A stretch of DNA of 35,493 nt from Omnitrophica bacterium GWA2_41_15 (GTDB taxonomy: Bacteria > Omnitrophota > Gorgyraeia > Gygaellales > Profunditerraquicolaceae), in contig CAKKQB010000041.1 in assembly GCA_919901915.1 (NCBI GenBank), forward strand, positions 1-35,493. Reading direction: 5' to 3'. Position 1 is the stretch's first letter, and each line of letters opens with the position of its first letter. This document shows positions 1 through 35,493 of this stretch, in pieces. A program made the translations under genes and the position numbers. Under the pieces are notes generated by a model. That model did no database searches. It was not told where the DNA came from and was given only the letters and a program-made list of their open reading frames with translations.

Positions 1-52
1 GAGACGAGGCATTGCCTCGTCTCTACGTTTAAATAGTGTCTGTCCCTATTTA
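1..52. repeat. Two abutting palindromes at the pilin 3' end
   Basis: Positions 1-23 form a perfect 11-bp inverted repeat (GAGACGAGGCA / TGCCTCGTCTC). Positions 31-51 form a second imperfect hairpin (AAATAG / CTATTT around TGTCTGTCC). The stop codon of the neighbouring pilin gene (46-48) lies inside the second hairpin. The GTCTCTAC and GTCTGTCCCTA ends resemble repetitive extragenic palindromes seen in many bacteria. The hairpins could also help terminate transcription, but no clean T-run follows on the minus strand. Confidence 0.6.
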
Positions 53-432
53 TAATTTTTGCAATTGCCTGTCGCGGTATCGTTATCGTTAAACATCATA
101 TGCCATGAAGTCTGGCCATCCCTTGTTGCTTGCGCGCAGACATTAGTCATGGTATTACTGCTAACAGTTGTGTAATTCCAATTCACCTTATCTATGGGCA
201 AATTAAGTTTTAGGTTATCATTAATTTCACTCATAGAAGTAGAATTGTAATAACTGCCTTCTTCCATTCTATAAATTCTTTCCGCGGCGATAATCAATTT
301 CAAATTTGATACCGCCTCCTTTTGAAGTGTTTTTTCCTTAAAACCGCCGTAATGAGTAAAGCTTATGGTTGCTAAAATTCCGATAATTATCAACACAACC
401 ATAATCTCTAATAAAGTAAATCCTTTTTTCAT
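46..432 (-). CDS. Type IV pilin-like protein (prepilin)
   Basis: This encodes a 128-residue prepilin. A short basic leader, MKKG, is followed by the class III signal: cleavage after Gly4, Phe at +1, Glu at +5 (FTLLEIMVVLIIIGILAT), and a single hydrophobic helix that would anchor and pack the subunit. The globular part is small, with two cysteines near the C-terminus (in NVCAQ and GNCKN) that could form the usual pilin disulphide loop. It is the last gene of the pilus block and differs in its globular part from the two identical pilins upstream, so it may be a minor pilin or an alternative subunit. No clear Shine-Dalgarno sequence precedes the ATG; the 5' leader instead holds a 10-bp inverted repeat (443-452 / 469-478). 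The stop lies within a palindromic repeat. Confidence 0.88.
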   Translation of the reverse strand: MKKGFTLLEIMVVLIIIGILATISFTHYGGFKEKTLQKEAVSNLKLIIAAERIYRMEEGSYYNSTSMSEINDNLKLNLPIDKVNWNYTTVSSNTMTNVCAQATRDGQTSWHMMFNDNDTATGNCKNYK

Positions 433-442
433 AATTTAACAA

Positions 443-478
443 GAAAATTGCCTTCGGCAATAATTTTAGGCAATTTTC
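443..478. repeat. Inverted repeat between pilin genes
   Basis: GAAAATTGCC (443-452) and its exact reverse complement (469-478) flank a nested TTGCC/GGCAA hairpin. On the minus strand the structure follows the pilin ending at 561 and precedes the pilin starting at 432. It could act as a weak terminator or a leader structure; there is no strong T-run. Confidence 0.5.
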
Positions 479-484
479 GCAGTG

Positions 485-513
485 GTAGGGACAGCACAAT
501 GTGCTGTCCCTAC
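485..513. repeat. 29-bp perfect palindrome (empty copy)
   Basis: The two arms GTAGGGACAGCACA and TGTGCTGTCCCTAC are perfect reverse complements around a single base. The palindrome and about 30 bp on one side (ACACCTCA ... ATAAATCCGCCCCCTTA) recur at 1774-1936, where the centre is split by another element. These two copies bracket the duplicated pilin genes. Confidence 0.9.
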
Positions 514-553
514 ACCTCACGCCCGAGATAAATCCGCCCCCTTACAAACTTTT

Positions 554-1029
554 ATCCTATTTAATTATACCCGCCGGTTCCACTCCATACATCACTACCA
601 TTTGCCAAATTCGAGGTAAGAGTAAGATTCCATGCGCCTGTGCCTGCTGCACGATTAGGAGTTTTTCCGCCAGCAACACAACGAGTAGCAGTTGCAACAA
701 GCGTGCTATCTGCGGCACTTGTAATGCTATACGAAAAATAATGTGTTGAATTGCATGCGGAAGGAATATTATCTGCAGCTGTGCCAATATTTGCTACTGT
801 ATTATTAAAAGGATTGGTAGCACTGCTCAAATTCCCATACTCTAACCTATTCGTTGTCGCAAACTTACGAAGATCACCCAAAATTGCTTTTGCTTCAGTA
901 CCGCGAGCCCTCTCTACCATGGCGCCGTATTGCGTAAAACCTAAAGTTGCCAAAACGCCTACAATAACCATAACTATAACCAACTCCAATAACGTAAAAC
1001 CTTTTTTCATTTGTTCCTCCTTTTTTTGT
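554..1029. repeat. 476-bp direct repeat, copy A (pilin gene plus RBS)
   Basis: This segment matches 1286-1761 at a constant offset of 732 bp. I saw no mismatch along the compared length. It spans the whole pilin gene, its GGAGGAAC ribosome binding site and a few bases beyond each end. The sequence diverges immediately at both borders (553 versus 1285; 1030 versus 1762). Confidence 0.93.
561..1010 (-). CDS. pilA: Major-type type IV pilin, copy A
   Basis: This 149-residue prepilin has leader MKKG, then FTLLELVIVMVIVGVLATLG with Glu at +5, an N-terminal anchoring helix, and a globular domain. Two cysteines (in PSACNS and TRCVAGG) could form a disulphide loop. The start is the ATG directly before KKGFTLLE, because AAAAGGAGGAACAA places a strong ribosome binding site there. 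A longer open frame reaching 1085 runs only through repeat DNA. The protein is identical to the one encoded at 1293-1742, so one copy is redundant or the array is unstable. It sits downstream of pilC in the pilus block and probably supplies the filament subunit; the symbol is by role. Confidence 0.92.
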   Translation of the reverse strand: MKKGFTLLELVIVMVIVGVLATLGFTQYGAMVERARGTEAKAILGDLRKFATTNRLEYGNLSSATNPFNNTVANIGTAADNIPSACNSTHYFSYSITSAADSTLVATATRCVAGGKTPNRAAGTGAWNLTLTSNLANGSDVWSGTGGYN

Positions 1030-1113
1030 ATTGCGTATATCGTATTGCGTATTGCGTTACGCACGACGCAATACGCACAACGCACAACAAATATTACGAC
1101 ACGGTCTGAATAA
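1030..1113. repeat. GCGTATT/AATACGC array and element remnant upstream of pilin copy A
   Basis: Positions 1030-1087 are a run of TTGCGTAT-like units followed by inverted AATACGCAC-like units, able to fold on itself. At 1098-1111 the sequence GACACGGTCTGAAT matches the end of the 1790-1920 inverted-repeat element (GACACAGTCTGAAT) at 13 of 14 bases and may be its remnant. The rest of the spacer to 1285 shows no recognisable gene. Confidence 0.6.
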
Positions 1114-1285
1114 CGCTAATTCTAATATTTTTTTTAATCTGCCCCCCCCTTTTCTCTCTGAAGAACCTTGTCCACCTCGTAGGTGAACACGTTTAATAAT
1201 AATCTAAAGATACTTTTGCCGCAAGGCTATAGTTCGGTTTTCGAAAGACTTATGACTTATGACTCGCAACTATTCTAAACAAAAC

Positions 1286-1761
1286 ATCCTATTTAATTAT
1301 ACCCGCCGGTTCCACTCCATACATCACTACCATTTGCCAAATTCGAGGTAAGAGTAAGATTCCATGCGCCTGTGCCTGCTGCACGATTAGGAGTTTTTCC
1401 GCCAGCAACACAACGAGTAGCAGTTGCAACAAGCGTGCTATCTGCGGCACTTGTAATGCTATACGAAAAATAATGTGTTGAATTGCATGCGGAAGGAATA
1501 TTATCTGCAGCTGTGCCAATATTTGCTACTGTATTATTAAAAGGATTGGTAGCACTGCTCAAATTCCCATACTCTAACCTATTCGTTGTCGCAAACTTAC
1601 GAAGATCACCCAAAATTGCTTTTGCTTCAGTACCGCGAGCCCTCTCTACCATGGCGCCGTATTGCGTAAAACCTAAAGTTGCCAAAACGCCTACAATAAC
1701 CATAACTATAACCAACTCCAATAACGTAAAACCTTTTTTCATTTGTTCCTCCTTTTTTTGT
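1286..1761. repeat. 476-bp direct repeat, copy B (pilin gene plus RBS)
   Basis: This is the second copy of the 554-1029 segment, separated from it by 256 bp of unrelated sequence. Both copies keep the same orientation and ribosome binding site. The duplication is either recent or kept identical by gene conversion. Confidence 0.93.
1293..1742 (-). CDS. pilA: Major-type type IV pilin, copy B
   Basis: This 149-residue prepilin is identical in protein and DNA to the copy at 561-1010, with the same MKKG leader, Phe+1/Glu+5 processing signal and C-terminal cysteine pair. Its ribosome binding site (AAAAGGAGGAACAA) is intact. It is the first pilin after pilC. The 250-bp leader between pilC and this gene is filled by the split palindromic element at 1774-1936. 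No clear promoter was seen in that leader, so expression may depend on read-through from pilC or on a promoter I cannot recognise. Confidence 0.92.
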   Translation of the reverse strand: MKKGFTLLELVIVMVIVGVLATLGFTQYGAMVERARGTEAKAILGDLRKFATTNRLEYGNLSSATNPFNNTVANIGTAADNIPSACNSTHYFSYSITSAADSTLVATATRCVAGGKTPNRAAGTGAWNLTLTSNLANGSDVWSGTGGYN

Positions 1762-1773
1762 TAAACTGGTGCG

Positions 1774-1936
1774 GTAGGGACAGCACAATCAGACTGTGTC
1801 ACAATTCGGTTTTAGTATCATTCCCGCAAAAGCGGGAATCCATTCTCCGGCGATAACACAACTCACTGGATTCCGACTTTCGTCGGAATGACGAATTTTT
1901 AACGATTATGACACAGTCTGAATGTGCTGTCCCTAC
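1774..1936. repeat. 29-bp palindrome split by an inverted-repeat element
   Basis: The outer arms (GTAGGGACAGCACAA from 1774; TGTGCTGTCCCTAC ending at 1936) are the palindrome of 485-513. Its centre is interrupted by the 131-bp element at 1790-1920. The flank beyond 1936 (ACACCTCA ... ATAAATCCGCCCCCTTA) also matches the flank of the empty copy, so the two sites are homologous. Confidence 0.88.
1790..1920. mobile_element. 131-bp MITE-like element with apparent AAT duplication
   Basis: The ends are exact 12-bp inverted repeats (CAGACTGTGTCA / TGACACAGTCTG). The similarity continues inward through a TCATTCC hairpin with arms like ATTCCCGC and GCGGGAAT. AAT is present once at the centre of the empty palindrome (485-513) and on both sides of this element (1787-1789 and 1921-1923), as expected for a 3-bp target duplication. 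The element has no coding capacity and would need a transposase from elsewhere; none is in this window. Confidence 0.75.
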
Positions 1937-1998
1937 ACCTCATACCAAAAATAAATCCGCCCCCTTAATTAATTAATACTAAAAGCCCTGAGCGAAAA

Positions 1999-3225
1999 CT
2001 ACCTGATCTGTGAGAGTTGGAATATAGGTAAAAACATTCCAACTACCATTACCCCAATGACTAATCCCATAAAAATAAGCATTATTGGTTCAAACATAGC
2101 AGTAAAACGACCTAAAAATGTCTCGATATAATCCTGATAAAATACATTTAACCGCTTAAACATATTGGAGAGCTCGCCTATCTCCTCGCCAATGCTTATC
2201 ATCTGCACAACCATGGGATCAAAATAACCACTTTCCCGCAGAGACTGGCTTAATGGTTTCCCCTCGCGCACATCCTCCTTTACCTTCTTAATAATTTCCC
2301 CTAAAGTCCGGTTATTTACACTACGCTCCACTATTTCCAATGAATAAAGGATAGGAACACCGCTTTCAGTAAGGGTAGTCATTTCTGAAGTAAACCGTTC
2401 GACACTTATCGTGCGAAAAAATTCACCAAAAACAGGTAAACTCAATAAAAACTTTTCATATTGCATCCTGCCTGCCTTAGTCTTGATAAACCCCTGAAAA
2501 AGAAAAAAACCAACTACTGACCCCGCGATTATAAAAAGTATATACTTAGTTACAACGCCGCTTATATTTACAATAACCTGGGTCAGGATAGGCAGTTTCA
2601 AATTAAACTGACCGAATAATTGCGCGAAAGTAGGAATAATTTTCACAGTTAAAACAACAATCGCGGCTGTCCCAACAAACATAAGTATTGCTGGATAGGC
2701 TAATGCTGAAACAATCTTTCTTTTAAACGCGGCGTTTCTTTCTAAATAACTTGCCAGTCGATCTAAAACCAAGGCTAAATTACCTGAAGCCTCTCCGCTT
2801 TCTACCAGATTAACCCAGAGCTCTGAAAATACTACCGGATGCTTTGCCATCGCCTCATGAAAACTTAGGCCCTCCTCCATTTTTTTCTGCAGATCTCCAA
2901 GAATATGATAAAACATACGGCTTGCCACCTGCTCCTTTATTACCTGCAGGCTTTTTATTATAGTAATACCCGCTCCCAAAAGCGTGGCAAACTGCCGGCA
3001 AAAAAGCACCCTGTCTTCACTAGTAATCCTATTTCGCTTGAATGCGCGTCTTGCCTGCCCAGCTGTAAGCGACAAAATATCTTTTTTTTCTAAAATAGTG
3101 GTATTTATTACTATTAGCCCTTTGGCTTGCAGGCGGCCGACAATCTCATCCTGATTGCCCCCTTCTTCAACACCGCTAAGTTTTTCACCCGAACTATTCC
3201 TGGCTACATAAGAAAATTTTGGCAT
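1999..3225 (-). CDS. pilC: Type IV pilus inner-membrane platform protein PilC
   Basis: This 408-residue polytopic protein has the two T2SSF domains of the PilC/GspF family (about residues 72-195 and 275-397). The membrane segments are around 176-198, 223-246 and 378-402. The second domain carries the typical stretch ERFTSEMTTLTESGVPILYS, and the end, LPIFQLSQIR, is also family-typical. It forms the inner-membrane platform on which the PilB ATPase acts during pilin polymerisation. The length is normal. The start has a good ribosome binding site (GAGGGTAA). It lies downstream of pilB, separated by about 150 bp that contain a palindromic element. Confidence 0.95.
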   Translation of the reverse strand: MPKFSYVARNSSGEKLSGVEEGGNQDEIVGRLQAKGLIVINTTILEKKDILSLTAGQARRAFKRNRITSEDRVLFCRQFATLLGAGITIIKSLQVIKEQVASRMFYHILGDLQKKMEEGLSFHEAMAKHPVVFSELWVNLVESGEASGNLALVLDRLASYLERNAAFKRKIVSALAYPAILMFVGTAAIVVLTVKIIPTFAQLFGQFNLKLPILTQVIVNISGVVTKYILFIIAGSVVGFFLFQGFIKTKAGRMQYEKFLLSLPVFGEFFRTISVERFTSEMTTLTESGVPILYSLEIVERSVNNRTLGEIIKKVKEDVREGKPLSQSLRESGYFDPMVVQMISIGEEIGELSNMFKRLNVFYQDYIETFLGRFTAMFEPIMLIFMGLVIGVMVVGMFLPIFQLSQIR

Positions 3226-3281
3226 TACTTTACCCTCAAAACTAACTAGTTAACGATGAAAAACCCTGTATTTTGTCTAAT

Positions 3282-3349
3282 TTGTAGGGGACCACACCCA
3301 GTATCGCGCCCGTTATCTCTTGCGGGTCGGATGAATCCGACCCCTACAA
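3282..3349. repeat. Palindromic element between pilB and pilC
   Basis: Inverted ends TTGTAGGGG (3282-3290) and CCCCTACAA (3341-3349) enclose a second hairpin, GGGTCGGAT / ATCCGACCC. GTAGGGG ends recur at 7196-7225, 10034-10071 and 11673-11699. The stretch between the element and the pilB stop (TTAGTTTACCCTGAAAAA on the minus strand) closely matches the sequence just after the pilM-pilN stop near 8000. Confidence 0.75.
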
Positions 3350-3378
3350 GCCGCAAGGTGTTTTTCAGGGTAAACTAA

Positions 3379-5091
3379 CTATTCCGCTCCCAGCGTAACA
3401 AAAATCGCCTCTTCCAAGGAAACTACGCCTTCTTCAACTTTTTTAAGCGCTGATTCATACAAAGTTTGCATACCGCAACCCCGGGCAGCCTCCCTTATAT
3501 CCTGATAGGAAGCCTTACGATTAATCAACTCTTTTATCTGCGTATCAGCAACCATCAATTCGGCAATACAAACTCTTCCCTTATAACCCAAGTTGTTGCA
3601 CTTTGAACAGCCTTTGGGTTTATAAATAAGCTCCGCTTTAAGCTTAGCGCCAAACAACTGATCCTTTGTCGGTTCATACGCTTCCTTACAATCAGGGCAT
3701 AGTTTTCTTATCAGCCTCTGCGCGATTACCAACAATAAAGACGGCGCAAGCATATAAGACTCAATGCCTATGTCAACAAGTCTATTTATTGCTGAAGGCG
3801 CGTCATTAGTATGTAAAGTGCTTAATACCAAGTGCCCTGTCAAACTGGAACGCGTGCAAATCTGAGCTGTCTCTAAATCCCTTGTCTCGCCCACCAGCAT
3901 AATATCCGGATCCTGCCTTAAAAAACTGCGCAACGCCGTAGCAAAGGTGAGTCCTATATCCGCCTTTACCTGAACCTGATTTATTCCTTCTAATTTATAT
4001 TCAACCGGATCTTCTATTGTAACAATATTTTTCGTAGGGCTTTTTATCTCGCTTAACATAGCATATAATGTGGTAGTTTTTCCGCTTCCGGTTGGCCCTG
4101 TTATAAATATAAGTCCGTAAGAGGCGCTCATAGCATAGCGCATCTTCTCGAGCTGTTTGGAATCAAAACCCATCTGATTTAAGTCTAAGACTACTTGGCT
4201 TCTGTCTAATAATCTCAAAACCGCCTTTTCGCCATAAATAGTCGGAATAGTAGAAACCCTGATATCTATGGGCCGATTTTCAATCCTTACTAATATAGCC
4301 CCGTCTTGAGGAAGGCGTTTTTCCGCGATATCTAATTTTGCTAATATTTTTATACGAGAAATAATGGGTAAGTGCAAGTGCTTCGCGGGCGGCGGAATCT
4401 CATATAATTTCCCGTCAATACGGTACCTCAATGAAATCCTCTCCCTAAAAGGCTCGATATGTATATCAGAGGCGCGCTCATCAATAGCCTGGCGAATAAA
4501 TAAATCTACCAATTTTATCACCGGCGCTTCTTCCGCCCGGGCAATTAATTTATCTAAGCTCAACTCCTCGCTGGCATCTTCAACAATAAGAGCAGAGGTG
4601 GTTTCGTAACTAGCGTCTACTGCTTCCCTTAACATCGCGGACTTACCATAAAAAGACTCTATTGCCTTATTGATATCCTGCCCTGTGGCGATTACGGTAT
4701 TAATCTCACAAGAAGTAATTTTTCTCAAATTATCAACAAGGATAATGTCCAACGGGTCAACCATTGCCACGGTAAGTGATTTCAAAGTACGGGATAAAGG
4801 AATAACTTTATTTCTAAACGCGAAATCCTGGGGAATAAGCTGGTCTAACCCCTGATCAATCGCGGGTTTAAGCATTCCCGTGCCCAAAGAAAAATAAGGA
4901 ATATTCAACTGCTTGCCAAGCACGGCAACCATCTGTTCATCCTTAATCATTCCCAGCTTTATCAGGGTTTCTCCCAGACGGCCGCCTTCTTTTTTTTGAA
5001 CCTCAATAGCCTTCTCCAACTGGCTTATAGTAATAAGCCCTTCACTAAAAAGAAGTTCCCCTAATTTTAAATATCTGCTTTTAGGTATCAT
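3379..5091 (-). CDS. pilB: Type IV pilus assembly ATPase PilB
   Basis: This 570-residue GspE/PilB-type secretion ATPase powers pilin polymerisation at the inner membrane. An N-terminal MshEN-type domain (about 1-150; LGELLFSEGLIT, LGETLIKLG) precedes the ATPase core. The core has Walker A GPTGSGKTT at 332-340, an Asp box around 356-367, Walker B DPDIMLVGETRD at 394-405 and a His box around 418-431. Four zinc-type cysteines (465, 468, 495, 498) follow. All key elements are intact. The ATG at 5091 has no visible Shine-Dalgarno sequence; a TATAAT lies only 8 nt upstream, so the transcript may be leaderless. It lies between pilQ and pilC. No PilT retraction ATPase is in the window. Confidence 0.95.
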   Translation of the reverse strand: MIPKSRYLKLGELLFSEGLITISQLEKAIEVQKKEGGRLGETLIKLGMIKDEQMVAVLGKQLNIPYFSLGTGMLKPAIDQGLDQLIPQDFAFRNKVIPLSRTLKSLTVAMVDPLDIILVDNLRKITSCEINTVIATGQDINKAIESFYGKSAMLREAVDASYETTSALIVEDASEELSLDKLIARAEEAPVIKLVDLFIRQAIDERASDIHIEPFRERISLRYRIDGKLYEIPPPAKHLHLPIISRIKILAKLDIAEKRLPQDGAILVRIENRPIDIRVSTIPTIYGEKAVLRLLDRSQVVLDLNQMGFDSKQLEKMRYAMSASYGLIFITGPTGSGKTTTLYAMLSEIKSPTKNIVTIEDPVEYKLEGINQVQVKADIGLTFATALRSFLRQDPDIMLVGETRDLETAQICTRSSLTGHLVLSTLHTNDAPSAINRLVDIGIESYMLAPSLLLVIAQRLIRKLCPDCKEAYEPTKDQLFGAKLKAELIYKPKGCSKCNNLGYKGRVCIAELMVADTQIKELINRKASYQDIREAARGCGMQTLYESALKKVEEGVVSLEEAIFVTLGAE

Positions 5092-5099
5092 AAGAATTT

Positions 5100-5129
5100 A
5101 TTATACCACAATAAACCCAAAATTCGCAA
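5100..5129 (-). promoter_or_regulatory. Possible promoter giving a leaderless pilB transcript
   Basis: On the minus strand TTGCGA is followed after about 18 nt by TATAAT (5100-5105), which ends 8 nt before the pilB ATG. No ribosome binding site exists between them. A start site 6-8 nt after the -10 box would fall at or next to the ATG. The -35 match is weak, so this is tentative. Confidence 0.35.
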
Positions 5130-5180
5130 TAAAAACGTAGAACCGAGATAAAAAAAGACGCGGATTATTTACGAAGTAAC

Positions 5181-6767
5181 TTATTTTTTCTCAAAATTAT
5201 TTAAACTGGCGCTTATAACTGCTTTTCTGTAAAATCCCGCGTCAACTCCCTGCTCTCTTACAGGCATCGTTATTGCTTTTGCCTGCTGAACGAGCTGGGG
5301 ATTATTTTCTTTGACAATATGGGACGTAATAAAAATCAATAGTTCCCGCTCTATATCCTTTGTTTTATTTTCATGCCTGAACAAAGCGCCAATTAAAGGT
5401 ATGTCGCCCAGAACAGGCAGTTTACTGATACTTTTTTGGCGCTCCGTGCGAATTAAACCGCCAAGAACAATAGTTTCTCCATCCTTTACCTTAACTACAG
5501 ACTTTGTGCTTCGCTCTTCAGGATTCATATATTGAACTGTCACGCCTGTGCCGGTAAGACTGCTCGCCGTTGAATCCGCGACCCTAGGATAGACAAACAT
5601 AGTAATCTCGCCTGTTTCAAGGTTAACCTGCGGAGTAACGCGCAAAATAATACCGGTATCAGATCTTTCCGCCTCCACAGTAGTTGTGCTACTTTCATCC
5701 GATGAAGTTGTGGTTTGCTTAATGCCTATAGCTTCATTAGTAGCAATCCTGATTTCAGCAGTTTCATTACTTAAAGTAATGATTCTCGGCCGCGCCAGAT
5801 ACTTTGTATCAGTTTGTGTCCTTAAAAAATCCAAGGTTAAAGTTGTGCCAATAGCTGTAAGAACAGACGGGCCAAATTTAGCCGCATTCCAAGCGCCCAT
5901 ATCCCAGCCCGGCGCGTCAAACGCGCCTTTATCAGGGTCAATTATATAGCCTCTCCCTGAAGTCCCCTTATCGCCAAAAGGAAATTTTGTTAAACGGGTT
6001 CCGGGGACAATAAGGCTAGCTACGTTCGTAGGCCAATTTACCCCAATTTGATCAATCGCATTCTTACTCACATCCAGCATTTCCACTTCTAACAACACTT
6101 GAGGCACAGATACATCCAAGGCAGTAATTACCTTGGAAATAACCTCAATCTTTTTAGGCGTATCAGTAACAATAAGGCTATTCGTGCGAAAATCCTCTAT
6201 AAGTAAACCGCTTGGGGAAAGAAGTTTCTTTACCGCGTATGTAATGCCTGACTCATCCTCTGCTTTCCATTTACCTCCGGTCCCAGCGCTGTTTGCACCC
6301 GTCTGGGCATTACCCATACTGATTTCTCCAGCTACCGTAGTATACTTAGACATTTCCTGCTTAAGGGATGAGCTTGAAACCGTGGCATATTTTAAATAAA
6401 AAACTTTGGTCACAGCTTCTACTTCATTTTTTCCCCAATCCTTAACCACAAAAATATTTGATTCTTTATCTAACTCATAAGAAAGATTGTTCGCCTTAAA
6501 TATTTTATCCATTACCTTATCTAAGGGGACATTGTCCAAATATAAAGTAACGGTTCTGTCCTGCAGAGCCTCTGAAGCAACAAAGTTCAGGCCTGACTGA
6601 ATAGAAAACACCTTTAATAAGTCCTTTAGCCGCGCATCCTGAAAATCCATGGAAATCACCCTTCCTAGAACTTCCGGTTCGCGCGCGGACTGGGCCGCGG
6701 TATTAAAAAAAGACAGACAAAAATAAAAACAAAAAACAGATACGCCTAATTTTAAAATTTTTTTCAT
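5181..6767 (-). CDS. pilQ: Type IV pilus secretin PilQ
   Basis: This 528-residue outer-membrane secretin forms the pore through which the pilus exits. A signal peptide (about 1-27, ending NTAAQS) is followed by an STN-like domain (38-112), a secretin N/NolW region with a Gly/Ser-rich insert (about 116-222), and the C-terminal secretin core (about 300-487). The core carries the hallmark LPVLGDIPLIGALF near 450-463 and ERELLIFITSHIV. It is shorter than many proteobacterial PilQ proteins and has no AMIN domains. The ribosome binding site is AAGGAGGG. Its ATG overlaps the stop of the upstream pilP-like gene (ATGA), implying translational coupling. Confidence 0.95.
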   Translation of the reverse strand: MKKILKLGVSVFCFYFCLSFFNTAAQSAREPEVLGRVISMDFQDARLKDLLKVFSIQSGLNFVASEALQDRTVTLYLDNVPLDKVMDKIFKANNLSYELDKESNIFVVKDWGKNEVEAVTKVFYLKYATVSSSSLKQEMSKYTTVAGEISMGNAQTGANSAGTGGKWKAEDESGITYAVKKLLSPSGLLIEDFRTNSLIVTDTPKKIEVISKVITALDVSVPQVLLEVEMLDVSKNAIDQIGVNWPTNVASLIVPGTRLTKFPFGDKGTSGRGYIIDPDKGAFDAPGWDMGAWNAAKFGPSVLTAIGTTLTLDFLRTQTDTKYLARPRIITLSNETAEIRIATNEAIGIKQTTTSSDESSTTTVEAERSDTGIILRVTPQVNLETGEITMFVYPRVADSTASSLTGTGVTVQYMNPEERSTKSVVKVKDGETIVLGGLIRTERQKSISKLPVLGDIPLIGALFRHENKTKDIERELLIFITSHIVKENNPQLVQQAKAITMPVREQGVDAGFYRKAVISASLNNFEKK

Positions 6768-7183
6768 TTTCCCTCCTTTTTATTGGGAGCCAAAAATTTA
6801 GAAACAGATACCGAAAACTTTTTACCCGAAAATAACATAGTTACACCATCTTTATTTATATCTTTTATACGCGCCCCTTCAATTGTATCCCCCACCTTTA
6901 AGACCTTATTATTAATTATTGCCTGGGGAAACGCTCCGCCCCAAATCAAGCCATTAACAACTAAAGAAGGCACCTGAATATCCTTAATATCTTCCACCGG
7001 CACATACTCTTCTTTTTTAAAGATCCCCTCTTTAGCGCTTTCATTTAAAAATGGATCGGTTAAGTCGCCAGCTGTATAGCTGACTTCAGGCCTTGTAATT
7101 ACTTCAGACAGAACTATACCCGCAAAAAAACTGCAGGCAAATAAACCATAAATAAATAAGCTTATAAAAATTATTTTTTTCAT
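6764..7183 (-). CDS. pilP: PilP-like pilot/periplasmic protein
   Basis: This 139-residue exported protein has an N-terminal hydrophobic stretch (about 4-26) with a possible but imperfect lipobox (LFAC, Cys17). A small beta-rich domain resembling the PilP/GspC HR region follows (SLVVNGLIWGGAFPQAIINNKVLKVGDTIEGARIKDINKDGVTMLFSGKKFSV). PilP proteins link the inner-membrane PilMNO complex to the secretin. Its position between pilO and pilQ and the 4-bp overlap with pilQ support that role. It is shorter than typical PilP. The assignment rests mainly on context and the domain pattern. The ribosome binding site is weak. Confidence 0.8.
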   Translation of the reverse strand: MKKIIFISLFIYGLFACSFFAGIVLSEVITRPEVSYTAGDLTDPFLNESAKEGIFKKEEYVPVEDIKDIQVPSLVVNGLIWGGAFPQAIINNKVLKVGDTIEGARIKDINKDGVTMLFSGKKFSVSVSKFLAPNKKEGK

Positions 7184-7195
7184 TCTTAGTATATC

Positions 7196-7225
7196 TCGGC
7201 GGGCGCGATAAATCGCGCCCCTACA
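7196..7225. repeat. GGGCGCGAT hairpin after pilO
   Basis: GGGCGCGATAAATCGCGCCC (7201-7220) is a perfect 8-bp stem with a short loop, followed by CCTAC. On the minus strand it reads GTAGGGGCGCGATTTATCG and onward, a short palindrome of a kind common in bacterial intergenic DNA. Confidence 0.75.
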
Positions 7226-7257
7226 AAATAGTAAAATATAGAATTTTTTAGCAGTAA

Positions 7258-7770
7258 CTAATCTGTTACCGCTTTTGAATATATCACCAGATTAACAATC
7301 AGCTCATTTTTTTCAACATCCGGCGCTATATTAGCCATCTCCACAGTAAAAAGGTCATTGTGGCTTTCTATTTTACTGATAAATTCACCCAAAACATGAA
7401 AACTACGGGCGTTAATTATCAACTCAAATGGAATCTCGATATACGAGCCTTCCTTTTTCTCCCCTATCGGCTTAATAGAATTAATTTTTATACCGGCTGA
7501 TCCAGCAATATCAGAAATATTATTCATGATAACGGTAGGATCTTTTTTACTAAAAAGTTCCTTGTATTTATTAAGCTTTCCTTCCAGCTGGCTGATATCT
7601 TCTACAACTTTATTCTTCTTAAGCTCCATCTCTTTTTTTTCTTTCAACGAACGTAATTCAACTGCCTTCTTGCCGTAGATATTAAAAGCAACTATAAACG
7701 CTGCCAGAATTAGCGCGATGTTTAAAATTACATTCTTATTTTTACTTAAAGTAGTTATATTTATATCCAT
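7258..7770 (-). CDS. pilO: Type IV pilus inner-membrane protein PilO
   Basis: This 170-residue bitopic protein has a short cytoplasmic tail, one membrane helix (about 13-28, NVILNIALILAAFIVAFNIYG), a charged coiled-coil region (about 35-75) and a small periplasmic ferredoxin-like domain. This is the plan of PilO, which pairs with PilN and binds PilP. Its position directly after the PilM-PilN fusion and before pilP fits the usual M-N-O-P-Q order. The sequence before the ATG (AATTACGAAAAAAAA) has no obvious ribosome binding site. Confidence 0.88.
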   Translation of the reverse strand: MDINITTLSKNKNVILNIALILAAFIVAFNIYGKKAVELRSLKEKKEMELKKNKVVEDISQLEGKLNKYKELFSKKDPTVIMNNISDIAGSAGIKINSIKPIGEKKEGSYIEIPFELIINARSFHVLGEFISKIESHNDLFTVEMANIAPDVEKNELIVNLVIYSKAVTD

Positions 7771-7810
7771 TTTTTTTCGTAATTAGTTAGCGCTAAAAAC
7801 TCTCATTTCC

Positions 7811-7984
7811 GTGTCATTCAAATTGTGTCGTAATTCGGTTTTGGTGTCATTCCGGTGAAAACCGGAATCCAGTCACGTGAGAATCACTGGACCCCGGCTT
7901 TCGCCGGGGTGACCCTCGTCATTCCTTGCCCTCGTCATTCCGGAATGACAATTTTTCTTGATTGCGACACAATCGTAATGACAC
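7811..7984. mobile_element. Nested inverted-repeat element between pilM-pilN and pilO
   Basis: The outer ends are GTGTCATT (7811-7818) and AATGACAC (7977-7984). Just inside lie ATTGTGTCG (7822-7830) and CGACACAAT (7965-7973). The core is a GTCATTCCGG hairpin region with arms such as CCCCGGCTTTCGCCGGGG. The order TGTCATT, TGTGTCG-AAT, GTCATTCC recurs in the elements at 1790-1920 and 19465-19648. No coding capacity. Confidence 0.75.
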
Positions 7985-8002
7985 TTTTTCAGGATAAACT
8001 AA

Positions 8003-9550
8003 TTAATCCTTACAGGTTATCAAGAAATTGGTTAAAATCTTCTTACCAAGCGCTTCCTTTCTCTCAACAGAAGCAAGATTTACAGATTTAAAAAATCCGG
8101 CAAAGTTACGATCCTCCTTTAAATTATTAAAAAACTGCCTTGCTGACAGATTTTCTTCTTCCGCGTTATCTAAATACACCGCGCCCTCAATGGTCAGCTC
8201 TTTCAAGCCTTGCTTCTGACTAAAAGAAAAACGAGTAAGCCATAGCCCTTCCGTAATCGCGCGGGGTATCACATCAAGCGGCTTGGTTAAATAAGGCTGT
8301 TTTTTTATGAGGTTATCCATATCTTCAATTTTTTTTAAGTACGCGGAATTCATAGTGTTTAACTCTTCATAACCTGCCTCCGAAGCTACTCCTGAAACCT
8401 TTAACCTCGCGCCTGTTATATCAATTAACTCTTTACGCGCAGGCTGAATAATGGAAACTCCCAGCCCCCAACCACCCAAACATATTAATAAAGCAAGCGC
8501 GATAATTTTAGAATTAAGCTTCAAGCCGGTAAATAAAAGCATTACATCTGCCGTGGATACCTTTTTTGCCGCGATTTTCTCAGGAACAACGGCTAATAAA
8601 TCAATTTTTATCCCTATCTTTATTGTCTTAAGCAAAGAAGCGGAATAGGCTTTAGTAAAACCCGAAGAATAAACGATCGGCCCTTTTACAAGGTTTGCCA
8701 CATCTACAGTTTTTACTGTTAAACCTATCTCCACAAAAAATCTTTCTAATTGCGACTGATAATCCTTGCCGCAGATAAGAAACATTTTCTGAATATCCCT
8801 GCCGGGAAATTTACGCCGATAATAATCTAAAGATACGCGAATCTCGGAATTTAGCTTCTCTAACGCAACATCTTGCTCCCCTATCTCTTCAACCTTCTCC
8901 GCTGCCCCTAAGCCGCCAAAAACGGTATAATCGCGGCTAAAAAGCGGAAAATCATTATCCAAAACCGTAAAATTAACTTCATCCTCTCCCTGATGGTCGA
9001 TGCACAACATAGCCGCGGTACCCTTAATTCGGGAATCAGCCATCTTTAAAACCCTTAAAACGCTAAAACCTGAATACTCGATTGAATTTAATTTAATATC
9101 TAACTGCTTAAACATAGATAAATAAGCGCTAAGTGTCTCTTTTTTTATTCCCATAAAAAAAACAAGATTGTTTCGTTTTGTTTTATCAGGCAATGCTTGA
9201 TATCCGGTAACCAAATCCTCTATTTTAAAAGGCATATATTTTCTAGCTTCAAAATTTACGGCGCTTGCTAATTCAGCGCGGCTTAACATAGGCATTTCAA
9301 AAGTACGTATAACTAAATCCTTGCCGGAAAGGCACAATGTCGCGTCTTTTGCCTCAATCTTGCCTCTCCTAAAGGCATCCCTAAAAAGAGTGACAATTTC
9401 ATCTGGCCTGGACGCGACTGACACCTTTTCCTCTAACTCGCCGGCAGAAATTGTCACTAAGGGAATCTGAATATTATTAATAAGCTTTCTGCCATTTGTT
9501 ACCACAACATCAATGAACTTAGGGCCAAAATATATACCTAAAGAATTCAT
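8003..9550 (-). CDS. pilM: PilM-PilN fusion protein
   Basis: This 515-residue protein joins two pilus components usually encoded separately. Residues 1-330 form a PilM-type actin-like ATPase domain (N-terminal GIYFGPKFIDVVVT, then FSVLRVLKMADSRIKGTAAMLCID). A single membrane helix follows at about 346-366 (SKIIALALLICLGGWGLGV). Residues 370-515 are a PilN-like periplasmic domain with a coiled-coil start. In separate systems PilM binds the short cytoplasmic tail of PilN, so the fusion would hold them in fixed 1:1 ratio. There is no stop or frameshift between the parts. The ribosome binding site is GAGAGGG. Next downstream is pilO. Confidence 0.88.
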   Translation of the reverse strand: MNSLGIYFGPKFIDVVVTNGRKLINNIQIPLVTISAGELEEKVSVASRPDEIVTLFRDAFRRGKIEAKDATLCLSGKDLVIRTFEMPMLSRAELASAVNFEARKYMPFKIEDLVTGYQALPDKTKRNNLVFFMGIKKETLSAYLSMFKQLDIKLNSIEYSGFSVLRVLKMADSRIKGTAAMLCIDHQGEDEVNFTVLDNDFPLFSRDYTVFGGLGAAEKVEEIGEQDVALEKLNSEIRVSLDYYRRKFPGRDIQKMFLICGKDYQSQLERFFVEIGLTVKTVDVANLVKGPIVYSSGFTKAYSASLLKTIKIGIKIDLLAVVPEKIAAKKVSTADVMLLFTGLKLNSKIIALALLICLGGWGLGVSIIQPARKELIDITGARLKVSGVASEAGYEELNTMNSAYLKKIEDMDNLIKKQPYLTKPLDVIPRAITEGLWLTRFSFSQKQGLKELTIEGAVYLDNAEEENLSARQFFNNLKEDRNFAGFFKSVNLASVERKEALGKKILTNFLITCKD

Positions 9551-9636
9551 TCCGCACCCTCTCTTTTATGTATAAATACTATTCTACGCATTTTAAAAAT
9601 ACAATTAAATTTAATGAGTTCGAAAAGATACGGAAT

Positions 9637-9828
9637 TTATTGGCCTTCCTCGCTTTTAGATAAACGTTTTCTGCTTTTTAGCCAATTATCCACATCTTTA
9701 CGATAAAATCTCCAGACCCCTCCGACTTTAATCCCGGAAATTTTCCCCTCATGCAACCAATTATATATGGTTTGTTTACGCAATCGTAAATAATTAGCCA
9801 ATTCGTCAATATCCATTAATTGCGCCAT
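9637..9828 (-). CDS. Excisionase-family helix-turn-helix protein
   Basis: This 63-residue protein is almost entirely one MerR/excisionase-like HTH domain (HTH_17): LMDIDELANYLRLRKQTIYNWLHEGKISGIKVGGVWRFYRKDVDNWL. Its role would be DNA binding, as a small regulator or accessory recombination factor. No integrase or phage gene is nearby and it sits at the head of the pilus block, so a transcriptional regulator of that block is more likely than a true excisionase. It has a strong ribosome binding site (GAGGAG) and its own promoter-like sequence upstream. Confidence 0.88.
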   Translation of the reverse strand: MAQLMDIDELANYLRLRKQTIYNWLHEGKISGIKVGGVWRFYRKDVDNWLKSRKRLSKSEEGQ

Positions 9829-9864
9829 AGTCTCCTCATGTTTAATTGATTTAACCTATTTTTA

Positions 9865-9892
9865 ATTAAAACATAAAATTTTACTTTGTCAA
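9865..9892 (-). promoter_or_regulatory. Promoter upstream of the HTH gene
   Basis: On the minus strand a perfect -35 TTGACA (9887-9892) is followed by a 16-nt spacer and TTTAAT (9865-9870). The region is A/T rich and lies about 37 nt before the HTH start codon. Confidence 0.6.
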
Positions 9893-9910
9893 GTCTTTTT
9901 TCTATATATT

Positions 9911-9993
9911 CTTACTTAAACTTACTTATAAGCTAAAACATCGTCGAGAAAAAGGTTTAAATCAAAACATATAATTTTATAATAAACTTACTT
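9911..9993. promoter_or_regulatory. Three AAGTAAG motifs upstream of the HTH promoter
   Basis: CTTACTT occurs at 9911-9917, 9921-9927 and 9987-9993 (AAGTAAG on the minus strand), in A/T-rich sequence just upstream of the -35 box. Two copies are 10 bp apart, about one helical turn. They could be an operator or activator site; this is inference from spacing only. Confidence 0.35.
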
Positions 9994-10011
9994 GTAATAC
10001 GTTAAATTAGG

Positions 10012-10162
10012 TTCTTTCGTAATTATGGTCATGAATCTCATAGGGGGCGGGTTTAAAACCCGCCCCTACGCGATAACCTACGTAATAATTCGGATAATTC
10101 GGATAATTCGGGCGAAAGGTGGCGAAAGGTGACTGTCACGCTCTTTGTGACTGTCACCTTTC
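10012..10162. repeat. Composite repeat gap: GGTTCTTTCGT element, GGGCGGG hairpin and REP-like hairpin
   Basis: This fills most of the 336-bp gap between the PilX-like and HTH genes. GGTTCTTTCGTAATTAT at 10012 matches element ends at 11624, 17914 and 34025/34225. A GGGCGGGT/ACCCGCCC hairpin followed by CCTACGCGA sits at about 10036-10075. GATAATTCG occurs three times in overlap around 10086-10110. A 39-bp hairpin with arms GAAAGGTGACTGTCAC and GTGACTGTCACCTTTC ends at 10162, directly after the PilX-like stop codon. No gene is seen. Confidence 0.7.
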
Positions 10163-10164
10163 TT

Positions 10165-10515
10165 TTACGGGGTATATGTATAATCAGTGGTAAGATTTAT
10201 TGTTCGAATGCCCGTGGCGTTGCGAGCGGTAATATTAATACTAACAACGTAGGGTATATCAGTATCATTAACCGTACAGCTTGCTTTACCAAGAGTATAA
10301 GGCGTCGTTGTTGTATCCCAATCTCCCGTACGCAGCCTGTCAAAAGCTAAATTCATCCCTGCTTGTAACGCGTAATAAGCCCGAATACGGTTTACTTGAT
10401 GATGAGTAAGCCGTGATTGACTTAAGGTAAGGCCCAAAATAATATTTACCAAAATAGTAACCATAAAAATAGCAGCTAAAACCACGAGCAAAACTACACC
10501 TTTTTCTCTTTTCAT
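10165..10515 (-). CDS. PilX/GspK-like minor pilin
   Basis: This 116-residue prepilin-like protein has leader MKREKG, then VVLLVVLAAIFMVTILVNIIL, and a downstream helix RIRAYYALQAGMNLAFDRLR that matches the PilX N-terminal pattern (…ALQAGMN… in place of the usual FQAAEAAL). It lacks Glu at +5, as GspK/PilX-type tip subunits often do. The C-terminal domain is short. The ATG before KREKG is chosen because the longer frame to 10584 only reads through a repeat hairpin. Almost identical 39-bp hairpins flank it (10124-10162 and 10551-10589). It probably works with the pilus genes downstream. Confidence 0.75.
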   Translation of the reverse strand: MKREKGVVLLVVLAAIFMVTILVNIILGLTLSQSRLTHHQVNRIRAYYALQAGMNLAFDRLRTGDWDTTTTPYTLGKASCTVNDTDIPYVVSINITARNATGIRTINLTTDYTYTP

Positions 10516-10550
10516 ATTTTCACTTTGGCTGTCCAAATTACATTTAATCA

Positions 10551-10589
10551 GAAAGGTGGCTGTCACGCTCTTTGTGACTGTCACCTTTC
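10551..10589. repeat. REP-like hairpin, second copy
   Basis: This differs at a single base (GGCTGTCAC instead of GACTGTCAC) from the 39-bp hairpin at 10124-10162. It lies between the winged-helix gene and the PilX-like gene. GGTGACTGTCACC-type palindromes are typical of REP families mobilised by Y1/RAYT transposases elsewhere; no such gene is in this window. Confidence 0.8.
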
Positions 10590-10605
10590 TCCTTGCGATG
10601 TCGCA

Positions 10606-10806
10606 TTACTTTCTTAAACTTATCTTATATCCATTTTCAATCTGCACAACAATAACGTGCCCTTCCCTGGCAAGCCAACCCAAACTCATAAGCACGTTAT
10701 CATGCGGCTTATCTATCCCCTTGAACAAGTCAGACAAAAGAACTTCACCGTGTTGATCCAAATAATGCCAAATTTCACCCGCGACTATACCTATCTCTGT
10801 AATCAT
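10606..10806 (-). CDS. Small winged-helix protein (DUF2582-like)
   Basis: This 66-residue protein is a single predicted winged-helix domain: an N-terminal helix IGIVAGEIWHYLDQHG, LLSDLFKGI, a recognition-type helix DNVLMSLGWLAREGHV, and a wing IVVQIENGYKISL. It resembles the DUF2582 winged-helix family. It could be a DNA-binding regulator or an adaptor; the target is unknown. It has a good ribosome binding site (GGAGGG) and a well-formed promoter, so it is likely its own transcription unit, possibly continuing into the PilX-like gene. Confidence 0.78.
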   Translation of the reverse strand: MITEIGIVAGEIWHYLDQHGEVLLSDLFKGIDKPHDNVLMSLGWLAREGHVIVVQIENGYKISLRK

Positions 10807-10825
10807 TTGTCCCTCCTTTAAAATT

Positions 10826-10854
10826 ATCTTACAAAAGAATAACTATCCTGTCAA
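10826..10854 (-). promoter_or_regulatory. Sigma70-type promoter of the winged-helix gene
   Basis: On the minus strand a perfect -35 TTGACA (10849-10854) lies 17 nt from TAAGAT (10826-10831). The predicted start near 10819 leaves a short leader containing GGAGGG. Confidence 0.65.
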
Positions 10855-10884
10855 GGAAAATCGCAAACCAAAAAGCTGATGAAT

Positions 10885-11020
10885 CAAGCCCCTACGACCG
10901 AGGGCGAAATGCCCGAGGAAGTGCCGCGCCAAACTGCTTGGCGAATCCGTCATGTTTTATGGCTGGAATTCGTGGTAATTCGTATTTTGATTCGTGGTAA
11001 TTCGTGTCAAGTAATGGCAC
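10885..11020. repeat. Palindromic element at the end of the truncated TonB-like gene
   Basis: Positions 10896-10950 contain two hairpins: GGGC-GAAAT-GCCC, and CGCCAA-ACTGC-TTGGCG. A diverged copy with the same layout lies inside argD at 30427-30480. Next to it, 10970-11013 carries ATTCGTGGTAATTCGTRT units, a second repeat type. Together they take up the space where the rest of a tonB gene would be expected. Confidence 0.65.
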
Positions 11021-11158
11021 GATCTGGCCCCAAAACCTTACGCAAGAAAAATTTGCTCGTGGAATTTTATTCCCAAAAGAAAAACCGAAAATACTAAAAA
11101 TAACAAGATGCCCGGATAATGAAACAAGAATCGACTTTTTTAATGTATCTGGAATCAT
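10892..11158 (-). pseudogene. Truncated TonB-like protein
   Basis: The open frame begins 32 bp after exbD. Its first 45-50 residues look like the start of an energy-transducing TonB-family protein: a short cytoplasmic end, one hydrophobic segment ILVSLSGHLVIFSIFGFSF, then NKIPRANFSCVRFWGQIVP. From about 11020 downward it reads through repeat DNA (residues from DTNYHESKYELPRI onward) and stops, with no proline-rich linker or C-terminal receptor-binding domain. I therefore read it as a tonB gene cut short by a repeat insertion or associated deletion. A short membrane protein that still works cannot be excluded. Confidence 0.55.
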
Positions 11159-11190
11159 TTTTTATCCGCGTGTATTCGTATTCCCCAAAA

Positions 11191-11592
11191 TTATTCCTGA
11201 TTAGTGGCAATGTTTACTTGACTGATGCCCAAATCCCTGGCCATATCCCAAATTTCCACCACTCTTCCCAATGACGCGCGCTTATCAGCCTTAATTAAAA
11301 TCGATTGATTTCTTTTGACTGCTTGAACAAACAATTTTTTTAACTCCCGCGTAGTTACAACTTTACCATTTAGGTAAATTACGCTTTCACTAGTAATCAA
11401 TATCTCTATATTCTCAAGGGTCACCACTTCACTGGTTACCGCCTTAGGCAAATTCACTTTTATTCCCGGCTGTATCAAGAAACTTGATGTAAGCATAAAA
11501 AATATTAACAGTTGGAAAACGACATCTATAAGAGGCGCAATGTCTATCTGCTTAAGCCCGTGCTCTAATTCCATACGTCCTTTAAAGCGCAT
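11191..11592 (-). CDS. exbD: ExbD/TolR-family proton channel subunit
   Basis: This 133-residue protein has a short cytoplasmic N-terminus, one membrane helix with the conserved channel aspartate (APLIDVVFQLLIFFMLTSSF, Asp23) and a periplasmic domain containing VNLPKA and the family-typical ILIKADKRASLGRVVEIWDMARDLGI. With ExbB it uses the proton gradient to drive a TonB- or TolA-like partner across the periplasm. The ribosome binding site is AAGGAG. It follows exbB after a 134-bp gap that contains a repeat, and precedes the truncated TonB-like gene. Confidence 0.93.
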   Translation of the reverse strand: MRFKGRMELEHGLKQIDIAPLIDVVFQLLIFFMLTSSFLIQPGIKVNLPKAVTSEVVTLENIEILITSESVIYLNGKVVTTRELKKLFVQAVKRNQSILIKADKRASLGRVVEIWDMARDLGISQVNIATNQE

Positions 11593-11623
11593 CTAATACT
11601 CCTTTATTAGTGGTTAATATACG

Positions 11624-11712
11624 GTTCTTTCGTATTTATTGTGGACATAGTCTCGAATTTAATAACCAACAAAGGGCGGGCAAGCCCGCCCCTACGCGAC
11701 GATTCGTAATGA
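11624..11712. repeat. GGTTCTTTCGT element with GGGCGGG hairpin between exbB and exbD
   Basis: GGTTCTTTCGTATTTATTGT begins at 11624 and is followed by an AAATTCGA-rich stretch, then GGGCGGGCAAGCCCGCCCC and TACGCGA. The order (GGTTCTTTCGT, GGGCGGG hairpin, CCTACGCGA) is the same as at 10012-10075. It splits exbB from exbD, which are usually adjacent. Confidence 0.65.
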
Positions 11713-11726
11713 CGGCTAACCTCTAA

Positions 11727-12359
11727 TTATTCCGTTAAAAAATTCACCAACTCCGTCGATGCCCTCTCCATCTCCAAAATAAAACTATTCACGCGATTAA
11801 CCAAATAATTATAAGCTACAAACATCGGTATCGCCACAACTAAGCCTGCCACAGTCGTTAATAACGCTTCCCATATGCCGCCGGCCAAATCACCGGGAGA
11901 CACCGGATGAAAACTTGAGGATTTAGCCTGAATAGTCTGAAAACATCTGACCATCCCGGTAACTGTTCCCAGAAGCCCTAGGAGCGGCGAGATATGCGCT
12001 ATAGTTGCCAAAGCGGAAAGGTTTCTCTCTGTGCGGGGAATCTCATACAATGAAGCATCCTCAATAGCCTCTATGATCTGCTGCCGCGGGCGGTCATACT
12101 TTAAAATCCCTGCTTTTAATATATTTGAAATAGGACTTTTGACGTTATCGCAAATCAAAAGGGCCTCTTTTATGTCATGGCGTTTCATCTTATCAAAAAT
12201 TTTGACTAAAAAATCATGCGTGCATATTTTTATCTTACGCAGATACAAAAATTTTTCTATGATTATCGCCACGCCCCATACAGAACACAAAAGTATCGGC
12301 CACATTACCGGCCCACCCGCTAAAAATGTCTGCCACATGCTCATTTTGTAAAGATCCAT
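11727..12359 (-). CDS. exbB: ExbB/TolQ/MotA-family proton channel protein
   Basis: This 210-residue protein has three membrane segments (about 15-38, 115-137 and 160-183) and the diagnostic ISPLLGLLGTVTGMVRCFQTI at the start of the second. A large cytoplasmic loop separates helices 1 and 2. It forms the pentameric stator core around ExbD helices. A strong ribosome binding site (GAGGAGGAG) fixes the ATG at 12359. It starts 46 bp after the TPR gene and is probably cotranscribed with it. ExbB and TolQ cannot be separated on sequence alone; the partner fragment downstream favours a TonB-type system. Confidence 0.93.
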   Translation of the reverse strand: MDLYKMSMWQTFLAGGPVMWPILLCSVWGVAIIIEKFLYLRKIKICTHDFLVKIFDKMKRHDIKEALLICDNVKSPISNILKAGILKYDRPRQQIIEAIEDASLYEIPRTERNLSALATIAHISPLLGLLGTVTGMVRCFQTIQAKSSSFHPVSPGDLAGGIWEALLTTVAGLVVAIPMFVAYNYLVNRVNSFILEMERASTELVNFLTE

Positions 12360-12379
12360 TTTTCTCCTCCTCTAGAATT

Positions 12380-12404
12380 CTAACTTAGCCTTAACCTTAG
12401 CCTT
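12380..12404. repeat. CTTAGCCTTAACC short array before exbB
   Basis: A short degenerate run of 6-bp units (CTTAGC, CTTAAC, CTTAGC) sits between the TPR stop and the exbB ribosome binding site. The same unit type forms the longer array at 22940-22986. Confidence 0.5.
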
Positions 12405-12405
12405 T

Positions 12406-14985
12406 CTATTTCACATTCGCCCCAATCCACTCTATCCTTTCCTGCGCGTATTTTGCTTCCTCAACATTCATTGAAATAATTCTTTTATAAATATCCTGCG
12501 CCTCTTTAAATCTTTCTTTATCCTCGTATATCTTAGCTGCCCTCAAAAGCGCTTTCACCACTAAAACATTATTTTCTGAATAAAGATATACCACCTTTAA
12601 ATACCCCTCTACGGCTTCCTCGAAACTATTCTTTGCCTCAAAAACAGAAGCTATTCTAAATTGCAATAACGCCATTTCTTTTACCGGCGCCAGCTCAAGC
12701 CCTTTACGATAAAAATCCAAGGCTTCATCATATTTATTTGCCGCTGAGAAAAGATCCGCCATCTTCGGATAGATAAAGCCGCTAAGATTAGGATATTTCT
12801 TAATAGTATCACTATACGCTGTCAAAGCAATATCCGGTTTATTAAGCTTTGTCCATACACCCGCGATAGCGACAGCGGCCTGGCCGCTAAGATCAGCCCT
12901 GTCCAATTCGAGAACTTTCTTAAAATTCCTTATGGCATCTTCATACATGGATCTCTCTTCATCAATCGAACCTAACGCGTAATAAACATCAGGAACCAAA
13001 GAGCTCTTCGGAAAATCCTGAATCAAAGAAGAAAAATATCTCTTAGACATAACTAGATCGTTGTGCCGATAATAATATTCTCCTAACCACCACAAAATCT
13101 CGGCAGTAAGACTTGAATCAGGATATTTGGAACGCAGGCGCTTAAACCTTAGCATAGCTTGCTTCTCATCGCCCATCTGATAAAAACAATCAGCTATCTC
13201 GTATTCAGCTTTCTGAAGAAGCTCGATATTATCAGCGCAAAAGCGAACAATATTTTTAAATGCCTCCATAGCAGCGCTATACAACCCAAGATTATAAAGG
13301 CTGGTTCCCAAAAGATATAGCGCCTGCGGCCTTAAACTACTATCTTTAAATTCATTCTGAAATTTTCCAAAGGCATCTTTGCTTGAATTATAATCCTGCT
13401 TCTCAAAATAAGCCAAACCCAAGGCATAAGCGGCGTCATCTAAAAGCTTTGATTCAGGATAATTTTTCTTAAGGGTTAAAAAACTCAAAATCGCGCCATC
13501 GTAATTCATTGCCTTAATCAAAGTAAGGCCCAGCTGATATTGCACGTAATCACTATAAGAACTATCAGGATATTCCTTTAATATGGTATCGTAAGCGCCT
13601 TGCGCTTTAGTAAAATCACCCGAACCAAGGTAAGCGTCACCTATCTGGCAAAGCGCGCTAATCTTAACAACCTTATCATCAGTAGTTTTAACTATTTTTC
13701 TAAACTCTTCAATCGCGTTTTTAAACTCCCCTTGTTTTAGATAAGACCAACCTAAACCGTAATACATTTTATCTATTATTTCTCCGGCAACAACCTTCTT
13801 AACCGCCGCGTTCAAGCCTTCCTTATATACATTTATCGCTTGGGAATAATCGCCCAAATTATAAAACGCGTCCGCCTTTCCAAGATACGCCTGCGTTAGG
13901 ACCTGCGGATCAGTGGTAGTTTCGAGTAACCCAGCATAAAGCTGTAACGCTTCAAAAACATGATTGGTTTCAAACTTTAACATAGCCTTACCCAGCGATA
14001 AAACATCTAAATCTCTGCCCTCCAAACCCTTTACCTTAACTTGAGAAAAAATATCCTGAGCCTCATCGTATTTCTTTAACTTAAGAAGGGACCAAGCCAT
14101 TCCAAGTTTAGACAATACCTGAATTCTTTCATCAGAGCTATTAGCAATGGCCTTGGAATAAGCGCCTAAAGATTCAGCAAAATTCCCCAAATAATAATCA
14201 GCTTCCGCGATATAAAAATACAGGCTCGCCATAATAACAGGATCTTTAGAATATGCCTTAAGCCCCGCGGAAACTTTTTCTTTTAAACCAACATAATCCT
14301 TTAAATTATAGAGGCATTCAATTAGCTTAAATCGGGCATCCTCTGTCTGGATCTGTTTATGATATTTTTCTTCTACTATCTTAAAATAAGAAATAGCCTG
14401 TTTAAAATCGCGCTCCTGAAATGAGCACCAACCTAATGAATAATAAGCAAGAGGCGCGTAAGAAGAATTGGGAAACTCATTAATAAGCATCTTATAATAC
14501 GCTGATGCCTTGTTAAAATTATTTCCCTTAAAATGCAATTCGGCAATCCAGTAAAAAAGAGAATCTTTAATCTTCCCAACAACAGGCTCCTTTAATAGCT
14601 CTTCAAATTTGTTTAAAGCATCCAAAAATCTATTTTGGTAAAAATAACATTTCCCAATAATGAAGTTAGCTTCCTGCGCCTTGACAGAATCAGGATAATT
14701 TTTTAAAAATCTTTCCAAAAGGCCCAAGCTTACGTCATAAAATTTATCATCAAATGCCTTTTTCGCGACATACAACGATTCCTGCTCTTTGTCTACCTCT
14801 TGAGCAAAGGAGGAAACGCGAAACGCAAACACCAAAACACAGATAGCAACCATCAAGAAAAAAAGTGTTTTAACGGATAGCGGATAGCGAATAGCGTTTA
14901 ACTTATCGCGTCCTATACGCTCTACGCTATACGCTCCACGCTCATCTTGCTCTACGCTATATACTCGACGTTTAAATTTCATCAT
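12406..14985 (-). CDS. Large exported tetratricopeptide-repeat protein
   Basis: This 859-residue protein is almost all TPR units from about residue 65 to the end, many with the signature A-YxLGxxYxxxxDYxxAIxxFxxxLKxYPDS. Such proteins scaffold complexes in the periplasm or at the outer membrane. The N-terminus has a signal-peptide-like core (KTLFFLMVAICVLVFAF, then SSFAQE), but its n-region is extended by about 31 residues (8-38) encoded by GCGTATAGC-type repeats. With uvrA 23 bp upstream and exbB 46 bp downstream, it probably belongs to the exb unit, perhaps as the outer-membrane-side partner; similar TPR proteins accompany Tol/Exb loci. No ribosome binding site is visible before the ATG pair at 14982-14985. 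The exact function is unknown. Confidence 0.85.
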   Translation of the reverse strand: MMKFKRRVYSVEQDERGAYSVERIGRDKLNAIRYPLSVKTLFFLMVAICVLVFAFRVSSFAQEVDKEQESLYVAKKAFDDKFYDVSLGLLERFLKNYPDSVKAQEANFIIGKCYFYQNRFLDALNKFEELLKEPVVGKIKDSLFYWIAELHFKGNNFNKASAYYKMLINEFPNSSYAPLAYYSLGWCSFQERDFKQAISYFKIVEEKYHKQIQTEDARFKLIECLYNLKDYVGLKEKVSAGLKAYSKDPVIMASLYFYIAEADYYLGNFAESLGAYSKAIANSSDERIQVLSKLGMAWSLLKLKKYDEAQDIFSQVKVKGLEGRDLDVLSLGKAMLKFETNHVFEALQLYAGLLETTTDPQVLTQAYLGKADAFYNLGDYSQAINVYKEGLNAAVKKVVAGEIIDKMYYGLGWSYLKQGEFKNAIEEFRKIVKTTDDKVVKISALCQIGDAYLGSGDFTKAQGAYDTILKEYPDSSYSDYVQYQLGLTLIKAMNYDGAILSFLTLKKNYPESKLLDDAAYALGLAYFEKQDYNSSKDAFGKFQNEFKDSSLRPQALYLLGTSLYNLGLYSAAMEAFKNIVRFCADNIELLQKAEYEIADCFYQMGDEKQAMLRFKRLRSKYPDSSLTAEILWWLGEYYYRHNDLVMSKRYFSSLIQDFPKSSLVPDVYYALGSIDEERSMYEDAIRNFKKVLELDRADLSGQAAVAIAGVWTKLNKPDIALTAYSDTIKKYPNLSGFIYPKMADLFSAANKYDEALDFYRKGLELAPVKEMALLQFRIASVFEAKNSFEEAVEGYLKVVYLYSENNVLVVKALLRAAKIYEDKERFKEAQDIYKRIISMNVEEAKYAQERIEWIGANVK
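14872..14964. repeat. TAGCG/CGCTA repeat inside the TPR gene start
   Basis: The run contains AGCGGATAGCGAATAGCG followed by inverted units (TACGCTCTACGCTATACGCT), so it can form a long hairpin. It is translated in frame as residues 8-38 (YSVEQDERGAYSVE, then LNAIRYPLSV) between the basic start and the hydrophobic core of the signal peptide. Confidence 0.75.
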
Positions 14986-15008
14986 TTGTCATTAACTATA
15001 TCACTTCT

Positions 15009-17861
15009 CTATTTATTATTCAATGCCTTTCTTAAAAACTCCCCCGTATAAGACTTATCTGCTTTAATTAATTCCTCTGGGCTTCCGCAAGCTATTACTT
15101 CTCCCCCTCTATTTCCGCCTTCAGGGCCTAGGTCAATTATATAATCAGCGCACTTTATTACTTCTAAGTTATGCTCAATTACCACTACTGTATTAGCCTT
15201 ATCCACCAGCCTCTGGAGCGCAGAAAGAAGCTTTGCCACATCGGCAAAATGCAGGCCTGTGGTTGGCTCATCCAAGATATAAAGAGTATTTCCTGTTGAA
15301 CGCAGGCTTAATTCAGCTGAAAGTTTAATACGCTGTGCTTCTCCGCCGGATAAAGTAACCGCGCTTTGGCCAAGCTGTATATAACCTAAACCCACATCAT
15401 TAAGAAATCCAAGTATATTTTTTATTTTTGGAATGCTGGAGAATAGCTCCAGCCCTTCTTCCACGGTCATCTCCAAAACATCCGCGATAGACCGGCCCTT
15501 ATATTTTACCTCTAATGTCCCTTCATTAAACCGGCGGCCTTTGCACACATCGCATTTCACGTAAACATCCGGCAAAAAATGCATCTCAATTCTTTTTATA
15601 CCGTTACCCCCGCACGCTTCGCAACGGCCTCCCTTAACGTTAAAAGAAAACCTCCCCGGTTTATATCCGGCCGCGCGCGCTTGAGGAAGCGAGCTGAATA
15701 AATCCCTTATATAGTTATAGGCGCCGGCGTATGTAGCTGGATTTGAACGCGGAGTCCTGCCTATGGGAGACTGGTCAACGATAATAACCTTATCCACGTA
15801 TTCCATTCCATTAATTTTTTTATGGCTCCCGGGCTTTTCCTTGGATTTATATAACTTCCGCGAAAGCGAACGATACAATATCTCATTAATTAATGTAGAC
15901 TTACCTGAACCGGATACTCCCGTAACACAGATAAATGCGCCCAAAGGAAATTGAACATCTATGTTTTTTAGATTATGCTCTCTTGCCCCTATTACCTCTA
16001 AAATTTTTCTCTTTCCTAAGGGCCTTCTTTCCTTAGGCACGTCAATTTTTAATTCTTCGCGAAGATATTTAGCCGTAAGGGAATTAGGGTCTTTTAATAA
16101 ATCATCTTTTTTGCCGGAAAAAATTACTTCTCCTCCATGCCTGCCCGCGCCCGGGCCTAAATCAACCACAAAATCACTAGCCATAATAGTTGACTCATCG
16201 TGCTCCACAACTATCAAGGTGTTTCCTAAATCCCGCAGCGCTATAAGCGTAGAGAGTAATTTGTAATTATCTCTCTGATGCAGCCCGATAGAAGGCTCAT
16301 CCAATACGTACAACACTCCTGTCAGGCCAGAGCCAACCTGTGTCGCTAAACGAATTCTTTGCGCCTCCCCTCCGGAAAGCGTGGAACTTTTTCTGTCCAG
16401 AGTAAGATAATCTAAGCCGACATCGCTGCAAAATTGCAGCCTTTGGATTATTTCTCTTAAAACCTGCTGAACGATTATTTTGGTTTGAGCTGTTAATTCC
16501 AGGGTTTTAAAAAAATGAAGCGCCTCTTTAATGGGCAGGCGCGCTATATCCCATATATTTTTATTATTAACCTTAACAGCCAAACTCTCTTTTTTTAACC
16601 TTGCCCCTTCGCAAACAGGACAAGAAAGGCTTGACAAAAATTTAGATATCTCTTCCTTAAGATACTCGCTGTCTGTTTGACGAAAGAGCCGCTCAAGATG
16701 CGGAATAACGCCTTCAAAGGGTTTACCTCTTACAATAGTTTGAGTCCCATAAAGTATAGCCTCTCGAGCGCTCTCGCTTAATTTTCTAAATGGCGTATCT
16801 AAAGAAAACCCTATTTTATAAGAAGCCTCTTTTATCAACCAACGATAATAAAGAATGTACCCGCGGCCTCCCTTTTTCCATGGCGCCACCGCTCCTTCAT
16901 TTATGGACTTATCCTTATCAGGAATAATCAAGTCAGAATCAAACTCAAATTTCGTGCCTAAACCGTTGCATTCAGGGCAGGCGCCATAAGGAGAATTAAA
17001 AGAAAAAATACGCGGCTCAACCTCCGCGTAACTTATCCCGCATTCCACGCAGGCGTATTGCTCATTAAAAATTAATTCATCGTGCGCCGCGCGTCGTGCG
17101 TGGCTTTGGCTAAAGGAAGCCACACCACTGCCCTCTGACTGATCGCGCGTTTTTAAAATAATAACAACTCCTTTTCCAACCTTAAGCGCTGTTTCAACTG
17201 AATCTGTAAGCCGTTTTTTTATTTCCTGATTAATAATCAGCCTATCTACGACTATTTCTATATTATGAATCTTATATTTATCTAACTTTATTTTCTCCGA
17301 TAGTTCATAAACCTTTCTGTCAACGCGGCAGCGCGCAAAACCCGCTTTTTGAATTTGGGAAAATATTTCCCTATACTGACCTTTTTTCCCCCTGATAAGC
17401 GGCGCTAAAATCTGTATCTTTGTGTTAACAGGTAAATTCATTATTTTTTCTATTATTTCCTGGGAACTCTGCCGCGTTATGGGTTTTGAACATTTATAAC
17501 AATGCGCGGAGCCCGCACGCGCGAAAAAAAGCCTCAAATAATCATAGATTTCTGTCTGTGTAGCTACAGTGGATCGCGGGCTTGCGCCAGCGCCCCTTTG
17601 CTCAATAGCTATTGCCGGAGACAAACCCGCGATATATTCAACATTGGGCTTTTGTAATTGTTCCAAAAATTGACGGGCGTAACTAGAAAGGCTTTCCACA
17701 AAACGACGCTGACTTTCCGCGTATATCGTATCAAAGGCAAGGCTGGATTTACCCGAACCGGATAAACCGGTAACAGTAATAAGCTTATTGCGCGGAAGAC
17801 AGAGGCTTATATTTTTAAGATTATGCTCTCGCGCGCCTCTTATAATAATCGCGTCTTCCAT
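15009..17861 (-). CDS. uvrA: Excinuclease ABC subunit A
   Basis: This 950-residue ABC-type DNA damage sensor belongs to nucleotide excision repair. The first Walker A is GLSGSGKSS at 32-40, followed by the family-typical [13 protein letters not shown]. The second Walker [10 protein letters not shown], is near residue 645. Zinc-finger cysteines are CYKC near 120, CVEC/CPEC near 265-300, and CEAC/CDVC near 735-760. Signature motifs LSGGEAQRI occur twice. Length is close to the usual 940. A stretch at about residues 236-259 ([21 protein letters not shown]) looks repeat-derived and lies just before the CVECG finger. The gene ends 23 bp before the TPR gene. Confidence 0.97.
17085..17155. repeat. 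Palindromic insertion inside uvrA
   Basis: Contains GTGGCTT-TGGCTAAAGG-AAGCCAC, a 7-bp stem, flanked by GTCGTGCG-type units like those at 18540-18600. It is read in frame as about 24 extra residues of UvrA. Confidence 0.5.
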
Positions 17862-17913
17862 TATTTAACCCGCCAATTCATCTCAAGAGATTGTTGCAAA
17901 ACACTCTAAAAAT

Positions 17914-18180
17914 GTGGTTCTTTCGTGTTTAAGGTAGTAAGGAGTGACAATTATCAAATAATGAAAGTTTCTGTTTGCGCGCAATTAGAAATTTTTTTGC
18001 CATAAGCGCGCAAGGATTTACGACGAGTTGAAGCGCTTCTTTCTTACGTAAGTCGCTGCGGAAACGAGGAGTAAACCGTAGCGCACGGCAAAAAATTTCG
18101 TGCGCAAACAGAAACTTTCGTTATCCTGTTGCTTATCAAAGAGTTAGGGATATTTCTTAACCTTAAATACGAATGATCCT
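17914..18180. mobile_element. Nested foldback element in the gap after the small-protein gene
   Basis: The outer ends GGTTCTTTCGTGTTTAAGG (from 17914) and CCTTAAATACGAATGATCC (ending 18180) are imperfect inverted repeats. Inside, 17963-18119 is a second long imperfect palindrome whose arms begin GAAAGTTTCTGTTTGCGC and continue through AAATTTTTTTGCC and GCGC. It fills most of the 397-bp gap between uvrA and the small-protein gene. No open frame of note was seen. Confidence 0.72.
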
Positions 18181-18194
18181 TATTTATTCCATCA

Positions 18195-18240
18195 TCAAAA
18201 AAAGTTGCGGAGGCCAAGAAATTTTCTTAACCTCCGCGGA
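18195..18240 (-). terminator. Rho-independent terminator after the small two-repeat gene
   Basis: On the minus strand GCGGAGG and CCTCCGC (18231-18237 and 18207-18213) form a GC-rich stem extended by AAG/CTT, followed by a CTTTTTTT run. It closes the transcript that includes the gene ending at 18259. Confidence 0.85.
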
Positions 18241-18258
18241 CTTTTTAACGTAAAACTA

Positions 18259-18498
18259 TTACTTCTTCTTTTTCTTTCCGCCTCTCTTCATTTTAGCGCG
18301 GGAAACGTCGCCTTTCTTGTCCAAGAAATAAAGATAACCATCTGCTCTCTCGACACCGCATTTGTTTACCTTTTTGGGGCTACCGCCTTTTTGTTTACCT
18401 CTTGCCATTTTAGCGCAGGAAACATCACCCTGCTTATCAATGTAATAAAGGTAACCCTTTTCTCTCTTGATGCCCAACTTTACTATAGTCTCTGCCAT
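18259..18498 (-). CDS. Small basic protein with two GYLY(Y/F)xDKxGDVSxAKM repeats
   Basis: This 79-residue protein is built of two similar units of about 30 residues: KREKGYLYYIDKQGDVSCAKMARG and, 35 residues later, ERADGYLYFLDKKGDVSRAKMKRG. Each is basic and predicted to form a short beta-hairpin. The C-terminus is a lysine run. There is no signal peptide. The ATG at 18498 is chosen because GGGGGTGAG lies at the right spacing; the longer frame to 18585 runs through repeat DNA. The charge suggests nucleic-acid binding, but the function is unknown and I do not recognise a named family. It has its own terminator. Confidence 0.72.
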   Translation of the reverse strand: MAETIVKLGIKREKGYLYYIDKQGDVSCAKMARGKQKGGSPKKVNKCGVERADGYLYFLDKKGDVSRAKMKRGGKKKKK

Positions 18499-18535
18499 AT
18501 TGTTCTCACCCCCTTTCCATAATTCGTGAATCATC

Positions 18536-18612
18536 TCTCGTGAAACGCGAAACGTCGTGCGTATTGCGTCATGCGTCGTGCGCAATACGCTTCACGCTTC
18601 ACGAGATACGAA
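18536..18612. repeat. GTCGTGCG / CGTGAA repeat array
   Basis: Units of CGTGAAACG, GTCGTGCG and inverted GCGCAATACGC and TTCACGCTTCACG form a foldable array that fills the gap between nadX and the small-protein gene, ending just before the latter's ribosome binding site. Confidence 0.6.
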
Positions 18613-18619
18613 CGACAAC

Positions 18620-19441
18620 CTACGTTCCAATTTTAATCGGCTCTAAAATTTGTTTTAAAGCCGCCACCGCGGATAAAACCGCTAAATAACTAGTCTTAGG
18701 ATTATCCGGATGCAAAACATTTTCTACGCGGCTAAATATATTGCCTGCTTCTGCCTCCACCTGAATTTCGTGAACATTCTTTTTCGCAAATGGAGAGGCA
18801 ATAATTTTTACCCTTGTCTTATCCATGCCTATCCCAGCCATACTTAATACCGCGGCAACATTTATATTTTGAGGGAAATACTTTACTGCCTGCTTAGCGC
18901 AACCGAAAAATAAAATCTTATCTTTCTTAAGATTGTTTAAATGTATCCCCTGCTTCTCTACATACTCTACGCCTTTAAAAGAAACCGGATTTTTTACCGT
19001 GGTAAGAGTCACCTTCTTAATCTTTCCTATACCAGACGCCTTTATCGCGTCAATTCCGCAAATAGCTCCACTTGGAATATAAGCCTTTGTTTTATGCTTC
19101 TTCGCCAACTCAAATAACTTTTCCGCGTGAGCCACTACTCCGCCCACGCTCATAACCATAAGCAAACGGCCCATTTTCAAAACATGCCGCGCAATCTCCC
19201 AAGAAACCTTAGCCGAAGCAGCTTCAATTACCAAATCTGATCTGTCAATCAACTGTATTAATCCGGAAACTGCCAAACTTTTACCTTGAGAAACTACCCC
19301 TGATAATTTTTTCGACTTTTCAGGAACAATATCATAAAGCGCGGTCAATTGAGCATCTTTCGAAAAATTCTTAACAATTGACCTGGCTAAAGAGCTCCCA
19401 ATCGCGCCGCAACCAACGATTCCGATTCGTAATTTAGACAT
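18620..19441 (-). CDS. nadX: L-aspartate dehydrogenase
   Basis: This 273-residue enzyme oxidises L-aspartate to iminoaspartate, which NadA converts to quinolinate for NAD synthesis. An N-terminal Rossmann motif GIVGCGAIGSSLAR (about 6-19) binds the dinucleotide. The middle has VGGVVAH and YIPSGAICGIDAIKA. The C-terminal catalytic half has the family-typical NINVAAVLSMAGIG, HEIQVEAEAGNIF and NPKTSYLAVLSAVA. It replaces the oxygen-dependent NadB, which suits an anaerobe. No ribosome binding site is clear before the ATG. It ends the biosynthetic run; nadA and nadC are not in the window. Confidence 0.93.
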   Translation of the reverse strand: MSKLRIGIVGCGAIGSSLARSIVKNFSKDAQLTALYDIVPEKSKKLSGVVSQGKSLAVSGLIQLIDRSDLVIEAASAKVSWEIARHVLKMGRLLMVMSVGGVVAHAEKLFELAKKHKTKAYIPSGAICGIDAIKASGIGKIKKVTLTTVKNPVSFKGVEYVEKQGIHLNNLKKDKILFFGCAKQAVKYFPQNINVAAVLSMAGIGMDKTRVKIIASPFAKKNVHEIQVEAEAGNIFSRVENVLHPDNPKTSYLAVLSAVAALKQILEPIKIGT

Positions 19442-19464
19442 ATATTTGTCATTAATAGTATTAA

Positions 19465-19648
19465 TTTAGCTCTTGGAAGTATCCGTCAGTGTCATTGCGA
19501 GCGAAGCGAAGCCAGCGACCTTGTCGCTAGGCAGGCAATCTTTTTAACATTTTCCGTCGTAAATAAGATTGCCACGGGCTGATAAATCAGCCCTCGCAAT
19601 GACACGATAGGGATTACGACACAGCCCAAATGACATGAACGCTTCCAA
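19465..19648. mobile_element. Nested inverted-repeat element between panC and nadX
   Basis: The outer arms are TTTAGCTCTTGGAAG (19465) and CTTCCAAAAACTAAA (ending 19654 region), imperfect inverted repeats. The inner arms are GTGTCATTGCGAG (from 19490) and CTCGCAATGACAC (ending near 19603). Between inner and outer right arms lies TTACGACACAGCCC, the same TGTGTCGTAAT module as at 7822 and 1791. Inside is AGGCAGGCAATC-type sequence. No coding capacity. Confidence 0.65.
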
Positions 19649-19672
19649 AAACTAAACTGTTATGTAATATCA

Positions 19673-20524
19673 TTAACGCCTATTTTGTATTACCATATTA
19701 TCAATCAACCTAGTCCTGCCAATCCACACTGCCAACGCGATTAAGCAATTATTCGTAACCCTCTTAACTGACTTAAGCGTATCCGCCTCAACTATTGCTA
19801 TATAATCTATCTTTGCCGTCTTTTTCGTTTTTATTAACCGCTTCATTAAACACAAGATTTTATCCGCGTCTTTTGTGCCTGCGCTTATTAAATTCCGGGC
19901 AGCGCTTAAAGCCTGTGATAAAATCAAGGCGTCGACCCTTTCCTCTTTATTTAGATAAAGATTCCTGGAGCTTAAGGCAAGGCCGTCTTTTTCGCGAACA
20001 ACAGGCATAACCTTTATTCTAACCGGAATATTTAAATCCTCAACCATCCTTTTTATTATTACTGCCTGTTGAGCGTCCTTTGCTCCAAAATAAGCGGTAG
20101 AGGGCTGTAAAATATTAAAAAGTTTTAACACAACAGTTGCTACCCCTTCAAAATGGCCGGGCCGGGATTTACCGCAAAGAACATCACTCAATTCTTCCAC
20201 AACAGCATATGTCTTAAAACCTTCTTGATACATCTCTTTGGCTTTTGGCAAAAAAACAAAATCAACGCTTTCTTTGCGGCAGAAACCAAAATCTTTTTTT
20301 ATTGTCCTGTGGTATCGCCTAAAATCTTCCCCTATTCCGAATTGAATAGGGTTAACAAAAATACTTACCGCCACAATATCGTTTTCTTTTCGCGCCTGAC
20401 GAATAAGCGTCAAATGCCCTTCATGCAATGCCCCCATTGTCGGCACAAAACCAATTGTTTTATCTTCGCGCCTTAAGCCTCGCGCAATCCAAAACATTTC
20501 TTCTATATCATTGATAACTCTCAT
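19673..20524 (-). CDS. panC: Pantothenate synthetase
   Basis: This enzyme condenses pantoate and beta-alanine with ATP to give pantothenate, the coenzyme A precursor. Motifs are GFVPTMGALHEGHLTLIRQAR (with the HxGH nucleotide-binding signature), SIFVNPIQFG, YFGAKDAQQ and LSSRNLYL, all intact. The ATG at 20524 gives 283 residues, the usual family length; an upstream in-frame TTG would add only three. It starts 16 bp after folK. Partner genes panB and panD are not in the window. Confidence 0.95.
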   Translation of the reverse strand: MRVINDIEEMFWIARGLRREDKTIGFVPTMGALHEGHLTLIRQARKENDIVAVSIFVNPIQFGIGEDFRRYHRTIKKDFGFCRKESVDFVFLPKAKEMYQEGFKTYAVVEELSDVLCGKSRPGHFEGVATVVLKLFNILQPSTAYFGAKDAQQAVIIKRMVEDLNIPVRIKVMPVVREKDGLALSSRNLYLNKEERVDALILSQALSAARNLISAGTKDADKILCLMKRLIKTKKTAKIDYIAIVEADTLKSVKRVTNNCLIALAVWIGRTRLIDNMVIQNRR

Positions 20525-20540
20525 AATACGCAATAATTAC

Positions 20541-20942
20541 TTACAAAATTTCCATCAACGGCTTCATCACAAAATCACGCTGAAAAATCTTTGAATGCGG
20601 CACCTTAAAATTTTTTGTCTTTATAATTTTATTTCCGTAAAATAAAATATCTAAATCAATTGTCCTTGGGCCATAACGGACACTTTTTTCCCTCCCAAGC
20701 TCTTTTTCAATAATTTTAAGCTTTTTTAAAAAAATAACAGCTGGAATACTTGTTTCGGCTTTCAAGGCAGCATTTAAAAATTTTGACTGTCCGGACGGGC
20801 CGCCCACCGGCATTGTTTCAATTATTCTAGATAATTTAATTACTTTTGTATTTTTTAACGCGTTAATTTTCCCTAAAGCCAGCCTTATATTTTTTCTTCT
20901 ATCTCCTAAATTCGAACCGACACCCAAATAACAAATTACCAT
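20541..20942 (-). CDS. folK: 6-hydroxymethyl-7,8-dihydropterin pyrophosphokinase
   Basis: This enzyme transfers pyrophosphate from ATP to 6-hydroxymethyl-dihydropterin in folate synthesis. At 133 residues it is somewhat shorter than the usual 155-160 but contains the signature motifs: YLGVGSNLGDRRKNI at the start, FLNAAL, and RYGPRTIDLDILFYG with the metal-binding DLD. The C-terminal PHSKIFQRDFVMKPLMEI is family-typical. It begins just after the dapL stop, with no clear ribosome binding site, so coupling to dapL translation is likely. folP and folB are not adjacent. Confidence 0.93.
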   Translation of the reverse strand: MVICYLGVGSNLGDRRKNIRLALGKINALKNTKVIKLSRIIETMPVGGPSGQSKFLNAALKAETSIPAVIFLKKLKIIEKELGREKSVRYGPRTIDLDILFYGNKIIKTKNFKVPHSKIFQRDFVMKPLMEIL

Positions 20943-20943
20943 T

Positions 20944-22104
20944 TTACATTATCTTTTTTAAACGCTCAAGCGCCGTACTGATTCTTTCTTTAGGCACAGT
21001 AAGCGCCATACGGATATAGCCCTCTCCGTATTTACCAAAACCTACTCCGGGAGTAACTATGATATCCGCTTTTTCTAAAAGAAAATCGGCGAATTTTATG
21101 GAATCTTTGCCTTTGGGCGTTTTTATCCAAATATAAAAAGTAGCTTTGGGCGGCCTTACCTGCCAACCCAAAGAATTAAGGCCTTCTATCAGAATATCGC
21201 GCCTTTCCTGATAGAGAGAGCACATATTACTAACGTGCTCCTGATTTCCTTCTAAGGCGGCGATACCGGCTAATTGAATGGCAGAAAATATCCCAGAATC
21301 AACATTAGATTTTACCTTAGCTAACGCCCAAATCAAATCTTTATTGCCACAGGCCCAGCCTACGCGCCAACCAGCCATATTATAGGTTTTAGACAAAGAA
21401 TGGAACTCAATAGCAGTGTCCTTTGCTTCCTTAATTTCCAATATGCTTGACGGCCTATATCCGTCATAGGTCATTTCAGAGTAAGCCAAATCAGAAGCAA
21501 TAATAATTTTATTTTTTCTGGCAAAACCCATTGTCTTTTGATAAAAATCTTTCTCCGCTGTAGCGGAAGTAGGATTATTAGGATAATTAAGATACATCAA
21601 TTTTGCTTTTTTAAGGATATTCAGAGGAATTTTTTTAAGATCGGGCAAAAAATCGTTTTCTGACTCTAGCGGCATAAGATATGGTTTCCCGCCGGCAAGA
21701 ATTGTCCCGCCTTTATAAGGCGGGTAGCATGGATCCGGCACCAAAGAATAATCTCCCGTATTGAGAAACGCGAAAGGAAGATGCGCGATTCCCTCTTTAG
21801 AGCCGATTAAAGGCAAAATTTCGGTTTCCGGATCAAGCTCAACATTAAAACGCTTTTTATACCAATTAGCGATCGCGCGGCGTAAAAGAGGCATTCCCTG
21901 ATCTAACGCGTAATGATGATTAGCAGGGTCATTTGCCGCTTGAGCTAAGACATCAATAATATGTTTTGGCGTAGGCTGATCAGGATCCCCTATCCCAAAA
22001 TCAATAATGTCTCTGCCTTGCGCGCGCGCCTTTCTTTTCGCCTTATCAATCTCTAAAAAAAGATAAGGCGGAAGTAATTGTAACTTTTTAGAAAGTTTAA
22101 ACAT
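20944..22104 (-). CDS. dapL: LL-diaminopimelate aminotransferase
   Basis: This 386-residue class I/II PLP enzyme converts tetrahydrodipicolinate directly to LL-diaminopimelate, bypassing the succinylated or acetylated intermediates. PLP-binding features are YPNNPTSATA, SDLAYSEMTYDG and the Schiff-base lysine in SLSKTYNMAGWRVGWACG (Lys239). C-terminal VTPGVGFGKYGEGYIRMAL is typical of DapL-like enzymes. With dapA, dapB, dapF and lysA adjacent and no dapC/D/E, the context strongly supports DapL over a generic aspartate aminotransferase. A GTTTAGC repeat array precedes it. Confidence 0.88.
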   Translation of the reverse strand: MFKLSKKLQLLPPYLFLEIDKAKRKARAQGRDIIDFGIGDPDQPTPKHIIDVLAQAANDPANHHYALDQGMPLLRRAIANWYKKRFNVELDPETEILPLIGSKEGIAHLPFAFLNTGDYSLVPDPCYPPYKGGTILAGGKPYLMPLESENDFLPDLKKIPLNILKKAKLMYLNYPNNPTSATAEKDFYQKTMGFARKNKIIIASDLAYSEMTYDGYRPSSILEIKEAKDTAIEFHSLSKTYNMAGWRVGWACGNKDLIWALAKVKSNVDSGIFSAIQLAGIAALEGNQEHVSNMCSLYQERRDILIEGLNSLGWQVRPPKATFYIWIKTPKGKDSIKFADFLLEKADIIVTPGVGFGKYGEGYIRMALTVPKERISTALERLKKIM

Positions 22105-22117
22105 ATGTTATTCTTTT

Positions 22118-22180
22118 AGCGTTTAGCGTTTAGCGTTTAGCGTTTAGCGTTTAATTTTTCTATCCGCTCTACGCTATCTT
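22118..22180. repeat. GTTTAGC tandem heptamers with inverted units
   Basis: GTTTAGC is repeated about five times without interruption (22118-22152), then inverted units (TCCGCTCTACGCTATC) follow near 22162-22178, allowing a hairpin. It fills the gap between dapB and dapL and reaches into the dapB 3' end. Confidence 0.8.
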
Positions 22181-22884
22181 AAAACGTCCTGCATTGAATA
22201 TAATCCCGCGGGCTTATCAAAAACCCACTTTGCCGCCTTTAATGCTCCTACGGCAAATAAATCCCGCGAATGCGCCTGATGCTTTATCTCAATGCGTTCA
22301 GAATTACCGCAAAAAATAACCGTATGATCTCCGACAATGTCCCCTAAACGAATAGCATGAATAGGAATTTCTTTCTTAGTTACCCCAATTAAGACTTCAG
22401 CCATTTTCTTGGCTGTGCCGGAAGGCGCGTCTTTTTTAGCCTTATGGTGTGCTTCCGCAATCTCAATGCTATAATCCGGGCCTAATCTTTTGGCAATTTC
22501 CGGCAAAAAATCAAACAAAATATTAACCCCTACAGACATATTTGGAGAAAAAACAACCGGCACGACTTTTGAAATTTCTTCTACTTTTTGTAATTGCGCC
22601 TGGCTTAAACCAGTGGTCCCTAACACAAGCGCTTTTTTATAACGCGCTACATAATCTATATTAGCCTCAAACGCTTCCGCGCAAGTAAAATCAACAAATA
22701 CATCAATCAGAAATATTCCGTCCGGGCTGGAAGAAATCCTAATCTTCCCTAACTCTTTCCCAATTACCGCTGTGCCCTTTTGTTCCAAGGCCAGCATAAT
22801 TTCAAAATCTCTATTCTGCGACGCTAAATCAAATATTCTCCTGCCCATCTTACCACAAACACCAGCAATTCCTAATTTAATCAT
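22174..22884 (-). CDS. dapB: 4-hydroxy-tetrahydrodipicolinate reductase
   Basis: This 236-residue enzyme reduces hydroxy-tetrahydrodipicolinate with NAD(P)H in DAP/lysine synthesis. The N-terminal dinucleotide motif GIAGVCGKMGRRI is near residue 4-16. Catalytic AEAHHKAKKDAPSGTAKKMAE, with the HH pair and substrate-binding lysine, is present, as is FSPNMSVGVNILF. It is slightly shorter than the E. coli enzyme but complete. The ribosome binding site is AAGGAG. It lies between dapA and dapL in pathway order. Confidence 0.96.
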   Translation of the reverse strand: MIKLGIAGVCGKMGRRIFDLASQNRDFEIMLALEQKGTAVIGKELGKIRISSSPDGIFLIDVFVDFTCAEAFEANIDYVARYKKALVLGTTGLSQAQLQKVEEISKVVPVVFSPNMSVGVNILFDFLPEIAKRLGPDYSIEIAEAHHKAKKDAPSGTAKKMAEVLIGVTKKEIPIHAIRLGDIVGDHTVIFCGNSERIEIKHQAHSRDLFAVGALKAAKWVFDKPAGLYSMQDVLR

Positions 22885-22929
22885 CGTAAAACTCCTTAGA
22901 AAATAGGTCTTGACTAAAGTTGAGGTTGA

Positions 22930-22986
22930 ATTTAACTTGACCTTAACCTTGGCCTTAACCTTGGCCTTAACCTTAGCCTTAGCCTT
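22930..22986. repeat. CCTTAACCTTGG tandem array between dapA and dapB
   Basis: A run of 6-bp units (CCTTAA, CCTTGG, CCTTAG), arranged partly as 12-bp repeats, occupies most of the gap between the dapA stop and the dapB start. Short copies of the same unit sit before exbB at 12380-12404. Confidence 0.75.
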
Positions 22987-22987
22987 A

Positions 22988-23866
22988 TCATTTCAATAAT
23001 CCGTATTCCTTTAGCGCCATTTTTAATTTTCCTAAATTCTCTTCGGACATTGCGCACATCGGAAGCCGTAAATCCGGTTTACACATACCAAGCAGTCCCA
23101 TAGCAGTTTTTACCGGTATGGGGTTTGTCTCAATAAACATTAACTTAATTAAAGGCGATAATTTATAATGGATCTCCTGGGCTTTTTTAAAATTGCCTTT
23201 TTCAAAACTACTCACCAAATCCGCCACATCGCGCGGCGCTATATTGGCTACCACAGAAATTACGCCTATTCCGCCGATGCTTAATACCGGCAGTGTCAGG
23301 CTGTCATCCCCAGATATCAACGCGAAATTTTCCGGGCACAACTGCTTTATACGCGACATCTGATCCAAGTTTCCTGAAGCCTCTTTAACTCCAGCTATAT
23401 TTTTACAATTACGCACTAATTTAGCTATGGTTTCCGGCTCAATATTCACGCCGGTCCGGGAAGCAATATTATAAAGAATTATTGGAATATTTACAGATTC
23501 AGCAACTGCCTTAAAATGTTCATACAAACCTTTTTGCGTGGGACGATTATAATAAGGAGACACCTGCAATGACGCGTCCGCGCCGGATTTAGCGGCATGC
23601 ATAGTCAACATTACAGCCTCTTGCGTAGAGTTTGAACCTGTGCCGGCAATAACCAAAATTCTTTTTCTTACCTGCTCAATCGTAACCTGAATTACACGAT
23701 CATGTTCCTGAAAAGATAGCGTCGCGGACTCCCCAGTTGTTCCGCAAGGCACAATTCCAGAGGTACCATTTTTAAGTTGAAAATCGATTAACTTTCTTAA
23801 TATCTTTTCATCAACCTTGCCATTCTTGAATGGCGTTACTATGGCAACCATCGACCCCTTAAACAT
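22988..23866 (-). CDS. dapA: 4-hydroxy-tetrahydrodipicolinate synthase
   Basis: This 292-residue aldolase condenses pyruvate with aspartate semialdehyde, the first committed step to DAP and lysine. It has TIM-barrel motifs IVPCGTTGESATLS, SPYYNRPTQKGLYEHF, LYNIASRTGVN with Tyr132, and the Schiff-base Lys161 in GVKEASGNLDQM. Length matches the family. The ribosome binding site is AAAGGAGAA, and the start overlaps the dapF end by 8 bp, so the two are probably coupled. Confidence 0.97.
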   Translation of the reverse strand: MFKGSMVAIVTPFKNGKVDEKILRKLIDFQLKNGTSGIVPCGTTGESATLSFQEHDRVIQVTIEQVRKRILVIAGTGSNSTQEAVMLTMHAAKSGADASLQVSPYYNRPTQKGLYEHFKAVAESVNIPIILYNIASRTGVNIEPETIAKLVRNCKNIAGVKEASGNLDQMSRIKQLCPENFALISGDDSLTLPVLSIGGIGVISVVANIAPRDVADLVSSFEKGNFKKAQEIHYKLSPLIKLMFIETNPIPVKTAMGLLGMCKPDLRLPMCAMSEENLGKLKMALKEYGLLK

Positions 23867-24728
23867 AATATTCTCCTTTGTAAACTATTTTTGCCTTACC
23901 TTCCAACCAGACATCTTCAAAGCCAGCGCCTATCTTATTAAAATAAACTTTTAGCGCTTCACCACTCCGGATATGCGCATTTACTTGATTAGCGGATAGC
24001 GCCTGCCTGCCGGCAAGGCAGGGATAACAGATAGCGGATAGCAAAACCGAGGCAACAGAACCTGTGCCGCAGGCAAGAGTTTCATCCTCTACGCCCCTTT
24101 CATAAGTTCTTAACTTTATAGAATTGCTATTTAATATCTCTACAAAATCTACGTTTGTTCCCGCGGGCGCGAATTTCTTGTGATAACGAATTTGCCTGCC
24201 AATATTTGTAACATCAATTTTATCCAAACCCTCTACAAATATTACGGCATGAGGCACCCCGGTATTGATAAAGCTTACCCTTAGATTACGATTATTAATC
24301 TTTAAGGGAATATCTAATTTTATATCCTTAGGGTCAGTTAATTTTATTTTTACAAAATCATCATCAACCCTTGCTTCAATTATTCCAGCCTTTGTTTCTA
24401 TACTTATTTTTCTCTGTTCTCTGTTCTCTGTTCTCTGTTCTCTAGCGCTATAAAGCGCTACGCAGCGCGCTCCATTTCCGCACATTTCCGCTTCGCTTCC
24501 ATCTGCATTAAATACGCGCATCGAGAGATTCGCAGCCTTTATTCTCTCTAAAACAAGTAGCCCATCCGCTCCCGCGCCATACTTTCTATCGCAAATCATT
24601 TTAGCTATAGCGGATAGCGCCTGCCTGCCGGCAAGGCAGGGATAGCGGATAGCGGATAGTGAATTTTTTTCAATAATTACAAAGTCATTTCCCGAAGCCA
24701 CCGTCTTGGTAAAATTTATTTTTTTCAT
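23859..24728 (-). CDS. dapF: Diaminopimelate epimerase carrying three repeat-encoded insertions
   Basis: DapF converts LL- to meso-diaminopimelate. Both catalytic cysteines are present: Cys83 in EMCGNGARC and Cys220 in RGVEDETLACGTGS, so the enzyme is probably active. At 289 residues it exceeds the usual 270-275. The excess lies in three stretches that do not look like DapF: residues 23-41 and 231-247 contain the nearly identical peptides SAIRYPCLAGRQALSAI and SAICYPCLAGRQALSA, and residues 93-107 read AREQRTENREQRK. Each coincides with repeat DNA. All leave the frame open and avoid the active-site loops. It starts 3 bp after lysA and overlaps dapA. Confidence 0.93.
   Translation of the reverse strand: MKKINFTKTVASGNDFVIIEKNSLSAIRYPCLAGRQALSAIAKMICDRKYGAGADGLLVLERIKAANLSMRVFNADGSEAEMCGNGARCVALYSAREQRTENREQRKISIETKAGIIEARVDDDFVKIKLTDPKDIKLDIPLKINNRNLRVSFINTGVPHAVIFVEGLDKIDVTNIGRQIRYHKKFAPAGTNVDFVEILNSNSIKLRTYERGVEDETLACGTGSVASVLLSAICYPCLAGRQALSANQVNAHIRSGEALKVYFNKIGAGFEDVWLEGKAKIVYKGEYYV
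23988..24045. repeat. GCGGATAGC/CCTGCC palindromic insertion in dapF, copy 1
   Basis: AGCGGATAGCG, then CCTGCCTGCCGGCAAGGCAG, then GGATAACAGATAGCGGATAGC. About 37 bp matches the copy at 24606-24662 in the same orientation. The centre CCTGCC-TGCCGGCA-AGGCAGG is close to a perfect palindrome. It encodes the ICYPCLAGRQALSA stretch. Confidence 0.85.
24408..24452. repeat. TCTCTGT tandem array in dapF
   Basis: CTCTGTT repeats four times in heptamer register (about 24413-24443), translated in frame as repeated REQ/ENREQR. Confidence 0.8.
24606..24662. repeat. GCGGATAGC/CCTGCC palindromic insertion in dapF, copy 2
   Basis: Second copy of the insertion at 23988-24045, about 620 bp away in the same gene. 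It ends in three GCGGATA units rather than ACAGATAGCGGATA. It encodes SAIRYPCLAGRQALSAI. Confidence 0.85.
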
Positions 24729-24731
24729 AAC

Positions 24732-25985
24732 CTATATCATTATCTCGTTTTTGATTAAATCTTCGTAACTGTCTCTTTTTCTAATTAAAAAGGTTTCGTC
24801 TTTTTTAACCATAACTTCACAAGCCCGGCAACGAGAATTATAATTACTCGTCATACTAAACCCGTAAGCGCCGGAACCCATTATTGCCAGATAATCCCCT
24901 TCTTTAAGAGGAAGCAATCTCCTGCCTTTAGCAAAAAAATCCGCGCTTTCGCAAATTGGGCCGACGATATCTACTTTCTCTGAAGAGCGTATAGCGTTTA
25001 GCGTATAGCGTATAGGCAAAATCTGATGATACGCGCCATAAAGAGCGGGACGGATCAGATCATTCATTCCCGCGTCAACAATAACAAATTTCTTTTTTAC
25101 GGCAGCCTTAACATACAAAACCTTGGTTACTAAAATTCCGGCATTACCCGCGATAAATCTGCCGGGCTCCATTATTATCTTAAGTTTCGTCTTTTTTAAT
25201 AAAGGCAGGATTTTCGCGGCAAACTTTTCCGCTGTCTGCGGAGTTTCTTCATCATAAACAATTCCTAAACCGCCGCCAATATTTAAATACTCTAAAACTA
25301 TACCTTTTCTTTTAAGCTGCTCAACAAACTCAATCACCTTTGTTATGGCAGAGACATAAGGGACACTCTCAGTAATCTGCGAACCAATATGAATATGCAG
25401 GCCTGAAATTTTTATATTTGAAAATTTATTACATATTAAAAAAATTTGATAAGCGCTCTTAAAATCTATGCCAAATTTATTAGTAAGTTTTCCCGTAGTA
25501 ATATATTTATGGGTCTTTGGCTCAACATCAGGATTTATGCGTATAGATACCTGCGTAATTCTATTTAATCTCTTAGATATGCAATTAATATTTTCTAGTT
25601 CAGGAATTGATTCAACATTAAAAAATAATATCCTTCTCTTAATTGCTTCCTCTATCTCATAAGAAGTTTTCCCCACGGAGGCATAAACAATTTTACTTAC
25701 CGGACAACCCACGGTTACCGCGCGGAAAAGCTCGCCCCCTGAAACAATATCAAGCCCCGCGCCAAAAGAAACCAGTGTCTTTAAAATTGCCAGATTTGAA
25801 TTTGCCTTTACGGAATAACAGATCAGAGGATTGATTGAACGAAAAGCGGTTTTTAGTTTAACGAAGTGGTCAACCACGGTGTGATAACTATACACATAAA
25901 GTGGCGTGCCAAATTTTTGAGCTAGGCTCAGAATTTCTACATCCTCGCAACAAAACTCATTTTTTCTATATTTAAATTCGTGCAT
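24732..25985 (-). CDS. lysA: Diaminopimelate decarboxylase
   Basis: This 417-residue PLP enzyme of the alanine racemase fold decarboxylates meso-DAP to lysine. The Schiff-base Lys60 is in CYSVKANSN. HIHIGSQI (near 196-203), NIGGGLG and MEPGRFIAGNAG bind PLP, and the second-subunit cysteine lies in GPICESADFF (Cys345). Residues 324-336 (PIRYTLNAIRSSE) are encoded by a GCGTATAGC-type repeat and sit directly before the GPICES active-site loop, in frame. The start codon touches the argH stop with no ribosome binding site, so reinitiation after argH is likely. Confidence 0.96.
   Translation of the reverse strand: MHEFKYRKNEFCCEDVEILSLAQKFGTPLYVYSYHTVVDHFVKLKTAFRSINPLICYSVKANSNLAILKTLVSFGAGLDIVSGGELFRAVTVGCPVSKIVYASVGKTSYEIEEAIKRRILFFNVESIPELENINCISKRLNRITQVSIRINPDVEPKTHKYITTGKLTNKFGIDFKSAYQIFLICNKFSNIKISGLHIHIGSQITESVPYVSAITKVIEFVEQLKRKGIVLEYLNIGGGLGIVYDEETPQTAEKFAAKILPLLKKTKLKIIMEPGRFIAGNAGILVTKVLYVKAAVKKKFVIVDAGMNDLIRPALYGAYHQILPIRYTLNAIRSSEKVDIVGPICESADFFAKGRRLLPLKEGDYLAIMGSGAYGFSMTSNYNSRCRACEVMVKKDETFLIRKRDSYEDLIKNEIMI
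24978..25016. repeat. AGCGTATAGCG repeat inside lysA
   Basis: The plus strand reads AGCGTATAGCGTTTAGCG and TATAGCGTATAGG: four to five degenerate heptamers encoding IRYTLNAIR in LysA. The same peptide type occurs in the TPR protein (LNAIRYPLSV) and DapF (LSAIRYP). Confidence 0.8.
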
Positions 25986-27362
25986 TTATTTTAGTTTTTT
26001 GCTCCAGTTTTTTAACTGTCGAGATACGAGCCTCGGGCTTGTTCCGCCGAATGATGTCTTAAGGCCAACTGAAGCCAGGGCATTTAATATTTTCTTTACA
26101 TCAAGCTCTAATTTCGAAGAATATTTCTTTAATTCTGAAACGCTTAAATCTGAAATTCTTCTTTCTTTACCTGAACAATCCCTAAACATTCTGCCCACAA
26201 TATCATGCGCCTGCCTATAGGGCTCTCCTTTCTTAATTAAGTATTCCACAATATCCACGGAAAACAAAGATTCATCCGTTATTTTTAACGCTATCGTATC
26301 TTTTTCTACCGCGATATTTTGAAATAATTCCGCGAATATCTCTAATACGCTTTTCATCGTATCCGCGGCGTCAAAAAGCGCCGGTTTATCTAATTGCAGG
26401 TCGCGATTATACGATAAAGGAAGCCCTTTCATCAACATTAACATACAGGAAAGACTCCCTTGAATTTTACCTGTTGAGCCCCGAATTAACTCTAGCACAT
26501 CCGGATTTTTCTTATGCGGCATAATGCTGGAACCCGTGCAAAATGAATAATCAATATCAATAAAATTAAATTCTTTGGTAGACCAGAGAATCAAATCTTC
26601 TGCCAAACGCGATAAGTGCACTGACAAAATGGATAAACCAGCAAGAAATTCAATGATAAAATCCCGGTCACTTACGCTATCAATGCTATTTCCGGTTAAA
26701 GCCCCAAACCCCAATTCTACTCTTACTTGCTCACGAGAAATAGGTAAACTTGTCCCTGAAAGCGCGCAACTTCCCAGAGGCATAAGAGAGAGCCTTTTTT
26801 GACTGTCTTTGAGTCTTTCTTTATCCCTTTCCATGCATTCAATATAAGCAAGCAGATGATGCGCTAAAAGCACACACTGCGCCATCTGCAGATGAGTATA
26901 ACCCGGAATAATTACCTGCGAATTATTTTCCGCGAACTTCAAAATAGATTTTTGTAAAAGCGTAATCAGCCTTAAAAACTCATTTACCTCATCCCTCATA
27001 AACATTTTTACATCTAAAACAACCTGATCATTTCTGGAACGGGCAGTATGCAGTTTATCTGCCGAGCGGCCAATCTTCTTAAAAAGCGCGTCCTGAATAT
27101 TAGAATGCACATCCTCTTGATTGAGGTCAAATTTAAATTTGCCATTCACCACATCTTTTAGAATAGACTCGAGCCCTTTTACAATCAAAGACGCGTCTTT
27201 AAGGGGAATTATTCTTTGCCTGCCCAGCATTCTTGCGTGGGCGATACTTCCTAAGCAATCATATTTAGCCAACCGCTGGTCATAAGAGATGCTGGAAGTA
27301 AACCTGTCAGTTAATAAACTCGTCCTTTTAGGAAATCTCGTCCCCCACAGTTTTTTCGACAT
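25986..27362 (-). CDS. argH: Argininosuccinate lyase
   Basis: This 458-residue enzyme of the fumarase/aspartase superfamily splits argininosuccinate into arginine and fumarate, the last step of arginine synthesis. Signatures: SRNDQVVLDVKMFMRDE near 109-125, PGYTHLQMAQ with catalytic His157, and the flexible catalytic loop GSSIMPHKKNPD at 277-288. Length is normal and I see no insertions. A weak AAGGG precedes the ATG. The lysA start follows immediately after its stop. Confidence 0.97.
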   Translation of the reverse strand: MSKKLWGTRFPKRTSLLTDRFTSSISYDQRLAKYDCLGSIAHARMLGRQRIIPLKDASLIVKGLESILKDVVNGKFKFDLNQEDVHSNIQDALFKKIGRSADKLHTARSRNDQVVLDVKMFMRDEVNEFLRLITLLQKSILKFAENNSQVIIPGYTHLQMAQCVLLAHHLLAYIECMERDKERLKDSQKRLSLMPLGSCALSGTSLPISREQVRVELGFGALTGNSIDSVSDRDFIIEFLAGLSILSVHLSRLAEDLILWSTKEFNFIDIDYSFCTGSSIMPHKKNPDVLELIRGSTGKIQGSLSCMLMLMKGLPLSYNRDLQLDKPALFDAADTMKSVLEIFAELFQNIAVEKDTIALKITDESLFSVDIVEYLIKKGEPYRQAHDIVGRMFRDCSGKERRISDLSVSELKKYSSKLELDVKKILNALASVGLKTSFGGTSPRLVSRQLKNWSKKLK

Positions 27363-27377
27363 AAATAAACCCTTATT

Positions 27378-27447
27378 TTTTAGCGTAGAGCGTATAGCGG
27401 ATAGAAAAACTCTACGCTCTACGCTCTACGCTATACGCTCTACGCTA
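27378..27447. repeat. TAGCGTAGAGCG/CGCTCTACGCTA foldback array
   Basis: Forward units (AGCGTAGAGCGTATAGCGGATAG) are followed by inverted units (CTCTACGCTCTACGCTCTACGCTATACGCTCTACGCTA would pair with them), filling the whole argG-argH gap. The array forms a strong hairpin on either strand. Confidence 0.8.
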
Positions 27448-27448
27448 A

Positions 27449-28627
27449 TTACCGATATGGCATTCCCCAAACTTTGATAAAACCTTCCGCCAATTTCTGA
27501 TCAAACTTATCCTCTTTACCATAAGTACTTAATTCTTTTTTATAAAGCGAGTAAGGCGAGCTTCTGGCAACAGGGATACAACTTCCCTTAAATAATTTTA
27601 ACCTTATAGTTCCGGTTACCCGACTTTGCGTAGCTTCCACAAAACCATCTAATGCCATTTTCAAAGAAGAATACCAGAGGCCATAATAAACCAATTCCGC
27701 GTATTTAAGCGAAATAATCTCCTTAAAATGCGCAAGCTCTCTGTCCAGCGCGAGACTTTCCATCTCCTTATGAGCAGTGAGAAGAATGGTGGCGGCAGGC
27801 GCTTCATAAATCTCTCTTGACTTGATTCCCACAAGCCTGTTTTCCACCAAATCCGCCCTGCCTATGCCATGCAAAGCGCCTATTTCATTAAGGTGGCTGA
27901 TTAAAGATTTTAATTTATAGTTTTTACCGTCGATTTTTTTAGGCACCCCCTCTTCAAAAGAGATCTCTATGTACTTAGGATAGCCCGATACATTTGAAGG
28001 ACTCTTCGTAATTAAATACACGTCATCAGGCGGCTCCTGTTCTAAATTCTCTAATACCCCAGCCTCAATACTTATACCCCAAATATTTCTATCGACACTG
28101 TAAGGCTTTTTCTTGGTGACGTCTATGGGAATATTATTTTTGATAGCATATTCTATTTCTTCCTCCCTTGATTTAAATTCCCAGTTTCTGACCGGAGCAA
28201 TGATTTCCAATTTCGGGTCTAATATGCCTACGCTAACTTCAAGCCTCACCTGATCGTTGCCCTTACCCGTGCATCCATGCGCCACTATAGTTGCCTTTTC
28301 TTTATGCGCTATCTGAACAAGATATTTCGCGATTAATGGCCTGCCCAACGCGGTTGCCAACAGATATTTTCCTTCGTATACCGCGTTTGCCTTTAAAGCC
28401 GGCAAAACAAAATCCTCTATAAACTCATCCTGCAGGTCTTTTATATACACTTTAGACGCGCCAGCAACAAGCGCTCTTTCTTCTATTGCCTGAAAATCTT
28501 CTCCTTTACCCAGGCCCTGGCCTAGATCCGCGACAAAACAAATAACTTCATAATCCCGATCTTTAAGCCATCTAACAATACATGACGTATCTAAACCGCC
28601 GGAATAAGCTAATATAACTTTTTTCAT
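27449..28627 (-). CDS. argG: Argininosuccinate synthase
   Basis: This 392-residue N-type ATP pyrophosphatase joins citrulline and aspartate. It has the PP-loop AYSGGLDTSCIVRWL at residues 5-19, HGCTGKGNDQVRLE near 116-129 for substrate binding, and SVDRNIWG. The length is typical. The ribosome binding site GAGAGG overlaps the end of argF. It consumes aspartate, like nadX and, through aspartate semialdehyde, dapA in the same run. Confidence 0.97.
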   Translation of the reverse strand: MKKVILAYSGGLDTSCIVRWLKDRDYEVICFVADLGQGLGKGEDFQAIEERALVAGASKVYIKDLQDEFIEDFVLPALKANAVYEGKYLLATALGRPLIAKYLVQIAHKEKATIVAHGCTGKGNDQVRLEVSVGILDPKLEIIAPVRNWEFKSREEEIEYAIKNNIPIDVTKKKPYSVDRNIWGISIEAGVLENLEQEPPDDVYLITKSPSNVSGYPKYIEISFEEGVPKKIDGKNYKLKSLISHLNEIGALHGIGRADLVENRLVGIKSREIYEAPAATILLTAHKEMESLALDRELAHFKEIISLKYAELVYYGLWYSSLKMALDGFVEATQSRVTGTIRLKLFKGSCIPVARSSPYSLYKKELSTYGKEDKFDQKLAEGFIKVWGMPYR

Positions 28628-28631
28628 TTTT

Positions 28632-29522
28632 TTACCTCTCTAACAATTTTATGAGAATCGCTTTCTGCACATGCAACCGATTTTCCGCCTGATCAAAAAC
28701 AATAGAATTTGCTCCGTCAATAACATCCGCGGTTATCTCCTCATCCCGATGGGCAGGCAGGCAATGCATAATCAGACAATCCTTTTTAGCCGATTTAACA
28801 AGTTCTCTATTTACCTGAAAATCCTTAAATGCCTTTTTTCTAATTTCAGCCTCTTTCTCCTGCCCCATACTCGCCCAGACATCAGTGTAAATCACATCCG
28901 CGCCCTTAACCGCTTCAGAAGAATTATAAAACAGATTTGCTGAAGTTTCCTTTAAAATAGAATTATCCGGTTCATATCCTTTAGGGGCTGCCACGTTCAA
29001 GCGTAAATCACATTTCGCGCAAGCTCTAAGCAGGGAACTACAAACGTTATTTCCGTCACCTACATAAGCTAAAGTTATTCCTTTAAGTTTACCGAATTTC
29101 TCCTTTATCGTATAAACATCCGCCATTGCCTGGCAAGGATGCTCAATATCCGATAAGCCATTTATTACCGGAACAGCGGAATATTTTGCCATTTCTAAAA
29201 TATCATCGTGCTTAAATGTCCTAAGCGCTATCGCGTCAACATACCTGGAAAGCGTCATAGCCGCATCCCTTATAGATTCCCTCACCCCTAAATCTATTTC
29301 ATGGGGAGCTAAATAAATAGAATTGCCTCCTAACTGGCACATCCCCACTTCAAAAGAAACCCGCGTCCTATTGGATGGTTTTTGAAAAATCAAGGCCAGA
29401 GTCTTTCCGGTTAAAACCCTATTAAATTTAGCCTTATGTTTCTTAAGCTGACCAGTAAGCTTAAAAATATCCTCAATTTCTTTTTTTGTTAAATCTTTAA
29501 TAGTGATAAAATCTTTTTTCAT
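28632..29522 (-). CDS. argF: Ornithine carbamoyltransferase
   Basis: This enzyme makes citrulline from ornithine and carbamoyl phosphate. It has the carbamoyl phosphate loop KPSNRTRVSFEVGM, ALRTFKHDD, PVINGLSDIEHPCQAMAD, and the ornithine-binding MHCLPAHRDEEI. The ATG at 29522 gives 296 residues; a GTG four codons upstream lies within repeat DNA and is less likely. No good ribosome binding site is visible, as the upstream sequence is the CACGGAT foldback repeat that separates it from argD. Confidence 0.96.
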   Translation of the reverse strand: MKKDFITIKDLTKKEIEDIFKLTGQLKKHKAKFNRVLTGKTLALIFQKPSNRTRVSFEVGMCQLGGNSIYLAPHEIDLGVRESIRDAAMTLSRYVDAIALRTFKHDDILEMAKYSAVPVINGLSDIEHPCQAMADVYTIKEKFGKLKGITLAYVGDGNNVCSSLLRACAKCDLRLNVAAPKGYEPDNSILKETSANLFYNSSEAVKGADVIYTDVWASMGQEKEAEIRKKAFKDFQVNRELVKSAKKDCLIMHCLPAHRDEEITADVIDGANSIVFDQAENRLHVQKAILIKLLER

Positions 29523-29624
29523 CTTTTTATACACGGATTATCACGGATTTTTTAACAGGATGGACACAGATAGATTAATCCGCGTCCATCCGTTATTTTA
29601 TCCGTGTATATCCGTGTCTTTTAA
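29523..29624. repeat. CACGGAT foldback element spanning the argD stop
   Basis: Arms of ACACGGATTATCACGGATT and ATCCGTGTATATCCGTGT, with GGATGGAC / GTCCATCC inside, form a 100-bp imperfect palindrome. It occupies the argF leader and extends into argD, whose last residues (KDTDIHG) and stop codon are encoded by it. Confidence 0.8.
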
Positions 29625-30836
29625 TATGCCATCCAATATCCCTACCGCCTTATCAATCTCTCTCTTCGTTATATTCAATGCCGGCATAAACCGTAATATT
29701 TTACCATGTGTACAATTAATTAAAAGCCTTTTTTTCATGCATTCCTCAACTATACCTTTACCTTCAATATTCAACTCTACCCCTGCCATCAACCCCATGC
29801 CCCTTACTTCTTTTATAACCTGATATTTATCCTTTAACGCGTTAAGTTTTAAAAATAAATAGTCTCCTGTTTTTTTAACATTTGCCAGCAATTTTTCTTC
29901 CTGAAGCGCCCTTAAAACCGCCAGCGCTGCTTTGCAAATAACAGGGCCTCCTCCAAATGTGGAAGCATGCATACCTGGACCTAATATATCCGCGATATCT
30001 TTTTTTACCACCATAACCCCTACAGGCAAACCTCCGGCAAGCGCTTTTGCTAAAGTCATTATATCAGGAATTATACCGTAATGCTGATAACAAAATGATT
30101 TCCCGGTTCTTCCGATACCTGTCTGAACCTCATCTATAATTAAAAGCAACTTTCTTTCATCGCAAATTTTTCTTAAAGATAAAACAAAATCCTTATCCGC
30201 CACATTTATTCCGCCCTCCCCCTGAACTAACTCTAACATTATGGCTGCCGTTTTATCAGTAAGAGCTTTTTTTACTTCTTCAATGTCATTAAATTTAACT
30301 GTTTTAAAGCCTTCCGGCAAAGGCTCAAAACCAGCCTGATACTTTTTCTGACCAGTAGCGGCTAAAGCAGCAAGCGTCCTTCCGTGAAAAGAATTCTCAA
30401 AAGTTATAATTTCATATCTACCTTGGCCGACCGAGGCCGGTATGGCCGAGGAAGTGTCAGAGCCCAACTGGGCCTGACCGAATTTGCGGCTTAGCTTTAT
30501 CGCGCCTTCATTTGCCTCAGCGCCTGAATTACAGAAAAAAACCTTACCCGGATAACTCCAAAAAATAAGTTCTTTCGCTAATTTTGCCTGCGATATATGA
30601 TAATAACTATTCGGAATAAATATTAATTTTGAAATCTGATCACGCACCGCTTGCATCACTTTAGGATGACAATGCCCCAGGCTCCCGACTCCCCAACCCG
30701 GAAAAAAATCCAAATAAACATTATTATGAATATCCCAAAGTTTACTACCCTTGCCTTTTACAAAAACTAAAGGCGTTTTTGTATAGGTAGGCATTATATA
30801 GTCGTTATAACTATCAAACACTTCCTGCAATTTCAT
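29598..30836 (-). CDS. argD: Acetylornithine aminotransferase with in-frame repeat insertion
   Basis: This class III PLP aminotransferase converts N-acetylglutamate semialdehyde to N-acetylornithine (and may act in DAP synthesis in other organisms). PLP features: CNSGAEANEGAIKL near 102-115, FHGRTLAALAATGQ, IIDEVQTGIGRTG and Schiff-base Lys264 in TLAKALAGGLPVG. Residues 121-138 (AQLGSDTSSAIPASVGQ) are a palindromic repeat read in frame, in the loop between SRKFG and RYEIITFEN. The C-terminus KDTDIHG is also repeat-encoded. The ATG at 30836 (GAGG upstream) is preferred over 30854. Confidence 0.95.
   Translation of the reverse strand: MKLQEVFDSYNDYIMPTYTKTPLVFVKGKGSKLWDIHNNVYLDFFPGWGVGSLGHCHPKVMQAVRDQISKLIFIPNSYYHISQAKLAKELIFWSYPGKVFFCNSGAEANEGAIKLSRKFGQAQLGSDTSSAIPASVGQGRYEIITFENSFHGRTLAALAATGQKKYQAGFEPLPEGFKTVKFNDIEEVKKALTDKTAAIMLELVQGEGGINVADKDFVLSLRKICDERKLLLIIDEVQTGIGRTGKSFCYQHYGIIPDIMTLAKALAGGLPVGVMVVKKDIADILGPGMHASTFGGGPVICKAALAVLRALQEEKLLANVKKTGDYLFLKLNALKDKYQVIKEVRGMGLMAGVELNIEGKGIVEECMKKRLLINCTHGKILRFMPALNITKREIDKAVGILDGILKDTDIHG
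30423..30480. repeat. Two-hairpin palindromic element inside argD
   Basis: CGACCGAGGCCGGTATGGCC, GAGGAAGTG and GCCCAACTGGGC share layout and much sequence with 10896-10950. The first stem is GGCC/GGCC here and GGGC/GCCC there, so paired bases changed together. Confidence 0.7.
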
Positions 30837-30855
30837 ATTTCGCTTGCCTCGCATT

Positions 30856-30898
30856 CAACCGGCAAACCGGCAAACCGGCTAACCGGCTAACCATTTAA
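30856..30898. repeat. AACCGGC tandem array between argB and argD
   Basis: Five heptamer-like units (AACCGGCAAACCGGCTAACC) fill the gap. A related but differently arranged GTTAGCC/AACGGG array lies on the other side of argB. Confidence 0.8.
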
Positions 30899-31749
30899 CG
30901 AACTATCTCCGTCCCAATGCCTTGGTTCGTAAATATTTCCAGAAGCAGGGCATGCGGAAGGCGCGCGTCTATAATATGCGCTTTTTTTACGCCATTATCA
31001 AGGCTGGCAAAACATGCCTTAACCTTCGGAATCATACCCTCTTGTATTATATTATTTTCTATTAAACCTTTTGCTTCTTTTTCAGTCAAGGTTGACAAAA
31101 ATGAATGGGGATCGTCAGAATTACGCATAATACCTCTTACATTGGTCAACAAAATTAATTTCTCCGCCCCCAAAGACACGGCTATATTTGATGCCGCCTC
31201 ATCCGCGTTGACATTGTAAGCTCTCTTATCAATACCTTTCCCCATCGGCAAAACAACCACGATTTTGTCCTTTTTTATTTCCTCTAATATGGAACTATTA
31301 TTTATACCTGTAATATGCCCCACCAGGCCTAAATCAATCTTCGCTTTTTTCTTTTCAACCTGAATTATATCTTTATCCTTGCCATTTAGACCTATGGCAT
31401 TCGCGCCTAACTCTTCTATCTCTTTCACGATAATATTATTAAGCTCCTCCAACTCTTCTTCAACCGCCTTAAGAGTTGCCGCGTCTGTAACGCGCATCCC
31501 ATCTACAAATTCAGTTTTTCTTCCTTCCTGACGCATACGTTCACTGATATTCGGTCCGCCTCCATGCACAAGCACCGGCGATAAACCCACAAATTTCAAA
31601 AAAACAATATCCTCCAAAACACTCTTTCTGATTTTTTCATCACCTAATATACTGCCGCCGTATTTTACAACAACTATTTTCCTGTAAAATTTTTTAATAT
31701 AAGGCAGCGCTTCAATTAAAACATCCGCTTTTTTTATTGCTTCTTCCAT
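30895..31749 (-). CDS. argB: Acetylglutamate kinase
   Basis: This 284-residue amino acid kinase phosphorylates N-acetylglutamate, the usual feedback point in the acetyl cycle. It has VVKYGGSILGDE near 27-38, VLVHGGGPNISERM near 59-72, NVNADEAASNIAVSLGAEKLILLTNVRG and the C-terminal GIGTEIVR. The N-terminal helix (EEAIKKADVLIEALPYIKKF) is of the type found in arginine-sensitive enzymes. Both flanks are short tandem arrays, and the array reaches to within a few bases of the ATG, leaving no standard ribosome binding site. Confidence 0.96.
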   Translation of the reverse strand: MEEAIKKADVLIEALPYIKKFYRKIVVVKYGGSILGDEKIRKSVLEDIVFLKFVGLSPVLVHGGGPNISERMRQEGRKTEFVDGMRVTDAATLKAVEEELEELNNIIVKEIEELGANAIGLNGKDKDIIQVEKKKAKIDLGLVGHITGINNSSILEEIKKDKIVVVLPMGKGIDKRAYNVNADEAASNIAVSLGAEKLILLTNVRGIMRNSDDPHSFLSTLTEKEAKGLIENNIIQEGMIPKVKACFASLDNGVKKAHIIDARLPHALLLEIFTNQGIGTEIVR

Positions 31750-31822
31750 ATCCGTTAGCCAGTTAGCCGGTTAGCCAGTTAACCCGTTGAACGAACAACG
31801 GGAAAACGGGCAACGGGTTAAC
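31748..31822. repeat. GTTAGCC/AACGGGTTAAC array between argJ and argB
   Basis: Units of GTTAGCCAGTTAGCCGG and inverted AACGGGAAAACGGG and AACGGGTTAACG pair into a hairpin. It covers the whole intergenic space and abuts the argB start codon. Confidence 0.8.
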
Positions 31823-31826
31823 GTTT

Positions 31827-32963
31827 TTAATTATATTCCGCGTTTATCTTGACATACTCCAGAGTCAAATCCGAAGTATAAATCACAGCGCAAGAATTAC
31901 CTCTTTTAACGCTCACGTCTACATTTATTTCTTTTTTGTTTAAAGGACTAACCTTTATTTTGATGTCCTTTTCTTTCACATCTACTCCACTCGCGCCAAC
32001 GGCCGCGGCAATCCTGCCAAAATTAGGATTTTCCCCATACATGGCAGTCTTAAAAAGATTGGAGTTAGCAATACATAATGCTATCTTTTTTGCTTCTGAA
32101 AAACTTTTTGCTTTGTCTACCTTAATCCGGATAAATTTGGTTGCGCCCTCAGCATCCCGGACAATCATTTTTGCCAATTCCAGGCACACCGCGCTTAAAG
32201 ACTGAACGAATAAATTAAAATTTTTATTCGTCTCAATCAAATCATTTCCGGCCAAACCATTTGCCAGCAGCATTACGCTGTCATTTGTGCTCATGCATCC
32301 GTCAATAGTTATGCAATTAAAAGAACTGTCCACGGAAACCTTTAAGGCTTTTTCTAACGCGCCTTGCGTGATAAAGGCGTCAGTAAAAATAAAACAAAGC
32401 ATGGTCGCCAAATCAGGCGCGATCATACCAGCGCCTTTAGCCACACCACAGATAGTCACGATTTTTCCAGCCATGCTAAATTTTACGACAACTTCCTTGG
32501 CAAATGTATCTGTGGTCATTATAGCTCGTTTCGCCTTATCTATACCTCCCCGAGAAAGGCCTAAAACCAAATCCTTAATTGCATTCTTAATCTTCGGCAA
32601 AGGCAAACGCCTGCCGATAATACCTGTAGAATTTACCAGAACAGCCTCTTTTTTTATATTTAAAACCCCTGCCAAACTTACGGACGTCTCTTCCGCGTCA
32701 GATAAACCAGCTAAACCCGTAAAACAATTCGCGTTACCGCTGTTTACAATTATCGCTTGAAATTGTTTATTTATTCTAAGATATCGTTTATTTAACTGAA
32801 TAGGCGCGGCAGAAATTTTATTCGCGGTCCATAAACAAGCGGCCTTCGCAGGAACATTAGAATAAAATAATGCCAAATCTAATTTCCCGGATTTTTTAAT
32901 CCCGCAAGCAACCCCGTTCGCCTGAAAACCCAAAGGTAATATCGCTTTCTTATGTATTTTCAT
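31827..32963 (-). CDS. argJ: Glutamate N-acetyltransferase / ornithine acetyltransferase
   Basis: This 378-residue enzyme transfers acetyl from acetylornithine to glutamate, recycling the acetyl group. It has NSGNANCFTG, VNSTGIIGRRLP and the autoproteolytic site KGAGMIAPDLATMLCF, where cleavage before Thr187 generates the nucleophile. The C-terminal half has TIDGCMSTNDSVMLL and ENPNFGRIAAAVGASGV. Whether it also makes acetylglutamate from acetyl-CoA cannot be read from sequence. The start is fused to the argC stop (TAAATG), implying reinitiation. Confidence 0.96.
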   Translation of the reverse strand: MKIHKKAILPLGFQANGVACGIKKSGKLDLALFYSNVPAKAACLWTANKISAAPIQLNKRYLRINKQFQAIIVNSGNANCFTGLAGLSDAEETSVSLAGVLNIKKEAVLVNSTGIIGRRLPLPKIKNAIKDLVLGLSRGGIDKAKRAIMTTDTFAKEVVVKFSMAGKIVTICGVAKGAGMIAPDLATMLCFIFTDAFITQGALEKALKVSVDSSFNCITIDGCMSTNDSVMLLANGLAGNDLIETNKNFNLFVQSLSAVCLELAKMIVRDAEGATKFIRIKVDKAKSFSEAKKIALCIANSNLFKTAMYGENPNFGRIAAAVGASGVDVKEKDIKIKVSPLNKKEINVDVSVKRGNSCAVIYTSDLTLEYVKINAEYN

Positions 32964-33992
32964 TTACAATAACGCTGTGTATTCCGGAAATTTGTACATA
33001 ATATTCATATTCTGCACTGCCTGACCTGACGCGCCTTTTAACAAGTTATCAATAACAGCAATAATTATTATACTATCTTTATTTTCTTTAATCCCGATAT
33101 CGCAAAAATTAGTTTTTACTACATCTTTTAATCCGGGAAAATCCCCTTCATCCCTAATTCGCACAAACGGCTCTTTCTTATAGAATTTCTGATATAAGCT
33201 AATTAAACTTTGCGCTTTGCGCTTTTCGCTTTGCGCTTTCTTCGCGTATATCGTTACTAAAATCCCCCTATTAAGCGGCAGAAGATGCGGGACAAACGTT
33301 ATTTTTATTTTTTTACCTGCCAACTTCGTCAACTCCTGCTCAATCTCCGGTGTATGCTGATGCGTATTTACTTTATATGCTTTAAAATCTTCATTTACCT
33401 CTGGGAACAAGAGCCCATCAACTAATTTCTTGCCAGCGCCAGTAACCCCGGATTTGGCATCAATAATAACCTCACCCGCATCTACCAAATCAAAAGCCGC
33501 GAGAGGCGCCAGAGCTAATATGCTTACCGTTGAATAACAGCCGGGATTAGCAATAAGTTTCGCGTTTTTAATTTTTAACCGATATATTTCAGGCAACCCA
33601 TAAACCGCAAACCCCAAATTTATTTTATCTTTATGTCTGATATTGTAAAATTTTTCATAAATTTTTGTATTTTTTAATCTATAATCCGCGCTTAGGTCAA
33701 TTACCTTTTTACCTGCTTTCAATAATTTAGGCGCAATAGCCATAGAAACAGTATGCGGCAACGCCAAAAAAACTAAATCGCAATTCTTGATAATCTCAGC
33801 AAAATCAAATTCCGCGCAAATTAAATCAATCCTGCCTTTAAACCTCGGTAATATATCGGAAATCTTAACAGGCTTACCGCGCTTGGCAGTGGCGGAAACA
33901 TTTGTAATCCTTACCTGCGGATGCCTCAAAAGAATATCAATTAATTCTTCGCCGGCATAACCTGTCGCGCCCACAATACCTACATTTACCAT
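32964..33992 (-). CDS. argC: N-acetyl-gamma-glutamyl-phosphate reductase
   Basis: This 342-residue dehydrogenase reduces acetylglutamyl phosphate. It has Rossmann VGIVGATGYAGEELI at 4-18, catalytic Cys152 in ANPGCYSTVSILAL, HQHTPEIEQEL with conserved His, and FVPHLLPLNRGIL. Residues 252-262 (KAQSEKRKAQS) are encoded by GCTTTGCG-type repeats in a surface loop after ILVTIYAK, in frame. The ribosome binding site is AGGAGAC. It is the first gene of the biosynthetic run, after a repeat-filled gap. Confidence 0.96.
   Translation of the reverse strand: MVNVGIVGATGYAGEELIDILLRHPQVRITNVSATAKRGKPVKISDILPRFKGRIDLICAEFDFAEIIKNCDLVFLALPHTVSMAIAPKLLKAGKKVIDLSADYRLKNTKIYEKFYNIRHKDKINLGFAVYGLPEIYRLKIKNAKLIANPGCYSTVSILALAPLAAFDLVDAGEVIIDAKSGVTGAGKKLVDGLLFPEVNEDFKAYKVNTHQHTPEIEQELTKLAGKKIKITFVPHLLPLNRGILVTIYAKKAQSEKRKAQSLISLYQKFYKKEPFVRIRDEGDFPGLKDVVKTNFCDIGIKENKDSIIIIAVIDNLLKGASGQAVQNMNIMYKFPEYTALL
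33202..33240. repeat. TTTGCGC tandem array inside argC
   Basis: CTTTGCGCTTTGCGC, TTTTCGC and TTTGCGCTTTC units encode AQSEKRKAQS in ArgC. The unit is unlike the other in-gene repeats but has the same heptamer character. Confidence 0.75.
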
Positions 33993-34024
33993 AGTTGTCT
34001 CCTAAGTATAATCGGGTAAAATTT

Positions 34025-34225
34025 GATTCTTTCGTAATTATTATGATATAAACCATTAATCACGGAAATATCAACGCTGTTCTCTTATTTTTTTCAATCT
34101 ACCCCTCCCCTTACCCCTCCCACAAGGGGAGAGGAATACCTGCATTATACTATTCCCTCCCCCTTGTGGGGAGGGCTAGGGAGGGGGGAATACCTGCAAC
34201 AAGTTACAATAATTACGAAAGAACC
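34025..34225. mobile_element. 201-bp inverted-repeat element with inner CCCCTCCC foldback
   Basis: The ends GATTCTTTCGTAATTATT (34025-34042) and AATAATTACGAAAGAACC (34208-34225) match as inverted repeats at 17 of 18 positions. Inside, about 34099-34190 is another palindrome with arms like CCCCTCCCCTTACCCC and ACAAGGGGAG. It lies in the 536-bp gap between argC and rpsI. The end sequence recurs at 10012, 11624 and 17914. No coding capacity. Confidence 0.78.
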
Positions 34226-34278
34226 TAAAATTTTTAAAGTATAAAATTTAAAATCAAGCGCTGATCTTTCGATATTGG

Positions 34279-34395
34279 GTCTGTTGCAAAATGCCAAACT
34301 TTGCGTCATTCTGAGGCCGAAGGCCGAAGAATCTCGACGCTGATAAGATCCTTCGCTTCGCTCAGGATGACGAAAAAAGGTATTTCGTAACAGTC
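34279..34395. mobile_element. 117-bp inverted-repeat element with CTGAG core
   Basis: GTCTGTTGCAAAATGCC at the left and its diverged reverse complement GGTATTTCGTAACAGTC at the right begin imperfect arms of about 36 bp that continue into GCGTCATTCTGAG / CTCAGGATGACG. The centre has GAAGGCCGAAGAATCTC. The rest of the argC-rpsI gap shows no gene. Confidence 0.72.
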
Positions 34396-34457
34396 ACATA
34401 TTAACTATATTAAGATAAAAAAATGCTTCCGTCAAGGATTTTTTCGTCGGACAACCA

Positions 34458-34493
34458 CAAAAAAAATCCCGCTCATCGAGCGGGATTTTTTAT
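34458..34493 (-). terminator. Rho-independent terminator after rpsI
   Basis: ATCCCGCTC (34466-34474) pairs with GAGCGGGAT (34478-34486) around a 3-nt loop. On the minus strand the stem is followed by TTTTTT; A/T runs on both sides make it look bidirectional. It ends the rplM-rpsI transcript. Confidence 0.9.
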
Positions 34494-34528
34494 TTCTTTA
34501 TCTATATAAATCTATGCAACCTTTTTTT

Positions 34529-34924
34529 CTACCTCTTTGTCCACTGGAAGCGTTTACGCGCGCCTTTCAGGCCGTATTTCTTGCGCTCCTTCATACGCGG
34601 ATCACGAGTAAGGCAACCGTGCTTACGCAATAAATCCTTAAGATTCTGATCTGATATTATCAAAGCGCGCGAAATTCCAAGACGCAAAGCGCCTGCCTGT
34701 CCAGTTGCCCCGCCCCCCTTGATATTAGCAACGATATCATATTTATTAACGTTATTCGTTAAAGATAACGGTTGTTTTATAATAATTCTATCCGTTTCTC
34801 TCAAAAAATATTTTTCTATTGGCCGGTGATTTACGGTAACCTTCCCTTTTCCTGGAGCAAGCTGCACTCTAGCCTTAGACTCTTTTCGCCTGCCAACCGC
34901 CATATACCTTACAAGCTGATCCAT
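34529..34924 (-). CDS. rpsI: Small-subunit ribosomal protein S9
   Basis: This 131-residue ribosomal protein has the family pattern [23 protein letters not shown] at the start and [19 protein letters not shown]. The basic C-terminal tail [27 protein letters not shown], which reaches the P-site tRNA, ends in the conserved K-R. The ribosome binding site is GAGGAGG. It follows rplM by 19 bp, the conserved L13-S9 pair. Confidence 0.98.
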
Positions 34925-34943
34925 CCTTTAACCTCCTCAAACT

Positions 34944-35387
34944 TCATTTTAACAAATAATCGGGAAGAGCAATTGGATTTTGCGCTTTATGCGGATACTT
35001 ATCATCAGCATAAACTTTCAATTTCCTTACCATGTCCCTGCCTAACGGGCCGCCGGGAAGCATCCTTTCAACCGCTAACCTAATCACTGTAGCTGGCCTC
35101 TTATCCAACATATTTTCTAAACGTACTTCTCTTAAGCCGCCCGGATAACCTGAATAACGACGGTATATTTTCTGATTAAGTTTTCTCCCCGTAACCTTAA
35201 TCTTTGAAGCATTTATAACTATCACACCATCCCCGTTATCCAAATACGGGCTAAAGGTAACCTTGTGCTTGCCCCTTAAGACAGTTGCTATCTTAGTAGC
35301 AAGCCGGCCTAGCACCTTATCCGTGGCATCCACAATATACCATTGCCTTTTTATATCAGTTTTTTTAACTTCATGTGTTTTATTCAT
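34944..35387 (-). CDS. rplM: Large-subunit ribosomal protein L13
   Basis: This 147-residue ribosomal protein has WYIVDATDKVLGRLATKIATVLRGKHK, the family-typical NGDGVIVINASKI and VTGRKLNQKIYRRYSGYPGGL, and the C-terminal MLPGGPLGRDMVRKLKVY. The ATG at 35387 has no ribosome binding site and lies 9 nt after a TATACT box, so the message is probably leaderless or nearly so. rpsI follows. Confidence 0.98.
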   Translation of the reverse strand: MNKTHEVKKTDIKRQWYIVDATDKVLGRLATKIATVLRGKHKVTFSPYLDNGDGVIVINASKIKVTGRKLNQKIYRRYSGYPGGLREVRLENMLDKRPATVIRLAVERMLPGGPLGRDMVRKLKVYADDKYPHKAQNPIALPDYLLK

Positions 35388-35396
35388 AAGAAAAAT

Positions 35397-35424
35397 AGTA
35401 TACTACATTTTTAAATTAAGTCAA
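35397..35424 (-). promoter_or_regulatory. Promoter of rplM-rpsI, leaderless type
   Basis: On the minus strand TTGACT (35419-35424), a 16-nt spacer and TATACT (35397-35402) give a strong match to the housekeeping promoter. Only 9 nt separate the -10 box from the rplM ATG. The remaining bases to 35493 show no gene I can support. Confidence 0.7.
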
Positions 35425-35493
35425 GAAAATTTTTTGAAAATTTTGGGAATGATACCATAGATCGTTACCCCCCTGCTTATGAGGGAAAGTTAA

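Follow-up and report, generated by a model that had tools for sequence, protein, structure and literature searches.

Element E, a 131-bp insert that sits at the centre of a short palindrome in the window (the whole stretch of DNA analysed, 35,493 nucleotides), is one member of a dispersed family with ends CAGRCTGTGTCRYAAT. It is very probably a MITE: terminal inverted repeats of 16 bp bound it, and a transposase acting in trans, with a 3-bp staggered cut and a preference for the symmetric 5-mer CAWTG, would move it. The main evidence is an exact 3-bp target duplication, variable in sequence, around 51 of 71 complete copies.

Empty and filled palindromes in the window

The features of the window on which the analysis relies are the following.

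485-513, unstranded: empty 29-bp palindrome GTAGGGACAGCACAATGTGCTGTCCCTAC, with a single central AAT at 498-500
514-544, plus strand: right flank of the empty site, common to the filled site (sequence comparison)
1093-1108, minus strand: CAGACCGTGTCGTAAT, a solo E end in the gap that separates the pilin copies
1774-1789, unstranded: left half of the filled palindrome, GTAGGGACAGCACAAT, ending in the duplicated AAT (1787-1789)
1790-1920, unstranded: element E, 131 bp, non-autonomous and transposon-like (from its ends, copies and duplications)
1790-1805, plus strand: left terminal inverted repeat of E, CAGACTGTGTCACAAT
1816-1842, plus strand: first of the two CGTC-type REPs in the core, with tag TATC, 8-bp stem ATTCCCGC/GCGGGAAT, loop AAAA and tail CCA; folds as a hairpin
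1867-1893, minus strand: second CGTC-type REP in the core, inverted, with tag CGTC, 8-bp stem, 4-nt loop and tail CCA; folds as a hairpin
1905-1920, minus strand: right terminal inverted repeat of E, CAGACTGTGTCATAAT
1921-1936, unstranded: right half of the filled palindrome, AATGTGCTGTCCCTAC, starting with the duplicated AAT (1921-1923)
1937-1967, plus strand: right flank of the filled site, homologous to 514-544 (sequence comparison)
7819-7976, unstranded: a second, decayed E copy (L016), with flanks GTGTCATT / AATGACAC

The empty site reads GTAGGGACAGCACA-A-TGTGCTGTCCCTAC, a perfect palindrome of 14+1+14 bases. We found it again at 1774-1936 with E at its exact axis, and the AAT that occurs once in the empty site stands on both sides of the insert, as an earlier sequence-only reading of the window had described. 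The same reading took shared flanks as proof that the two sites are homologous. This holds on the right side, where 498-544 and 1921-1967 are 89% identical, but not on the left, where the flanks are unlike because the filled site has the 5' end of pilin copy 2 beside it and a different pilin gene adjoins the empty site. The homology of the two sites is thus drawn from the palindrome and one flank, not from both.

Both sites are intergenic and are surrounded by minus-strand genes of what we take, from the translations, to be a type IV pilus / type II secretion-like cluster. The neighbours of the filled site are one pilin copy (1293-1742) and a presumably PilC/GspF-like gene (1999-3225); the empty site has the other copy (561-1085) on one side and a third pilin gene (46-432) on the other. 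Two pilin genes stand here in tandem (561-1010 and 1293-1742), 732 bp apart and identical over 149 aa. A further inverted repeat, GTAGGGG...CCCCTAC, at 3284-3352 separates the pilC-like gene from the next one. Folded as RNA, 1774-1936 gives one long hairpin (-81.5 kcal/mol, z = -12.4), since a near-palindrome put in at an axis merely lengthens the hairpin. The event in the window would be a single insertion into the central AAT of the palindrome, in the pilC-pilin intergenic region. At the orthologous locus of the sister genome, G001, the contig ends 5 bp past pilC, and no orthologous empty site is readable there. The start of the window's own contig (1-26) falls within a GAGACGAGGCATTGCCTCGTCTCTAC palindrome, and repeats of this kind may therefore interrupt assemblies.

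The ends of E are perfect inverted repeats over 12 bp, as the sequence-only reading had it (CAGACTGTGTCA / TGACACAGTCTG), and match at 15 of 16 positions over 16 bp. Allowing up to two mismatches, the 12-mer end has three matches in the window, where chance would give 0.38. The core is a head-to-head REP dimer with outward tags at 1816-1819 and 1890-1893. CGTC-REPs are defined by a CGTC-like tag, an 8-9-bp stem starting with AT, a 4-5-nt loop and a CCA tail (PMC3733652). The core of E has this format, with a tag (TATC on the left), an 8-bp stem beginning with AT, a 4-nt loop and the CCA tail. Its second REP has a blastn match in Neisseria DNA (89% over 45 bp), and in a plasmid collection the match was limited to the REP core, in Neisseria. 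We found no match for E in phages or in Rfam, and the IMG/VR matches to the 16-mer are chance hits, being lone ends with no mate nearby.

Copies of E and their 3-bp duplications

We analysed 71 complete copies with distinct 20+20-base flanks, 16 of them from the genome of the window (G000, 1.47 Mb) and the rest from other Omnitrophota, with G051, G059 and G095 as relatives besides the sister genome. Loci with identical flanks were merged, so that one G000 copy (L014) is additional to the 71, and copy counts cover the retrieved loci. The copies are 44-266 bp long, end in 16-bp terminal inverted repeats, have no coding capacity, and are multi-copy and dispersed over contigs. Exact CAGACTGTGTCR ends occur 17 times in G000 and 58 times in G001 (0 for a reversed control pattern). 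They are also found in five genomes of another family of the same order and are absent from the remaining searched members of G000's family. A 15-mer with flank was present in 15 of 285 genomes of the phylum. Hence the distribution is patchy, as expected of mobile DNA.

An exact 3-bp duplication flanks 51 of the 71 copies. When the right flanks were shuffled, the mean was 21.5 and the count never exceeded 37 in 20,000 trials. With strict ends, 37 of 48 copies are duplicated, against 13.6 in shuffles. Shifting the boundaries lowers the 51 duplications to 0-7, and other lengths give almost none. In G000 alone the excess is weaker (11/16, a value reached by 6 of 20,000 shuffles). Among the 51 duplicated triplets are AAT (24), ATT (18), AAG, CTT and GAA (2 each), TAT, ATC and AAA. 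Such variation would be impossible for a fixed part of E, so the triplet is a genuine target-site duplication. The remaining 20 copies, some of them decayed, lack an exact duplication; five of these have inverted flanks of the form CATT-E-AATG, which may be recombination products from two insertions in one REP dimer. A search for other CAGACTGTGTCR-ended elements with 3-bp duplications had been proposed as a check on the sequence-only reading, and its outcome, many copies at many targets with duplications of varied sequence, bears out the claim that these intergenic elements move. The varied targets and triplets rule out slippage at one fixed position.

The CAGACTG ends stay constant between genomes while the core changes: it is a CGTC dimer in G000 and G001, and a GTAG-type palindrome in G095 and G059. 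Core-less versions of 44-47 bp exist (L089, L093, L157), as do copies of E nested within E (L095, L098). Two loci carry one-sided copies, with one end and a duplicated GTGTCATT (L059, from 627; L063, from 654). They could have come from recombination of the REP core of E with a surrounding REP, and solo E ends in general may have arisen in this way.

Target choice

The symmetric 5-mer CAWTG is the site of 31 of the 51 duplicated insertions. Two kinds of repeat supply many such targets: perfect GTAG...CTAC palindromes, with CAWTG at the centre, and CGTC-REPs. Five G000 copies lie on the axis of GTAG...CTAC palindromes (L002, L003, L010, the E of the window, which is L007, and L044, the last with TAATG). 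At these five sites 12-13 bases pair about the axis, whereas control positions reach at least 10 in 1 of 306 cases. Another 17 such palindromes are still empty in G000, against 0 for a reversed-pattern control. Four of the eight CAWTG insertions in G000 are in these palindromes (P ~5e-7 against all CAWTG sites and 0.004 against intergenic CAWTG, with the background extrapolated from the window). The change in P with the intergenic background indicates that the enrichment is real and that intergenic location explains part of it. Like GTAG-tagged REPs, the target palindromes start with GTAG, are short and recur in intergenic DNA. They differ from them in being perfect: in every 0-mismatch copy the GTAG is paired to CTAC, so there is no unpaired, one-sided tag.

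One locus of G051 (L072) is the window palindrome filled by another E, as GTAGGGACAGCACACT-[160-bp E]-AATGTGCTGTCCCTAC. This 160-bp E has no match to the E of the window and is 99% identical to copies at other targets in G051 (L068 and L071); its left triplet is ACT and no longer matches the right one. Two different E types have therefore entered this palindrome at one and the same base. Together with the five axis copies of G000, this independent filling upholds the earlier proposal that a palindrome can serve as target for another one.

The largest class of insertions is found off-axis, in the CAWTG at the foot of CGTC-REPs (GTC-ATT-GCGAG), and outside G000 most insertion sites are not on palindromes. 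The palindrome axis as sole target is ruled out by this largest class. E inserts in both orientations: two 93%-identical copies in G000 (L005, L014) interrupt a pair of paralogous repeats at an identical base, in opposite orientations. G000, G001 and G051 also share another MITE (L005, L014, L063, L084), which has GTAACAGTTCAGCTT..GGAAGT as its ends and a CGTC-REP as its core, and E sits inside it.

Mechanism, rival explanations and known systems

The terminal repeats and the constant 3-bp length of the duplication suggest cleavage of the DDE type, staggered by 3 bp and made in trans. The mover would be a DDE-type transposase that cuts the target and leaves the insertion as C-AWT-E-AWT-G, and target preference may reflect CAWTG together with how common intergenic palindromes are, and perhaps also their hairpin shape. 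The sequence-only reading had suggested looking for a transposase whose own ends match; none is bounded by E ends among the loci and families examined (PF01609, Y1, rve, PF13359). Profile searches of G000 revealed no PF01609, PF00665 (rve) or PF13359 transposase gene, and G001 has no PF00665 match either. Four PF01609 loci in relatives lack E ends. Among end pairs 300-4000 bp apart with a matching duplication, as an autonomous partner would have, we found one, and it spans two MITEs. E is 131 bp long and has no gene, and so lacks the rve-type transposase of REP-targeting IS3-family elements. The IS5 family (ISL2-like, ANT duplication) is likewise not indicated, given the absence of PF01609 and PF13359 genes from G000 and of E ends from the four loci. 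IS1655/IS30-family elements duplicate 3 bp and prefer palindromic targets and their own ends; E resembles them in these respects, but neither G000 nor G001 has an rve-domain gene. Other mobile elements were seen at some of these loci. One in G001 (L153) carries a PF01609 gene fragment, which we read from its protein as IS5-like, with its own end GGGACTGTTTCAAAA, interrupted by another MITE family. That family (L017; L153, 330-460) has ends GGGACTGTTGCAAAAT, a REP-like core and a 5-bp duplication (AACAT; TTGTT).

A Y1/HUH enzyme (RAYT, IS200-like) instead of a DDE transposase would fit the REP-like core and targets of E, and G000 has three Y1_Tnp genes while lacking the three DDE/rve families tested. 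HUH enzymes of the IS200/IS605 group are not known to duplicate the target or to depend on terminal inverted repeats. E has both, and the Y1 gene examined in G000 is flanked by TTAGGGACAGACACTATTT-type ends, not E ends, which makes such a mover most improbable. The sequence AAATAGTGTCTGTCCCTA at 31-48 of the window matches the TTAGGGACAGACACTATTT inverted repeats around a RAYT-like Y1 transposase gene of G000 (L189). It is also very unlikely that the ends of E are a passive outer palindrome that gained REP dimers, with the dimers alone moving into palindrome centres. CGTC dimers do occur here within three or more distinct outer palindromes (E; GGGACTGTTGCAAAAT; GTAACAGTTCAGC..), and Di Nocera 2013 reported them within 41-bp palindromes (PMC3733652). 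However, it is outside the CAGACTG ends that the 3-bp duplications are found, and these ends remain constant while the core changes between genomes.

The empty site might instead be derived, E having been deleted precisely by slippage between the AAT repeats with the help of the hairpin. Near-palindromic inserts flanked by short direct repeats can be lost precisely, and the core-less copies suggest that internal deletions happen. Against this, the 17 intact palindromes, with their varied flanks, outnumber the filled ones, and the same palindrome holds unrelated E types in different genomes, which argues that E is the newcomer; we regard a derived empty site as highly improbable. Structural targeting, in which the transposase reads the tip of a hairpin or cruciform and CAWTG is merely the loop of common palindromes, seems unlikely, although several insertions outside CAWTG would suit it: GAA within the loop of ATTCCCGC-GAA-AGCGGGAAT (L103) and TAT between TTGCC and GGCAA (L006). 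AAG and CTT near a REP loop in G001 (L084, L085, L094) would suit it as well, and ISPsy8, which inserts at the symmetry axis of REP palindromes and duplicates 3 bp, is a precedent (PMC1525189). It fits poorly with the CAWTG at the foot of CGTC-REPs and with the majority of sites outside G000. We hence favour a MITE moved in trans with a preference for CAWTG.

Insertion into REPs is also known for IS1397, ISKpn1 and others (PMC1525189). E resembles ISPsy8 in inserting on palindrome axes with a 3-bp duplication. ISPsy8, IS1397 and ISKpn1 are complete insertion sequences with their own transposase and one REP type each, whereas E carries no gene, its ends are CA...TG, and its targets are several unrelated palindromes and REPs. 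With bacterial MITEs (NEMIS/Correia, RUP, Nezha and others) it shares short size, terminal inverted repeats, noncoding sequence, target duplication, intergenic location and multiple copies; it differs from them in having a REP dimer as core, REPs or REP-like palindromes as targets, and no parent insertion sequence found. Its core is like the CGTC-REPs of Di Nocera 2013 (including Neisseria dRS3) in format and in forming a head-to-head dimer within a palindrome, except that in E the dimer is enclosed by transposon-like ends with a 3-bp duplication. CGTC repeats were named for five phyla, Omnitrophota not among them (PMC3733652). Insertion on REP axes with a 3-bp duplication (ISPsy8) and REP dimers inside palindromes are thus already known. 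What is new is a MITE family in Omnitrophota that both carries and targets REPs, a combination we did not find described in the open-licence literature, where the matches listed for the E end sequences included no mobile-DNA paper.

How REPs spread, especially CGTC-REPs, which lack a known transposase, has been stated as an open question (PMC3733652). The E family, in which empty as well as filled sites can be read, offers one concrete route, with REPs hitch-hiking in MITEs. Short palindromic repeats could tentatively be seen as both cargo and landing site, E carrying REP dimers and its transposase reading palindrome axes, a possibility to which we give limited credence. If so, insertions would nest palindromes in palindromes, including E within E, with the hairpin kept each time. 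Axis insertion in intergenic palindromes leaves genes unharmed and the hairpin intact, and this would account for the persistence of such nests in a compact genome.
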